64,000 nucleotides of DNA, taken from the NCBI GenBank assembly GCA_933228895.1, contig OW121846.1, positions 146,338,746 through 146,402,745 of the forward strand, in the 5' to 3' direction. Below are positions 1-64,000 of the stretch, in pieces. Made by a program: the position numbers and the translations under genes. The notes under the pieces were generated by a model. The model was not told the origin of the DNA, made no database searches, and saw nothing but the letters and a program-made list of their open reading frames with translations. This DNA comes from Platycnemis pennipes (taxonomy: Eukaryota > Arthropoda > Insecta > Odonata > Platycnemididae). How positions within the stretch are numbered: position 1 is the stretch's first letter; each line of letters begins with the position of its first letter.

Positions 1-996
1 AATGCATTGAGCGATTTTTTTTAGATAGGTAATTTGTTACAAGGACATTAAATTTTTATTGTTTACTTTTTTCGCCAAAGACCAAAAAAATGTTTGTTCT
101 TATTTTAACTGGGCTTGATAATCCGTATTACACTGGATATAATTCAATTCTGTCTTTAAACGTGATCACTAGTTTACTGCACGTGTGTGGTTAATAATAG
201 CCATATTCAGTCTGATATGTATGTATGCGTAGAACTTCTGTTCTGGGACCGGACAAATTAACTGCTTGGCAACAAGGTAAGCGTTGAACTTTACCATTGA
301 GAAGAGATAGGAATTGGTTATACTGTGAAAGTAAATACCGAGTGGATACCTACTGAAAATTTAAGGAGGAGATTTGTAACATGTCGGCACTGAACGGGCA
401 AGGCTGATTTGTTTCAAGTTATGCTACACCAAACTTAGCCCCCCCGAAGCAAATTTCTGGCTGTGTGTCTGCATCAGACCATCATGCCTCTCATGGTGTG
501 GCCGCGATTAGGTTGTCCCCTCTTCTTCTCAGGGATTTCAGCAACTATGAAGTTTTAATTGGTGTTTAATATAAACATAATGAACACAATCACCTCTGAT
601 GACAAATCATGTGAAAACGCCCAAAATCCTAATACACAGACCCAACATATTTTTTTTACGGGAATTCAAAGGAAAAATCGACTTGCTGCACCAACGTATG
701 TATAAAGGGGCAGCATAATTGCCAGGATGAACACAACGGCCTTCGATCAAAAGCAAGAAAAAAGTCCACAAGCAATGTTTGCACTCTATTTTTCTCATAA
801 ACCAAATTTGGTATCATTTAACTTTAACCTTTATTTAGTAATGCAAAATATTTTTCACCTCCTCCTGATTTAGAAGTTTTAAAAATAAATTAATCGAATG
901 GTAGCTCTCGACGTTGAGTTGGAGATAATATTTCCAAAAATAGCCTAAACTACAAATGAAACACTCTCAGGCCTAACTTTGTGGTATTTCATTTTC
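1..996. other. No confident gene; AT-rich non-coding stretch
   Basis: No long reading frame, RNA gene or transposon terminus was recognised here, apart from a weak exon candidate at 233-276 listed separately. The sequence is AT-rich and looks like intron or intergenic DNA. Confidence 0.5.
233..276 (+). other. Possible internal coding exon (44 nt)
   Basis: A 44-nt segment lies between ...tgcgtag and a good donor, AAG|gtaagc. Read as one leftover base plus 14 codons it gives TSVLGPDKLTAWQQ, which has a protein-like composition. The acceptor has a poor pyrimidine tract. The reading phase does not join directly to the exon at 11409, so at least one more exon would be needed between them. I do not recognise the protein. 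It is weakly supported and could be chance. Confidence 0.2.
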
Positions 997-1203
997 ACTT
1001 AATTGGAAAAAACTTTGTGAAGCAGCGTAGGTACAAAAGATGTAAAATTTAAAGCAACCCAAGTTTCATCGATTGGTCAACATTGTCAGGTCTGACATCA
1101 TCATCATCATCAGACCTGATGATGTCAACTATTGGATGAAACCTGGTCGTTATTAAATTTTATCTTTTATAAGTGGTTTTACAAAGTTTTTATCCACATA
1201 AGT
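997..1203. repeat. Imperfect inverted repeat (hairpin element), arms about 95 bp
   Basis: The left arm from 997 (acttaattggaaaaaac) pairs with the right arm ending at 1203 (ccacataagt). The arms meet around TCAGGTCTGA at 1086-1095 and TCAGACCTGA at 1110-1119, separated by a (CAT)n spacer. Further matches inside the arms include the pair around aagtttcatc and gatgaaacctgg. It looks like a small foldback MITE or a stable hairpin. No target duplication was found. Confidence 0.6.
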
Positions 1204-2072
1204 TACCTTAAACTAGATTGACTGACATGTTTGATTGAGACTATGTAGGAATGCAAGAGTCAAATACACAATTTATTATATTCATCCCCAGAAACTTCTG
1301 ATAATTCATGGGATTCCAAAACTGTTGGTATTATGTTAGGCTTGTTCTCAGCTTTAAGTATCATATCCATATTTCCACTCATTTTTTGCTCCAAAAACAC
1401 CAAAAAGGTTATTGATGTGAATATCGAGTAGCATGGTAGAACAATTTTTGGTTTATCCTCAAACCTTTGAGAAAATTTTGATAATGCTTGGAGAAAGTTC
1501 AATATATTTCTTGTGATCATAATGATTCCCTTCTGGCTAAAGGAATGAATGTTAAAATTTCCAGGCAAGGAAGGAATAACACAGTTTATTTCAAGTTACG
1601 TACATAATAAAGACGAACATTTTGCATCCATTTATGGATATGATAACAATGAAGCTAGTTGAAATTTTAGACTCAAATTGGTTAAAACTTACCAAAACCA
1701 ATTTCTGGAAGAGAGATTCTTGAGTTTAAACCATAACTCTGGGAAACCCTTTGATTATCCAAGTTTAAGAATTGAGCTGTGTGTATTATTTAATGATTAA
1801 TAAATTCATGAAGACAGTTATGTTCACTTACAACGATACTTGGCAGACCCGATTCACTGTAAATTTTCTTGGATAACTTCAAACTTGCTCGAATAATAAT
1901 CGCCTTGGAGCTAGGTTGGGAACAATCGTTCTTTGATGAACTGATCGGTAAAAATCTTCCCCAGAAAAAATGGAAGAATCAATCTAAATATAAAAGATGG
2001 CATAAAATATTTCCTTAGTACCGAAATAAACTTTCAATTCAACTTTAAATATTTTAGTTAATTCTCATGTGA
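1204..2072. other. No feature recognised
   Basis: AT-rich sequence. The only reading frame over 100 codons (minus strand, 1260-1568) resembles no known family, so it was not called. Confidence 0.5.
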
Positions 2073-2403
2073 TATTTATTTATTTATAGAGTTTAACGTT
2101 TGCCCAACAAAATAATTACAGGGCAAACAAAACAAAAAAAATACAAAACACATTGGAATCAATTGGATTTTACAGAAATCTCGAAACATATCAAGAAACT
2201 ATATCATGTATCAATTTACAAAAGAGACTTCTTTGTTGACATAAATCAATTTTTTCACAGTACATGTTAAAAAATCGGCACATTCTATTCAGTGGTGAGT
2301 TTTCACAGTAATTTGCCTTTACCATGCTCAACTTAAATTTCCTTTTTAACCTTATATTGTCACTAGGCACTACAAAATTAATTTTGCTAAATAAGTCACT
2401 ATT

Positions 2404-3891
2404 TTATCCAGTATTAAGTAAATTATATAAGTAAGATAGATCACACATGGTTCTTCTTTTTTGCAAAAATTGAAAATCAAACTTTACCAAATTTTCGTAG
2501 CTAACATAATTTTCATAATTCGGATAAACATTATATTGGGTATAGTATATATAGCGTAGAAACCTTTTTTGTACCCTCTCCAATATTTGAACATGTTTCT
2601 TACAGTGAGGATTCCACACTACAGAAGCATACTCCAATTTACATCTTACATATGAGTAATACAGCATTTTGAGAGATTTCTCAGACTCAAAGTACTTTTA
2701 CATTCGATTTACAAAACCCAATATCCTTTGAGCTGAGAGAGCTATCTCAAAGATATGTGGAGCAAAAGACATTGAAGAAGCAAATATAACCCCCAAGTCT
2801 CTTATTTTATGTAGGTACCTGCTTTAATGATAGACATTCTGTATTCATAATTGACATTAATCTTCTTCGTAGAGTATGTCAGTCGGTAACATTTCTCTAC
2901 ATTAAAATAAATTTTGTTTTCATAAGACCATTTAGTCAGATTGTCCAAATCTTGCAATTTTAGACAATCATCAACTCTACTCACTTTTTTGAAGACCTTA
3001 ATATCATCGGCAAACATTAAGCATTGAGAGTGTTGTAACGATAGGGGTAAATCATTCACAAAAATTAAGAATAAGAGGTCCTAAATTAGATCCTTGTGGA
3101 ACCCCTGACGTTACAGAATACTCATCAGATTTACATTTGTTATAGGTTACATATTGTTTTTGATCAGATAAGTATGACGATAGCCAATTTAACAAAGTAC
3201 CAGTTATACCAATGTAGTGGAGTTTCCTGACCAAAATACCATGATTAACAGTGTTAAATGCTTTCTTAAGATCAAGATAGATGACGTCAGTCTGGGCATG
3301 AATGTTCATATTATTCATAATATACTCAGTGAAAGCTACAAGTTGTACTTCTATATAACCTGAAACCATATTGTAATTCACTGATTTGGTTTTTCAATCG
3401 AAAGTGTATATGCTTATAGATAATGGACTCAAATATCTTTGAAAATACTGAGAGTATACTTACAGGTCGATAATTTTTCACCTTTTGTTTATTACCCTTC
3501 TTGAAAATTGGACATACCTTTGCTGTTTTCCATTTGGTAGGGAATACCCCACTTCGCAAAGAGAGATTAAATGCATGGCATTGCGCAGGGGCAATTAAGT
3601 TCGCACAACCCTTTACAATATACATTGGAATATATCAGGTCCCAGTGATTGTTTCATTTTAGTCACCTCAATAGTTTCGAGAAACTCATCTAGTGTAATC
3701 TTGTTTAGTGAACAGTTGATTGATGAATTATATTTTGATACATAAGTGTTTAGACTATTAAAATCTTCAGGGACATAAACAGAGACAAAATATTGTTTGA
3801 ATGCATTTAAAATGTCACATGGGTTATCAAATTTATGTCCATTATGTTCGATAATGTTCTTGGTATTGCTATTGGATCTTTGAATCTTCAC
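2404..3891 (-). pseudogene. LINE reverse transcriptase, multiply frameshifted
   Basis: Five minus-strand frames align in order with a LINE RT. These are an N-terminal part ending KQSLGPDIF (3891-3613), a fingers segment with VKNYRPVSILSVFSKIFE (3625-3326), and the first catalytic Asp in DLKKAFNTVNH with SGVPQGSNLGP (3381-3052). They are followed by the second catalytic pair in FADDIKVF (3059-2802) and the C-terminal thumb segment WNPHCKKHVQILERVQKR (2667-2404). The catalytic motifs survive but lie in at least three frames, so the gene cannot be translated through. The enzyme would copy the element RNA at the nicked target. Confidence 0.85.
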
Positions 3892-4464
3892 AAACTCCTA
3901 AAAAGCATTAGGATTACCACCCTCAACTTGACACTTTCTGTATACTCAGTAAAAGCTTTCTCAATTATAAGCTTAATCTCAGATTTTAACTATACATACA
4001 TATTGTAATGATAATCTGATCCGTTTTGTTTAAAAAGTTTTCTGTGACGGTGCTTTTTCTTGATTTTTTTAATCATGTCAAAGCTACACCACGAGGGGTA
4101 TTTATATTTCGATGTTTTGCATTTTGGGATAGATTGGTCCATTGACTGATACAAAAATTCATAAAAATATCCAAACTTTGATCAACGTTGTTTGTTTTGG
4201 TGACTAAATCCCAATCTTGACCTTGTAACTCCTCGTATAATTTTAGGTAATCTCCCCTTTTGAAATTATGTGAAGAACCTGAATTTTCAATTTTCTTTCC
4301 TCGAGACTTTAGCTGATAATTTTACTTTGAATTCTAGAGCTGGGTGATGACTGTCTTCTTTTAAAATTAGAGAACTCTTATTTATGGGATCAATGCTAGC
4401 ACAGTGCAAATTGGTCAGTACTAAATATAATATTTTATCGTTACCGTTACATAGTTCAATTGTT

Positions 4465-4997
4465 CTAAACCCATGGCATTTTGGAATAATTCAATTTCTG
4501 TAACCACTGCACTATTTGTTTAACAGAAGACAGAAATTCAGGGCAGTTGAAATCACCTATTATTATTACATTATAATTCATAACATCGCTGTACAAGACC
4601 ATGTTTAAGTACTTTTGAAATGACTCAATTCCAGTATCAGGTGGAAAGTATAAACACAAAGATAGAGTTATTTGTTTCTACCAAAAGATAACTTGATCCA
4701 TATATTCTCATCACTGGTTTCAAGTTCAGGTACTCGACAAGATTCGTATTTATTCTTAACCAATGCCAATACACCACCACCCAGTTTCTTTCTGGTAAGA
4801 CCTGCATCTCTATCTTTCCTGTAAACTTTATAATTTTTGTGCGTGCATACTTCAGAGTCATATATGGAATTATTAAGCCATGTTTCAGTAAAACATAATG
4901 CATTGTACTCAGAGTTCAAAATAGATAAATTAAACTTACAAAGTTTACTTCTTATACCTCTAACATTTTGGTAATACCAAGGCCTTTGAGCAGCCAA
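4465..4997 (-). pseudogene. LINE endonuclease domain, frameshifted
   Basis: The minus-strand frame at 4997-4668 begins near QNVRGIRSK and contains FTETWLNNSIYD, the N-V-R-G and T-E-T-W motifs of LINE apurinic-type endonucleases. The next frame (4659-4465) holds LYFPPDTGIE and IIIGDFNCPEF, the latter being the GDFN active-site motif. The enzyme nicks target DNA to prime reverse transcription. The two halves lie in different frames, so a frameshift near 4660 breaks the gene. It is the upstream half of the element whose RT follows at 3891-2404. Confidence 0.8.
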
Positions 4998-5050
4998 AAA
5001 GCTACGATCATGTTCTGAAATTCTATTGTACGATTTGATTTAAAATATAA

Positions 5051-5882
5051 TTATCTCTCCACAATTAAAATAGTTTTAATTTATAGAGGGTAATGTGTAT
5101 GCAATAATGATCTCTTTGTAGTGAAAATAGTTTCAACGTCATTGTGTTTTCATATGTTTTGAAATCTTAGCATGCATATTTTTCAAAATCCAGTAATATC
5201 TTGATTTTACATAATATGATTTTACATAACACCCAATTTTTGGGTCCCAAGGTGTTACGTAAAATCAAGACTACTGTATTACCCTGATTTGAAAAATAAC
5301 AATGATAAATTATTCTTCACGTTAGATCTTCCAACATTAACGATGCTTCCATATCCTAGTGCACAAAGTTTTACTAAAGAACGATCACAGCATAGAAAAA
5401 TGAATGCACACGTCACTTAAGTCAATAATCACCATTCCAAGTGTGGTGCGAAACTAAACCATGTGAAGATGAAGCACATGGTCCCACTGGTGTGAAACGT
5501 AATTCGTGTTTGGTTTCATTCCGGGGCATTAGTTTAGTTTCGACCCGGAGTAGTTTCGATTTCAATTTCGTTTTGTCTGGAGTTGAGCTCCTGGGGTTTC
5601 ATTCCATTTGCTCCCAACAATGAAACTATTGAAAATTTACTGGTTATGACTTTCGGTTCGTTTCGATTGCCATCCCTGGTCAGGAAGGGCATCCCACATC
5701 CTTGAGTATTCCCAAACTCCCAGAACAACCAGGCCACTTCACTGCTAGAAGTACTCTTGCACAAATAAATGTTATGGAATGGTTTATCCTTTCTCTGCTT
5801 TCGTCATCTTGGCTATGACGTGTTAATCCTATCTCTTACCTACTTTTCTTGTGCGATTGTTTTCCTTTTCATTTTTCATAAT
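5051..5882. other. Unassigned sequence with one hairpin MITE
   Basis: Apart from the hairpin at 5190-5280, nothing was recognised. Short open frames at 5441-5764 on both strands overlap each other and match no family I know. Confidence 0.45.
5190..5280. repeat. Short hairpin MITE (pogo-like ends)
   Basis: The left arm, cagtaatatcttgatttta, pairs with the right arm, whose reverse complement is TACAGTAGTCTTGATTTTAC. The loop is about 20 bases around caccc/ggtgt. The TACAGTA terminus is shared with the larger pogo-like elements at 9249 and 12254, so it is probably a tiny non-autonomous relative. The left arm carries an internal duplication of ttttacataa. Confidence 0.5.
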
Positions 5883-6285
5883 TAGGGATGGGTCGGTTCC
5901 ACTTTTTTTCGGTTCCGGTTCGGCTCTTAACTTCGGTTCTCGGTTCCGATTCTCGGTTCCGGTTCGGCTCTTAACTTCGGTTCTCGGTTCCGATTCTCGG
6001 TTCCGGTTCTTAATTTACCACTTACTTTGCATTGCTCAATGGTAAGATAAGGTAATCAATAATCATTTTCAGAGACTGAATTAGAATAATTCGCGACTTT
6101 GAAGCATCTAAGTACACTATTTCACCAGGTTTTAATGTGAATCCTCCACTTTCGGAGTGTGAGTAGGTTCCAAACTGGATTTCGCACGAATTATTTCGGT
6201 ACCGATTATTTTCGGCCTCGGTTCCGGTTCTAAGCTCAAGAACCGGTGGAACCGAGAACCGAAGAACCGAACCGACCCATCCCTA
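5883..6285. mobile_element. hAT MITE, 403 bp, perfect 8-bp target duplication
   Basis: The element starts TAGGGATGGGTCGGTTCC and ends with the inverted form ACCGACCCATCCCTA. Both sides are flanked by ttcataat (5875-5882 and 6286-6293), a perfect 8-bp target-site duplication typical of hAT transposons. The subterminal parts are rich in ggttc/gaacc repeats. It shares termini and subterminal sequence with the 2.15-kb element at 41789-43939 and looks like an internal-deletion derivative of that family. No coding capacity. Confidence 0.92.
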
Positions 6286-6514
6286 TTCATAATCTTTCAG
6301 CCCCACTCACTGATTCTTGGTCAATCAACTGTGAACTGTATCTTGCGTCATTCAGATGGACTGGCAATTTGTGTGCCAAGTTAGGACCTTTGATAAATAT
6401 GTTTATGGACATTCATGTTTTGACTCATAACTTCAACACAATGAATACACATGATGCTGACACACTTGATGTCATGTTGTTTGGTGAAGTTCAAGTTTAA
6501 TTTAATAACTTATT

Positions 6515-9090
6515 TTAACCTTCCGGCAGGCACGCTATTTTCCGTCACACGAGCGGGTGCATCGTGTGCGCTGTACATGACGACTTAAAGTTGTAAAAAA
6601 TACGGTATTTTGTTAAATAATAAATATGTTAATTCTTGAATATCAATATCATTTATTTATAAACAAATTCATGCACAATTTTATTACATTCGATTATGTT
6701 TTTTACCCATAGGACTGGCTAGCTTTCCGAAGAGTCGTGCTACTCGGTGTCCTCGTGGCACGGGAGGCAAGTTACGGTGGCTTGAGAGTGCTTTTTGCAA
6801 ATAAATCTGTTGCACCTGCCACATTTTAGCGTTGTTGTACTGTTAGCACACAGTTTACATCTACCCCGTTTCACACTGCTCAAGGTAACCCTTTCTTCTT
6901 CTTGCGGGTGGTAGCGCTTCAAATACGCGTATAAATCTGTCGGCAAAGTGAAGATGGTTGACCTGCTCACTAAATGTCCCCTCATAAGACCCATTGCTAA
7001 GTTCTTCAGAAATATTCTTCTCCGATATTGGTCTTTGTCACTGTGTTTACTGAAATACAGAATTTGACAGTTTATTCCTCCTATATTAAAAAAAAACCAA
7101 AAAATAATGCAAGGGGCCACCTTTTTGTTATTCGCGATACTGAATATGTGGCGCACATTTTATCAACCGTGTCCACTGCACCTTTGGTGATATTATAATC
7201 CAATATAATTTGTGGTTTGTTGGAAGTCTCATTGATGTCTGGAGAATCATGCATTGTGGACAGTAATATCACGGTTTTGTTTGCTCGTGGTACGAATGAC
7301 ACAAGCGTCGTGTTCGTGTGGAATCCAAACAAAGATGAATTGACCTTCCTAGCTTTATTTGGCAAAAATTCAAAAGGAATTTCACGTTTGTTTTTTCGAA
7401 TGGTGCCAATGAATGTTATTTTTTTAGACAGTAAATACTGAGTAAGTGCATAGTCAGTGTACCAATTATCTGTTGTTAGATTTCGGTTAGCATTTTGGAA
7501 TGGCTCGACGAGACGCTTGACTATGTCAGTTGGGGAATTGGATACTTTGTATTTGCCATCTGTTGCCCACAATAGACTTCTAAATTTCCAGTGTAAAAAG
7601 ATTTAGCGTCACAACAAGCAAATACTTTCAGTCCATATCTTGCAGGCTTACTTGAGATATACTGCACAAAACTACATCTACCTCTAAACGGGTGCAACAT
7701 CTCATCAGTCGCAATGTACTCACTCATTGTGTAATTTTTCACGCAATTCCCTACAAATCGATCTAAAATCGAATGAATAGCCGCAAGTTTATCAGTCTTT
7801 CTTCTATCTGCTCTGGTCGCAGAATCATCAAAACGGAGGCATCGTAGCAAAAACAAAAATCTCTTATAGCTCATGACTGCTCTAAGTGCCACAATACCAT
7901 CTGGATTCCATAACTCCAAGACGTTCGTATGATGACCATGTTTTATGCCAATCAGAAATAAAGCCCCAAACAAAGCAAGAATTTCTGTTTTTGAAGTAAT
8001 TCTAGCATCTCTCTCTCTAGAATAGGCCACATCAGCACATTTACGCTCTATAAAAGCATTTGTGTACCTCACAATTTCCTCAATCATGTCACCATCAATC
8101 ATTTTCTGAAATGCACTCACTTCATCGGTGATGTCTTTTGCAAAAGATTTCAGGCCTGACATAATTTTCACTATGTTTTTTTCCTTCATTTTTATCTTCG
8201 TTGTATATGGTGTTTTTTTTCCACTTGAACTTTTCATCCATACTGGAAACCACTACCTTAGATGTACCGGTTTTATCGCTTGCGTGTACGAGTCCGTCGT
8301 TGTGGCAACAAAATTTTCGCCCCTTTGCCAATGAAGAAATCCTCAACGATCGGAGCGGATGCAGCCTCAGGATCTTCACCTTCGGAAACCTCTTCTTCGG
8401 AATCGCTCTCCAAATCGTCCCGCTCAATTTCCTCTGCTTCACCTTCAGAGCCGTCATCGTCCATGGCATTTTCGTCCATTTCCCCTTCTTCGAAGTCCAG
8501 AAGTAACTTCGAATCGATCGTGCAACGGCTTCTGTATGGAGGATTATGCGAAAATTTTACGATTATAAAAAGCATGTATGCAGAATCATTTCATGTTTAT
8601 TATATTAGAAGTAAATTTTACCCGATTAATGAAATAAAAGTTAGCAAAATACACTTACCTGGATGGAATTTCCATTTCCAGCATAGACGTCAGCGTACAC
8701 GATGTCAAAGCCTCCCTACCAGCTTCCTTATTAGTTCTACTACCGAAAAATAAAAATAAATATCAAATGTTAGCATTATTTTAAGTAAAATATTAGTAAA
8801 ATTGATAAAAGTTGCAACAGGATGGAATGCGGGAAAAATATACTCGCAAACGTTGATTTCTTCTGCGTTCACCGCTCAGTGCACTTTGTGTGGTCTTCTC
8901 GACACGTTTCGTTCTCTGGTACACTAGAAACTGCTACTTAAAATAAAATGCCCACACACCATGAAGGGTAGTCATAAAATGAAGAAATAGCGTGGGGTCC
9001 CAGGTTGGTCCGCTAATGGTAAAAGGGTTTTCCCCACCAAAAACCGACTGCCGTGTACTCCGTACACGTAAGCGCCCGCCGGAAGGTTAA
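6515..9090 (-). mobile_element. piggyBac-family DNA transposon, nearly full length
   Basis: The element is bounded by TTAA at 6515-6518 and 9087-9090, the canonical piggyBac target. The 13-bp terminal inverted repeats are CCTTCCGGCaGGC and, on the other end, CCTTCCGGCgGGC (one mismatch). Between them lies a single minus-strand transposase gene with acidic N-terminus, DDD catalytic core and Cys-rich tail. Imperfect palindromes (tgtacnn...gtaca types) lie just inside both ends. Total 2576 bp including both TTAA sites, within the usual size for the family. Frameshifts in homopolymer runs break the gene, so it is a recently dead autonomous copy or carries sequencing indels. Confidence 0.95.
6740..8684 (-). 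pseudogene. piggyBac transposase, frameshifted, with probable 5' intron
   Basis: Cut-and-paste DDD transposase. On the minus strand the order is an acidic N-terminus (8575-8273, rich in DDD/EEE), then the core (8237-7521) with the first catalytic Asp in YIATDEMLHPFRG. The next frame (7572-7081) has the second Asp in LTTDNWYTD and the third in KGAVDTVDKMC. The last frame (7156-6740) ends in a Cys/His-rich tail (CKLCANS, LKCGRCNRFICKKH, CLPCH). All three Asp are intact. The start is best placed at 8684: exon 1 (8684-8659) encodes MLEMEIPS and ends at a gtaagt donor, and splicing to the acceptor at 8532-8533 (tccatacag) continues in frame as RSRCTIDSK. Frameshifts occur near 8270, in the T-run at about 8213-8222, near 7550 and near 7090-7105. 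Confidence 0.9.
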
Positions 9091-9248
9091 TTCTTTCTTT
9101 GCAGTAGTATATAAATGGCAATTAAATAATGTGAAATGCATAGACATTTGCAAGTAATTTATAAGCCCTTTGCTTTATCCCATTTATTCAGTGTTTTCTT
9201 TAATGATGGAATTCATTAAACAAACAATCCTGCAGAATGGATTCATAT

Positions 9249-11130
9249 TACAGTAGAAACTCAAAATTATGAATTGAACAGGACTGGAAAAATCGACAAT
9301 TTGTAATATCAAATATCGTGTGAACGAGTATCCTTCAGCAACGTAGAGAAAAGGCTGCCTCCTAAAATATGTTCATATCCGCAACGCACTTGCATGGTTT
9401 ACGATGTTAAAATTCTGTATCTATAAATGTGTATTCATGCCAACTGGGTTCATAAAGTTAAACACACCTAACTGGTTTCTTTTCTGTAATGAGTCGGAGA
9501 AGCAATCAAGCGTCTTTGTGAAATATTCCTGCAGTTTGGAATAGGCCTAAGCCTATGATGATTAATTAGTGCATTTTTCTATATTACCTTATTATAGACT
9601 GAAAAACTTGTAACATAAACATGAGCGGTGTATTTATATTTTAATAGCTACGTATATATACACTATGGAAGTGAGCAATTTGCTCGATCTTCCTCCTGCT
9701 CTACCTCTACAGGCTACGCCTGCGGAGAGGGAGGACAATGCACTGGAGAGTGGGGTCCTTTATCACAAATCAAGATATGCCCACAAAACAATATTTGAAC
9801 ATTAGATCAAGTGCTCAGATTTGTTGCGAAGGGGGGAAGGGACCCAAAGGTGGGCATGTGCTGAGCCAGCCTGCACCCATTGAGTGGATGAGAGGAGGGG
9901 GCTCAGGAAGGGAGGGGCCTTGCCCTGGCTGGGTACCAATCAACTCCCACCCTTCATGTCCTCCGTATCATCCGATAACACAAGAGAGACATGAAAGTTC
10001 CTCCGGTTGGACTAGGATTCCTACAAGACTTTACGCTCCCTCTCCGACGGCATAAATGACAGTTTCTCATAGGATGCTTCTCTCACTTATCTTCAAGTCT
10101 TATGTGTATCTCTAAAAAGGATTAGGCTACAAAACCCTTATCAGATATTTTATCACTCTGCAGGAATACAGCTGAGAAGCTCTCTTTTAGGATATTTTTT
10201 CGATCACTGGGTTGGAGTGAAAGGCGAGAAAGGTACACTATTACATGACATAAATATATATGGGCGAATGAACGTCATTGATTATGCATGCACCCAGAAC
10301 AAAAGGTCATTTAGAATAAATGTGAGACAAAGTGATCGTATGAACCAAGCGCACTCTTATTTTCTCGGCTGTTGGCGATGGAATAAGGGAAGAGGAATGC
10401 TTCCTTAAGAATAGGATACCTTTCCACGATGACTACATCGAAACGCTCAATGAGGAGGGTAAATTAAACTGGATTCTTTCGATGATAACAATTGTCAGCA
10501 GGAATAATTTGGCCATGGAGTAAGGTTGGGTAATCTGTCTGAAATATGTAGGGAGAAAAAAGCTTTAATGTGTAATATGCATGACTGAATCCACAGTTCG
10601 AATGCCATAGCATCTCTTCCGATGCCTGTCAAGACCTTTTTTGAGCCCACGAGTGCAGTAAATGATTTCTGTACTTTTTTGACTCGTCGTTGGTAACTCT
10701 AGACTTGCAGCAACAAAGCCGAATGCATTTTTAGTCATATTGTTGCCGTATTTTACGTACTCTGCCATGATAACTAGATATACTACCCATGATTCATAGA
10801 CGTCATTAGTATTTTAGCATTGAAAAATGAATTATCGTCCAAGCAATTTGCATTTCGTGCATAATGTGCATGCCAACGATGATTGATTAGGAGCCTTACT
10901 CTGGCAAGGAGCATCTGAAAATAGCTGCTTTGATCCGTCATTATTTGTAAAAGCGAGTAAATTTTTCACGTCAGGACAGAGACCAGAGGTTTGTAATTTC
11001 AAAACACCTTTATTTCATAATATCTAGTACCGTTACATGTATTTAGATACCCTTTTGGTCGGGACCAAAGATTTTGCTTCATAAAATCGAAATATTGTAA
11101 TTTCAAGGATTTCTGCAAGTTTCTACTGTA
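9249..11130. mobile_element. pogo-like (Tc1/mariner group) element, non-autonomous
   Basis: The left end TACAGTAGAAACT at 9249 matches the inverted right end (ttctactgta, ending 11130) over 13 bases. The TA at each tip is the expected target duplication. Subterminal sequence on both sides carries related taatatc/cgatattgtaatt motifs. The 1.9-kb interior has only short random frames (for example 9738-10055), and no transposase motif was found. It is probably mobilised by a related pogo/Tigger enzyme. Confidence 0.65.
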
Positions 11131-11408
11131 TTTAGTGGTCATCTTTTGTATTATAATGAAAAATGTACCTCTCCTGATATCCTTGGTATTTTTGTAAGCA
11201 TGTGCTCTCTTGCTGTTTTTTTATTTTCATTAAATATAATATTGTTTGCTGAATAATTTGTTTGCGATTTTTATCATATAGAACTGCTGTAAAAGACTAG
11301 TCTTAAAATATTTAAAGCAAACTTTGTCATGCTAATGTTGGTGGTGATTATGGTAGTGGTTAGTGTATTTAACACCCTACTGACTTCTTGTAATGTCTTT
11401 CATTCTAG

Positions 11409-11492
11409 ATGCTGGCTGAGCATTCATCAGCTGAGGATATACTCGTACGGGTGCAATCTCTTCCTGCCGCTCTACAAATTTATTGTAATAAA
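11409..11492 (+). CDS. Internal coding exon of an unidentified host gene
   Basis: The exon is 84 nt (28 codons, phase 0). It is preceded by a good acceptor (gtctttcattctag) and followed by a consensus donor (aaa|gtaagt). The open frame begins MLAEHSSAEDILVRV and ends PAALQIYCNK. It joins in frame to the terminal exon at 20746, giving a C-terminus YCNKIISMLKSDN. The first ATG need not be a start; it probably continues from an upstream exon. I do not recognise the protein. The splice sites, the clean phase match and the poly(A) signal downstream are the support. One alternative frame is also open but reaches a stop at once in the next exon. Confidence 0.5.
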
Positions 11493-12253
11493 GTAAGTTG
11501 GTAGCTTTTACATGTATTCAAATGTTTTATATTTGTGAGGTGATAAGTTAACTCGTGATTCTATAATTCAACAACAACTCAATGTAATAGACTCTCAACT
11601 ATCCAGATGTAAGGGAAGTAATTTTTGTCTTTAATAAAAAGTATTTTCCAACAAGAATAATTTAAGGCAGGGTGCATGTTGCTGATAGGTGATTTTATTT
11701 TAATGACTGTGAATGCTATATTTTGTTGAGTAGCAATGCATAAATAAAGAAATTGTAAATTGTATTGTTACTTAATGAGAATAAATGGTTTAAGCTGGTG
11801 GAGTAAGTTCTCTATGTTGGAAGTAAGTTCTCTATGGCAGTGAGTAACTTATATAAAGAATAAGAAAAATCACCAGCATATTTTATTCCAATTTATGGCC
11901 AAATGATCTGTCAATGTATCAGAGATTCATTTGTCTTGTGAACTTAGTTGAATTGTAGGATGTTGTTTTGACATTTTTCCTGACTAGATGTACTGCACAC
12001 TGTGTTATGAACTATGGGCAACTCAACAAACCTAGTTAATTGTTTCATAATGACAGGTTTCCTTAATCACGATCAGTACTCGTTCACTAAAAGTTTCATT
12101 ATCACCCCCCTACCAAAGCTTTTTATTATTTCAGTTTTACTTCTCTAGAAAGGAAAACTTTTACATTTTGACATGATCACGTAAGGATAATGAACTTTCA
12201 AACTATGAATTATCAACCAATTACCTATACACCTACGAGGAACAGAAATTAAG

Positions 12254-14177
12254 TACAGTAGAACCTCTATTTTACGAAGCTGAAGGGACCCAAAAAGTTG
12301 AGCTTTGTAAATCAGAGGGTTTGTAAACTGGAGGTTATCTTCCACTAACTCCTCTGTCTCCGGAACTGATGTGTCACCAAAACCAGCTGATCTCCAACAG
12401 TAGGAAATAGTTTTTGCGGTGACACTCCCATGCTCTGGCAACAGCTCGCACAGCATGGAGCAATGTCCATGGAGGCACATCATGCACATAAGAGGCTTGA
12501 TCTGCGACAAATGTACGTCTACTAAAACTCTGCTGACAAGAATGCGAGTATACTTTCAATGCAATTAAACACTATGCTGTACTTAACTTATCAAATAGTT
12601 ATGTTAGGGTTTAAATCAAACTAATTACTATAGCAAATAATAGTCATCTGCTCATTCTGGGAAAAAACAACAGATATTACATGACATTCTCTGTGTGCAG
12701 TGTATCTTCATCAAATTGAAAGGATTTAAAAATTACACCTCAATTGTATTGATTCGCTGAATAGCATAGGCGCTATTCCTAAGGCTAGGAGACTCACTTT
12801 AGTAAAAGAGAATGAAACAGCCATGAATTAAAAAAAACAGGTGAATATTTTTCTACAAATTTATAATGGTATGAACTTGGCTGCTGCAAGTTCTTGTAGC
12901 TGTTCAGTTGGTAGATCTCAAAATAAGGGGAATAACTCATAAGAGAATTAACTCATCCCATAGAGTATTTTAAGCATATGCAGTTATGCATTAATTAACG
13001 AAAGGGGGATATTTAGTGCTAGTCGATTTGTGTTTAAAGAAGCCATTTTAACATGGGAAAGCCAGGGATGCATTTTAACTAGGAAATTTCAAAACAAAGT
13101 TCCAACTGACCTAGTATATTTCAGGGAAAAGACCAGAAAATGCCTTTTTTGAAGAAAGCGTATCGTTTCAAATACGTTTAATAATATTTCGCAGCTGATG
13201 AAAGTCAATCTTAGAAATTCACTCAGTTAATTTGAAATTCCCTCTTTTTTAAGTTGCGTTCTACAGTGCTGACATCTAGCAGTGATTTACGAGAACTATT
13301 TACTCGCGGATACAGAAAGCGATCGTGATCTCAAAATCGCGATCGCAAATTCTTACCTAACGATGTTAAACACTTTAATGAAATATTAAATAATCAAATT
13401 TCATCAAGATTTGAATATAGGTAATTTATTATTGCAAAATTAGTGTTTTTTAATGAAACTAAGCTCCACGACAGCTGCAGCAAAGAACTTCCTACGGGAA
13501 TGCTATTTTCAAGTGAAAGGCTGAAGTAAGTTCTGAATTGGGGTTGCGGCGGCAGCCTTAAAGCTAATTTTAAATAATTCCAGAGAAAATATGGATCCTT
13601 TGTGACGACTATTTAGGTATTCACACCACAAAAAATGATAGAAAAGGAATAGAAATTACCAAGCACTAATCCGATTATTTTATGAACTGGGGCATTGTTT
13701 TCGAGAAGTAGGCGTCGTGCCATGCGTCTTTGAACATTTTTTCATTGGATCATGTAATTAGGATTGAATTGCGATTTGGTTGATCAGTCTCTGGGATTTT
13801 TGCTACAGTTTAAGCACTTCAAAAAGCACTGTGCTCACATTCGAGATTTCCACATTTTCCCGTATGAAATACTTGGACCGAGGGCCCTCTCAACATGACC
13901 TATCCGGCTTCAGCTGCTCCTGTCGCGGTATACAGCGATCGTTATTCCATAGTCCTGAGTTCAGTGCTACAAAATCATTTCAAAAACTTCGTAAAACAGA
14001 GGTCAATCACTCCTAGGGACCGGCCTCTCACTTTGTAAATCAGTAAAATCGTGGTTTCGTAAAATAGAGGTCATTTTACATGGTTTTCCTATATACAGAG
14101 ATCGGGACCGGTGGAATGGTTCATAAATTGGTGTCATTTCGTAAGTTAGAGGTTCGTAAAAAAGAGGTTCTTCTGTA
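12254..14177 (-). mobile_element. pogo/Tigger-like DNA transposon
   Basis: The left end TACAGTAGAACCTCTATTTT (12254) and the inverted right end TACAGAAGAACCTCTTTTTT (ending 14177) match at about 18 of 20 bases and sit on TA. Subterminal motifs of the type cgtaaaatagaggt recur near the right end (about 13990, 14057 and 14140), and related tttgtaaatcagagg copies occur at the left (about 12305), as expected for transposase-binding iterations. A minus-strand C-terminal transposase fragment lies at 12290-12560. The remaining interior, including 12561-13780, has no recognised coding. Confidence 0.75.
12290..12560 (-). pseudogene. Tigger/pogo transposase C-terminal fragment
   Basis: Two overlapping minus-strand frames read like the end of a Tigger-type transposase. 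The first (12559-12374) has PPWTLLHAVRAVARAWE. The second (12510-12290) continues as SVTAKTISYCWRSAGFGD and then an acidic SVPETEELVEDN. In Tigger proteins this region is a helix followed by W..V....I..C..KAGF. A frameshift near 12420 splits it. The DDE catalytic core upstream is not visible. The fragment lies just inside the left inverted repeat, in the expected orientation. Confidence 0.6.
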
Positions 14178-15358
14178 GCCCATAGAGATTTCCAAAGTTA
14201 TTCATATCATATTCTGTATGTGCATAGTTAAACATTAAACAGCACAAACACAAATAGATGATCTCATGTATATTTGGTTTTTGAGAATAACATATCTGTT
14301 GCCTTCGTGATTCCAAATTATTTTTACATAAGCTATATTTTTTTGTGTTGGAGCACATCTTCTCTAATTTCGAGAGAGATATTTATGTAAGATAAAGTTA
14401 TGTTGAGAACCCCTGTTTATCTGCTTTGTGGTTAACAAAATTCTGGTTAATCGTGGTCCAATATATTCCCCAAAAATAATTTGGTGATTAATCGTTTGGC
14501 TTAGCTTACTGGTGTAGTGAGTACTGAGGTGGTAATTTAATGGCCCCTAGTAATCGTAGGACTAATCAATTTTCAACTTCTCATGACTTTGTCTGGATTC
14601 TATCTTAAAGACTGGTACTTTTTTATGCTTACTTAGGTTATTTCCCCATCATCCTCACAATGTAAGGTCATGATTTTGTTCCAATACTTCCCAGTTCTCC
14701 AAAGTTAGCTTTGGCCCCTCACCTCACAAGTAAATTGCATTACACATTAAATAAAACCAAACAATTTTAATTGCTTAAAAGTAGTGATGGGTTGATTCCA
14801 AAATTTTAGCGATTCCAATCCCGGTTCTGACATTTCGATTCCGATTCTATACCTATACCGATTCCATCGATTCTAATGCCATAGGCTCTAAGAAAAATAT
14901 CACTTAATTCCAGGCAGTAAGACAACCACGTAAAAAATTATTACTCTGTGAAAGAATCAGTTAACAAAAGCATCACTCACATCATCACTATGTAATTAAA
15001 ATATAATTGCTAAATTTCAGAACAGAATATACCTGAAAAGTGGTGTTACCTCATAGGTATTACTTAAGAATATTAACACTCATGTTTCAATTTAAAATAA
15101 TAGTATCATCTTTAATAGCTATCTTTTATTGAAAATATCTTATCGTTATTAATAATGTCTTACAAATTTAGTCTCCCTTTTGGCTTCCTTTATTAGTTTC
15201 ATCTTTTGGCTGAATTTGGCCTTCAATCTAGTTTGAAGAAAAAATATTCCGATTCTATACCTATACCGATTGTACTATAGAAAATTGTACTATAGAATAC
15301 AGAATTCAGAAAAAATAAACAAACCAGGTACTTTGAAATTATCAAGGAAATGAACTTA

Positions 15359-15659
15359 CCTCAGGCAGGGTTACATTTTCAGAGATAACTTGCAGGGTTG
15401 CTGCATCATAAACTTCCAGTATAGAAATACTATTCTCGATCATATCTCACTGTCCTTGCGTTAAATCTATTGGTAGTTTGAGCTCACCAGATGCCAGTGC
15501 AATTGCTTGTTTTTGTTCCAGAATTCGCTTAAAGTTATAAAGAGTTGTGTTCCATCTAGTCGATTCATCCTGAATTAGTCGATGATTGGGAACCTGGGCC
15601 AGTTTCTGGTATTTTTTCAAAGTTTTAACGTTTTTAGAAGAATGTTTGAAGTGGCCTAC
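15359..15659 (-). pseudogene. hAT (ZBED-like) transposase, downstream segment
   Basis: This continues the transposase interrupted at 19035. It reads VGHFKHSSKNVKTLKKYQK, then QDESTRWNTTLYNFKRILEQ, the IVGHFKHS and T-R-W-N-S/T motifs found after the insertion domain of ZBED-type hAT proteins. A stop follows at about 15447, and an open continuation (SILEVYDAATLQVISENV) ends at a gtaagt-type donor at 15359. The expected C-terminal hATC dimerisation domain is absent before the left inverted repeat. The first residues of the open frame (before VGHF) belong to the inserted MITE. Confidence 0.8.
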
Positions 15660-15733
15660 AATGGGGTCGTTTACCACATTTTGTTTATTGACGAATCTGA
15701 TAGAGTTTGTCAAATAAAAAGACCCGTATTTTT

Positions 15734-18572
15734 TAGGGATGTGCGAGTAGCACTTTTTGGCCTCGAGTCGAGTTGTTAAGTACTCGCGAGTATCGAGTTG
15801 AGTCGAGTTTGTACATTATTGTACATGAGTGAAGAGACCCAGTTCTTACTTAAGTCATCGCAATTGAAGTTAACCAGCAATCAGACTATCAAATGGCAGG
15901 TCTACCTACCTAATGCATAGTTATAAACAGTCAAATTAATATGGCATGTAGCGCAGGCCAAAAGACATAATGGAAATTTTCCGGTAGCTCTCGAAATAAG
16001 AAAATTACCTTCATTCCTAGGACTACTCAAAAATGTGTAAATTAGCTTGCAGTACGGTACCTAGAGTGTACCTAGAGCCTTATTTGTGCAGTAAATATTT
16101 GATAAGCTCGTGCCTCAAATTTATGATTGGCCGTTAATTACATAGTTAGTTTTTTAACATTACTATTCTTCCTCTTCCAATTAATGGCACCATCTCTTCA
16201 AAATCGGTGATTTCTGCCTAAACATGATAGAACTTAGAATCATAAAATTGATCTGTGTCAATCACCCCCATTTGCACGATGCATGAACACCCAATATCTG
16301 CACGGGTTATTTCCAATATCCATTAATGCAAGTTAATAATGTTTGAACAATGAATTTTCATTCCCGGATGAATGTGAGCAGGTACATGAATTTTGTATAA
16401 AGTCCTATGGATTAAAGTTTTCGATTTCTAAGGAAATATATTTGAACAAAAATTTATTATAGATAATTATCTATAGATATTTATAATTATCTATCTTAAG
16501 ATATGACTAGGAACTTGAAATTAATGATGTAATTAATAATCCTAAATAGGAAATAAAAAAATGGAATAGTAAAACTTATATGTTTTATACGATACCTATA
16601 TCATCCGTAATGCCCTTATAATAGGATGCCTACCATCCGTTACAAAATTTCCTTCACCCGTGAGTTTGGAGACCAATATCTCCAAGATGGCTAAAGCGAT
16701 TCTAAAATAAAGTATATCAAATTAAAGCTTGTTTATTTCTACGTTTACTGGTAGTATTAAAATATTTTTACAATTTTTTTATTGAAGTACGTGTTTAAGA
16801 ACGGATTTTAAGCAAATTTTTTTTGATACCGGATGGATCCATTGAATTCGGGCATCGTAAGAACAACACAGATCGAGATATCAAACTTTCCTTTTCACAT
16901 ATTGTAGCTAAGGGCTTTGTTAATAGTTATACGAAGTTTCATACTATTACGTTCATCAATATTTTTGTTATTGATGAATTTGTCAGACTGCGTTATTTTC
17001 CGTCCCGCACGCTTTCCGTTCCGGAAATCGCTGTATTGGCCTTTCTCTTGCTCTCGAGTCATTAATATGAATCCACTTATCTCAGTAGAATTCGTTGATT
17101 ATTTGATATCGATATGTATTTATTTTCAGCTATAAAAGCACGCTCAAATGTCCAGAGCATGCCTGGAAAGGTAGCGCGCGCGTGGAATCATCTGCTGCAA
17201 GCAGATCGCCTATCGCTGTGAATGAGTCATATGGACTCGACAATAGCGGAAAAAAGTATCGCCTTTAAGAATGCAAGTCAGTGTCATTTTAAAAACTGAC
17301 GGTATCTTTGGAAACATACCGTCATTATGCCTCCTCGCGTAAAGATTTTGGAGACGGAGTTGAAGATAATTTAAAATGCAATTTGTTTCTTTCGTCGAGA
17401 AGCCGAGAAATGTGGGGACAAAAGCTATCTCTCTTATTGCTGATTTTATTTTGGTGAATACTGCAACTTATAAACTTTTATTCAAGCATAGGCAAGGATA
17501 TTTTTCCTGTGATAACTAGAGAAATTTTCTCGCGTGGTGTTTGGTGCGCGCGGTAGTTTCTACCTACGGTAGCTTACAACTTGACAACCTCGAGCAGCTT
17601 ATCTCTCCAGGCCTAAAGTCCTGTCGCGTGGAGCTCGCTTTCCGAAATAAATATATACACGTTGAAAGCATATCTAATTCTCCCAATTTGTTAAGTCATT
17701 TTAAACATTCTTAGTTTTCAAACACGAAGAATACCATCAAAACGAACTAAATTTCCGACTTCCACATGCTGTGATAGCGCATTTTTAAATATTATTCATT
17801 ACGTAATTAGTAACTGAGTAATCTATTTTAAACTTTGTTTAGTCTAAGATAAATATATGTTCCATATCTTATGCGAAGAAAAGAGAAGTGGAAGAAGAGT
17901 TCTTGGGTTTCCAACCGGGTCCAAGTGTTTTTAGGCACCAACGTTTCGAAGGCTAAGTCCGCCGTCGTCTTCAAGTCGAAAAATTAATTAATATAACCAA
18001 CTAAAAATATATTTTTGACATTATTAAACGTATAAATAAACAAGATTTAGTTCGATATACTTTATTTTAAAATTGAACTACTCATTTTTGTGATCTAAGC
18101 CTTCAAACTCAGGGGATGGTATTTTACAACGGACATTAGGTGCTTTAAGTTCGAATATTGTCCCCCATCCCAGACTTTTTCCGTGAATATTTCGGCCAAA
18201 AAAGGGGGGGGGGGAGGCTAGCTACATTCTGAGGAATACGGTACATATGCGGTTTCATGGACCGTGTAACCATCGATTCATCCATTCGTTCACGCAAACG
18301 TACAGAAATCCGTTCACGTAAATGTACATGAAACCATTCACGCAAATGTAAATGAACGTACGTAAGTACATGTTCGTACGTGTTATCTACCGTGTAACCA
18401 GAGATTTACTCGATTTTGATGGTAGCGCTTCCTGTCGGCAGATTTCTGAACCTATTAGCCTTGGCGGCTCCGTCGACAAAAACTACTCGACTCGACTTTC
18501 GTAAAAATACTCGAGTGCTCGAGTCGAGTACCAACGACTGGACTCGAATTTTCAAGTACTCGCACATCCCTA
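15734..18572 (+). mobile_element. hAT transposon 2.8 kb, non-autonomous, nested in MITE Y
   Basis: The ends TAGGGATGTGCGAGTA and its inverse TACTCGCACATCCCTA are flanked by gtattttt at 15726-15733 and 18573-18580, a perfect 8-bp target duplication. Subterminal sequence is rich in ctcgagtcgagt. A decayed BED-finger exon is readable on the plus strand at 17159-17305: VARAWNHLLQADRLS, then in another frame KSIAFKNASQCHFKN. No catalytic domain is present. A hairpin gacggtat...ataccgtc lies at about 17299-17325. At 18270-18390, ttcacg(c/t)aaa(c/t)gta occurs three times in loose tandem. The run aaggggggggggg is near 18200. Confidence 0.9.
17880..17980 (-). mobile_element. Penelope-like LTR fragment with hammerhead-like core (decayed)
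   Basis: Minus strand: TTGAAGA, a C, then a stem (GACGGC...GCCTTC, 5 of 6 pairs), then GAAACGTT at about 17975-17940. This is followed by acccggttggaaacccaaga, which matches acccggtgtgaaacccgaga downstream of the Penelope copy at 21853-21893. The shared order shows a common origin. The first core base (C to T) and the cleavage triplet (GTC to GTT) are changed, so activity is unlikely. It sits inside the 2.8-kb hAT. Confidence 0.55.
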
Positions 18573-19034
18573 GTATTTTTCCATTTTTTGATCCGTCAAT
18601 TATTTCCAGAGTTATAAACGATGGAAAACTGATGTTTTTAACCCTTTTGGAAAAGTGGGCGTGGTGAAACCTCTGACGTATATCGACTTCATCCAATCAC
18701 AACTGAGCCCACGAAGCTACTTCGCCTTATCGCAAAGGGGGGGACACAGCTGACTCGGCCAATGGGAGCGATTGCAACAGCATCTATGCGAGGAGGCCTT
18801 TCGGGAATCTCCCTCCACTCCCCTAAAAGCAGTCAAGGACAGGAAGAAAATGACGTCAATGTTATCAAAGCAGCATTTTTGTTGGGCGTCACCTTTTGCT
18901 TATTTAAATATTTGATTTATGTGTGAATGGTTGTGGTTAGAAGATTAATTTTTTCACTGAAATTTGTTTTTCGTTTCCATCTAACGATTTAGTGCACAAA
19001 ATTGCGATTTCGGTTCCGAGTAAATACCCCCATT

Positions 19035-20065
19035 CTTCTGCAGGCTGCTGTTAGATTCACTATTGACTTGCAGTTTAAAAAATCCTTCTTTTAATACAGG
19101 TTGCAATGTATGTGCAAAGCACGAAAAATGCCTAAATGATGATCTTTCTAAAGCAGCAACAACATTGCGTCCATTGTCACGGACAACACATGCTATCTTT
19201 TCCTGTAGGCCCCAATCAGATAAAGTCATCTCCAAAAATGTGCATACATTCACTGCTGAATGCAATATTTCAGGGAATGGGATCACTTCAATGCATAAGT
19301 GCTTAAAATTAAATTCCTCATCTAGGAAATGCACTGTTACACTAGGATAGTCATCTTGAGCATTAGAAGTCCACAAATCTGTGGTTATTCCTTCAAATTT
19401 TATCCTTTTTATCATATCTTTTACCTTTTCTCTGGTTTGTTTGTACATTTTGGGAATAACACAGTTTGATAGAGCTTTCCTAAATACCATGGTATAGCGA
19501 GGTTCCACTAACGCCATAAGTTGGACAAATCCTACGTTTTCTACAATAGAGAAGGGTTGCAGGTCTAAGCAAATCATTTCTCCTATTTTGCGAGTAATCA
19601 TGGTAGACTTTTGATGTCTCCAACCTTAAATTTAGAAGTTTTATCCATAAACTTCTTCAAAGTAGGCTGATTAGGAGATAGAAGTTTGGAGGGCTTACAC
19701 TTTACTGCATTACTTGCCGTAATAACTTCGACATCAGGAGATGAGGGAGTACATGGCTGGTAGAAAAGGAGAGCTGTGGCCGCTTGCATCTGTTCTTGAA
19801 CAGGAACTCACTGAATCACTAAGTACTTAACTTTGAACTGGAGGTGACAATTCAGGTATTTGAATCGTCAATGGTGAAATTTCAAGTGTCCCATCTTTCT
19901 GTGATGAAGCCTTTACTAGGGATTTATGTTGTTTATAAAATGTTTTAATAAATTTGAGGTAGATTTTGAAGTTCCACCACAGGAAATTCTTGCGTAGCAG
20001 TGGATACACACGGCAATTTGATCATTTATAATATCAGTATGAAAATGATTCCACACTATCGGCAT
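19035..20065 (-). pseudogene. hAT (ZBED-like) transposase, N-terminal two thirds
   Basis: Minus strand, starting at ATG 20065 (MPIVWNHFHTD). A BED zinc finger follows, with W5, F8, C-x2-C in VCIHCYA and STSNLLKH. The second zinc His is reached only after a one-base frameshift, as FYKQHKSL. The next frames carry a linker (19789-19598), then the catalytic domain (19601-19035). That domain includes KFEGITTDLWTSNAQDDY (first catalytic Asp region), CVVRDNGRNVVAALE (second Asp region) and FSCFAHTLQPVLKEG. It is cut at 19034 by the nested MITE and continues at 15659. Such enzymes cut and paste hAT elements. At least two frameshifts plus the insertion make it a pseudogene. Confidence 0.85.
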
Positions 20066-20745
20066 TACAACGCTCAGTAAAGTCGACGACAACGTTGTTC
20101 ACCTAGAAAACTTATGTATCTTTAACGTCACTACGGGACTACGGCATGGGAGAAACGGTCACTACGCTGATTCTAATGTGTTTTGTTTGTACGATTACGT
20201 GGCGGGAAAATTCAAATGACTGTTGGAAGCACGGTCGTGTATAAATTTGTTGTTTGAAGTACTAGTACTACTGGAATCAGAATCGATTTTTTACCTTGGT
20301 AAATACTCATTTTTGATTCTGATTCTTGGCATAGAATTGAGGAATCGAATCAACCATCACTGCTTAAAAGCTATGGTATTCTTATGAGTTTAATTCTCTA
20401 TTAAAGTTATCTATCATAATTGTTCTTAAAAAAGAAAACTTTGTCACATTGAATAGTGATGTGAAAAGGCATCTGATGTAAACTGAAAGTTTAAGTAATG
20501 CAGAAGTAAGTATTAATCAATCATTTTCATAATGGACTCATCATTATTTCTCCCAGTATTTTATTAGAAGTTATTATGCATGTATATTAAAATAAAATGG
20601 ATAGAAAAACACTATACTTTGTTTGAATGCCTGAAGATTTTATTCTAGTGTGCTTACAACTGTAACTATCATTATGCTTATTTTCAATTGATCTCTATTC
20701 CTTTGAATATTTATTAATTTGAATTTTTCTTTTTTTTTTTTGCAG

Positions 20746-20775
20746 ATAATTTCAATGTTGAAGAGTGATAATTGA
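20746..20775 (+). CDS. Terminal coding exon of the unidentified plus-strand gene
   Basis: A long pyrimidine tract and cag precede ATA ATT TCA..., which reads IISMLKSDN and then TGA at 20773-20775. It joins in phase 0 to the exon at 11409-11492. The 3' UTR follows and has an AATAAA at 20876-20881, about 100 nt downstream. The strong acceptor, short last coding exon and poly(A) signal are what a gene end should look like. The protein family is not recognised. Confidence 0.5.
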   Translation: MISMLKSDN

Positions 20776-20875
20776 CCTCTATTTTACCACTAGTGAGAAC
20801 CAAAAGTTGTGTTTAAAAACGTGTGATATTTAATGATAAGTTCATGTATTTGTTCTGTTGTAAATTTATTTTTTA

Positions 20876-20881
20876 AATAAA
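20876..20881 (+). promoter_or_regulatory. Poly(A) signal AATAAA
   Basis: A canonical hexamer about 100 nt after the stop of the terminal exon at 20746-20775, followed by AT-rich sequence. It supports a transcript end here. Confidence 0.45.
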
Positions 20882-21779
20882 TTAAAATTAACCTTTTTTT
20901 AAATGCCAATGGTTTCCCTATTCCTCTTGACTTCCTATTGATCCATGGTGGTTTGTCATTTGATTTGCTAAATATGCACTAAGATCCTCTTCTAAGGCCT
21001 GTTTATATTGCAGCCTTGAAAACAAGTTGAAAAGTTTGTAATTGACACTATGATTGCACACAATAGCCTTATTGTCTTACCTTGCTAGTCAAATGTGTAA
21101 TATGTTAATCTTAGCCGAGTGTTGATTACATTTTCCTCGTGTGTGTATATTTCTAGGGTTAAAAAGCTCAGATTGGTATGGTATACTCCTATATTTTTTA
21201 GCCATCTTGGGGAGTTAGTATGATCCCAAGTATCCAGGTAGTAGGATGCTTTTTTGCTGCTTACACACTCAAGTGTTAATAAAACTGAATTTTGAGGAAA
21301 TTGTGTGTCTCTTTGTGTGCTAATTAGCTGCGGTTGAATTTTCTGCAAAATTATTTAATACTATATAGCAGGATATTAAATTTTATCAACAAGATATCAA
21401 AAATCGGGAAAAAATTGACTCGATGCTTCTTTAACATAGCTGCCAGATTGTATTGAATAAATAAGAAATTTGAGGTGAAAACACACTTAAGGACATTATG
21501 TTTTCTCATAGTTTCAAATGAAGAATCTGGATGAGAACAAAAGAAGAGTACTTCATAATACATACATTTAAACTCTACACACAGATTAATGACTGAATCT
21601 TGAATAAATTTGATCATATTTGAATATCTGTGAGTGTTTGCACCTGTAGCTATTTAAATCAAAATATAAAAAAGGTAATTCATCTACATTTTCCTTTTAC
21701 CCTGCACACCACTGCAAGAGCATGTTGAAGGTACCAGCCATGGAGTTGAATTTAGCTGAAAAACTACTTTGTTAGATCT
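20882..21779. other. Intergenic, nothing recognised
   Basis: AT-rich sequence. Two minus-strand open frames of 87-88 codons (21085-21348 and 21351-21617) have no recognisable motif or splice context and were not called. Confidence 0.5.
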
Positions 21780-22268
21780 GGTGTTTTCCCGGTGAATAAT
21801 ATGTGTGAAGATCTCTCGGGTTTCACACCGGGTCAGGTTCTCCATATCTTCCTCCGACGTTTCGATGCGTGACTCGCCCATCGTCTTCAGGGATCCAGGA
21901 ATCCAACTGACATTCCTTCCAAAATTGCCCGCTTATATATCCTCCGTTGGCGGGTCAAGTGGCTGCTGATTGGTTGGTTGTGTATTTCTCTCTCCGCGTC
22001 TCCTGATTGGCCCTCCGTTCTCTCCGATTTTTAGCAGGTGATCCCAAGACTTGCTGATGTTGTAGCCAGTGTCCCTGTTAAGGTTATTTTTATGCAATCG
22101 TATCTGGATTGCTTCCTTCATAATGCGATCCCAGTATCCATGTGATCGGCGCAGAAGTTTTGTCTCCTCCCAGTGAATCATGTGATTCTCTTGAATACTA
22201 TGCTCAGCAATTACCGACTTGTCGAGTTGACCCAGTCGAAGATGTCTCCAATGTTCCTTCAATCTCAT
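21780..22268 (-). mobile_element. Penelope-like element 3' end: GIY-YIG tail plus LTR-like repeat
   Basis: The minus-strand open frame 22268-21933 begins MRLKEHWRHLRLGQLDKS and contains AEHSIQENHMIHWEETKLL, IMKEAIQIRLH and NRDTGYNISKSWDHLL. This is the pattern of the C-terminal part of the GIY-YIG endonuclease of Penelope-like retroelements (R..EH, EA.EI..H, NRD.G..LS..W). A hammerhead-like motif and LTR-like sequence follow to about 21780. The N-terminal GIY-YIG core and RT of this copy are absent. The adjoining element at 22269-24390 is from a different Penelope lineage, so the junction at 22268 is an insertion boundary. Confidence 0.8.
21853..21893 (-). ncRNA. Hammerhead-ribozyme-like motif in Penelope LTR
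   Basis: Minus strand: TCC (stem I), CTGAAGA core, one extra C, stem II (GATG...CATC), GAAA, a palindromic ACGT stem III, GTC cleavage triplet, then GGA closing stem I. The element order fits the minimal hammerhead type described for Penelope-like elements, where a very short stem III favours action as dimers. The unpaired base between core and stem II is a deviation also seen at 17940 and 24305. Covariance-model scoring was not possible here. Confidence 0.55.
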
Positions 22269-22364
22269 CCCAGTGAGTGGGGAGTGACAGAGGCGGAACG
22301 GTTGGAGCTCAGGGGGAAGGGGAGGTTTAAAAGAGGGGAGCGGGATAGATATAATAATTCATTT

Positions 22365-22643
22365 TTAAACATCGCAAGATTTGGAATTTACACAGGTTGA
22401 AATTTCTATTTCTTCGAGACCATCCAACTTGAGACCCTTGTTTTCAACGTGCAATATGTATGGTGTAAAGTCACTGCTATGTTTGTGTTGTAATAAATGA
22501 TTGGCGAATTGGGAAGTGTGTTTGTGGTTACGGAAGCAAGCTTTGTGTTCTTTTATCCTCGTGTCAAAGGTCCTCCCTGTCTGTCCAATGTATGATGCCC
22601 CGCAATCGTCACAGACGAGTTTATAAACTCTGCTCTCTTTCAA
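22365..22643 (-). pseudogene. GIY-YIG endonuclease domain, inverted copy
   Basis: The minus-strand frame KESRVYKLVCDDCGASYIGQ...RTFDTRIKEHKACFRN is virtually identical to the plus-strand copy at 23636-23920. The GIY-YIG nuclease core is visible in the VYKL and YIGQ strands and the catalytic Arg and His region FDTRIKEH. This copy has no RT attached. It arose as the inverted 5' segment of the Penelope-like element and is not an independent gene. Confidence 0.85.
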
Positions 22644-22740
22644 AATATCAAATTTAGCCTTTGTTGACCCCAGTATGTCTCTTAAGGTAATACTGTAGAA
22701 AGCGGCTCTGATTTCTTTTTTGGGGAAAAGCTTCTGGACC

Positions 22741-23438
22741 GCATGGTTTCCTTTGATGTGACCAACCTTTTTCCGAGCGTACCAAGATCCGAAGCTCTCA
22801 ACCTAGCGGAAATCACCCTCGCGAAAGCTAAGGCACCAGCACCTGTTATCAGTGAACCGTGTCACTTGTTAGAAACTTGTAAATCAGAGCAGCTTTTTAT
22901 TCAATGGCACATACTATCAGCAGACAGATGGCCTAGCCATGGGCTCACCTGTTTCCCTGCTTTTTGCAGACATCTACATGGACAACCTGGAAAACTTTTT
23001 TTCTCCAAGAGACACCCCCTCACAGAAAAGGTCCTTCATTGGTCGTGATACGTGGATGATGTGTTTTGTGTATGGACAGGGACAATGAGACAATTGGATA
23101 AGTTCATAACATTGTTAAATTCACAAGATAGTAATATAAAGTTCACGTGTGAAGTGGAAAAGGACGGAATGCTTAATTTCCTTGACTTATCGCTAAAAAT
23201 TGTAAATAACAAGTTTGATTTCTCCATATGTAGGAAACCATGCCACACTGACCATGTTATACATTCTCACTCAAATCACCACATAACACACAAACTAGCA
23301 GCCTTCCACTCCATGCTGTACAGACTATGCCACATTCCCATATCACACACAAATAAACATAGAGAACTCGCAACAATAAAACAGATTGCATTCAACAACG
23401 GTTATCCCACAAGGTTAATCGACACACACTACAGATGA
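22741..23438 (+). pseudogene. Penelope-like reverse transcriptase, interrupted
   Basis: Three RT motifs are readable in order on the plus strand. Motif A is VSFDVTNLFPSVPRSEAL (22743 on), with the first catalytic Asp. Motif B is TDGLAMGSPVS followed by ADIYMDN (about 22925-22985). Motif C is YVDDVFCVWTG (23048 on), with the catalytic Asp pair. Downstream, FTCEVEKDGMLNFLDLSL and the NGYP segment match the Penelope RT thumb region. A stop precedes YVDD and there are frame changes between motifs. The enzyme would reverse-transcribe element RNA at a nick made by the fused GIY-YIG domain. The finger region before motif A is replaced by the inverted segment. Confidence 0.88.
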
Positions 23439-23481
23439 AAACAAACACAATTGGCTGTTAGGTCCCTATACAACACACAGT

Positions 23482-24012
23482 GTGACAACGACATACAAAG
23501 GTGGAGACAGATACCATTCCTTGGCAAAATCCCTCCAAGTCCAGAAGCTTCTCCCCAAAAAAGAAATCAGAGCCGCTTTCTACAGTATTACCTTAAGAGA
23601 CATACTGGGGTCAACAAAGGCTAAATTTGATATTTTGAAAGAGAGCAGAGTTTATAAACTCGTCTGTGACGATTGCGGGGCCTCATACATTGGACAGACA
23701 GGGAGGACCTTTGACACGAGGATAAAAGAACACAAAGCTTGCTTCCGTAACCACAAACACACTTCCCAATTCACCAATCATTTATTACAACACAAACATA
23801 GCAGTGATTTTACACCATACATATTGCACGTTGAAAACAAGGGTCTCAAGTTGGATGGTCTCGAAGAAATAGAAATTTCAACCTGTGTAAATTCCAAATC
23901 TTGCGATGTTTTAAATGAATTATTATATCCATCCCGCTCCCCTCTTTTAAACCTCCCCTTCCCCCTGAGCTCCAACCGTTCCGCATCTGTCACTCCCCAG
24001 ACGAAACCCTAA
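23482..24012 (+). pseudogene. Penelope-like C-terminal GIY-YIG endonuclease domain
   Basis: The open frame of about 176 codons begins after RT sequence. It contains LQVQKLLPKKEIRAAFYS, then the zinc-knuckle-like LVCDDCGASYIGQTGRTF and the GIY-YIG active region FDTRIKEHKACFRN. A helix with LLQHKHSSDF follows, then EEIEISTCVNSKS and a Pro-rich tail. It is the nicking domain of the retroelement polyprotein. This stretch is open, but it is separated from the RT by a stop at about 23437, so it survives only as the tail of a broken polyprotein. Confidence 0.85.
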
Positions 24013-24301
24013 CCACCCCCGGAGCAAACACACTAACTTATATCACCACCCTCACCCAACCTGTCAATCCTCGGTCACTTTCCCTTTCCCACCCTCTCTG
24101 CGACTCCATTCCTCCCCCACCCCGACTTCCACCAGACCTGACCTCCGCCACCCCTGAAAACACCCTCACCACGCTCACCCGACCAGCCAATCCGTGGTCA
24201 CTTCCTCTCTCCCCCACCCGCACTCCGACCCCATTCCTCCTCCCCCCCCCCCCCACCACCAACTTTCACCATAGATAAGGCTGATGCAGTGTTTGTATAC
24301 C

Positions 24302-24338
24302 CACCTGATGATGCTGCGCCGCAGCGAAACCATGGTCG
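24302..24338 (+). ncRNA. Hammerhead-ribozyme-like motif in Penelope 3' repeat
   Basis: Plus strand: CAC (stem I), CTGATGA core at 24305-24311, one extra T, a perfect five-pair stem II (GCTGC gcc GCAGC), GAAA, a palindromic stem III (ACCATGGT), the GTC-type cleavage site, then GTG closing stem I. All conserved core bases are present. It is the best-preserved of the hammerhead-like motifs in the window. The same unpaired base before stem II occurs as in the 21853 copy. It lies just downstream of the C-rich region after the endonuclease. Confidence 0.6.
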
Positions 24339-24588
24339 TGTCAAAATAAAAAAGTTTTGTGGAAGTGCATCGTTAGTTTTTCTCTTCTCCATTATGGAAA
24401 AATTCCACCAAGTTACCCCGGAAACAGTTTCTTTTTTAGTGTTCTTCTCATCGCATATTTCACTCTATCACCTCTTCAACAGAAGGTACATGTACAATAT
24501 AATTTATTCAGTGTTCATTTGATTTATCTAATTCATAATTATTTACTTAAATTGATAAATATATAATAATTATTTTAGGATACCGAAA

Positions 24589-26837
24589 GTTTTATGAACA
24601 GATGAAGAGTTAGTGGCCGAGTTGACTAGGCAGGAAGACGAAGATTCTTGAATTGGAGAAGAAACAGAGGATGAAGAAGATCACATTGAAGTCAGCAGTC
24701 ATGACTCAGATTCTGATCTTCAAGCTTCCTCCACAGATGAGGAACCAATGGAATGGAAAATGGAGGAGATTTTTATACAAGTAAGGACAGAAGAACTAAA
24801 TGGTGCAAGAAACCTGTCAGCAAGTTAGGCAGGTCAAAGCATAACAATATCATTACCAACCTACCTGGTGTACGTGGTGTCGCTAAAACAACTAAAGCCA
24901 TAAAAGACTTGTTTAGCGTTTTTTTATCATCAAATGATAGAAATGTTAGTGCATTGCACCAATTTGTACATTTCATGAATACGGGAAAGTTTTAGTAAGG
25001 GCCGTGAAGCACAAATTGTTGATAAATTAGAAATGAAAGCCTTTCTTGGGCTTTTATTGATGGGTGGAGTGCATCGAACTGCTCACTTACACTTTGAAGA
25101 ACTATGGGGGATAGATGGGCCATCAATATTTTCAATAGCAATGTCTTATGAAAGATTTTTGTTCTTGCTTCGATGGATATGTTTTTATGACTTGAACAGT
25201 AGGAGCGAAAGAAAGGCTTTAGACAAACTGGCTGCTGTTCAAGAAATCTGAATTTTCTCCGAGAAAAATACTCTCTGGCATATACTCTGGTTGAGTACAC
25301 TACCATTGATGAGCAACTCATTTCGTTTTTGGGGCCATTGTTCATTTTGTCTGTACTTGCCTAAAAACCCCAAAAAATACCGCATAAAGGTATTTGCTCT
25401 TGTTGATGCAAGAACCTTTTACCTCGTCAACTTTGAAGTAAAAGCTGGGACTTAACACGAAGGCCCATACAAGCTGTCGAACAAACCACAGGACATTGTC
25501 GAACAGCTAATTGCTCCTATTGAAGGGGTCTTGTAGGACCATAACCACTTATAACTGGTATACCAGCATACCTTTGGCGAAGTCATAGTTAGAAAGCAAA
25601 CTGACATTAGTGGGAACAATTTGAAAAAATAAAGCTGAAATAGGTACCTACCAGATGAATTTTTGCCCAATAAAAAATGAGAAGTCAATTCATCACTTTT
25701 TGGGTTTACTAAAGATATTAGCATGGTTTCATATGTTCCTGCTAAGTCAAAATGAGTTGTAGTTATTTCTATCATGCACCACGAGGATAAGATTGATATT
25801 GAGACAGGGTCCAAAATGAAACTGGAAATCATAAGCTTCTACAACCATACAAAAGGCAGAGTGGACACATGTGACTAGAGATGGGCAACTTGGTAAATGA
25901 CCGCGGTAATTTTCGTAAATTACCGTGGTATTTTTTGTAAATTACCAACACCCCTGAAAATTACCGTAATAAACGGTACTTTTCAGAAAAGTTCTTTTTC
26001 AGAAAATTTCTTCCTCACAAAAAAACCATTGGAATGGGTAATATTATAAATTAAGAAGTAAAACGATTTTGTTTACATTGTGTCCATGATTAATTCCTAT
26101 TAATTCGGAGTAAAATAACAAATGCACATTGCGCAGAGGTATGTCTTTGGAACAAATATTTCTCATAGTGTGACAAAAGAGAGGCAATTTGCGTGTAGCT
26201 GCCTACTTCATTTTATTTTTTTAATGAGTTTTAATAGATAAACGTCGTGATATGTTTGATATAAGCGTCGGCATTTATATCTCATTGCTATTTGATTTCG
26301 TTTTGAGGTCTCTGATAAGGATTTGCAGCTCAAAACTTAAAATTACCGGAAAATTACTGAAATTTACCATGGTAATTTACCTCAATTGAAAATTATGGTA
26401 ATTTACCCATCTCTACATGTGACCAACCCTGCAGCAACTACAATGGAGGACGTTGAACTACAAGGTGGCCATTAGCAGTTTTCTTTCACTTTTTAACGTG
26501 AGTGCACTAAATGCTTATGGTATTTACCAAGCCAATACAGGAGAAAAAAATCAAAAGAAGAACATTTCTGAGAAATCTTGCAAATGAACTGGTAAATGAA
26601 AATGTTATTAGAAGGGTTTATAATGAGCATTTTTTCTGCAATTTGCGGGTAAAAATAAGGATTTTTCTGTCAGAGGGGGAAATCACGAAAAGTGATGAGC
26701 CTGCATTGAAAAAGTGAAAGAGGTGTCACATTTGCCCTAGCTGTAACGATAATGAATACAAATGTGCAGTGTCTGCAGACAGTGTATTTGTAAAAATCAT
26801 TGCAAGTATGTGTACTCAATGTGAGGAAAATAGTTAA
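24589..26837 (+). pseudogene. piggyBac transposase pseudogene, catalytic Asp lost
   Basis: The plus-strand order is an acidic N-terminus (EETEDEEDHIEV, SSHDSDSDLQ), then MKAFLGLLLMGGVHRTAHLH and YERFLFLLRWICFYD (25033-25251), and TIDEQLISF with the first catalytic Asp (about 25305). The second Asp site reads TTYNWYTSIPLAKS, so Asp is replaced by Tyr. The third Asp survives in KGRVDTCD (about 25848-25875), where a hAT MITE cuts the frame. After the MITE come RWPLAVFFHF, a basic segment with RTFLRNLANELV, and a Cys-rich tail (CHICPSCND, CTQC). Numerous stops make it long inactive. Confidence 0.85.
25876..26415. mobile_element. hAT MITE, 540 bp, perfect target duplication
   Basis: The element begins TAGAGATGGGCAACTTGG and ends ttacccatctcta. 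It is flanked by catgtgac at 25868-25875 and 26416-26423, an 8-bp duplication. Subterminal sequence repeats gtaatttac/gtaaattac in both orientations. No coding. Its insertion inside the piggyBac transposase gives the order of events. Confidence 0.92.
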
Positions 26838-27206
26838 ACTATTTTTGTAAAAACAATTTGGTTATTCTACACCTGTTTTCTTCTCTATAATCAATGCTTT
26901 TAATGTTCCTGAAAATGCCTATGACATGAAAATAATAATTGTGAAATGAAAATATGATGAATGAGGACAATTCTTGCAAATTATTTCTAAAATCATGTGT
27001 TCCACTCCTGCAATTTTGGAAAAATACAATGTAAGATATCTCTGTAGTGACTGTGTCTTATTAATAAAATTCAGGTATATTTCTAATCATATGACCATTA
27101 ATTTTTAAATGTATAGACATTTTTTTCAAAGGTTTAAAATCTGGGTCATTATGACCCGACGCAAGTAGTTACGTAACCTGAGCCCACGCTACTACTTAAG
27201 GGTTAA

Positions 27207-28093
27207 ATCTTTGGGACATTTCACCTAGTTGGAAATGTTGATAACTTTTTACTGTCACTGACAATTTTATATTGAGGCATAGAGCACGCATCTCATATTT
27301 AAGGCTAGCCTGGGAAGTGTTGTGAAGAAGTTCATTCTATTTTTCGTTAGTGGAGTTAATTTGGTTGAAAATTGATTGACATTAGATTATGTGGGGAGAT
27401 GGTTCTAATGCCTCAAAACTGCTTGCTTTTAAACAATAAATTTGAAATCAAGAACATAATCAATGTTTTTAATAATAAAATTCACTCCAGTTGAGTGCTA
27501 CAAGCCCCTGTAAAATTGTTTGGCGAAGAGGAAACACATCATAAAACGTATACACAGTCTACAGACACATTGATATTATATTGATAAACATATGTCTCTA
27601 ATTTCCCTTCATGAAACAGTCATAATACTTATTATTGAAACTCATTAACCAATATAGAATATTCTCATAATATTTATACATTTCTTTTACAATTTGCCTA
27701 TAAAAATTTAATGTTCTTTATTAAGAAGTTACTATTGCTATCTTTGAAGATTTTGGGGGTAATAATTATTGAAAAAAATTGTATTCTTATTATATTTGCT
27801 CCCTCAGTACAGAAAATCAAATAATTTTTGTCACATGCCTGATTAGGTTTGAATTTAAAATGTCCTATTCTTCTTCTCTATGCTCTTTATTCAAATTATA
27901 AAATGAATCATCAGTCTAAAGTATAACATTTTTTCTATTTAGCCTGCCAGAACCATTATCTTTCACATTCAACAGTTAATATCATTACACAGCTTGTTCA
28001 TTTTAGTGTGATGTCTTGATGTTGCAATGTTTAGCCTGGAAAACATTATCTGTTACAATTTGAAATTAACCCACCTAAATGTAGTATAAATTT
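27207..28093. other. Intergenic, nothing recognised
   Basis: AT-rich sequence between the piggyBac remnant and the 3' end of the neuropeptide gene. It probably includes sequence past the transcript end. No frame or repeat was identified. Confidence 0.5.
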
Positions 28094-28099
28094 TTTATT
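28094..28099 (-). promoter_or_regulatory. Candidate poly(A) signal of the neuropeptide gene
   Basis: AATAAA on the minus strand, about 236 nt after the stop at 28335. It is the first canonical hexamer I saw downstream, so it is a plausible transcript end. Confidence 0.35.
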
Positions 28100-28334
28100 G
28101 GGAATGTGGATATGAATTACTCAGCATATGTGTGAACAGAAATTTACCAGTGTATGAAAATATGAACAAAATACTTAAAAGAGTACTAATTATTATTAAT
28201 TAGCTGTTTAGTGGTATTATTCTGTCTGAGAAAGACCTGCAAGTTTAAAGGATGCATCCATCGCTTTTTCAATGTTTAGTGGAATACATTTTTTGGCTGA
28301 TTTAGATTGTTTGGAATCCCTCATCTCATCACAG

Positions 28335-28782
28335 CTAATTTTTTAAGGGATCCCTCATTTGATCTGCCTTTCGGATTATCAGACCATACCCTCGTTTCCC
28401 CAGAAATTCAGAACCCAAATTCCTCTTCCCCAGGAATTCAGAGCCAAGGTATTTTTTTCTGAAGAGCATTGCAGTTTTTGGGTGCTTTCCTTGCTCTGGA
28501 TCCTTAAGTGCGGACCACTCCACAATCCCATTCTCGCTTTGTTGAGTCACCACATGAAAGACGTCCATCAGGAGATCACCTGCATCCTTAATGCTCTTCC
28601 CTTCGGACTCTAAAAATAAATTGAGAGACCCTTCACATGCCATCCTCTGAGGTTCTATGCAATCATGAATTCCAAATATTTCAATGCTCACCAAGCATTT
28701 TGATGTGGATTCTGGTGTCCTGTGGAGCCGCAGTCACATGCATTGAAAACACTGACAGAGCCAAGAAAGTGAAGGCTATCAT
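28335..28782 (-). CDS. EFLa: EFLamide (TRH-type) neuropeptide precursor
   Basis: A secreted prepropeptide of 121 residues in two coding exons. Exon 28782-28692 encodes the signal peptide MIAFTFLALSVFSMHVTA, with probable cleavage before APQDT. A donor G|gtgagc and an acceptor atttatttttag bound an 82-nt intron (28691-28610). Exon 28609-28335 continues in frame from ESEGKSIKDAG. Residues 81-103 read RKK-YLGSEFLG-KR-NLGSEFLG-KR: two copies of an amidation-ready peptide (C-terminal Gly before KR), giving YLGSEFLamide and NLGSEFLamide. A tail GYGLIIRKADQMRDPLKN ends at a stop. GSEFLamide peptides are the arthropod EFLamide family, orthologous to TRH. A strong acceptor (cttctcttttcag, 28805-28792) ten bases before the ATG indicates an upstream untranslated exon. 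Read from the TTG at 28694 the frame stays open through the intron, which hides the true start. Confidence 0.85.
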
Positions 28783-29750
28783 TTTAGTATCCTGAAAAGA
28801 GAAGAATTCATATTGGAGATTATCAGGGACATGTCATGAAGACTTCTCAAATACATATTTCATTGCTGTTGAAGTATTTGAAAACACATTGGTATCATCG
28901 CATGAGTATCAAAAAGAAATCAGTTCAATGATTATTTGTCCTGACATTAATTTTTTTGCACACAAATTAGCATTCAGCATTTAGGAACTCTTTCTACTGC
29001 TGCCTCTCAGAAGAACAGTACTGACTTTCTAAACCTCTGCCTTTTGGATCTTTCCCCCTTCGAATGGGGTTGACTGGTCTGGTGAGGACGAGCGCCCACT
29101 CTACTCTCATAATCTGTCATTATATTTTTAGAAATATGTTATGCCTATGAAATGTTCTATTCTCTGCATTAACAAATAAGGTGGAGAAGAGAAATCATTT
29201 TGATTAAGCCTAATGAAAGCAGATCTGTAGCACTGGGCTGAAGCAAGTGAAAAGAAGATCCTAGACAAAAGCACAAATTTCTACCAAATAATGTTTGGTC
29301 ATTGTTTCATTATCTTATGACATAATTAGGTAATTATTGTAAATCATGTTTTTCATCAGTTTACTAAAATGAAAAACAAATAATTATGTAGAAAGAAAAG
29401 TTTCTGTTTCTTCAGATTAGAATGGAATTTAAGTTAACCTAAACCTAAATGTTGTGCAAAATATTTTGTAATCCCAGTAACTAGCTTGACATGTTTCACT
29501 TACAGAGGGGAGAATTCCATTTCTTATGTATACATTTGCACTTTGCTAGTAGATCAACATAATTTTCAATTGGACACTATTTTTTTATAAAAGTAATGAA
29601 TTATCTACCAATTAAGCTGAATCTATCCGTGTGACCCAAGAAGCAAAATATACCCATTTTGAGCTTGGTGATCTCAAGATTACATTTGTTTGATTTAAAT
29701 GAACAAGGATGGAAAGAGTAGCATTTCAAGGCATCAACAATACACAATGC
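28783..29750. other. Probable 5' intron / flank of the neuropeptide gene
   Basis: The minus-strand acceptor at 28793-28792 implies that a 5' untranslated exon lies at higher coordinates. I could not identify that exon or a promoter by eye. No transposon or reading frame was recognised. Confidence 0.4.
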
Positions 29751-30110
29751 AAATATACAGTCCTAAGTCCCCCCTTAACAGACACCGCCTAAGGACAATG
29801 TTAGATCGTAGTTTTCCATGGCAGTCGTCAACCTTGACTAACAACGTGGCGCAAACCCGAAAAATGGAGAGATCCACGAAACCACCAAAAGGACAGTTGT
29901 TTCCCATCCCCAGCAGCAGGACATTGAGACTCTTATCACCTCCAAATAGCGGACACACTCAATAATGGATGAGGACAACAGGAAGAAAAATTTTTCATTC
30001 CATTAACAGACATATTCTACGAGAAATCGTGTAAAAATTTCTCTTCCCCTGAACAAAAAACCCCACTTCTTGAAGCAGATGTCTATACCATTGGAACTTT
30101 TCCATAAAAA
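29750..30110. repeat. Possible pogo-like repeat remnant
   Basis: The sequence tacagtcctaagtcccccc followed by ttaacagacaccgcc, and later tccaaatagcggacacac and attaacagacatatt, resembles ends and subterminal iterations of pogo/Tigger elements (ttaacagacacc and its relatives). No clean inverted terminus was found on the right. Overlapping open frames on both strands (29699-29965) are explained by this and were not called as genes. Confidence 0.3.
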
Positions 30111-30126
30111 AAACTTTTTCTTGCAG

Positions 30127-30156
30127 TTAGGAAGTGATCTGGTTGTTTGTGTGTAA
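30127..30156 (+). other. Possible alternative terminal exon
   Basis: A strong acceptor (aaactttttcttgcag) is followed by LGSDLVVCV and a TAA stop, all in phase 0. AATAAA occurs at about 30328. In principle it could be an alternative last exon of the gene with exon 11409, which also ends in phase 0, or the end of another gene, or chance. Weak evidence. Confidence 0.2.
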
Positions 30157-31294
30157 GTTCATGCTACTGCCTTTTTCCTTTCCTCTCTCTGCTTACTAAC
30201 TTCTACTTGTCTCTTTTCGATTCTTGTTTTGATCATGTTGATGCCTATGTATAGTTGCTCTACGAATGAAAAATGTATCATTGCACAACATTATTTGGTA
30301 ATTTCAATTTATTGTTATTTATTTAAAATAAATGTTGTTGGGTAAATTATAAAGGAGCATTTTTCTGGTTTTGAGTGATTTGTTATGCCTATATAAAATG
30401 GGAAATGAAATTATCTGGCTGAAAATAAATTTTCTCTTTTTCATTACCCAACTCCCAATGTTTTTTTTGTTAAATTACTTTTTTGTACATTGCCAATGAG
30501 AAAATATGGTTGATTTAAGGTTAATGTATACGAGAAAAAGCCCCCTTCTTGGAACTGCCCAAATGCTGTGAAAAGTGAGAAATGTACTCCTTGCGGACTG
30601 CTGACTGAAAATGCTGTGGCACCTTTCTCTAAATTTTCTGGATTATTACCTGTTTTGTTATGTTTTTTTCTTGAAATGCCGTATATAATTTTTATAAAAC
30701 TCCAACATTATATATTTTCAGCAATGATGCTTATTTGCAGCCTTATTCCATAATAGAATATGAACACTTCCATCTGAAATGTTGATCTTGATTTTTGTTA
30801 GATTACACTGCTTTTTGTATGTGATTTTATTGCCTAATCTACCTCTTACTCAAAAGGTTCTCTATGAGATGCATTTATTCCTCTGTGAGTTGAAGATTTG
30901 AATCGTGAAAATTTGGTAATCAGGCTTGAAAATACTGGGAATTTCATTTATGACTTTGGTAGACACCCTGTTAAAAGTAGAATTTATCATGATGTGCTGA
31001 ACTTAATTATTGAAAATGATTTGATATTCTTGGAGGCCTGTGCATTAAAAACTTCTCTACTTCTTTGTTTGGAAAACCCCTGAAGTATAAAATGCCTGGG
31101 CTCTAAACACAGAACATGTTGTTTTTTTTTAAGTTGTGATTTATATGATGATATTACTCATGAGTTTCCCACAGTTTCAAATGCTTTCTGTAGCTTAGCC
31201 ATGGATCTTACAAAATAGAATATGTCAGTATTTGTAATACTATCATCCAGGATACAATTCTATTTAATATTTTTATTGTCATCCATGAATGATC
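30157..31294. other. No feature recognised
   Basis: AT-rich sequence. Open frames at 30568-30753 and 30898-31083 have no motif or splice context. Confidence 0.5.
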
Positions 31295-31621
31295 AATGAG
31301 GTCATTTACCATATTTTTTATTGCCAAATCTGATAGTTTGTAAAATAAAAACACATGTATTTTTCTATTTTTTGATCCGTCAATTAGTTCTCGAGTTATA
31401 AGTGGCTAAAAATGATGTTTTTAACCCTTTCGGAAAAGTGATCGTGCCTGCGACACGTCATCCTCTTCATCCAATTACAACTGAGCCCGTCAAGTACTTA
31501 TCGCAATGGGGGACACACAGCTGACCTTGCCAATGGAAGCAGTTGCCACAGGATCTGTGTGAGCAGATCTTCTGACCCTCACTGCTCTACTCCCTTCCCT
31601 TTCCCTAAAAACAGTCAAGAT

Positions 31622-33019
31622 CCCCAAGCAGCATCATATGGCAGTTATACGTCGGCCCAATGTCATTTTGACGTCACCAATGTCGTTTTAACATCGGCTG
31701 ATAATGCCAATATAAAAATGACACCTTTCTCCGATGTAAAATTGATATTGTCGATCGTATCTTAAAGTGATATCTAATAGATATCGTTTTCCGATGCAAA
31801 AGTGATGTCAGCTGAGCTGACCAATAAAGGGCATAAAAATGATCATATTTTTCTGGTCGCTGGATTTTATAATTTTGACTATTCAAATTTTTTCTTCCGA
31901 CATCAGAGAGAAGAATTAATCAAATATTCATGATTGGTCAGAACATCAGAAACCATTTGGAGTCCTACATATAAAATAAGAAATATTCTTATTTAAGGAT
32001 TCGATAACACAGAAAGGAAAAACACGAGCCTGTGTTATCATGTTTCACTTCCACTCCATATCGCCTGAATCTTCAGGATTAGTAAGGATTCAATGTTTGC
32101 TTACAAATTGCCATTCACGCGCCAGGCTTGGAATATCCTACATTTACTACCAAGCGTGGCTTTAGTGCTGGATGGGGTTCACCATTGGTCGTGGCTTCCC
32201 AGAAGCCCTTTCTCCCTTGCATTGCTGTCCTTGATGGACCCCGAGGGCTCAACATCTAGTACCTTGAACCTCGGTCAAAATTGCCATGCCAATTAGGGAT
32301 TCTGGGGGGCGTAGTGGTCTGCGCAGTGGCCTGGAAAGCCCAAGTTCCGTGGTTCAATTCCTGGTGAATTTTTTTGCTTGGCAATTTATGTGAACTGGAT
32401 ATGTAATATGAACTGTGAATATTGGATTATAACTCCAATAACGTCAACAGAAAACGACTTTGAAATATTTTATTACAATGATAATGCTTAAAGTTACGCA
32501 TCTTTCAATAAGGGAAATTGGGTCAGGAGTAAATCAGATATCTCATTACTATCATAAATGCTTAAAATTACCCATTTCCTAACAAGGAGAGTTGGGTTAG
32601 GGGTAAAGTGCATGGTTCACAATATGAACATTCTTAGATCGAAACTACCTTTTTCTTTTTCCATCGCAGTTTTACTGTACGACGATTATAAATTTGTTTA
32701 CCATGTTTATCCAGGATACATTTTAACTATCTTACTTATTAAATCATCCCAATATCATGTTAATGAAAAATCAGTCCATGGTAATATCTAACATACGTCG
32801 GCCCAACGTCATTTTTATGCCACTGTATAGTAGTGACATATGTCTTTTTATCATCAAATTAATATCGGCCCAATATCATCAGCAAATGTCATTTTTATAA
32901 TGGCAAATGTTATCACTCTTGACATTTGCCGATATCGGTAGCCAATATCGGATTGACCAATAAGTGATATGTGACGGTGTAAAAATTATATTGGGCCGAT
33001 ATCATGATGCTGCTTGGGG
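31622..33019. mobile_element. 1.4-kb inverted-repeat DNA element inserted in MITE Y
   Basis: The left end CCCCAAGCAGCATCATATGG and the right end atatcatgatgctgcttgggg are inverted repeats of about 16 bases. Subterminal motifs of the type atcggcccaatgtcatttt recur in both orientations at 31648, 32799, 32866 and 32993. No transposase is present; the interior holds a tRNA-like SINE head at 32286-32352. It interrupts MITE Y between cagtcaaga and tgggagg. A clear target duplication was not identified, so the superfamily is uncertain. Confidence 0.7.
32286..32352 (+). repeat. tRNA-derived SINE head
   Basis: It has an A-box-like gtagtggtctgcgcagtgg and a B box ggttcaattcc spaced as in a tRNA gene. 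No acceptor stem can be formed, so it is a tRNA-derived SINE or pseudogene and not a functional tRNA. Confidence 0.4.
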
Positions 33020-33205
33020 AATGGGAGGTGGATGACGAGGTAAGTCTCAAAGCAGCTTGTTTGGTGGGCGTCAGCTTTTGCTTATCTTTGATTTATGATT
33101 GAACGGGTCTGGTTAGAGGATTTATGTTTTCACTAAAATTCATTTTTTGTTTCCAAATAACAATTTAGTGTACAAAATTGCAATTTCGTTTCCGATTATG
33201 ATTTT

Positions 33206-33837
33206 GTTAACAAATGAAGATAGCTTTTGTGCCATCAATATTTTATTTTAGGTTACCCAATATGGGATTTTGTTTTCCAAATTTTGATTTCCAAATTTTG
33301 ATTGCTTTATCATGAAATTATGTATATGTATTTATTTTAAATTCATCTTACTTCAAGATATTGTGTCTATAAAGTATTGTTGATAATTCTGTGTTTTTAA
33401 TTAAATGTCTTCTAATGTTTGTCCTTTACGATAATTATCTCATTTAAGATGCTATAATTTATTATAATGATATCTTATTTAATGTATATAATTGTTATGA
33501 TTTAACTTATGTAGCCAATGTTCTGCAATTATTTAACATGACCATAGCTACTGAATGCATAATAATATATCCTTTTGCATATTCAATGTAGTTAAATGTT
33601 TGCCAGTTAAGAAAAAATTACCAGCAAGGGAGAGAAAGAGAGGGTCTGGTCTCCAAATGCAATTAAGCATGAATGTAATTTTTTTTATTAAAAAAAATGT
33701 AGATTGACATTTTGAATAATAATAATAAATTTTATTCATCTTGAAAATGATACATATCATATCAGATGACGACACTAAGCAAACTTACATCACACTCATA
33801 AAATTCCTCCATAGAATATAGAGGACACTGCATCAAA
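33206..33837. other. No feature recognised
   Basis: AT-rich stretch ending in a short aataataataaattttatt run at about 33717. No gene or repeat terminus was recognised. Confidence 0.5.
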
Positions 33838-35855
33838 TAAGTAATGTAATAATGTTTTTGGGCACGAAAAACATGATGGAAGAACTTTGGAGTTCGAAAA
33901 TTGCATCCGTGACCCCTGGAAGGGCACAGTCAAGGTCACAGGGGATACGAAAAGTGAATCACCATCACAAACCTGTCGAATCATAGGTTTAAAAATGTGC
34001 TCAGGTGGATGGTAAGGTCTTCAGATCCCTCTTGTCATCCCTTGACCTTCAAGGGTTACTCAGGGGTCAAAGGTCACACGGGTGATAAAAAGTGAACTGG
34101 GTCCACAACAATGTCGAATCATATGTGTCAAGAGTGCCCATTACGATGGAAAGGTCATCAAATGCCTCTTGTCATCCCTTGACCTTCAAGGGTTACTCAG
34201 GGTCAAAGGTCATAGGGGTGACAAAAAGTGAATCGAGGTTATAAATGTATCGAATCATAGGTTTCAAAGAGTGCTCAATACGATGGTGAAGTCCCTCCAG
34301 GAATATCTGGCCTTGACCGGTTGGGCAGGGGCCAAAGCAGGTGTAGCCTAGGAAATCAGGGCAACAGACACGTCTAATTGTAGCTTCGAAAGGGTGAAGA
34401 ATTAGATGAAGTTTCTTGTTCCTGTTTGTCGTCTTCTGAATTCAAAGGGCTACACTGATATCAATGGTCACAGATGTTCGAAATGGCAAGACAGGGACAT
34501 AAACATGATGAAATTGAGATTTTTTTAGGCTGCCAAAGTCAATGGTAAGGTACTCAGATCCCACCTGTCATCTCTTGAACTCTTGGGGTCATATGGTAGT
34601 CGTTGATTTCTAGTTTACAAATGAATGAAAAAATTCAATTGCAGTTTCAAGTTAATTCCTTTTATTCAATGATAAATACTTTATCATATTTTTATTCAAA
34701 AATTATTTTAAATATCCCAAATTTACACAATATCAAAATTTAAAATGAAAATTTCGAAGCAGTATGAAAAATCAAATTTTATTCATTCTACGTGCCCTCC
34801 ATTCCGAGCCAGGCTTAATTGAAATCGCCCGATAAAAGCGTGTGTGAATGTGTCTTCCAGCATATTTGGGGATGTGAACTCTGCACACGTTGTAATTACT
34901 TTCTTCACTTCTTAGATGGACGGAAATGTTTTCTTGGCTACACCTGGTGAACTTTGGCCCTTGCCCAACCGTCAGAGAAAATAAAAAGGCCAGAGAATTC
35001 CTGGAGGGACTTAATCATCATATTGGGCACTCTTTGAAATCCTTGATTCGATACATTTGTAGCCTCGATTCGCTTTTTTTCACCCGTGTGACCTTTGACC
35101 CCTGAGTAACCCTTGAAGGTCAAGGGATGACAAGAGGGATCTGAAGACCTTACCATCAACCTTGGCACATTTTTAAACCTATGATTCGATACATTTGTAG
35201 CCTCATTTAATCTCTTGTCACCCTTTGACCCCTGAGTAACCCTTGAAGGTCAAGGGATGACAAGAGGGATCTGAAGACCTTACCATCAACCTTGGCACAT
35301 TTTTAAACCTATGATTCGATACATTTGTAGCCTCATTTAATCTCTTGTCACCCTTTGACCCCTGAGTAACCCTTGAAGGTCAAGGGATGACAAGAGGGAT
35401 CTGAAGACCTTACCATCAACCTTGGCACATTTTTAAACCTATGATTCGATACATTTGTAGCCTCATTTAATCTCTTGTCACCCTTTGACCCCTGAGTAAC
35501 CCTTGAAGGTCAAGGGATGACAAGAGGGATCTGAAGACCTTACCATCAACCTTGGCACATTTTTAAACCTATGATTCGATACATTTGTAGCCTCATTTAA
35601 TCTCTTGTCACCCTTTGACCCCTGAGTAACCCTTGAAGGTCAAGGGATGACAAGAGGGATCTGAAGATCTTACCATCAACCTTGGTACATTTTTCAACCT
35701 ATGATTCGACAGGTTTGTAACGGTGATTCACTTTTTGTAACCCCTGTGACCTTGACTGTGCCCTTCCAGGAGTCACGGATGAAATTTTCAAACTCCAAAG
35801 TTCTTCCATTTGTTTTTCAAGACCAAAAACATAATAGTTGTAAGTTTCGCTAAGT
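33838..35855. mobile_element. Foldback-like element: long inverted arms with iterated units
   Basis: The left arm (about 33838-34345) is the inverse of the right arm (about 34925-35855). Outer ends share aacatgatggaagaactttgg with the inverted right end. Inner ends share gtccctccaggaat and ggttgggca.gggccaaag. Both arms carry units containing tcatcccttgaccttcaagg: about three in the left arm, six in the right. The central loop (34346-34924) has no recognised gene. Long inverted repeats with internal tandem units are the hallmark of foldback (FB/Galileo-type) transposons. The superfamily is inferred from architecture only. Confidence 0.75.
35031..35800. repeat. 130-bp tandem repeat array inside the right foldback arm
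   Basis: The anchor cttggcacat recurs at 35161, 35291, 35421 and 35551, and as cttggtacat at 35681, an exact 130-bp period. The units from 35161 to 35680 are identical by eye except for one base near the end of the last. Flanking units (35031-35160 and 35681-35800) are diverged. Identity of the inner units points to recent amplification or gene conversion. Confidence 0.92.
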
Positions 35856-36599
35856 AATTCTGTATTTTTTTGCATTTTGACTATTTTAACATTGAAAGCC
35901 CATCACGCAAAGTTTGGATTTTAGGTTAGACCCTATTTCTGGGGTCAAAAGGTCATATTTTAAAAATTTTTCTTTGACTCAACAAAACTTACAACCATTT
36001 TCTAGCCTGGTACCTAATTTCATCCATGTGGCTTAAAAGAAAGTGTTTAATTAGAGGTCAAAAATGACACAGGATCAATGGGACACTGTACATTGCGAAT
36101 GCGGTCATATAGTCTTTTGCCGAGCCATTTCTGGGTTTATGTCTGATACGCACCCCATCACCTAGATGCAAGGTGTTTTTAATGATTGCGAGAGTTTTGA
36201 ATCACCACTGGCATGATTTCATGAATTGACTCATAATAAGGTCGTATCTTCATTATTTAATACTTTAGTAAGAAATGAGCACATATGGAAATTAATTCTA
36301 GGTATATTTGTGAGTACCGTATTTCTTAATTAATTTGAGTGCAACTCCGACAATGTCACTCAATAAACTGTAAATATATATGAAGTTAACATTTTGAAGA
36401 AGGAAACATATGATCTCTTTAAGAGGATTATCAATGGATAACATCTTAAAAATGGAAAATTAGTGCGTCATCCCATAAAAGCAATGGTAAATCGGGGAAG
36501 ACCAAGATGGCGGACAGGCCACGCCCACGTTACAGATTGAAGCAATGGCCAGCATAGCAAGCGCCCTCTCCATATACCTCAATGCTATGGAATGTTGCA
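35856..36599. other. Flank with a diverged repeat
   Basis: The stretch 35925-36090 (ctggggtcaaaaggtcata ... gaggtcaaaaatgacac) matches, inverted, the stretch 51340-51520, so it is a dispersed repeat of unknown type. Between 36090 and 36600 nothing else was recognised. Confidence 0.5.
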
Positions 36600-38061
36600 T
36601 AACAGAACAGAGTGACCTAATGTACTGATTGGGAATTAATGCTCTTAGTTTTCTTAACATAAATATTACTTTGCTCAATTTATTACATGATACGCTACAG
36701 TTACTGTCCCATTTTAATTTGGAATCTATCTCAATTCCTAATAATTTAACTGTTTCTGTATTAGTTGTATTGAGACTAAATGCTAGCATTTGGGTTTTAT
36801 TAGTATTTAAAAGCTAACCATTATTGTTAAACCAATCAGGGGCCTGCTTTTTAATATTCTCATATTGAGCCTTTGCATTATGCATGCTATTACAATTTTG
36901 AATCATGGTTGTATCATATGCATTTAAAACTGATTCAGTTTTCATATTAAAAGAAAGGTCATTGATCATTATAATAAATAAAATAGGACCCAGGACTGAG
37001 CCCTGTGGTACTCCATATTTTATTGTATGGGTCTCAGATCTAGTGCCGTTCACTTCCACCATTTGTTGTCTATCTGTTAAGATGACATAAATAGTTTTAA
37101 CTCCTTTCCTTTAGCCCCATAATATTCTAGCTTCCTCAACAGGGTGAGGTGTCTCCACACAGTAAAAAGCTTTACTGAGATCACATAGAGTCGTTGTAAC
37201 TGATTGTCTATCCTCAAAGGCATTAGTAATATGGTTAACAAGACATTCTACAGCCATTATCGTGGATTTTCCTGAACGAAAACCAAATTGGGCACTTGAG
37301 AGAAGGTTATTATATTTAAAGAACTCACAAATTTGGTTCTTAATTACAGTTTCAAGTAGGTATCTTCCCAAATATTGGTATGACTGAAATTGGTCGGTGA
37401 TTGATGAGATTATTTTTCTCGTTTTTTGCATATTGGGACAGTCCTGGCGTATTTTAAAGCCTGTGGGAACTCACCCATTATTAGACAAGAGTTAAATATT
37501 GCCATCAAAGGCTCTGCAATAAATTCAATAACTTCCTTTATTAGGGAATTTGAGCAGTCATAGATACAACATACTCTACAATAGGATTTTTTCATATTCT
37601 TAATAATTTTAATAATGTCAGATTGAGTAATAAATTTCCATTTCAAAGTCTAATTATGAGGGGGAAGGTTGTTAAGTAACGTCTCATTCCTTTCCGGATT
37701 AATAGCTACCATAGACAGAATGCTTTCTACAGATAGGTACCACAAAATAATTATTTACTTCATCTGATGTCAAGGGAAAAGTAAAATTATTATGAACATG
37801 ACTAACTTCATGATTAATTACCTTCCAAGCAGCCTTATTTTTGTTGTCTGAACTACATATGAAATCATTATAAGCCTTACTTTTAGCATGCCTAATTGCC
37901 TCATAATAATTCCTCCTCTGCCTTAAATAAATTTCTTTATCAGTTACACAATCACTGTATTTGCATATATGGTAGAAGGCCAATAATTCATTCTTGATTT
38001 CCAGTATTTCATCATTAAACCAATGATTTTTAGTTTTTTTAAAAGTTGGTTGCACATGCAT
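36600..38061 (-). pseudogene. LINE 2 linker and reverse transcriptase, frameshifted
   Basis: The minus-strand frame 38061-37699 (KNHWFNDEILEIKNELLAF, RRNYYEAIRHAKSKAYNDF) is the linker between endonuclease and RT. The RT continues with AQFGFRSGKSTIMAVE and the catalytic-Asp motif LCDLSKAFYCVETPH (37431-37111), then YGVPQGSVLGPILFIIMIND (37062-36814). The expected YADDTT box reads NAYDTTMI, so the first Asp is Tyr. A C-terminal part with LLGIEIDSKLKWDSNC (36789 on) is cut off near 36600. Frame changes and a lost active-site residue make it inactive. Confidence 0.82.
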
Positions 38062-38353
38062 AACTTTTTTGAAAAAGTGTTCAAAAATATTTTAAAATTT
38101 TGCTAAGAATAGCACAAAGTGATTATTGACCTCTGGGCCCTCAGGAACAAATTCCAATCAATACCTGACAGGGGCACCTTAAAGTTCTCAATGCTCAAGT
38201 GTTATAGGTCTCACAATGGACGAGATTGTCCTGTAAGAATTACTTTTGGGTTCAGATGTTGTCCTGACTGTAAATTCTAAAGGCAAGTGATCAGATAACA
38301 TATAATCTGTTGTTTTAATAACACAATGTGGTTCTTCATAATACTTATAATAA

Positions 38354-38623
38354 GGGTGCGGCAACATAACTTCCTTTTTTATATGGATATATAAAAAAGG
38401 AAGTTATATTGTTATATGCATTTTTATATGGATACATCCATATAAAAAAGGAAGTTATGTTGTTATATGCATTTTTCTATGGATATATCCATATAAAAAA
38501 GGAAGTTATGTTTTAATATGCATTTTTATATGGATACATCCATATAAAAAAGGAAGTTATGTTGTTATATGCATTTTTATATGGATATATCCATATAAAA
38601 AAGGAAGTTGTGTTGCCGCACCC
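38354..38623. mobile_element. Small inverted-repeat element with 51-bp palindromic tandem units
   Basis: The left end GGGTGCGGCAACATAACTTC matches the inverted right end at 39 of about 40 bases. Inside, the anchor aaggaagtt recurs at about 51-base steps (38401, 38452, 38503, 38554, 38605). Each unit contains a palindrome atatggatatatccatat. The arms are simply the outer units, so the element may have grown by unit duplication. It sits inside the LINE 2 endonuclease region. Confidence 0.85.
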
Positions 38624-38930
38624 TGTATAATCTAAACAGGAAGTTAATCTGGTAGGTTGAGAATTAGTACAGTGAAGATTAAATGATATCAGAAGATTTT
38701 CCAGTGCCATAGAATCCCACGATTTCACCATCATATCAATAGTAAAATCTCCACATAAGATAATTTTTACCCTCAAAGACACAAAAAAAATGATAACACC
38801 TGTTCCAACTGAGCAAAAAAAATGCTCCAGAGAACCATTAGGTGAACACTAGACTGAAGCAATAATTACATCATATTCTTTCATCATAACTGCAGATAGA
38901 TCCAAAGTGCAATTCTCTGCTAAATGTATC
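38624..38930 (-). pseudogene. LINE 2 endonuclease remnant
   Basis: Minus-strand fragments read EYDVIIASV, then CSPNGSLEHFFAQLEQVL (the YRSPN-type motif), and RVKIILCGDFTID, the GDFN active-site block with Asn changed to Thr. NSQPTRLTS follows. Stops interrupt the frame, and the tandem repeat element at 38354-38623 ends it. It belongs with the RT at 36600-37646. Confidence 0.65.
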
Positions 38931-39230
38931 CATTTCCATTTTTTTAAAAGCTAAACATTTTATTATAAATATCCATTTTTACCAGATGATCTACAGTAAG
39001 ATGATGCTAAGTTGAAATTAACACAATTATTCAGATCGATTTCATTACTGCATTTTCAGTGCTCATTCTAGCATAAAATATTATGACCAGCATATTCACA
39101 AATGGCTTCTAAAAGCTAAATCTTCTTGAGTAAACACTGCACATTTAAGCTAAGAACAGATATAATACCTGTGGTACCAGTGTTTGATTGCTCAAACAGG
39201 AATAATTGGAAAATCGTGCACATTATTCAA

Positions 39231-41099
39231 CAAATTTCCTTGGTCATGCTGACCTGTGTCAGCTAGTCGGGTGCTAGTCATAGCTTTTTGGGCTTCTGCA
39301 CTCCCGTTTGCTTATGGGTTTTGATGCCTCACTTGCAGTAGAAATACAAGGAACATTGGATCTATCTGTGCCCAGACCGGAACTGGAGTCCAAAAGTGCT
39401 TAGATAGGAATGCTTCACGTCAGGCTGTTTCTTAGATGGAAAAAATTTCCCTACATAAATACCTTCAGGTCACGTATCACCTCTGAACAATTCTTCCAGT
39501 GTTATTATAGGAGAAATCACTTTAAATGAACAAAAGGGTTCATTTGTATATAAAGAGTTAATATAATTTATATACCAAAGGGTTAATATACTTTATTTAC
39601 CAAATATAAAGGGTTCATATACTTGAACGTAGCAAGCTGCTACAAGGGCACATGGCATGGGGTCACCGACCATAAAGTTCAGTTTAAGCACTTAACTAAT
39701 AATGTAGCATGTGTTTAAAGAATTATAATTGGTATGCATTGTAATCGTGTATGGTATGCGGGGAAAAATGAATTCTTGTAACGCTCAGTCCAACAGTTAT
39801 TTCTATGTCTGCAGTGTCAGATTCTAGTTCCTGAGATTTGATTTTTTCAAGTATCATTCAACCTTGCGAACAACCTTATAGATTCTAGGGTTTCCTGACC
39901 AAGCTCTTCTCATAGCTGAGTGACACATTGTACATTTATGAGAGTTTTTTATTTAATTTTTGCTGCTTCCATCTGTATCTTTTTTAGTTTCCCAATTAAA
40001 ACTGTACTGAATGGATCCCAATTACCTCTAGGTGAGGCTTGGCAACTGCAAAGTCCTAGATTTCTAAATTTGAGGCCATTAATATGGAAATCATATAAAT
40101 GGTATAGTAAGGAACTTTGCCTTTTGGGAGGTTGGCAACCAACCGAGATTACTTAGTGTCTCAAACTCAGTTGGGCAACCATTCAACATTGAGTTACCTG
40201 GTAGTGATGGACATGGTGCATGGATACTGCTAGGTATTCATCAGATTGAGGTTGATTTTAATGTTGCACTTTTACTCTGCTTTGCCAATTCTCCCTCAAT
40301 TTCTTGGTCACCTCTTCCCTACTCTTTCTCTCTCTTTATTTTCATGCACTGTCTACCAGTTTTCATCTCATCCAAACCACATTCTCTTCCTCCATTTCCC
40401 TAGTATCCTTCTTCTTTTACCACCTTCAGAGGCCCATTGTCCCCCATTATTTATTGCATGCACCTACTTTCTCTCTTTCTTTCTTATTACCTCACGCAGA
40501 TGCCTTTCCTCCCCCGCTGTCCTAATAATTTATCGTTCATCTTTTTTCTGTCAGTTGCACTTTTTCCATCTTTCTCCAAACCCACATTTTAAAAATCTCC
40601 ATCATATCCATGGAAACGAGTTTTTGTGATCTTTTACTTAAAAAGGCAATAGGTTACTTTGATAATCCAAAACAATTGCTATCAATCATCGTAGAAGTAA
40701 AATTGTTTTAGGTGCCAGCAGGAGTTCAATAACAAAATAGGATAATTAACAATAGTGGCAAGGGTGAAAAGTTGACCAGACTAATGTTAATTCTCTGTCA
40801 TTACAAAGTTAATTACTCTGGACATTCCGAGTGCATCCATCTTTCCATCCACCATAGTATCCGGGCGGGGTCACGGATCCTTCTTTCACAGCGTCGTTAA
40901 CGCGTCAATAACTCATCTAGAAGCATACTCCCCACAGTGTCATCATAATGACTTACTCTGCCAAATGAGATTTGTGAATTAAAGCTTAGGACAAAATTTG
41001 AAGGATTGGTGCCATTTTTGCTTTCCTTAGAGCAGTTAAAGAGGTAGCGGTAACGCGATCGTGCGCTTTATCAGAATCCGCCCCTAATTGACTCATAGA
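39231..41099. other. No gene recognised; CT-rich tract inside
   Basis: Nothing identifiable. A strongly pyrimidine-rich stretch at 40246-40640 gives a long open frame rich in Phe, Leu, Ser and Pro. This composition explains the frame without a gene. No splice signals or motif support coding. Confidence 0.5.
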
Positions 41100-43090
41100 T
41101 TTTTAAACTGAGCAATATATGATCAATGCAAATTTATTCACCTCTATAGAGATGGAGTTATCGGTTTCCCTATCGGGACAGTAGTGTCGAACCGACGACG
41201 CACTGTGGTCCAAAATCGTTAAGAGCTGGCCAAAAGGCAATATTGCAATATATATGTTGACTTTTTGCATGGAAACTTTAAATAATGTTGTCGTATTGTA
41301 GAGGATATGGCCCATAAAAAAGGGAACTAAATCACACTCTCTATTGCACACAGTAATGTGTATACCGGCAAAAGTTGGGTATATCAATGGTTAAACGCTC
41401 GTCGCGTTGCATCTCTCAGTTTTAGTGAAATTCAACTTGGTAGAAGATGGCTTTATGAACATTGGTGTGATTCACCGAATTTTTCAAGGAATAATTGTGT
41501 TACATTCTTTTATAACTCTCCCAATTGAGAATTTGATGTACTGTTTAATCTTTTTTATAAGTTATTCAGTGATTTTTTAAAAAAAGGATCGATATGGTTT
41601 TGAGTTTCTCTTTGCGTCTCTTATGTTTTCCCGTGTGATTAAATAGGAAAGCAAATTCAACACGAAGAAGAAAATAAATCTTGCGACTTCTGACCTCCCG
41701 ACGGTTTTCAGTTGAGCGCTCCATTCCTCATGGCCCGTGGCGGCGGCGGCCGGGCTGCTCTGCGCAGAGTAACCCAAAGGGTTTTTTCTAGGGGTGGGTC
41801 GGTTCGGTTCTCGGTTCCGCCGGTTCTTGAGCTTAGAACCGGAACCGAGGCCAAAAATACCGAAATAATTGACGCGAAAACTAGTTTGAAACCTGCTCAC
41901 ACTCTGAAAGTGGAGGCTTCACATTAAAACCTGGTGAAATAGTGTACTTATATGTTTCAAAGTTGCCGTGAATTGTTCTAATTCAGTCGTTAAAATGACT
42001 ATATGATTTATTTTACTGCATCCAATTCTAGTAAGTGATGAAATACCGCCGTAATAAGGATATTCTGATTGATAGGTATGTGTAACGTCCACCTCCTTTG
42101 GAGGTACGAGTCCTCATATCATTTTCGTAAATTATATCATAATGTAGAGTGTATAAGTTTTAGAAGATTTCATTCATGCTTTGGACATTGCTTTCGTTAA
42201 GTGAGCAAATTATTCGTCATTTGTACAATAGCATTAACCTTTCTCATGCAAGAGAACGCTGTCTACTTCACCGCGCAGTAAATAGCAGACGACAATCGAC
42301 TATTTCAAAAATGGACAGCGCAAAGATAGCCGGAAATAAAAGGCACTCGCAATATGCGGTCAATTAAAACTAAATTGTTTCATCAAGTTTCTTCTTCGCT
42401 TGATGCAAGGCCAAGTAACTATCAACCGTTTGCCGTTGACCATTCTGCTTTCTTGATTATTCGACTATAAATGGGCGATCATTAAAAAAACGTTGGATTA
42501 ACTAGTCATTTTTAACTTCAAAAATTTTTTGTGCATTGAAACGTGAAGAAAAATGCACGTGTCGGATATATAAATGCTGATATTGGTATTATCTTCCAAT
42601 GGGAGAGTGTAACTAAGTATTTGCAGTAACATACGAATCTAAATATTTAAGTTTATGAGAAATATGTTGGTAATGACAAAACCGTGGTCGAAGGCACACA
42701 CTCGGTTTATCTTACGCGGGTCATACTTAACAAACTTATCGCCCTAAAATAAAATCACGGCATTGGAGATCCCGGAAAGATTCGGAAACGAAATAGGAAA
42801 GCAGAATCTTTTGAAACGACGGAAATGGTATGCGTAAATTTATGTCAACGCATGTCACACAGATGGTGTAACTGAGATGTAAGCCAATGGTGAAAAAAAC
42901 AATCGCGCAAGGTAGTGCCAAGTTACCATCAGGAGCCATGGCATACGAATCAGCACTGTTAGCACTTCGTATGTGCCCAGATGAATGCTTCCTAAGTCGC
43001 ATGTCGATAAATGAAGCACTCGCTATTTTTAAAATGTCGATAGGTGGTGAAATTACGCCTTAATTTACTCACGCGGTTGAATCCTTCGCA

Positions 43091-43290
43091 ATGTCTTCCG
43101 AAGTGTGGAAATACTTCACGGTTGATGCTGCAAATGAAAATTTCGCAAAGTGTAATATTTGTCATTCCCTGATTTCCAGGGGTGCATGTAAATCCACTTC
43201 TAACCTGAAAAGCATGCGGAAAAGAAACATAAAATAAATTTTCGCGGGAAAAGACCAATCGTGTCTCCTGAGAGACAGAATACATCAGTA
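43091..43290 (+). pseudogene. BED zinc-finger exon of a hAT transposase
   Basis: From ATG 43091 the frame reads MSSEVWKYFTVDAANENF, then CNICHSLIS and STSNLK, with the Trp, Phe and C-x2-C of a BED finger. In this frame the zinc His pair is missing and a stop comes at 43235. One frame over, the sequence continues as HAEKKH, exactly the H-x4-H needed, then open for about 50 more codons. A one- or two-base indel at about 43210 therefore broke an otherwise good BED domain. The domain binds the transposon ends in hAT proteins; no catalytic part follows. Confidence 0.7.
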
Positions 43291-43436
43291 ACTAGTAGAG
43301 GCCTGCACACGGGGGCAAAATACGGCCGAGGGTCACCCGCCCTTGTTCGAGAGATAAAGAGAGAGGCACAAACCGAAGACATTTGACGGACTTTTCCGAA
43401 GTGTCAGGAATGTGAGGACGCACAAAGAAAGCGGAC

Positions 43437-43507
43437 GCCTTGGTAGCGCAACTGGTAGAGCAACTGGCCGGAATTCAGGGGGTCCGGGTTCGAGTCCCGG
43501 TCAAGGC
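43437..43507 (+). repeat. tRNA-like unit (tRNA pseudogene or SINE head) with Pol III terminator
   Basis: The 71-nt segment folds as a cloverleaf. The acceptor stem is GCCTTGG/TCAAGGC with one wobble, and the T arm CCGGG-TTCGAGT-CCCGG is perfect. The D stem has one mismatch, and the anticodon stem is weak with C instead of T at position 33 (anticodon position GGA). The A box tagcgcaactgg and B box ggttcgagtcc are present. A run of seven T at 43514-43520 would stop Pol III. The weak anticodon arm favours a tRNA-derived repeat over a functional tRNA. Confidence 0.5.
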
Positions 43508-44160
43508 GAATGATTTTTTTCTCTGTGGAATATCTTGCATTCGTGCATCTCAGTGGGTAACTCCGTTAAAGTTTTCGCGGCTAGCTCGCGTGCTTTGAAT
43601 TTGTTAAAAGAATGTGACCTAACTTGCCGAGAAGAGGCGGGCGCCCGTCGTCGGCTGGGCGGTCACCCGCCTCCATCCATGGACGGGCAACGAGTATAAA
43701 GCCAAAAGTGCTCGAGTTCTATAAATATTTTCACACAAAGGGTAAAAAAAAGGATTAAAATTACATAAACACAAAAATATAATGAAGTATTCTTTTTCAA
43801 GCAGTATGTCTCTGAAAACGATTATTGATTATCTTATCTTACCATTGAGCAAAGTAAGTGGTAAATTAAGAACCGGAACCGAGAACCGAAGTTAAGAACC
43901 GAACCGGAACCGAAAAAAAGTGGAACCGACCCATCCCTAGTTTTTTCGATAGTTGTTCTCGCGTTCTATTACAGATTTTTCAGCTTCATGAATAATTTCC
44001 AGTTTTATGTGCTAAATCATATTATTTTATCGCGTATTGGATATTCTCCTCCAAATCCAGATTTTATCAATAATGTCCAGCTCTTATTCCATGAGGCACG
44101 GTTTACGTACTACCATACACCTAATCATACCATTCTACAAACTATAACCCATACGAAAAG

Positions 44161-44560
44161 TTACAATGTGGACTCGGAAAATAAATGTTCTTTATTCCTA
44201 TACTTTGATGTTTCTATGGCGAACGGACCAGCCTGTACACCACTCGCTTCTGGAAATAGGATAAGGTCGTCTACGGAGCAATAAATGTCCCCAAATGCTC
44301 TTGTTGTCCCTGCGGCGCCCGAAAATGTTGACTGAAAAGGGCAGCTTTCGTTTGCAATTTTAATGCCTTCAAACCAAAAGGGCCCAGCCACGTGCTCTTC
44401 GATGAGGGTGGGACAAATTGCATTCAGGCCACCAGGTCAGGACTTTTTCTACACCTGCGTTAAGATTTGTTGGAATACTACTGAACGAGGATAACGGTCA
44501 CCACCCACAAACTCTTCGAAAGCTCTCCAGAAATCAGATCTCATAGCTGAGTTGTGCTAC
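44161..44560 (-). pseudogene. Minus-strand conserved frame of block A (unknown protein)
   Basis: Minus-strand reading gives FVGGDRYPRSVVFQQILT, a stop, then EEHVAGPFWFEGIK and NESCPFQSTF. The counterpart in block B (52887-52561) keeps the same frame as one open 108-codon frame with FVGVDRYPRSVVFQEILTHA and AGFFWFEGNK. I do not recognise the family. It is oriented away from the plus-strand pseudogene that starts at 44799, so the repeat may have carried two divergent genes. Shared frame across diverged copies is suggestive but not proof of coding. Confidence 0.35.
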
Positions 44561-44798
44561 GCCCAGAGGAAAGCTTATCTTGCCTAGAGGATAAAAAACT
44601 TATCCTGCTTGCAGACGTCTAACTATCAGGATACGCCAGAACTGAAGGGACAAGTTTATTCAAATTCCACTTCCAATATTAATTTACCATTTTCCTTAGT
44701 TTACCACTTTTAATCTATAACTTACTGACATAGCATTTCCATACATTTGGTTCAACGTTCTCGTTTCAGTCCTGAAATCATCTGCGTTAAGAGTTGTA

Positions 44799-46369
44799 AT
44801 GGATTTCATAAATATCACATACCTTGAGTTGCACGATTAGTTGTCACAGAATGAAATTCGTTAGCCTAAAAGAAAAAAATACGCTCTGGAATGCTTGATT
44901 CCTAATTTGTATCCAAATGAAGAATGTGAAACCATCCTGACGAGCTTCAGGCAGAATTATTTCCCCAAATGCCTGGAAAATTGGAAACAAAGCTCGCGTA
45001 CGGATAATATTTTCAGGAGAAAGTTCTAAAACTGGTTACAGCTGAAGTTAAAACGTCCTTCATGTGCAAATAGACATCTTCCCAGCACATGCGATGAGTA
45101 TCCGTTATTACCATTATGATCAATTGAGAAGACGTCCATATTTCAGTGACAAATAATAAAATACTGTTTTGCAGTTTTGCCAGTGTGCGCTGAAATAGGG
45201 CTGCAAAAAAATTATTTGAGGAGTCTAGTGAAAGAGCGAAGAGAACTCAGAGCCAACACATTTGCAGCTGAGTTAGCCTCCGCTGCTTCTATGAACAGTG
45301 GAGTCCATGAGTCGGCTGCAAAACAAATCAAAGAGGTGACCACATCCACTGTAATCAGAGCCAAACGTGTCTTGTCAAAATGGAGAGCAAAGGAGATCCA
45401 TCAAAGTGAATTAAAACCGGAAGAAGCTATGTCAGGAAATGTCACCGAAACCAATACGTGCTGCTCCGCAAGAAATCAATAAAACATGGGCATACCATGT
45501 GTCCCAGTTACCAGTCAGTGTTAGAAGCTAAATGCACGGCCTACCCGGAAGGCATGGCAATGACTGAGAAGTGTGAAATCAGTCTGCAAGTTTTCCTCAT
45601 GCATACAGCGAAAGGCACAGCTAGTGTTGTCAACGTTGCAGGAGACAGGGGAGAAACTTCAATGCACTTAATAATACAAGTATGACTTTAATGGGAGTTC
45701 TAGATACAGTGCATGCAGAAATGGGAGCGAGAAGAAGGGGCAGATGGAATTGTATTTGCAAATTTTTTGGTACCTCTACGATTGATAGATAACGCCTCGG
45801 GTGAGACTGAGAGTTGACAAATTACAATCGTAGCAAACTTATATACATTTGGGAAGCTGCATGGTAATTACTTTTCTTTGCAGATGGTCAAATCCTCGGA
45901 CTTCGTTGATATGTTTTTTGCGGCCAATTCGTTTTGTGATTGCAAGAAACGCAATTCATTGCGAAAGGCGAGGAGAAATTTTTATCAGAGATTTTATAAA
46001 CGCACGTCAACCAGTTCCTATTGAATAACTTTTAGTGAAATTTCTTATTATGCTTACGATGATCACCGAAAAGGTAAGTAATTTTTATTAAGGAAATAGG
46101 TACTATTATTCATTATAAATACTTGACATCATATATTTCGTGGTACAGGTGTACAACGCTCAACAGAAACCAATACATTGAATTGCTATGTTTGTGGTGC
46201 TAAAATATCCCAAATTCCAACGATAAATTTTCTCCACTATTTAGTCGCCTGTAGCCCTACTTTAAATTATAAGCTCACATTCCACATATGTGCAAATGCG
46301 TTTGGGAGAATAACTACCGAAAGTTTTTCTTTGTTATTAGCTATTGTACAAAATGTATGTTTTCTGTAA
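44799..46369 (+). pseudogene. Plus-strand multi-exon pseudogene of block A
   Basis: This is the homologue of the block B gene at 53226-54139. The start at ATG 44799 (MDFINITYLELH) soon meets a stop. The expected donor (GTGAGT in block B) reads atgagt at about 45105. After an acceptor at 45183, the frame reads CAEIGLQKNYLRSLVKERRE and FAAELASAASMNSGVH, then in another frame AKCTAYPEGMAMTEKCEISL. Further downstream an exon-like piece after a donor at 46072 and an acceptor at 46150 reads TNTLNCYVCGAKISQIPTIN. These segments belong to a large uncharacterised protein family seen repeatedly in arthropod genomes, probably transposon-derived (recalled, not checked). Function unknown. Confidence 0.5.
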
Positions 46370-46856
46370 TTTTCTATTCAACCTTTCACCTTCTTTTTTA
46401 CGTAAGTGTGTTGCAAATAATTTACTAAAAATCATTAGAAATTGAAGAAGTACATCAACTCTTTCGCGGCATTTTCTACACCATTGCAGCATATATAAAT
46501 AAACAGCATATAATATAACATTTTTGGCCAATCAATTAACCAATTCTTGCCTTGATATTAGAAACCTCTTTTCACCTCTTATCTTGACTTTTTCTCATAC
46601 AAACCTGTTTAGGATATTGGCATTTAACTTTTTATATTATTTATGTACGATGGCATGAGAAATGCCAACACTACGGGATAGCTGTGCCTCGTATAATTAG
46701 CCTCTTTGTTGCTCTTTATTTCAGGAGGCAGAGTCTTCCTATTCACTTAATTAAAGAATAGGGTGAAAGATATGGCTAACTGATTTCTGAAAATTACGCT
46801 TTTAAGAAGCGAGGCAAGCAAAACTACATGCGTTTTGATTTGGAGCTTGGTGGAAA

Positions 46857-47389
46857 TGGGGTCGTTTACCATATTTATTTTATTGCCGGACCTGATAATA
46901 AAAAGTTTGTAAAATGAAAAGACCCATATTTTTCCGTTTTTTGATCCGTCAATTATTTCTCGAGTTATAAGCGGCGAAAAACTGATGTTTTTAACCCTTT
47001 CGGACAAGTGAGCGTGGTGCAATCTCTGACGTCATTGACTTCGTCCAATCACAACTGAGCCCGCGAAGCTACATCGCCTTATCGCAATGGGGGGGACACA
47101 GTTGACTCTGCCAATAGGAGCAGTTGCGACAGCATCTGTTCGAAGAGACCTTCCGAGAATCCCCCTCCACTCCCTTCCCTTCCCCTAAAATCAGTCAAGG
47201 ACGGGAGGAAAATGACGTCAATGTTAACAAAGCAGCTTTTTCGGTGGGCGTCACCTTTTGCTTTTTTTAATTTATTAGTGAATGGTTGTGGTTAGAAGAT
47301 TAATTTTTTCACTAAAATTTGTTTTTCGTTTCCATCTAACAATTTCGTGCACAAAATTGCGATTTCGGTTCCGAGTAAAAGCCCCCATT
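46857..47389. mobile_element. MITE family Y, copy 3 (uninterrupted)
   Basis: It runs from AATGGGGTCGTTTACCAT to gcccccatt, about 533 bp, with short AATGGGG inverted ends. It has all the family landmarks, including ccgtcaattatttctcgag, tttttaaccctttcgg and tgggcgtcacc. It is the reference copy for the interrupted copies at 15660 and 31295. No coding. Confidence 0.8.
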
Positions 47390-47469
47390 AGAAATGAGTA
47401 TATATTCGAGAAACGCATTAATTATTTATTAACGTGTGCCCATTGAAATAATTGGCATAAATAAAATGG

Positions 47470-47690
47470 GCATATGTCTCGAGGGTTTTCGGATTCCTCC
47501 TGCGTTGATTCATCCTGCTGGACAACAGTTTCGCCGGCATTACAGTCGGCATCTTCCGGCGGCTCAATTATTTGAGCCTTATATAAGACGGACAATTTCC
47601 CTGCTTTAATCACTTCGGACATGAAGATGCCGGCGTAACTGTCGCCCAGCAGAAGGAACCCGAAAACCCTCGAAACATTACCTGATCACC
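47470..47690 (-). repeat. Penelope-like LTR fragments in inverted pair, hammerhead-like core
   Basis: 47474-47560 and 47624-47684 are imperfect inverted copies sharing cgagggttttcgg, cgacagtt/aactgtcg and cgccggcatcttc. On the minus strand the left copy reads GGAAGATGCCG...CGGCGAAACTGTTGTC: a GAAGA core, one T, a GCCG/CGGC stem, GAAAC, then GTC. That is the same order as the hammerhead-like motifs at 21853 and 24302, but with the leading CT of the core changed. The open frame here (47422-47622) is a by-product. Confidence 0.4.
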
Positions 47691-47848
47691 GCGGAAGCCT
47701 TCGCGACAAAATGGGCATATTTATATGAATTAACTATAGTGAAAACGTTTTTATATTATTAATATGAGAATGATATCGAAATTAGGTGAGCAATACACTC
47801 GAATTTCATTGTTAAACTTGCTTTTTAGAAGAAATTGTATGGAGTTTG

Positions 47849-49072
47849 TTTGTGGGTGACTATGTAGGCTTCTTTCCATCATAAAGTCAATATGTGCAAA
47901 GATAAATGTGTTTTATGACTCGATCACCAATGGGTGTAAGTATTCATGTATGTACGAGTTTGATAGCTGTGATCAAAGAACCAGCACGAAAAATGTGAAA
48001 TGTCAGAAAAATCGTTATATATCGAATAAAAACGATTTATTTCCAATCAATCCAATTGTATGGAGCAACCAAATGACTACCCAAGTAGAAACTTCTTTTT
48101 AAAGCGTTCAATTTTTATTCTGTACATTTCGAATCTAACTATGCATTAATATGTATTACTGTAGTCAATTAATGGATGAGTTATTTGCTAACTACGACTA
48201 ATTTTTTTAGGTAGTCATAGTCAGTATTTCAGTTACGTCCACTTCTTTTATTCTAAACCAGGTTGATGGGCGTAAGGAATCATCGGCATGCTTTTAGTTC
48301 TGATGCATGGGAATATATCATCCTCACGTCAAGGGAGAAAGTACCTGGGAATGGAGTCGTAAAATAAAATACTCTCGTTTATTTACATTTTCAAGGCTCA
48401 GGCAGCGAGAAGATTTACAGCTGATGATAAAAACGTTCTGTATTTGGATCAATAGGTATTGGCGAGTCTTTCTTTAATTCCTTTCTACGCTTGATTTCCT
48501 TTTAAAATAATGGAATGATATTCATTCGGATAAACACACTGGACAAAGATCCACTTGTTTTATGCTTAGGCCGATGAGAACGATAAAATTTAATTTAATT
48601 TCAACAGCGCATCGTTTCATGAAATAAATTTTTGTTGTAATTTAATTTAAAAGTACCTACATAGGAAACAAATGTTTTTCGATATAATCATTGAAAATCT
48701 GCAATAAATCATATTCCTCAGCATTTATTTCGATAAAATGAAATGCGTAGAAAATTAAAGTATTATTACATTTCCCACAAAATTAAACTTATATTCCGTG
48801 CAAACGTTATTGGATTATGATCTAGTGATTGTTTCCAGTAAGTAAGAAATCTCCGATCTGCAAAATTCTTCGTTTGTGGGTGAACTATGTAGGCTCCTTT
48901 CCCTCATAAAGTCAATACGTGCAAAGAAAAATGTGTTTTATGACTCGATCACCAATGGGTGTAAGTATTCATGTATTTACGAGTTTGATAGCTGTGATCA
49001 AAGAACCAGCACGAAAAATGTGAAATGTCAGAAAGATCGTTAGATATCGAATACAAACGATTTATTTCCAAT
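47849..49072 (+). repeat. Direct repeats of about 205 bp flanking 0.8 kb
   Basis: 47849-48059 and 48874-49072 are about 95% alike (gtttgtgggtga, atgactcgatcaccaatgg, gtgatcaaagaaccagcac, aaacgatttatttccaat). The 0.8-kb interval has no recognised gene. No TG...CA termini or primer-binding site were seen, so an LTR element is not supported. A local duplication is the simpler reading. Confidence 0.8.
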
Positions 49073-50691
49073 AGCGAAATGAAGTTGTATGAATCATCTG
49101 AACGGTTGATTGAAGTGATTTAATTTTATTTTACAATTTTGAAGTTAATTCAAGTCACCCATGCTAATGGAACTGTTGGATAATCGTCCAAGTAAAAGTT
49201 TATACTTCATTGTGAGTATAGTTTACATGTTTGACTAATAGCTGTAAACATGAAGTCAGACATGTAAAATGCGTTCCAAGAATATTATCGCCCTTTGAAG
49301 GATATCTTCCATGGATACAACATTTTCTGTTAAATATTAATCCCAGCGAGCACAGTAGAAGTTTTAATCGCTTATTACCCCTTAGTTACACGGAAGCGAT
49401 GATGGCAAAAGATGGAAGCCTCATGCGTTAATGGGTAATTTACCCGGAAGGAATTTGGGTAAATATTGGGTAAACAGGTGGTAAATTTCAGCAATTTTAA
49501 GGGTAAAGTTACTGTAACCAATAAATAGAGCCACCAGCCGAGTGTAAGAGGAACTATCTGTAAAGACAGTGCGCTATCGATACCAACTTCGACCATGTCA
49601 CTATCGATATATACTGGAACCACGCGACCATTGATAGTTGAGGATTTTACTGGCGTGGGTGCGTTCATATAAAAAATAAATGAATGTTGCGACATATTTT
49701 AACGTTAATCAATTTTATTCGTCAAAGACACAAAACTAAAAAACTAAAGAGGAACATATATTTATATAAATACCATTATAAAAATAACAATAGTAAGTAG
49801 TTGATACAAAAGTATACTCATTTTAAAACAATCGGAAAACTTTGCGAAACTAATTGAAACAAAAGGGTAGGGTTAAATTTATCTCATAATACCTCAGCGT
49901 AATTCAGAATAATCCTGGATTTATCTGGCGCTGCCTTCAAAGGAAGACTCCTGAGAAGCAAAATAGGAAAAATACTAAGCCATAAGACATCATCTAAAAG
50001 TCGCTTAAAAATCTCCCAATGCCTTCGCTAAAAAGTAGGTACCGAAGACGTAAAACGCCAGTCCTCTTCTTCGCAATAGATCCTTCCTTCGCAGACATGT
50101 AAATCAATAGTGCTGCTAGACATATTTTCATCTTATGAAATCCTCTTGCTTTCATCACGAACTGGGCAAGGAAACAATCTGCAAATATTTATCGAGTACA
50201 AAGATATGTCTAGAACAGAATGCACTTCTTAAACACTAAGTCAAAGAATTTTTGAAGTCGTTTCTAAGCCAAAATATTCCAAACATTTTCAAATATTGTA
50301 ATCGGGAATATCAAAGAAGCAATTGTTGTGTCTATTAAAGAAACGTATTTATAAAACATTCCGGGAATATATTACTTCATCACATTAACTTACCTCGTGA
50401 GTTTTCATGATAAAAGAAACAATCTTCAATACCTCAAGGTACACTAAAAACTATGCAACCATTTGCAACCGCACACGTTTTACCCCACCATTATATACAG
50501 AAAATAAATTTTCGCGATCGTGTCGTAGAAGCGTTCATTTATAATATTCCTTGTTTACCTTTGGAGCTCCTTCCCCATTCGTAGCAACCGCAACAATCCG
50601 AAAGCACAGAGTATATTCCGGATAATCAGTGCCGAGGCATGTGGTTATGATTGTTATCAGAAATACTTATAAAGTGTAGCAGGTTGAGATA
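49073..50691. other. No gene; possible MITE at 49345-49700
   Basis: The stretch from cccagcgagcacagtag with repeated gggtaa motifs and gtaagaggaactat...tatcgat resembles, inverted, 58060-58235 (gctagctggg, gggtaa repeats, atagttcctctttcgg). They may be copies of one MITE. Otherwise nothing was recognised. Confidence 0.35.
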
Positions 50692-51050
50692 GTGAACAAA
50701 ACAGTGGAACAAGTGTTTATCTGTATTCACTTACCTAACAATAATGTGGAACTCGTTGGTTTTGTTTGCATCCTTCCCAAATCCGCTCCTGATATCTACT
50801 TGTCGAATTTTTATGCTGTGGAAAGTGTTCTACTCAGTTACCCAAACTACAATCAGTTTTTACTCTTTGGTGATTATAAATACCCGATGATAGTTGGTGT
50901 GACGGCGTCATACGAGTCCCCCCCATAACGACGTCTGTGCAATGTTTAACGAAATACTAGCAAGTAATTACCTTTACCAGTGCAATACGGTACGAAATCC
51001 ACGTGGGGTGGTACTAGACCACAGATATAGAGATATAGATCGGCAGTGCA
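50692..51050 (+). pseudogene. LINE endonuclease fragment (third LINE lineage)
   Basis: The plus-strand frame reads EQVFICIHLPNNNVELVGF, then ILPKSAPDIYLSNFYAVESV and FLLFGDYKYPMI, with a frame change, then EILASNYLYQCNTVRN and RGVVLDH. This is the second half of a LINE apurinic-type endonuclease: a P-N-S-like block, the FGDYNLP motif with changes, and the N..G..LD motif. No RT follows; the fragment ends at the inverted-repeat element starting near 51071. It is a dead, short remnant. Confidence 0.7.
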
Positions 51051-51070
51051 ATGTATCATGCATAGAGGGG

Positions 51071-51682
51071 GCTGAAGCCAACCTAACGCAACCCGCACGA
51101 CATATTGTGCAATGCCGCCATCTTACCACTACCCACGACAGTTCAGTGTGAAAAGTGCTTCACTGAAAATAGTGGTGTTTATTGCTGAAGGGAAAACACA
51201 GTTCATCAGAGGCTAATATCTGACTAATGACTTACTGATATGATACTTACTTAATGAGTTACTTGCTCAGTGTATGGCTGCCATTTTAAGTGCGGAAGTA
51301 TAAAAATAACGGGTTAACTCGATGTTTCTATGCAGACTGATCCATGGATTATGTGTCATTTTTGACCTCAAATTTAAGGCACTTTTATTGGTCACTCGAT
51401 GATAAAATTTGATACAAGGCTAGAATAAGGTCCCATGTTTTGTGCGGTGTGAGCATCATTTAAAAATTTGATTTTTTGACCCCAGAATGAAGGTCCAAAA
51501 TAAAATCAAATTTTGCCTCATAAGGTTTAAATGTAAAAACATCGAGATACAAGAAAGTCAGAATTTTTTTTCCAAAATTTTAAGTTGCAAAGATACACTC
51601 TTCACACTAAACTGTCGTGGGTAGTGGTAAGTAGCGGGATAGCGCTTTTTTGTCGTGCGGGTTGTGTTAAGTTGGCTTCACG
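51071..51682. mobile_element. Inverted-repeat element, arms about 85 bp
   Basis: The left arm gaagccaacctaacgcaacc ... cttaccactacccacgacag is the inverse of the right arm ending gttaagttggcttc, with matching cccgcacgac and agtgtgaa blocks. The 440-bp loop contains the dispersed repeat also seen at 35925-36090. It separates the LINE fragment from block B. No coding; superfamily unknown. Confidence 0.7.
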
Positions 51683-52560
51683 CCCCACAGTGGTCCGAAA
51701 TCGGAAATACCTGGCCAAAAGTCAATTTTTCGACTTTTTGCAAGGAAACTTTAAATGGTGTTTTCGTATTGTAGAGGATATGGCCTACAAAATAGGGTAC
51801 TAAATCGGTCTCTCTATAGGACACATTAATGTGCATCATTCGTGAAAGTTGGGTAAATCAAGGGTTAATCGCCCGTCGCGTTGAATCTGTAAATTTTTGT
51901 GAAGTTCACCTTGATAGTAGAAGGCTTTAAGTACATAAGTGTCCTTCACTAATTTTTTCACGGAATTTTGATACCTCATAAAATAAAAATCCGGTAATTT
52001 TGTTCCAATTGAGTACTTTGTTGACCATTTAAATTTTTTAGAAATATTTATCCATTATGTAGTAATTTTTTTAATAAATGCATCATTATTGTTTTGTGCT
52101 CCTCTTTGCTCCTCTGACATTTTCATATGGAAATGAGCAGGAAAGCCAATTAAACACGATGAAGAAAAAAAAATCTTGCTTATATTTGCTTATCTGACCT
52201 CCAGACTGTTTTAAGTTGAGCGGTACAACGCACCGCTCCGCATCTTCGGCCGGCGGTCGAGCTGCTGCGCAGTGACCCAAGTGGTTTTATCAATAGTTAC
52301 TCTTGTGGAATGTTACAGATTTTTCATCTTCAACATAATTTGCACTGTTTTGTTCCAAATTATATTCTTTTCTCGCGTATTGGATATTCCTGTAAACCCA
52401 AAGTTCATCAATAAGGTCTATCTCTGTTTTTAATGAGGGTCGGTTTACGTGCTAGCATATACCTTTATACCATGATACGAATTATAATCCAAACGAAAAG
52501 CTACAGATGTTTACTCAGCAATTAATTGTTGCTTTGTATTCGTATATTTTAATATTTCTA

Positions 52561-52887
52561 TTACGCCTGAACCACCCTGTCCACCACTCGCTTCTGGAAA
52601 TAGGATAAGGCCTTCCACAGAGCAATAAAAGTTTCAAAATACCCTTGCTGTTCCCTCGCCGCCCGAAAGAGATATTTTGACTGAAAAGGGCAGCTTTCGG
52701 TTGCACATTTATTGCCTTCAAACCAGAAAAACCCAGCCGCGTGCTCTTCATTGACGATGGGACGGATTGCACTTGGGCCACCAAAGCAGAACTCTTTCTG
52801 CGCGTGCGTTAAGATTTCTTGGAATACTACGGAACGAGGATAACGGTCAACACCCACGAACTCTGCCGTAGTTTTAAGCATTGACAT
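52561..52887 (-). CDS. Open 108-codon minus-strand frame of block B (unknown)
   Basis: The intact frame starts MSMLKTTAEFVGVDRYPRSV and includes FCFGGPSAIRPIVNEEHAAG, FFWFEGNK and ESCPFQSKYLFRAAREQQ, ending at a TAA. The homologous sequence in block A (44560-44161) keeps the frame but has one stop. It runs divergently from the plus-strand pseudogene that starts 339 bp away. I do not recognise the domain. It may be an exon of a transposon gene or conserved non-coding sequence with a fortuitous open frame. Confidence 0.3.
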   Translation of the reverse strand: MSMLKTTAEFVGVDRYPRSVVFQEILTHAQKEFCFGGPSAIRPIVNEEHAAGFFWFEGNKCATESCPFQSKYLFRAAREQQGYFETFIALWKALSYFQKRVVDRVVQA

Positions 52888-53225
52888 TTCGAAAACGTTC
52901 CAGGACTCATTTATACTCAGTGTAGAAGCGTTAAGAGCATAGAAGCGTGTTCTGATCTGCTACGCGCAGAGGAAAGCTTGTCCTTCTCAGAGGAAAGAAA
53001 AACCTCTCCTGCCTGACACCTAACCATCAATATACGCCAGAAAAGGATAGATAAGTTTATTCCTATTCCTTGTTCCAATTTTAATTCATCATTCTTAGTT
53101 TTGCACTTTTTATTGATTTTATATTTATTGATTGATCTCCTTTGTGGTTGGCATAGCATTTTCTTATAGGTATTTGGTTCAGCGTTCTCGTTTCAGCCCT
53201 AAAAGATTATGTCTTAAGAGTTGTA

Positions 53226-54139
53226 ATGGATGTCATAGAGATAACGAACCTTGAGTTGAACGAGAAATTTATGAAGCGAAATAGATATTCTTTAGCTTCA
53301 AAGAAACAATACGTTCTGGAACACTTTATTGCTCAATTGAATATAAACGGAGATGATGCTGCCAAAAACATTCTCATGCGCTGCATGCAGAAATTTTTTC
53401 CCCAAGTATCTGGAAAAGTGGGAACAAAGCTCGCGTTCGGATAAATTTTTCAGGAAAAAGTTCAAAAACTGGTTATGGCTGGAGTTTAAACTTCCTTCAT
53501 GTGCATGTCTTCCCAGTACGCACGGTGAGTATCCATTTTTACAATTAAGATTAATTGATAAGATGTTAATATTTTATTGGTTAGTAATCAAATAATATTT
53601 TGCATTTTCGCAAGGGTATGCTGAAATAGGGCGACGGACAAAAAAATTATTTAGGGAGTCAAACGAAAGAGAAAAGAGAAGAACTCAGACGGCACGTTGC
53701 CAGCTGAGGTAGCCCTTACTGCATCAATTAACTATCGCAGCAAAGGCCTCGAAACTACTGTAAAACTAATCAAGAAACATATCTGGATGTCCAACCTTAC
53801 GCACGGTATTACATGCCATCTACTGTGCATAAGATGCTGATCCACTTAGCAGCCATTTCCAAGGAATCATTTATTCTAATTGGACACTTCTTAGAAGAAG
53901 TCATAAAGGCAAATAATAAGGATATAAGAAGATACCGGTAGTATCTCACGGGGAAATTGTCTAGGTTGGCAACAAATGAAGACTTATTCCAGACATCATT
54001 GTTAGTCTCAGATCGATTAATTTAAGTATCACGCGTGTTGAAGAAAACTGAGGTAAACTTAGCAATTGAAGTTAAAAATCTTCTTGCCCTGGCTGATACG
54101 CACAGCGACAATGAGTCCGATATAGTGATGTCGGAATAA
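53226..54139 (+). pseudogene. Plus-strand gene of block B, two exons, frameshifted
   Basis: Exon 1 (53226-53524) starts MDVIEITNLELNEKFMKR and contains LASKKQYVLEHFIAQLN, then after a frameshift KFFPKYLEKWEQSSRSDKFF and WLWLEFKLP. It ends at a GTGAGT donor (53525). After the acceptor at 53614, exon 2 reads YAEIGRRTKKLFRESNE. Later parts read YMPSTVHKMLIHLAAISKES, GHFLEEVIKANNKDIRRYR and KLSRLATNEDLFQTSLLVSD, ending in an acidic tail ADTHSDNESDIVMSE and TAA. The pattern VHK.LIHG..I.....PIGQLSEEA..ARNK recurs in an uncharacterised, repetitive arthropod protein family (from memory). Frameshifts and stops make it a pseudogene. The middle of the family protein, kept in block A, is deleted here. 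Confidence 0.5.
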
Positions 54140-54293
54140 GACTTTTATTAGATAAAAATGAGTAGGTATGCCAAAGTAAATATGCCTATATGAAAGCATC
54201 AAGTAAATATTTTTTCCTATTTTTCCAGAAGTTATATATCACTTATATCATATTATTTAACCTAAATTAGAGTATTCAATTATTCTAAATGGG

Positions 54294-54352
54294 TAGCTAA
54301 CGCGCAAGCCGGTAGCTGAAGGTCGTGGGTTCGAAACCCGTGAACGACAGGG
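54294..54352 (+). repeat. tRNA-like SINE fragment
   Basis: A B box ggttcgaaacc sits in a stem gtggg-ttcgaaa-cccgt, preceded about 37 bases upstream by an A-box-like gggtagctaacgcgc. No acceptor stem can be formed. Probably a tRNA-derived SINE remnant. Confidence 0.35.
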
Positions 54353-55639
54353 TTGAAGCATTACATGGATCTCGAAGTACTATGCATTCATTAATTACGT
54401 AAATATTTTGGAGAGATATGATCTAAATAGTTGTGGGTCCTTTGTACCCAGATAATTACTTCCGTATAATATTTGGAAATTGTTTAAATAATTATATCTC
54501 TTTAAAATGTTAACATTTAGAAATACATAAAAAAAACTTCAAAATCGGATTCAGCAGGTCAATAACCTTGGGATTCAACTATTTTACTTTGTAAATACGT
54601 TGATATAACGACGGTATTAATTTTGGCCAATTTTTTCCCATTTTGGGCCACTGTGCGCCCCCTCTATAAACGATGCATTGCACGGCCGTTTCATGGTGTG
54701 AATCGCGATTATATCAACCTTCAACTAAGGAATATTGTTCTCAGGGTGAATTTAACCATCGTGACCAATCCTGAACAGAAGCCAAAGAGAAATGGAGTGG
54801 CAAAGTGAGGTTGCTGAAAGTGACTCCAGCGTAACCCTTGGAGTGAATAGGATGACAAGAGGAATGAATCTTGAAATATTATCATCGATTTGGCACCTAT
54901 TTCATTAAACCTAAGATACGACACGTTTTTGCCCCGAATAACACACATAGACCACAAGATCTATGATCCCGTGTAGTCCTTGGAGATCAACAGATGAGAA
55001 GATGGATATAGGGTCCGTACTTTGTCAATCATTTACGTCCCATTTGTTGCCCATATTTGCCTACCTAGACCTAGGTGACCTTTGACCCCTGTGTAACTGG
55101 AGGAGAACTGTTGATCTTGGGACTGTCATTTACTCCGAAAACATGTTCAAAACTTGATGTTATTGAACAACTTGTTGGGATACAAATCATCAAAGTCGTC
55201 ACTTTCTTCAAAGACCATCAAAAAGCGGCACTTTTTCCGTGCCTAACATTCGATAAAAAAATATTATAATGCTCCTCAAAAATTTCAATTTACCGTCAAA
55301 AAGCGCAGAAATAATTAAGAAATATTACGGTGTGATCATTTTTTCCATAGGCCCTCCTGTTATTTTGTTATTTGTATCCAAACTCTATTTCTGCATCGAC
55401 AGTAAGTCAGAAGCCAATGCTCTTATATATCTTAAAAATGGAATAATCCTCTCTGAGTTTGCAGTTTGCTGATAAAAACAGTGTTTTTCTATCACTAATG
55501 GAAATAGTATCAAAGGAATTGCTCATTGTGCCTCCGTCATAAATAAATAGAAAAAATTGGATTAGGCTGCGTATTCAAAGTTTTTAAAAGTGGGTCGAGG
55601 TAAGATGGCGGCGCCGCGCATCGCATGGCTTCAAAATTT
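54353..55639. other. No gene; diverged repeat near 54800-55100
   Basis: The stretches taacccttgg...ggatgacaagagg (54830) and aggtgacctttgacccctg (55073) resemble the 130-bp unit of the foldback arms. It is probably an old relative of that element. No reading frame of note. Confidence 0.45.
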
Positions 55640-58041
55640 AAGGGGAACTACCGGGCCTTTTACTAGACCTTGTTTTGTCATCTGTGAATGATCAGAGGGT
55701 AGTTAATGCTGTAGATTATATCCTCCCTATTGACAATCATCATCCCCCTCTGACCACCAATTTGATATTGTCATGTGCCACCACGTGTACTCAACGTAAC
55801 AGCTCTATTTGTATGTATGATTTCAAAAACTGATTTTTTGTCACTCTCTAGTCATCTAGATATGATAAATTGTCCAGAAATATTGTGTAATGTTCATGTT
55901 GATGAGGCTGTTTCCTGTTTTACTCCATTCTCTTCAACCTAATAAACCAGCATACCCCAATGACTGTTATGAGGAGAAGTAGCTACCCGAAATGATTTAC
56001 TCCGGAATTGAAGAAATTAATTAAGCTAAAAGAAGTGGCCCATAAATCTTTTAAAGACTCCGGCGAACTTCACTTTTCCGTCAATTTCAGTGAACTTCGG
56101 CGAATATGTAAGCTGCTCAGTAGGAAATGTTATTCCAATTATATCATGACAACACAGGATAATAATTTAACTAATACCAAACGCTTCTGGAATCACATAA
56201 ATAATCTTCGAAATTCGAAATAAAGATTTTGCAGATGAGATGTTTTTAAATACTCAAAGGTACGTATGACGTATTTGATCTTTTTGATAGTCACTTTTCA
56301 AGTGTGTATAATCATATTAATGTTTCCAGACCTTCATTACCTGACATTCCTCGCTCTTCTCACATCAGCTCTCTTATGATCTCAACGAGTGAGCTGGTCT
56401 CTAAACTTAAATCACTTAGCACGTCCACAAGTCCCGGTCCCGATAACAATCATCCCTTACTTGTGAAACACTGTAGTGATTCTCTTGCTTATCCACTATT
56501 CATAATTTTTAATATGTCTTTGAGCAGTGAGCTTTTAAGAATGGATATGTTGTTCCCATCCATAAGAGTGGTGACAAAAGAGATATCAGTACCTACCGTC
56601 CGATTGCCATTCAACCTGTGTTCGCAAAAGTCCTGGAGAGCCTCATTACAGATAAAATTAGTCCATTAATTGATCAGGTATTGGTTGACGAACAACATGG
56701 TTTTCGCTCTGGTCGATGAACTGCCACCAACCTATTGGTATTTCAGCAAGTAACTACTCAAATGCTTGAGCATGGTAACCAAGTAGATTCGATTTATTGT
56801 GACTTTAGTAAAGCTTTTGATGCTGTTGTTCATCCTCTTCTTCTTGCTAAAATTAAAGCTTATGGCATTATTGGCACCATGCTTAATTGGTTTGACAGTT
56901 ATCTTTCCAATGGGAAGCTAAGTGTTAAAATATTGGGAACCACTTCTTTATCTTATGGTACACCCAGTGGTGTCCCCCAAGGATCACATCTCACACCCTT
57001 ACTCTTCTCACTTTTTATAAATGATATCAGACATTATGTTATATCAATGTATGATCAATATATGTTGTATCAAATACCTACTTTATGCAGATGATCTTCA
57101 GCAAAGCAATATCACCAAGTGAGAACAGAAAAATATGCCATTATCCTACAGACATGCCTTGCAAATCTCTCCCAATGGTGTGTGAGTAATTACTTATACC
57201 TTAACTTCAGTAAATTTTTTGTAATGACCTACTGCAAAGGTAAGCCATCCTTCTTATTCGATTACTCATATTCTGGGAACCTGTTAGCAAGAGTTAATTA
57301 CTTTAAAGACATTGGAGTAACCTTTGACTCAAGATTATGTTTCGATGTTCATATTTCTGTCACAACATCCAAGGCACTCAGAATGTTGGGTTTCATCTGT
57401 CGTGCATGTAAAGATTTCAGCAACCCGAATTGTTTGAAAATATTATATATTTCCCTCGTTAGATCTGTCCTGGAATACTGTTCTATTGTCTGGAATCCAT
57501 TTTATGGAAAATATATCTCAACATTTGAGAGGGTTCAGAATTTTTTTTTAAAGATTTGCGTCTAATAAATTCTCAATTCCCAGAAATAAAGGTGAATATG
57601 ATGGTGTAATGAGTTATCTAAATTTAACTAGTCTTCAGTCCAGAAGAAAGCAATTTGGCATTATATTTTTGTATTATGTTTTGAAGAATTATGTTAACTG
57701 CTCAATACTGTTGTCATATGTGTCACTAAGGGTACCTTCGTTGAACACCAGGCTGTGAAATATATTTAATGGTCCTTATCTACCTAATAATTATTCCTTT
57801 TATATGTCATTATATCGTGCAATGAGGGACAGTAATGAAATATGAAGAGATGCTGACTTTTTTAATATGAGTGCAAGGGCCTTTAAAAGATATGTGAGAA
57901 GTAGTGTTTCATAATTCTCAGTGGTATATGTTGTTTATCTAGTTTTGATAAGTCAATTCTATGTATTTATGCATTATAATTCAAATGTACTTTTACAAAG
58001 GGTGTTTTTCTTTACTCGTTTAATAAATATTATTATTATAA
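55640..58041 (+). mobile_element. Non-LTR retrotransposon 3 (LINE), 5'-truncated, simple-repeat tail
   Basis: On the plus strand: the end of an endonuclease (LDLVLSSVNDQRVVNAVDYI, about 55655), a linker (56008-56223), the RT (56304-57100), a C-terminal segment (57119-57565) and its continuation to about 57912. The 3' end carries a taataaatattattattata tail at 58018-58041. The order and motifs fit Jockey/CR1-type LINEs. Frameshifts and stops show it is dead, but the motifs are well kept, so it may be younger than the LINE at 2073-5050. Confidence 0.87.
55655..57912 (+). pseudogene. LINE 3 reverse transcriptase polyprotein, frameshifted
   Basis: In order: endonuclease C-terminus with DNHHPPL, linker KEVAHKSFKDSGELHF and NTKRFWNHINNLRNSK, then STSPGPDNNHPLLVKHCSD. 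The YRPIAIQPVFAKVLESLI region follows in another frame, then QHGFRSGR, the catalytic-Asp motif IYCDFSKAFDAV, GVPQGSHLTPLLFSLFIND and YADDLQ, which is intact but in a different frame at about 57087. The thumb has VNYFKDIGVTFDSRL and RSVLEYCSIVWNPFYGKYIS with FERVQ. Catalytic residues survive; stops (for example after FRSGR) and frameshifts do not allow translation. Confidence 0.85.
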
Positions 58042-60627
58042 GCTCATGTATTTCGCGCTCAATGCTGATATCTAGCAAACGATTGATGCACCACTCCAAT
58101 AGTTCCTCTTTCGGCAGCAGGAATACGGGTGTAACATGGGTAAATAACGGGTAACGCCCATCGAGGGTAAAATATCCTTACATTACCCCAAAACTTTACA
58201 GATAAGACTTCCTTTTTGCTAGCTGGGAAGGTATCGATAAACCTGACATAATTTACTGTCATTTTGATAGACGATTTTTTGTATAGGATGGAAAAAAATA
58301 CTTCAAAAAATGTGACGATATAGAATTCTTACTACTTTTGAACATCTCTTAACGAACAAATGAAAGGAAAAGTTACGTTTGATTTTTAGTTCAATTTATT
58401 AGGAGTATAAAACCCATACAAAATTCATTTCATTAAAAGGAGTATTTATATAGTAATTTCATTAAAGGAACAGATTCCTTATTGACGAAACGAAATTCCA
58501 TTTTCCGATTTAGCTTTCATAAACCCATCACCAAGGTTTCCCAATGTCAGTATTTTTACCTCTGTTCAAGAACGCTTTATGATGTGATAATGAAAACTTT
58601 TGTTGTTCAAAACATGTTTTCATTCTTATGGTCATTATATTTGGTAATTTTGACATCGTAGGAATGTTTATAATGAAGTGTAACAGAATATTATGGACTT
58701 TAACAGCAGTCCGCTCGAAACAGCTATCCACTGAACTGGCGTAAACATACAAATTATGGTGCTAGTTGCTGTCACAATCTTTAGCATTCGATTCCTATTG
58801 TATCGTTAAGCTTAGATTATATGGTTTTATCCAGTGACGTTAATTATAACGTTAATTTCTCCCTCGAATATATCCGTCAGTTATCATTTTAATAGGCTAT
58901 CACTATAACAATGTTCGGCTACTTCTCTGGCCATTCATTTAATCAATTTCTTCAACAAATTATCAGTGAATGACAATGAAAATTTCCCCAAATATCTTTG
59001 TCGGTATGTGGTGAAAAACATTCTTAATTTTTACTGCCATACTAACACCAGAAAGGCCTGTATGTACAAAAGGCCGTTGGTTCCCCGCCTTTTTCCAAGA
59101 CCGAAGCCAAGCGTCAAAATCTTCGGATGAATCTTCACGGTTGAAGGAATCTTCTGGGAATATACTATCTAAATTTTATTAGTACATAATATTTCCATTT
59201 TACAACATCGAAGGGTAGTTAGTTAGTTTGAAAAGTGTATCCTATATGTTTGTGAACAGCCCAACATTTGGGTACACCGTGTTGCATAATTGCAAGGATG
59301 TGGCTAAAATGCGTACCGTACTAAAGATCAGCTCTTACTGAATTTCATTTTCCTTTCATGGAGGACGGTACAATACTGCCAAAGCTAGCAAAAAATAAGC
59401 ATTTTGCTCTTTGGTATTAAAGATGGTTCTTAAGGTTTGTGGTAAGCTCATTTTGGTGTCAACTAAAAGTCGCTAAAATCTTTCTAGGTATCTCCGTTTG
59501 AAATAGGGAATTTTAGATTTTATCTTCCTCATGATGCTGGGAGAACAGGTTTTTCAATCATAAAATAGCTTGCCATCTTCATCACACAGTACTTCCTGTG
59601 TACACTTTCATTTGGATTTAAATTTGTTTTGAATCTGACATTATTTAAAAAATATGTTCTGAGCTGGATGTTTCGAATAGTGCAAAAAAATGAGATCCTA
59701 TTAATTGCCGTGCTTACAAAAAATAGGTCCATATATGTTATGTATGCAATTGTGATTAAACTATTTAGTTATATGACGAGAAATACTCAGGACGTCACAT
59801 CGAAAGACAAAGAACTATGCATTTTTGCAGTTAGTGGATTTGTTCCAAAATTCGGCAGCCAGGCTTCTCCCACCAACTTTTCTTTCTTCAACTTCTTACC
59901 AGACACTGCATAGGAGGAAGATTCTTGGTTTGCAATTGAGTCTGAGCTGTAAATTTGTCATTTTCCAACCCTCGAGCGGTTTAGATCTCATGATTCATCT
60001 CTCTTCCTATGTCTAACGTTTTGCGTTATTTTCAAGGGAATGAAAATAATTCTAGAATCAGGACATTTCAGTCAGTATATATAGAAAGTACATGGCTCTA
60101 AAAGCGATAAAATCCGTTGATGCCGCTAATTCTATTCACCTCAAAATAGTCGTCTCACGGAATCTAAGAGAAGCTTATCATGATCATTTCATGATTCTCC
60201 TTTTAACATTTCAAGGTTAATGTAAGGCCTGATAACGGGCACCTCCTGTGTTTACTAATACGCTAATGCATTACGGTGCACTTAGCTGATAACATCTGTG
60301 AGCATAAGTTATTTATTGCCGATAACATTATCCTATCCATAAATTGTGCACCATGCTGTACAAGAAAGCACTTCAAGTAAAATACTTCAGAAGTACCACA
60401 TGACCTCATGATTGCAAGAAACAGGTGCTGGCGTAAGTTTGTGTGCTCCAATAATTGTGGACGACTTCCATTATGACTGCTACTCATGAGCCTTTTCCGT
60501 TAATCCTTACTTCGTCAATTTCATGATTGTAAGTGCGCAAAAAACATTCTTCAAATGAACCAACTATATTTCAAACCTTGAATGTTTTTCTTTCTACATT
60601 TCATCTAATATCGCGTAATCTGCATGC

Positions 60628-60647
60628 GTTTGTGTGTGTGTGTGTGT
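60628..60647. repeat. (GT)n microsatellite
   Basis: About nine GT units with a leading gttt, followed by tcattccacgtcaagtcgac. Simple dinucleotide repeat. Confidence 0.85.
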
Positions 60648-61519
60648 CATTCCACGTCAAGTCGACCAGAAAATCGGCCAAAATGACCCTTAGGGTGCAA
60701 CCGATTTTGACCAAATTTGGCAGAACGGCTCCATTTGATAAGAAAATGAAAACCCAAAAGCCGTTTTGCAAAAAACGCAACCGTTTACGAGAAATTGCAA
60801 CGTTGCAAAAGTTACAGCACATTTTAAGGTATAACTCCGAGACTATTTAAGCTACAGATTTTCAAATGGACGTATTTTAAAGGTCTTTATTTGGATAAAT
60901 ATAATATGGTACTATATTATAAAATATAAACAATTTTATACAGTTTATAACAATTTAAAGTTTCAAATCGATTTTTGACGATGTACCTATGCCGTAGATT
61001 TTGCTCATTTTTATATGCTGTAGACACAACACTCCTCTACAAATTAAAAAAGTTTGCCATAGGTAATATTTCATTCAAGAAAGAAAAATATTTTTGAGTG
61101 CAGGCGTGACGCCCGCCCGCCTACCGGCCGACGTTATTCTATTCTGGTGTCATCAGATCTCTGTAACTTCCTCATTCATCTTCTTCTCACAAATTTTTAT
61201 CCGTAACCAACTCTTTGCCCGTGTATATCGCTATTTGCTTCGCCCAGGTGTGACTACAGCCTTAGAATCTATGAAGAGCGGGACCTGTCTTTATAGCGGT
61301 CGGTCTCGGAGAACAATAGGCAAACTTTGTCTTGTCTTCGGCTTCCGAAGCTACTGATTGTTTTTACGTTTTTTTAAATTGATATTTACTTGATCTAAAG
61401 AATTTTTAGCAATAGCAGATGTTTGGCCAACTATTTCAAAGTCTTGTTCAAACTGCTTAATGATTTTTCCTGGACGTACCGACTCCCAGTTTTATTCTCA
61501 AGATTTCATTAGTCCTGCT

Positions 61520-61565
61520 TTCTTTCGCAGCACTAATACTGCGAAAGAATACTAATTCTTTCGCA
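61520..61565. repeat. Short hairpin with a third copy of the arm
   Basis: TTCTTTCGCAG (61520-61530) and CTGCGAAAGAA (61539-61549) form an 11-bp perfect stem with an 8-nt loop. A third copy, ttctttcgcag, follows at 61557. It could be a small local duplication. Confidence 0.6.
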
Positions 61566-63065
61566 GCTCTCTTACTGAATCCCTTAAAATGTACTTGGTA
61601 AAGTAGCACCGTATGAAGGTGACCGTATGTGTATATGAAACTCATGGTGTTAGCATGAATATCGTAATTTTCATGCAATAGATCAGTACACGCAAATCAC
61701 AGAGATCAGAGTAAGAGTATGCTCGAAATTTTACCCGAAACAAGAAGTTATTGATATATCGCTGCTGACGTAAGCTAAAAGAAAATGAGAAAGACTTTCA
61801 AATGTACCTAAAAATAGCTCATATGCATTGTTAAACATATGTCTACGGATACCACATTCCTTCCGTGAAAAGCGAATGCCAACGTTTTTGCGATGAGAAA
61901 ATATTTCTACTCTAATTTCGAGATATCCTGAAATTAATAGACGATTCTTTTGGCCTCACATAATTTGAATGATTATAAAGTTGCACTCAAATTGATTAAA
62001 AAAGAGAATTAGGAAGAGTAGACTAAAGTAATGTCCTAAGATAAGGGCGCAAAGAGGGCATATATTTCGTCAACGCATCGTCGGTAAACACCTGCAGTTA
62101 CGTGCGATCTGTCCCATCGTTTCGTGTGGGAAATTTTTAGGTTACCAGATAAAAATAAATTTAAATACTGAATAGTAGTTTTAGGTAACTAGATAATAAT
62201 AATAATGATAAGGAAACCAGGTTAATAGAAATAACCTATCATCTAAATTTATCAGGTGATAATGGAAGAAAAAAGCAGATGGAAACCATTTTGCATGACA
62301 TACATTAGCCTCATCTTCTTCGTGCTACGATGTACAGTATTGCGAGGAAAACTCAACTTAACGTCAATATGAAAGTTTAGCATCTTATGCTAATGGCCCG
62401 TTCTTCTGATTTGTACAGCTATTCAAGCAGTTTCTTTGGCATCAGAATCAACTTTAACCGGTCTAATTGTAAACTTACTCCTTAAGTGGCTCTGCTCTAT
62501 GTTTTCCTGATGAACTTTTAGCACTTTTTTCCCTCCCCCTCAGAATGAGCTGAATCCATTTGGAACCTTTCCTTTTCCTTTATTAAATATTACTTTAATG
62601 GTTCAAAAAGTTATTCGTTTAATTGAGAGAACTAAATTTTCACGGTATCGCTTAATCTTTTGAGGATTAGCAAAGGTTATCTGCGCGAAAAATTACTCTT
62701 CTATGTACGAAAATATAGCGTCACTAAGATAAACGTACCACCAAAAATCTTACTTTAGTAATTTAGATTCGCAGGTGTGGTCTTTAATTATGAGCAATAT
62801 TTGAACGCAGAAAAACGTGTGAATCAATCCTAATCAAATGCAATGAAATATTATTTACTCACGGATGGCAGTACTCCAGTGTTCAGCAGCACTCTCGGGA
62901 GCTCTCGGAGAGCAACTACGGCTCGCTAACGCTGCAGGGTCTAATCATACGGCAGCCCCGTGAAGCGACGACGATCTTCGCTTCCCATTGGCTGTAGCTT
63001 CGAGGGGGTGTGGCCACCGCGAAAAAGATTTTTTTTATGCCGGGGTTGGATTTCTCAAATGAGCA

Positions 63066-63525
63066 CGCATATTACACGCTCAGAGGCTTGGTGTGGGAGA
63101 AGCAATGTTCGTATGAGTTCAAAGCATTGCAATATCCCTCATGCATATGACACGCTCAGAGGCTTGGTGTGGGAGAAGCAATGTTCGTATGAGTTCAAAG
63201 CATTGCAATATCCCTCATGCATATGACACGTTCAGAGGCTTGGTGTGGGAGAAGCAATGTTCGTATGAGTTCAAAGCATTGCAATATCCCTCATGCATAT
63301 GACACGTTCAGAGGCTTGGTGTTGGAGAAGCAATGTTCGTATGAGTTCAAAGCATTGCAATATCCCTCATGCATATGACACGTTCAGAGGCTTGGTGTTG
63401 GAGAAGCAATGTTCGTATGAGTTCAAAGCATTGCAATATCCCTCATGCATATGACACGTTCAGAGGCTTGGTGTTGGAGAAGCAATGTTCGTATGAGTTC
63501 AAAGCATTGCAATATCCCTCATGCT
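63066..63525. repeat. Tandem array, six 76-bp units
   Basis: The unit runs from catatgacacg through cagaggcttggtg and gaagcaatgttcgtatgag to gcaatatccctcatg. It recurs at exactly 76-bp steps (63142, 63218, 63294, 63370, 63446). The first unit is slightly diverged (catattacacg). Units 1-3 have gtgtggg, units 4-6 gtgttgg. Units 1-2 have gctcag, later ones gttcag. This ordering shows stepwise growth. Long open frames here are repeat artefacts. Confidence 0.95.
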
Positions 63526-63930
63526 CCTACAAATGCTATTTTTATTTCATGAATCAAAATGTTATTAAATTTTTGAGCGAGAAAAATGAAGAACCGAGGT
63601 TAACTTTTCTGTTGGAAAATTCTTCGTTAATATTTAACGTTTGACTGATTTACTCATCTATCGTCGCTGTCAATTGTATCCATAGTAGTAGCAGTAGTTT
63701 TTCGGGAGGCCACTGATGACAAATGTCATTTACGTGTTTTAGAAAAGGTAGGGAATTCGGTAGGGCTTAGCTTTTTTCGGAACGGAGGGAGGATGGAGGA
63801 AAACCGGGTGTAGCCTCTAATAATAACGAAAGACACCAATGGATGTTTCATGTGCTGTTCGATAGACGGAGTATGTCACTTGGGGTCTTTCCACACACTA
63901 CTCAAGTAAGGACCGGTAAACCAAAATTGT

Positions 63931-64000
63931 TGCTACTGCCTGGATTAGAACCCAGGTCCTTGTGCTGTGAAGCCTTTAACCAACACTATCCCCTCATCCT
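63931..64000 (-). repeat. tRNA-derived SINE, running off the window end
   Basis: On the minus strand there is a tRNA-like head: gatagtgttggttaaagg as A box and ggttctaatcc as B box, with a ctggg/ccag T stem. The sequence continues beyond 64000, so its extent is unknown. Confidence 0.45.

Follow-up and report, generated by a model that had tools for sequence, protein, structure and literature searches.

To judge from its sequence, the feature on the minus strand of the window (the whole 64,000-nucleotide stretch of Platycnemis pennipes DNA analysed here) is almost certainly a damselfly EFLamide (GSEFLamide, TRH-type) neuropeptide precursor gene, accompanied in the same genome by its likely receptor gene. 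It reads as two coding exons that together specify a 121-aa preprohormone, and looks like a new odonate representative of a peptide family that is already known but has proved elusive in insects. The assignment made in the initial annotation, namely a GSEFLamide-type gene of the TRH family, is supported by a relative in Ischnura elegans, by the non-repeat character of the sequence, and by the TRH-type receptor in the same genome.

Coding exon 1 (28692..28782, minus strand, 91 nt) opens with the ATG at 28782 and comprises a signal-like peptide, the start of a spacer, and the first base of the codon that the intron interrupts; that is, it encodes MIAFTFLALSVFSMHVTAAPQDTRIHIKML plus one base. The intron (28610..28691, minus strand, 82 nt) is of the GT-AG type, with the donor GTGAGC running from 28691 and the 3′ end reading ATTTATTTTTAG. 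Coding exon 2 (28335..28609, minus strand) then supplies the spacer, RKK, YLGSEFLG-KR, NLGSEFLG-KR, a C-terminal tail, and the stop. The codon interrupted by the intron is G|AG, so that by the usual convention the intron follows the first codon base. Its length is not a multiple of three and the exon 1 frame runs into stops within it; thus, splicing is required to connect both parts. The signal-peptide exon, the gtgagc donor, the acceptor 82 nt further on, the frame-preserving join, and the dibasic sites named in the initial annotation are all present, on the minus strand. A naive 119-aa ORF over exon 2 begins at TTG 28694, and because this start is out of frame an ORF caller misses the signal peptide, as had been anticipated; the TTG itself, however, had been placed inside the intron and in fact consists of the three bases with which exon 1 ends. 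Upstream of the start, a pyrimidine-rich CAG directly precedes GATACTAAA-ATG (TTCTTCTCTTTTCAG|GATACTAAA-ATG, with the AG at 28792..28793 on the minus strand), which by sequence reading may be the acceptor of a non-coding exon further upstream. The first AATAAA downstream of the stop lies 235 nt away (28094..28099, minus strand) and is, as a motif, a candidate poly(A) signal.

The N terminus of the spliced protein shows a Kyte-Doolittle 11-residue peak of 2.44 at residues 2–12, compared with a best value of 1.30 beyond residue 20, and the I. elegans relative peaks likewise at residues 2–12. Hydropathy and inspection by eye point to a likely signal peptide of approximately 18 residues, with cleavage after VTA. 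Members of the family are characterised by such an N-terminal signal peptide, for which the damselfly protein qualifies by hydropathy and similarly in Ischnura, and by at least one peptide ending in (GS)EFL, followed by glycine and a dibasic site, of which two units occur here. The C-terminal part of the 121-residue protein reads RKK-YLGSEFLG-KR-NLGSEFLG-KR-GYGLIIRKADQMRDPLKN. A degenerate 23-mer DNA pattern for the GSEFLGKR unit, with some other residues allowed at S, L, and R, locates the core of YLGSEFLG-KR at 28423..28445 and that of NLGSEFLG-KR at 28393..28415, both on the minus strand. The two amidation-ready peptides that had been described behind a signal peptide can thus both be read in the spliced frame, with YLGSEFL-amide and NLGSEFL-amide as the predicted 7-mers.

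Among around 5.8 billion proteins, the spliced protein obtains one match at E values up to 1. This is LOC124171055 of I. elegans (P0001), an ‘uncharacterized protein’ that matches with an E value of 3.8e-29 and 59% identity (BLASTP) over 100% of the query (64% in alignment). The two proteins share the signal-like N terminus, the junction residues, and the RKK-YLGSEFLG-KR-NLGSEFLG-KR block, with both peptides identical; the Ischnura protein, known here from the protein alone, differs in its shorter spacer and its tail. Across the splice junction of the 82-nt intron it reads IKML|E, without intron-derived residues. Since this evidence is protein and not gene DNA, an intron at the corresponding place in the Ischnura gene is suggested rather than seen. 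Identity between the two is 11/18 in the signal, 9/13 at residues 19–31, 16/42 in the spacer (8 of the 42 stand opposite gaps), 29/30 in the peptide block (residues 74–103), and 7/18 in the tail, an unevenness that is the pattern expected of a neuropeptide precursor. Residues 19–31 (28728–28692 plus 28609–28608; xPxDTxIxIKMLE) are thus better kept than the spacer behind them, and might be processed into a second product or act in sorting. The initial annotation held that automated annotation could miss the gene: in its favour, the Ischnura entry is named only ‘uncharacterized’; against it, NCBI does contain that protein, and its residues at the junction match. No precursor from Hetaerina americana is found among the matches to the spliced protein (E up to 1), although a receptor from this species (P0044) is in the database, which is a hint—and no proof—that annotation misses the gene there.

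Insect species with EFLamide are described, in the excerpted text of PMC6585902, as also carrying an ortholog of the TRH-type receptor, and the ligand-bearing damselfly does so too: the genome search for such a receptor, put forward in the initial annotation as a check, is positive, with six exons on contig C2. The human TRH receptor yields 66 matches in the genome, three of which lie on the minus strand of C2, in order, at 46%–54% identity. The lowest E-value row of this search belongs to another GPCR locus (C44:104744793, E 6.8e-25, 31% over 261 residues), and identities of 41%–49% occur in certain short matches outside C2; the C2 gene is distinguished from other GPCR loci by identity, exon order, and a reverse test against PDB sequences. 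In the reverse test, a 201-aa join of exons A, B, and C scores 177.6 bits with the TRH receptor, a clear margin over the 87.9 bits of neurotensin receptor 1, the second-best kind (best 60 of 792 matches). Three of the C2 exons show AG and GT ends by eye, and the two junctions read in this way join in frame.

With the H. americana receptor P0044 as the query, three C2 exons take ranks 1–3, and two further exons are found: the N-terminal exon (142150554–142150796, rank 5 of 51) and the TM5 exon (142065373–142065720), both on the minus strand. A TM7 exon with AINPILYN lies approximately 3 kb beyond the three first-found exons, also on the minus strand. All six exons run in order on this strand from 142,150,796 to approximately 141,916,330, spanning approximately 234 kb. 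The C2 receptor and that of H. americana are identical at 146/147 residues over TM1–TM4, with matches of 66% in the N-terminal exon and 85% in the TM5 exon. A 289-aa query of four exons, which leaves out the TM5 and N-terminal ones, gives 737 matches at E up to 1e-10; in the best 120 of these, arthropod TRH receptors stand at the top, and the rows that name a function name a TRH receptor or TRH-like protein, with the one exception of a pyrokinin-1 receptor and with some rows unnamed or ‘hypothetical’. The Locusta migratoria TRH receptor (P0019) shares 103/167 residues, the last 20 columns of which cross an exon join and have little meaning, in addition to 65/105; the damselfly gene, by comparison, is one of six exons over its long span, with a ligand pairing proposed here from the sequences. 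On these comparisons, the C2 gene is likely to encode a TRH-type receptor, a rhodopsin-class GPCR.

Beyond the Odonata, sequence relatives of the precursor are few. A two-sequence profile (the window precursor plus that of Ischnura) finds four proteins at E up to 10, including Ischnura itself. P0002 (E 1.7e-6) contains MGSEFLGKR three times and LGSEFLGKR once, and P0003 (E 5.5e-3) is a shorter protein that is almost identical to the final part of P0002. The match to P0004, a protein of the mite Oppiella nova, is weak (E 0.036); this protein carries two copies of GSEFLGKR and one of GSEFLGRR. Pfam assigns no family to either the window precursor or the Ischnura protein, and neither the spliced-protein matches (E up to 1) nor the profile matches (E up to 10) include a precursor labelled as coming from a locust or phasmid. 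Partial texts of earlier work provide counterparts of the peptides. GSEFLamide is described as the family signature in the shrimp Lysmata vittata and in crustaceans (PMC7212414), and the lobster Homarus americanus has AMGSEFLamide and AVGSEFLamide as predicted peptides (PMC4696782). These crustacean precursors share the G-S-E-F-L-amide core with the damselfly and, in Lysmata, a signal peptide; the Lysmata transcript, however, is incomplete at 210 aa and holds eleven predicted peptides, five with GSEFLamide (for example, IGSEFLamide and AMGSEFLamide), whereas the damselfly precursor has two copies, both LGSEFL. In mantises, the ortholog is predicted as SLGSELLamide, a 7-mer of equal layout to the damselfly peptides (PMC11874938, in part). 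The ELLamide of mantises and the German cockroach differs in having L for F, and, in contrast to the whole coding sequence here, only the last coding exon is described there; this exon opens with the remaining two bases of an interrupted codon, as does damselfly exon 2 (G|AG). The same source calls its site phase 2, whereas the damselfly intron follows the first codon base, and the sites are compared by description only.

Repeat origin is one alternative that has to be weighed: under this explanation, the SEFL units would be part of a transposon or dispersed repeat, with signal peptide and splice sites arising by accident. Transposable-element remains do exist in the window, where Pfam searches on ten frames give two transposase matches (7081–8252) and one to a reverse transcriptase (3052–3393). 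Nevertheless, 601 bp of the gene DNA match one place in the genome of 1,793,331,434 bases (1.79 Gb; the search skips very common words), the precursor protein finds one locus (two exon rows), and a full-length damselfly relative exists. The EFLamide gene is single copy by both protein and DNA searches, and the possibility raised in the initial annotation, that the SEFL repeats belong to an unrelated repeat family, is thereby removed; we regard a repeat origin as extremely unlikely. The 23-mer pattern finds its two matches in the window against 0.00 expected, and none of 100 dinucleotide shuffles reaches two. Genome-wide, it occurs at seven places, two of which are the EFLamide gene, compared with two matches for a backwards control; of the other five, four read GKS (one as GSEFLGKS) and one reads GREFFGKR. 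A second EFLamide gene at any of these five was considered and rejected, as they have no second unit and their frames contain stops over the 300 nt preceding each match and the 240 nt that begin with it.

Convergence deserves slightly more weight, though it too seems very improbable: a secreted protein of another family would have come by EFLG-KR repeats independently and would be no EFLamide ortholog. Outside the motif region there is indeed little similarity to the non-odonate GSEFLGKR proteins, with few columns common to P0002–P0004 and the damselfly proteins, and orthology hence cannot be shown by alignment alone. What argues against convergence is that GSEFLamide is a described crustacean family signature (PMC7212414 and PMC4696782, both in part), that SLGSELLamide is the peptide predicted for the ortholog in the mantis (PMC11874938, in part), and that a matching TRH-type receptor is present in the same genome. 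It is hardly credible that the locus is instead an EFLamide precursor gene decaying into a pseudogene: the frame, the GT-AG sites, and the dibasic and amidation sites are intact, the peptide block is far better kept relative to Ischnura than the spacer, and the receptor exons over TM1–TM4 differ from those of H. americana at only 1/147 residues.

Frame, splice sites, signal-like N terminus, cleavage and amidation sites, full-length relative, single copy, and receptor gene are established by sequence, and from these the transcription, processing, amidation, and receptor binding of an EFLamide system can be inferred. The spliced mRNA would be translated into the 121-aa preprohormone, from which signal peptidase would take off approximately 18 residues. 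Prohormone convertase would then cleave at RKK and at both KR sites, and carboxypeptidase would trim the basic residues. Amidation of the exposed glycines is predicted to yield YLGSEFLamide and NLGSEFLamide, both of which would be expected to signal via the TRH-type GPCR on contig C2. In the locust, EFLamide is associated with central complex circuits (PMC7584566) and with a single bilateral neuron for which a role in spatial orientation has been proposed (PMC11874938), each according to partial text. By analogy with the locust described in these two sources, damselfly EFLamide may be a modulator released by brain interneurons.

Other elements of the window were recorded alongside the gene. 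The transposase at 7081–8252 (Pfam DDE_Tnp_1_7, presumably of the piggyBac type) lies on the minus strand and is split over two overlapping frames, and is thus probably a broken copy. Two stretches, at 22365–22802 (minus strand) and 23419–24012 (plus strand), are near-copies of a single protein segment that face in opposite directions, the former with a GIY-YIG match slightly under the Pfam cut-off (20.3 versus 22.6 bits); we take this layout to recall Penelope-like retroelements. The only Rfam match in the window is a tRNA (43437–43508, plus strand, 46.7 bits, above the gathering score), either a gene or a repeat derived from a tRNA. Tandem arrays comprise a 130-nt unit at 35092–35709 (4.8 copies, 99% matches), a more diverged 137-nt unit at 33976–34286 (2.3 copies, 80%) that shares sequence with the 130-nt array in opposite orientation, and a 76-nt unit at 63067–63524 (6 copies, 99% matches).

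Previous accounts of EFLamide in insects, as far as the partial texts extend, are fragmentary: EFLamide was not found in a survey of the cockroach Rhyparobia (PMC12604039), is an unconfirmed fragment in a cricket survey (PMC9960350), and is represented by the last exon only in mantises and the German cockroach (PMC11874938). For the combination of Odonata, neuropeptide, and EFLamide, the one paper with all three among those listed, PMC7198766, has both rare terms in its reference list only. No odonate EFLamide was found in the open-access literature searched, among the matches listed and as far as their partial texts go, the primary locust and phasmid papers lying outside that scope. That literature likewise yielded no mention of LGSEFLamide, of LOC124171055, or of EFLamide together with dragonfly.

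Odonata are an early-branching group of winged insects. A complete, single-copy odonate precursor together with its receptor adds a deep insect branch to the family, as well as a two-peptide and gene-structure template. It appears probable that Odonata keep a complete TRH-type pair, that LGSEFL-amide lies near the form present in ancestral winged insects, the source of the ELLamide of mantises and cockroaches, and that the two-exon structure can serve as a template. If this is true, the full two-exon coding structure would provide a guide for finding the missing first exons of other insects. The pairing of ligand and receptor becomes directly testable in damselflies, aerial predators that rely strongly on vision. 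This way of life gives the question added interest, as spatial orientation is the function suggested for the EFLamide neuron of the locust (PMC11874938, in part).
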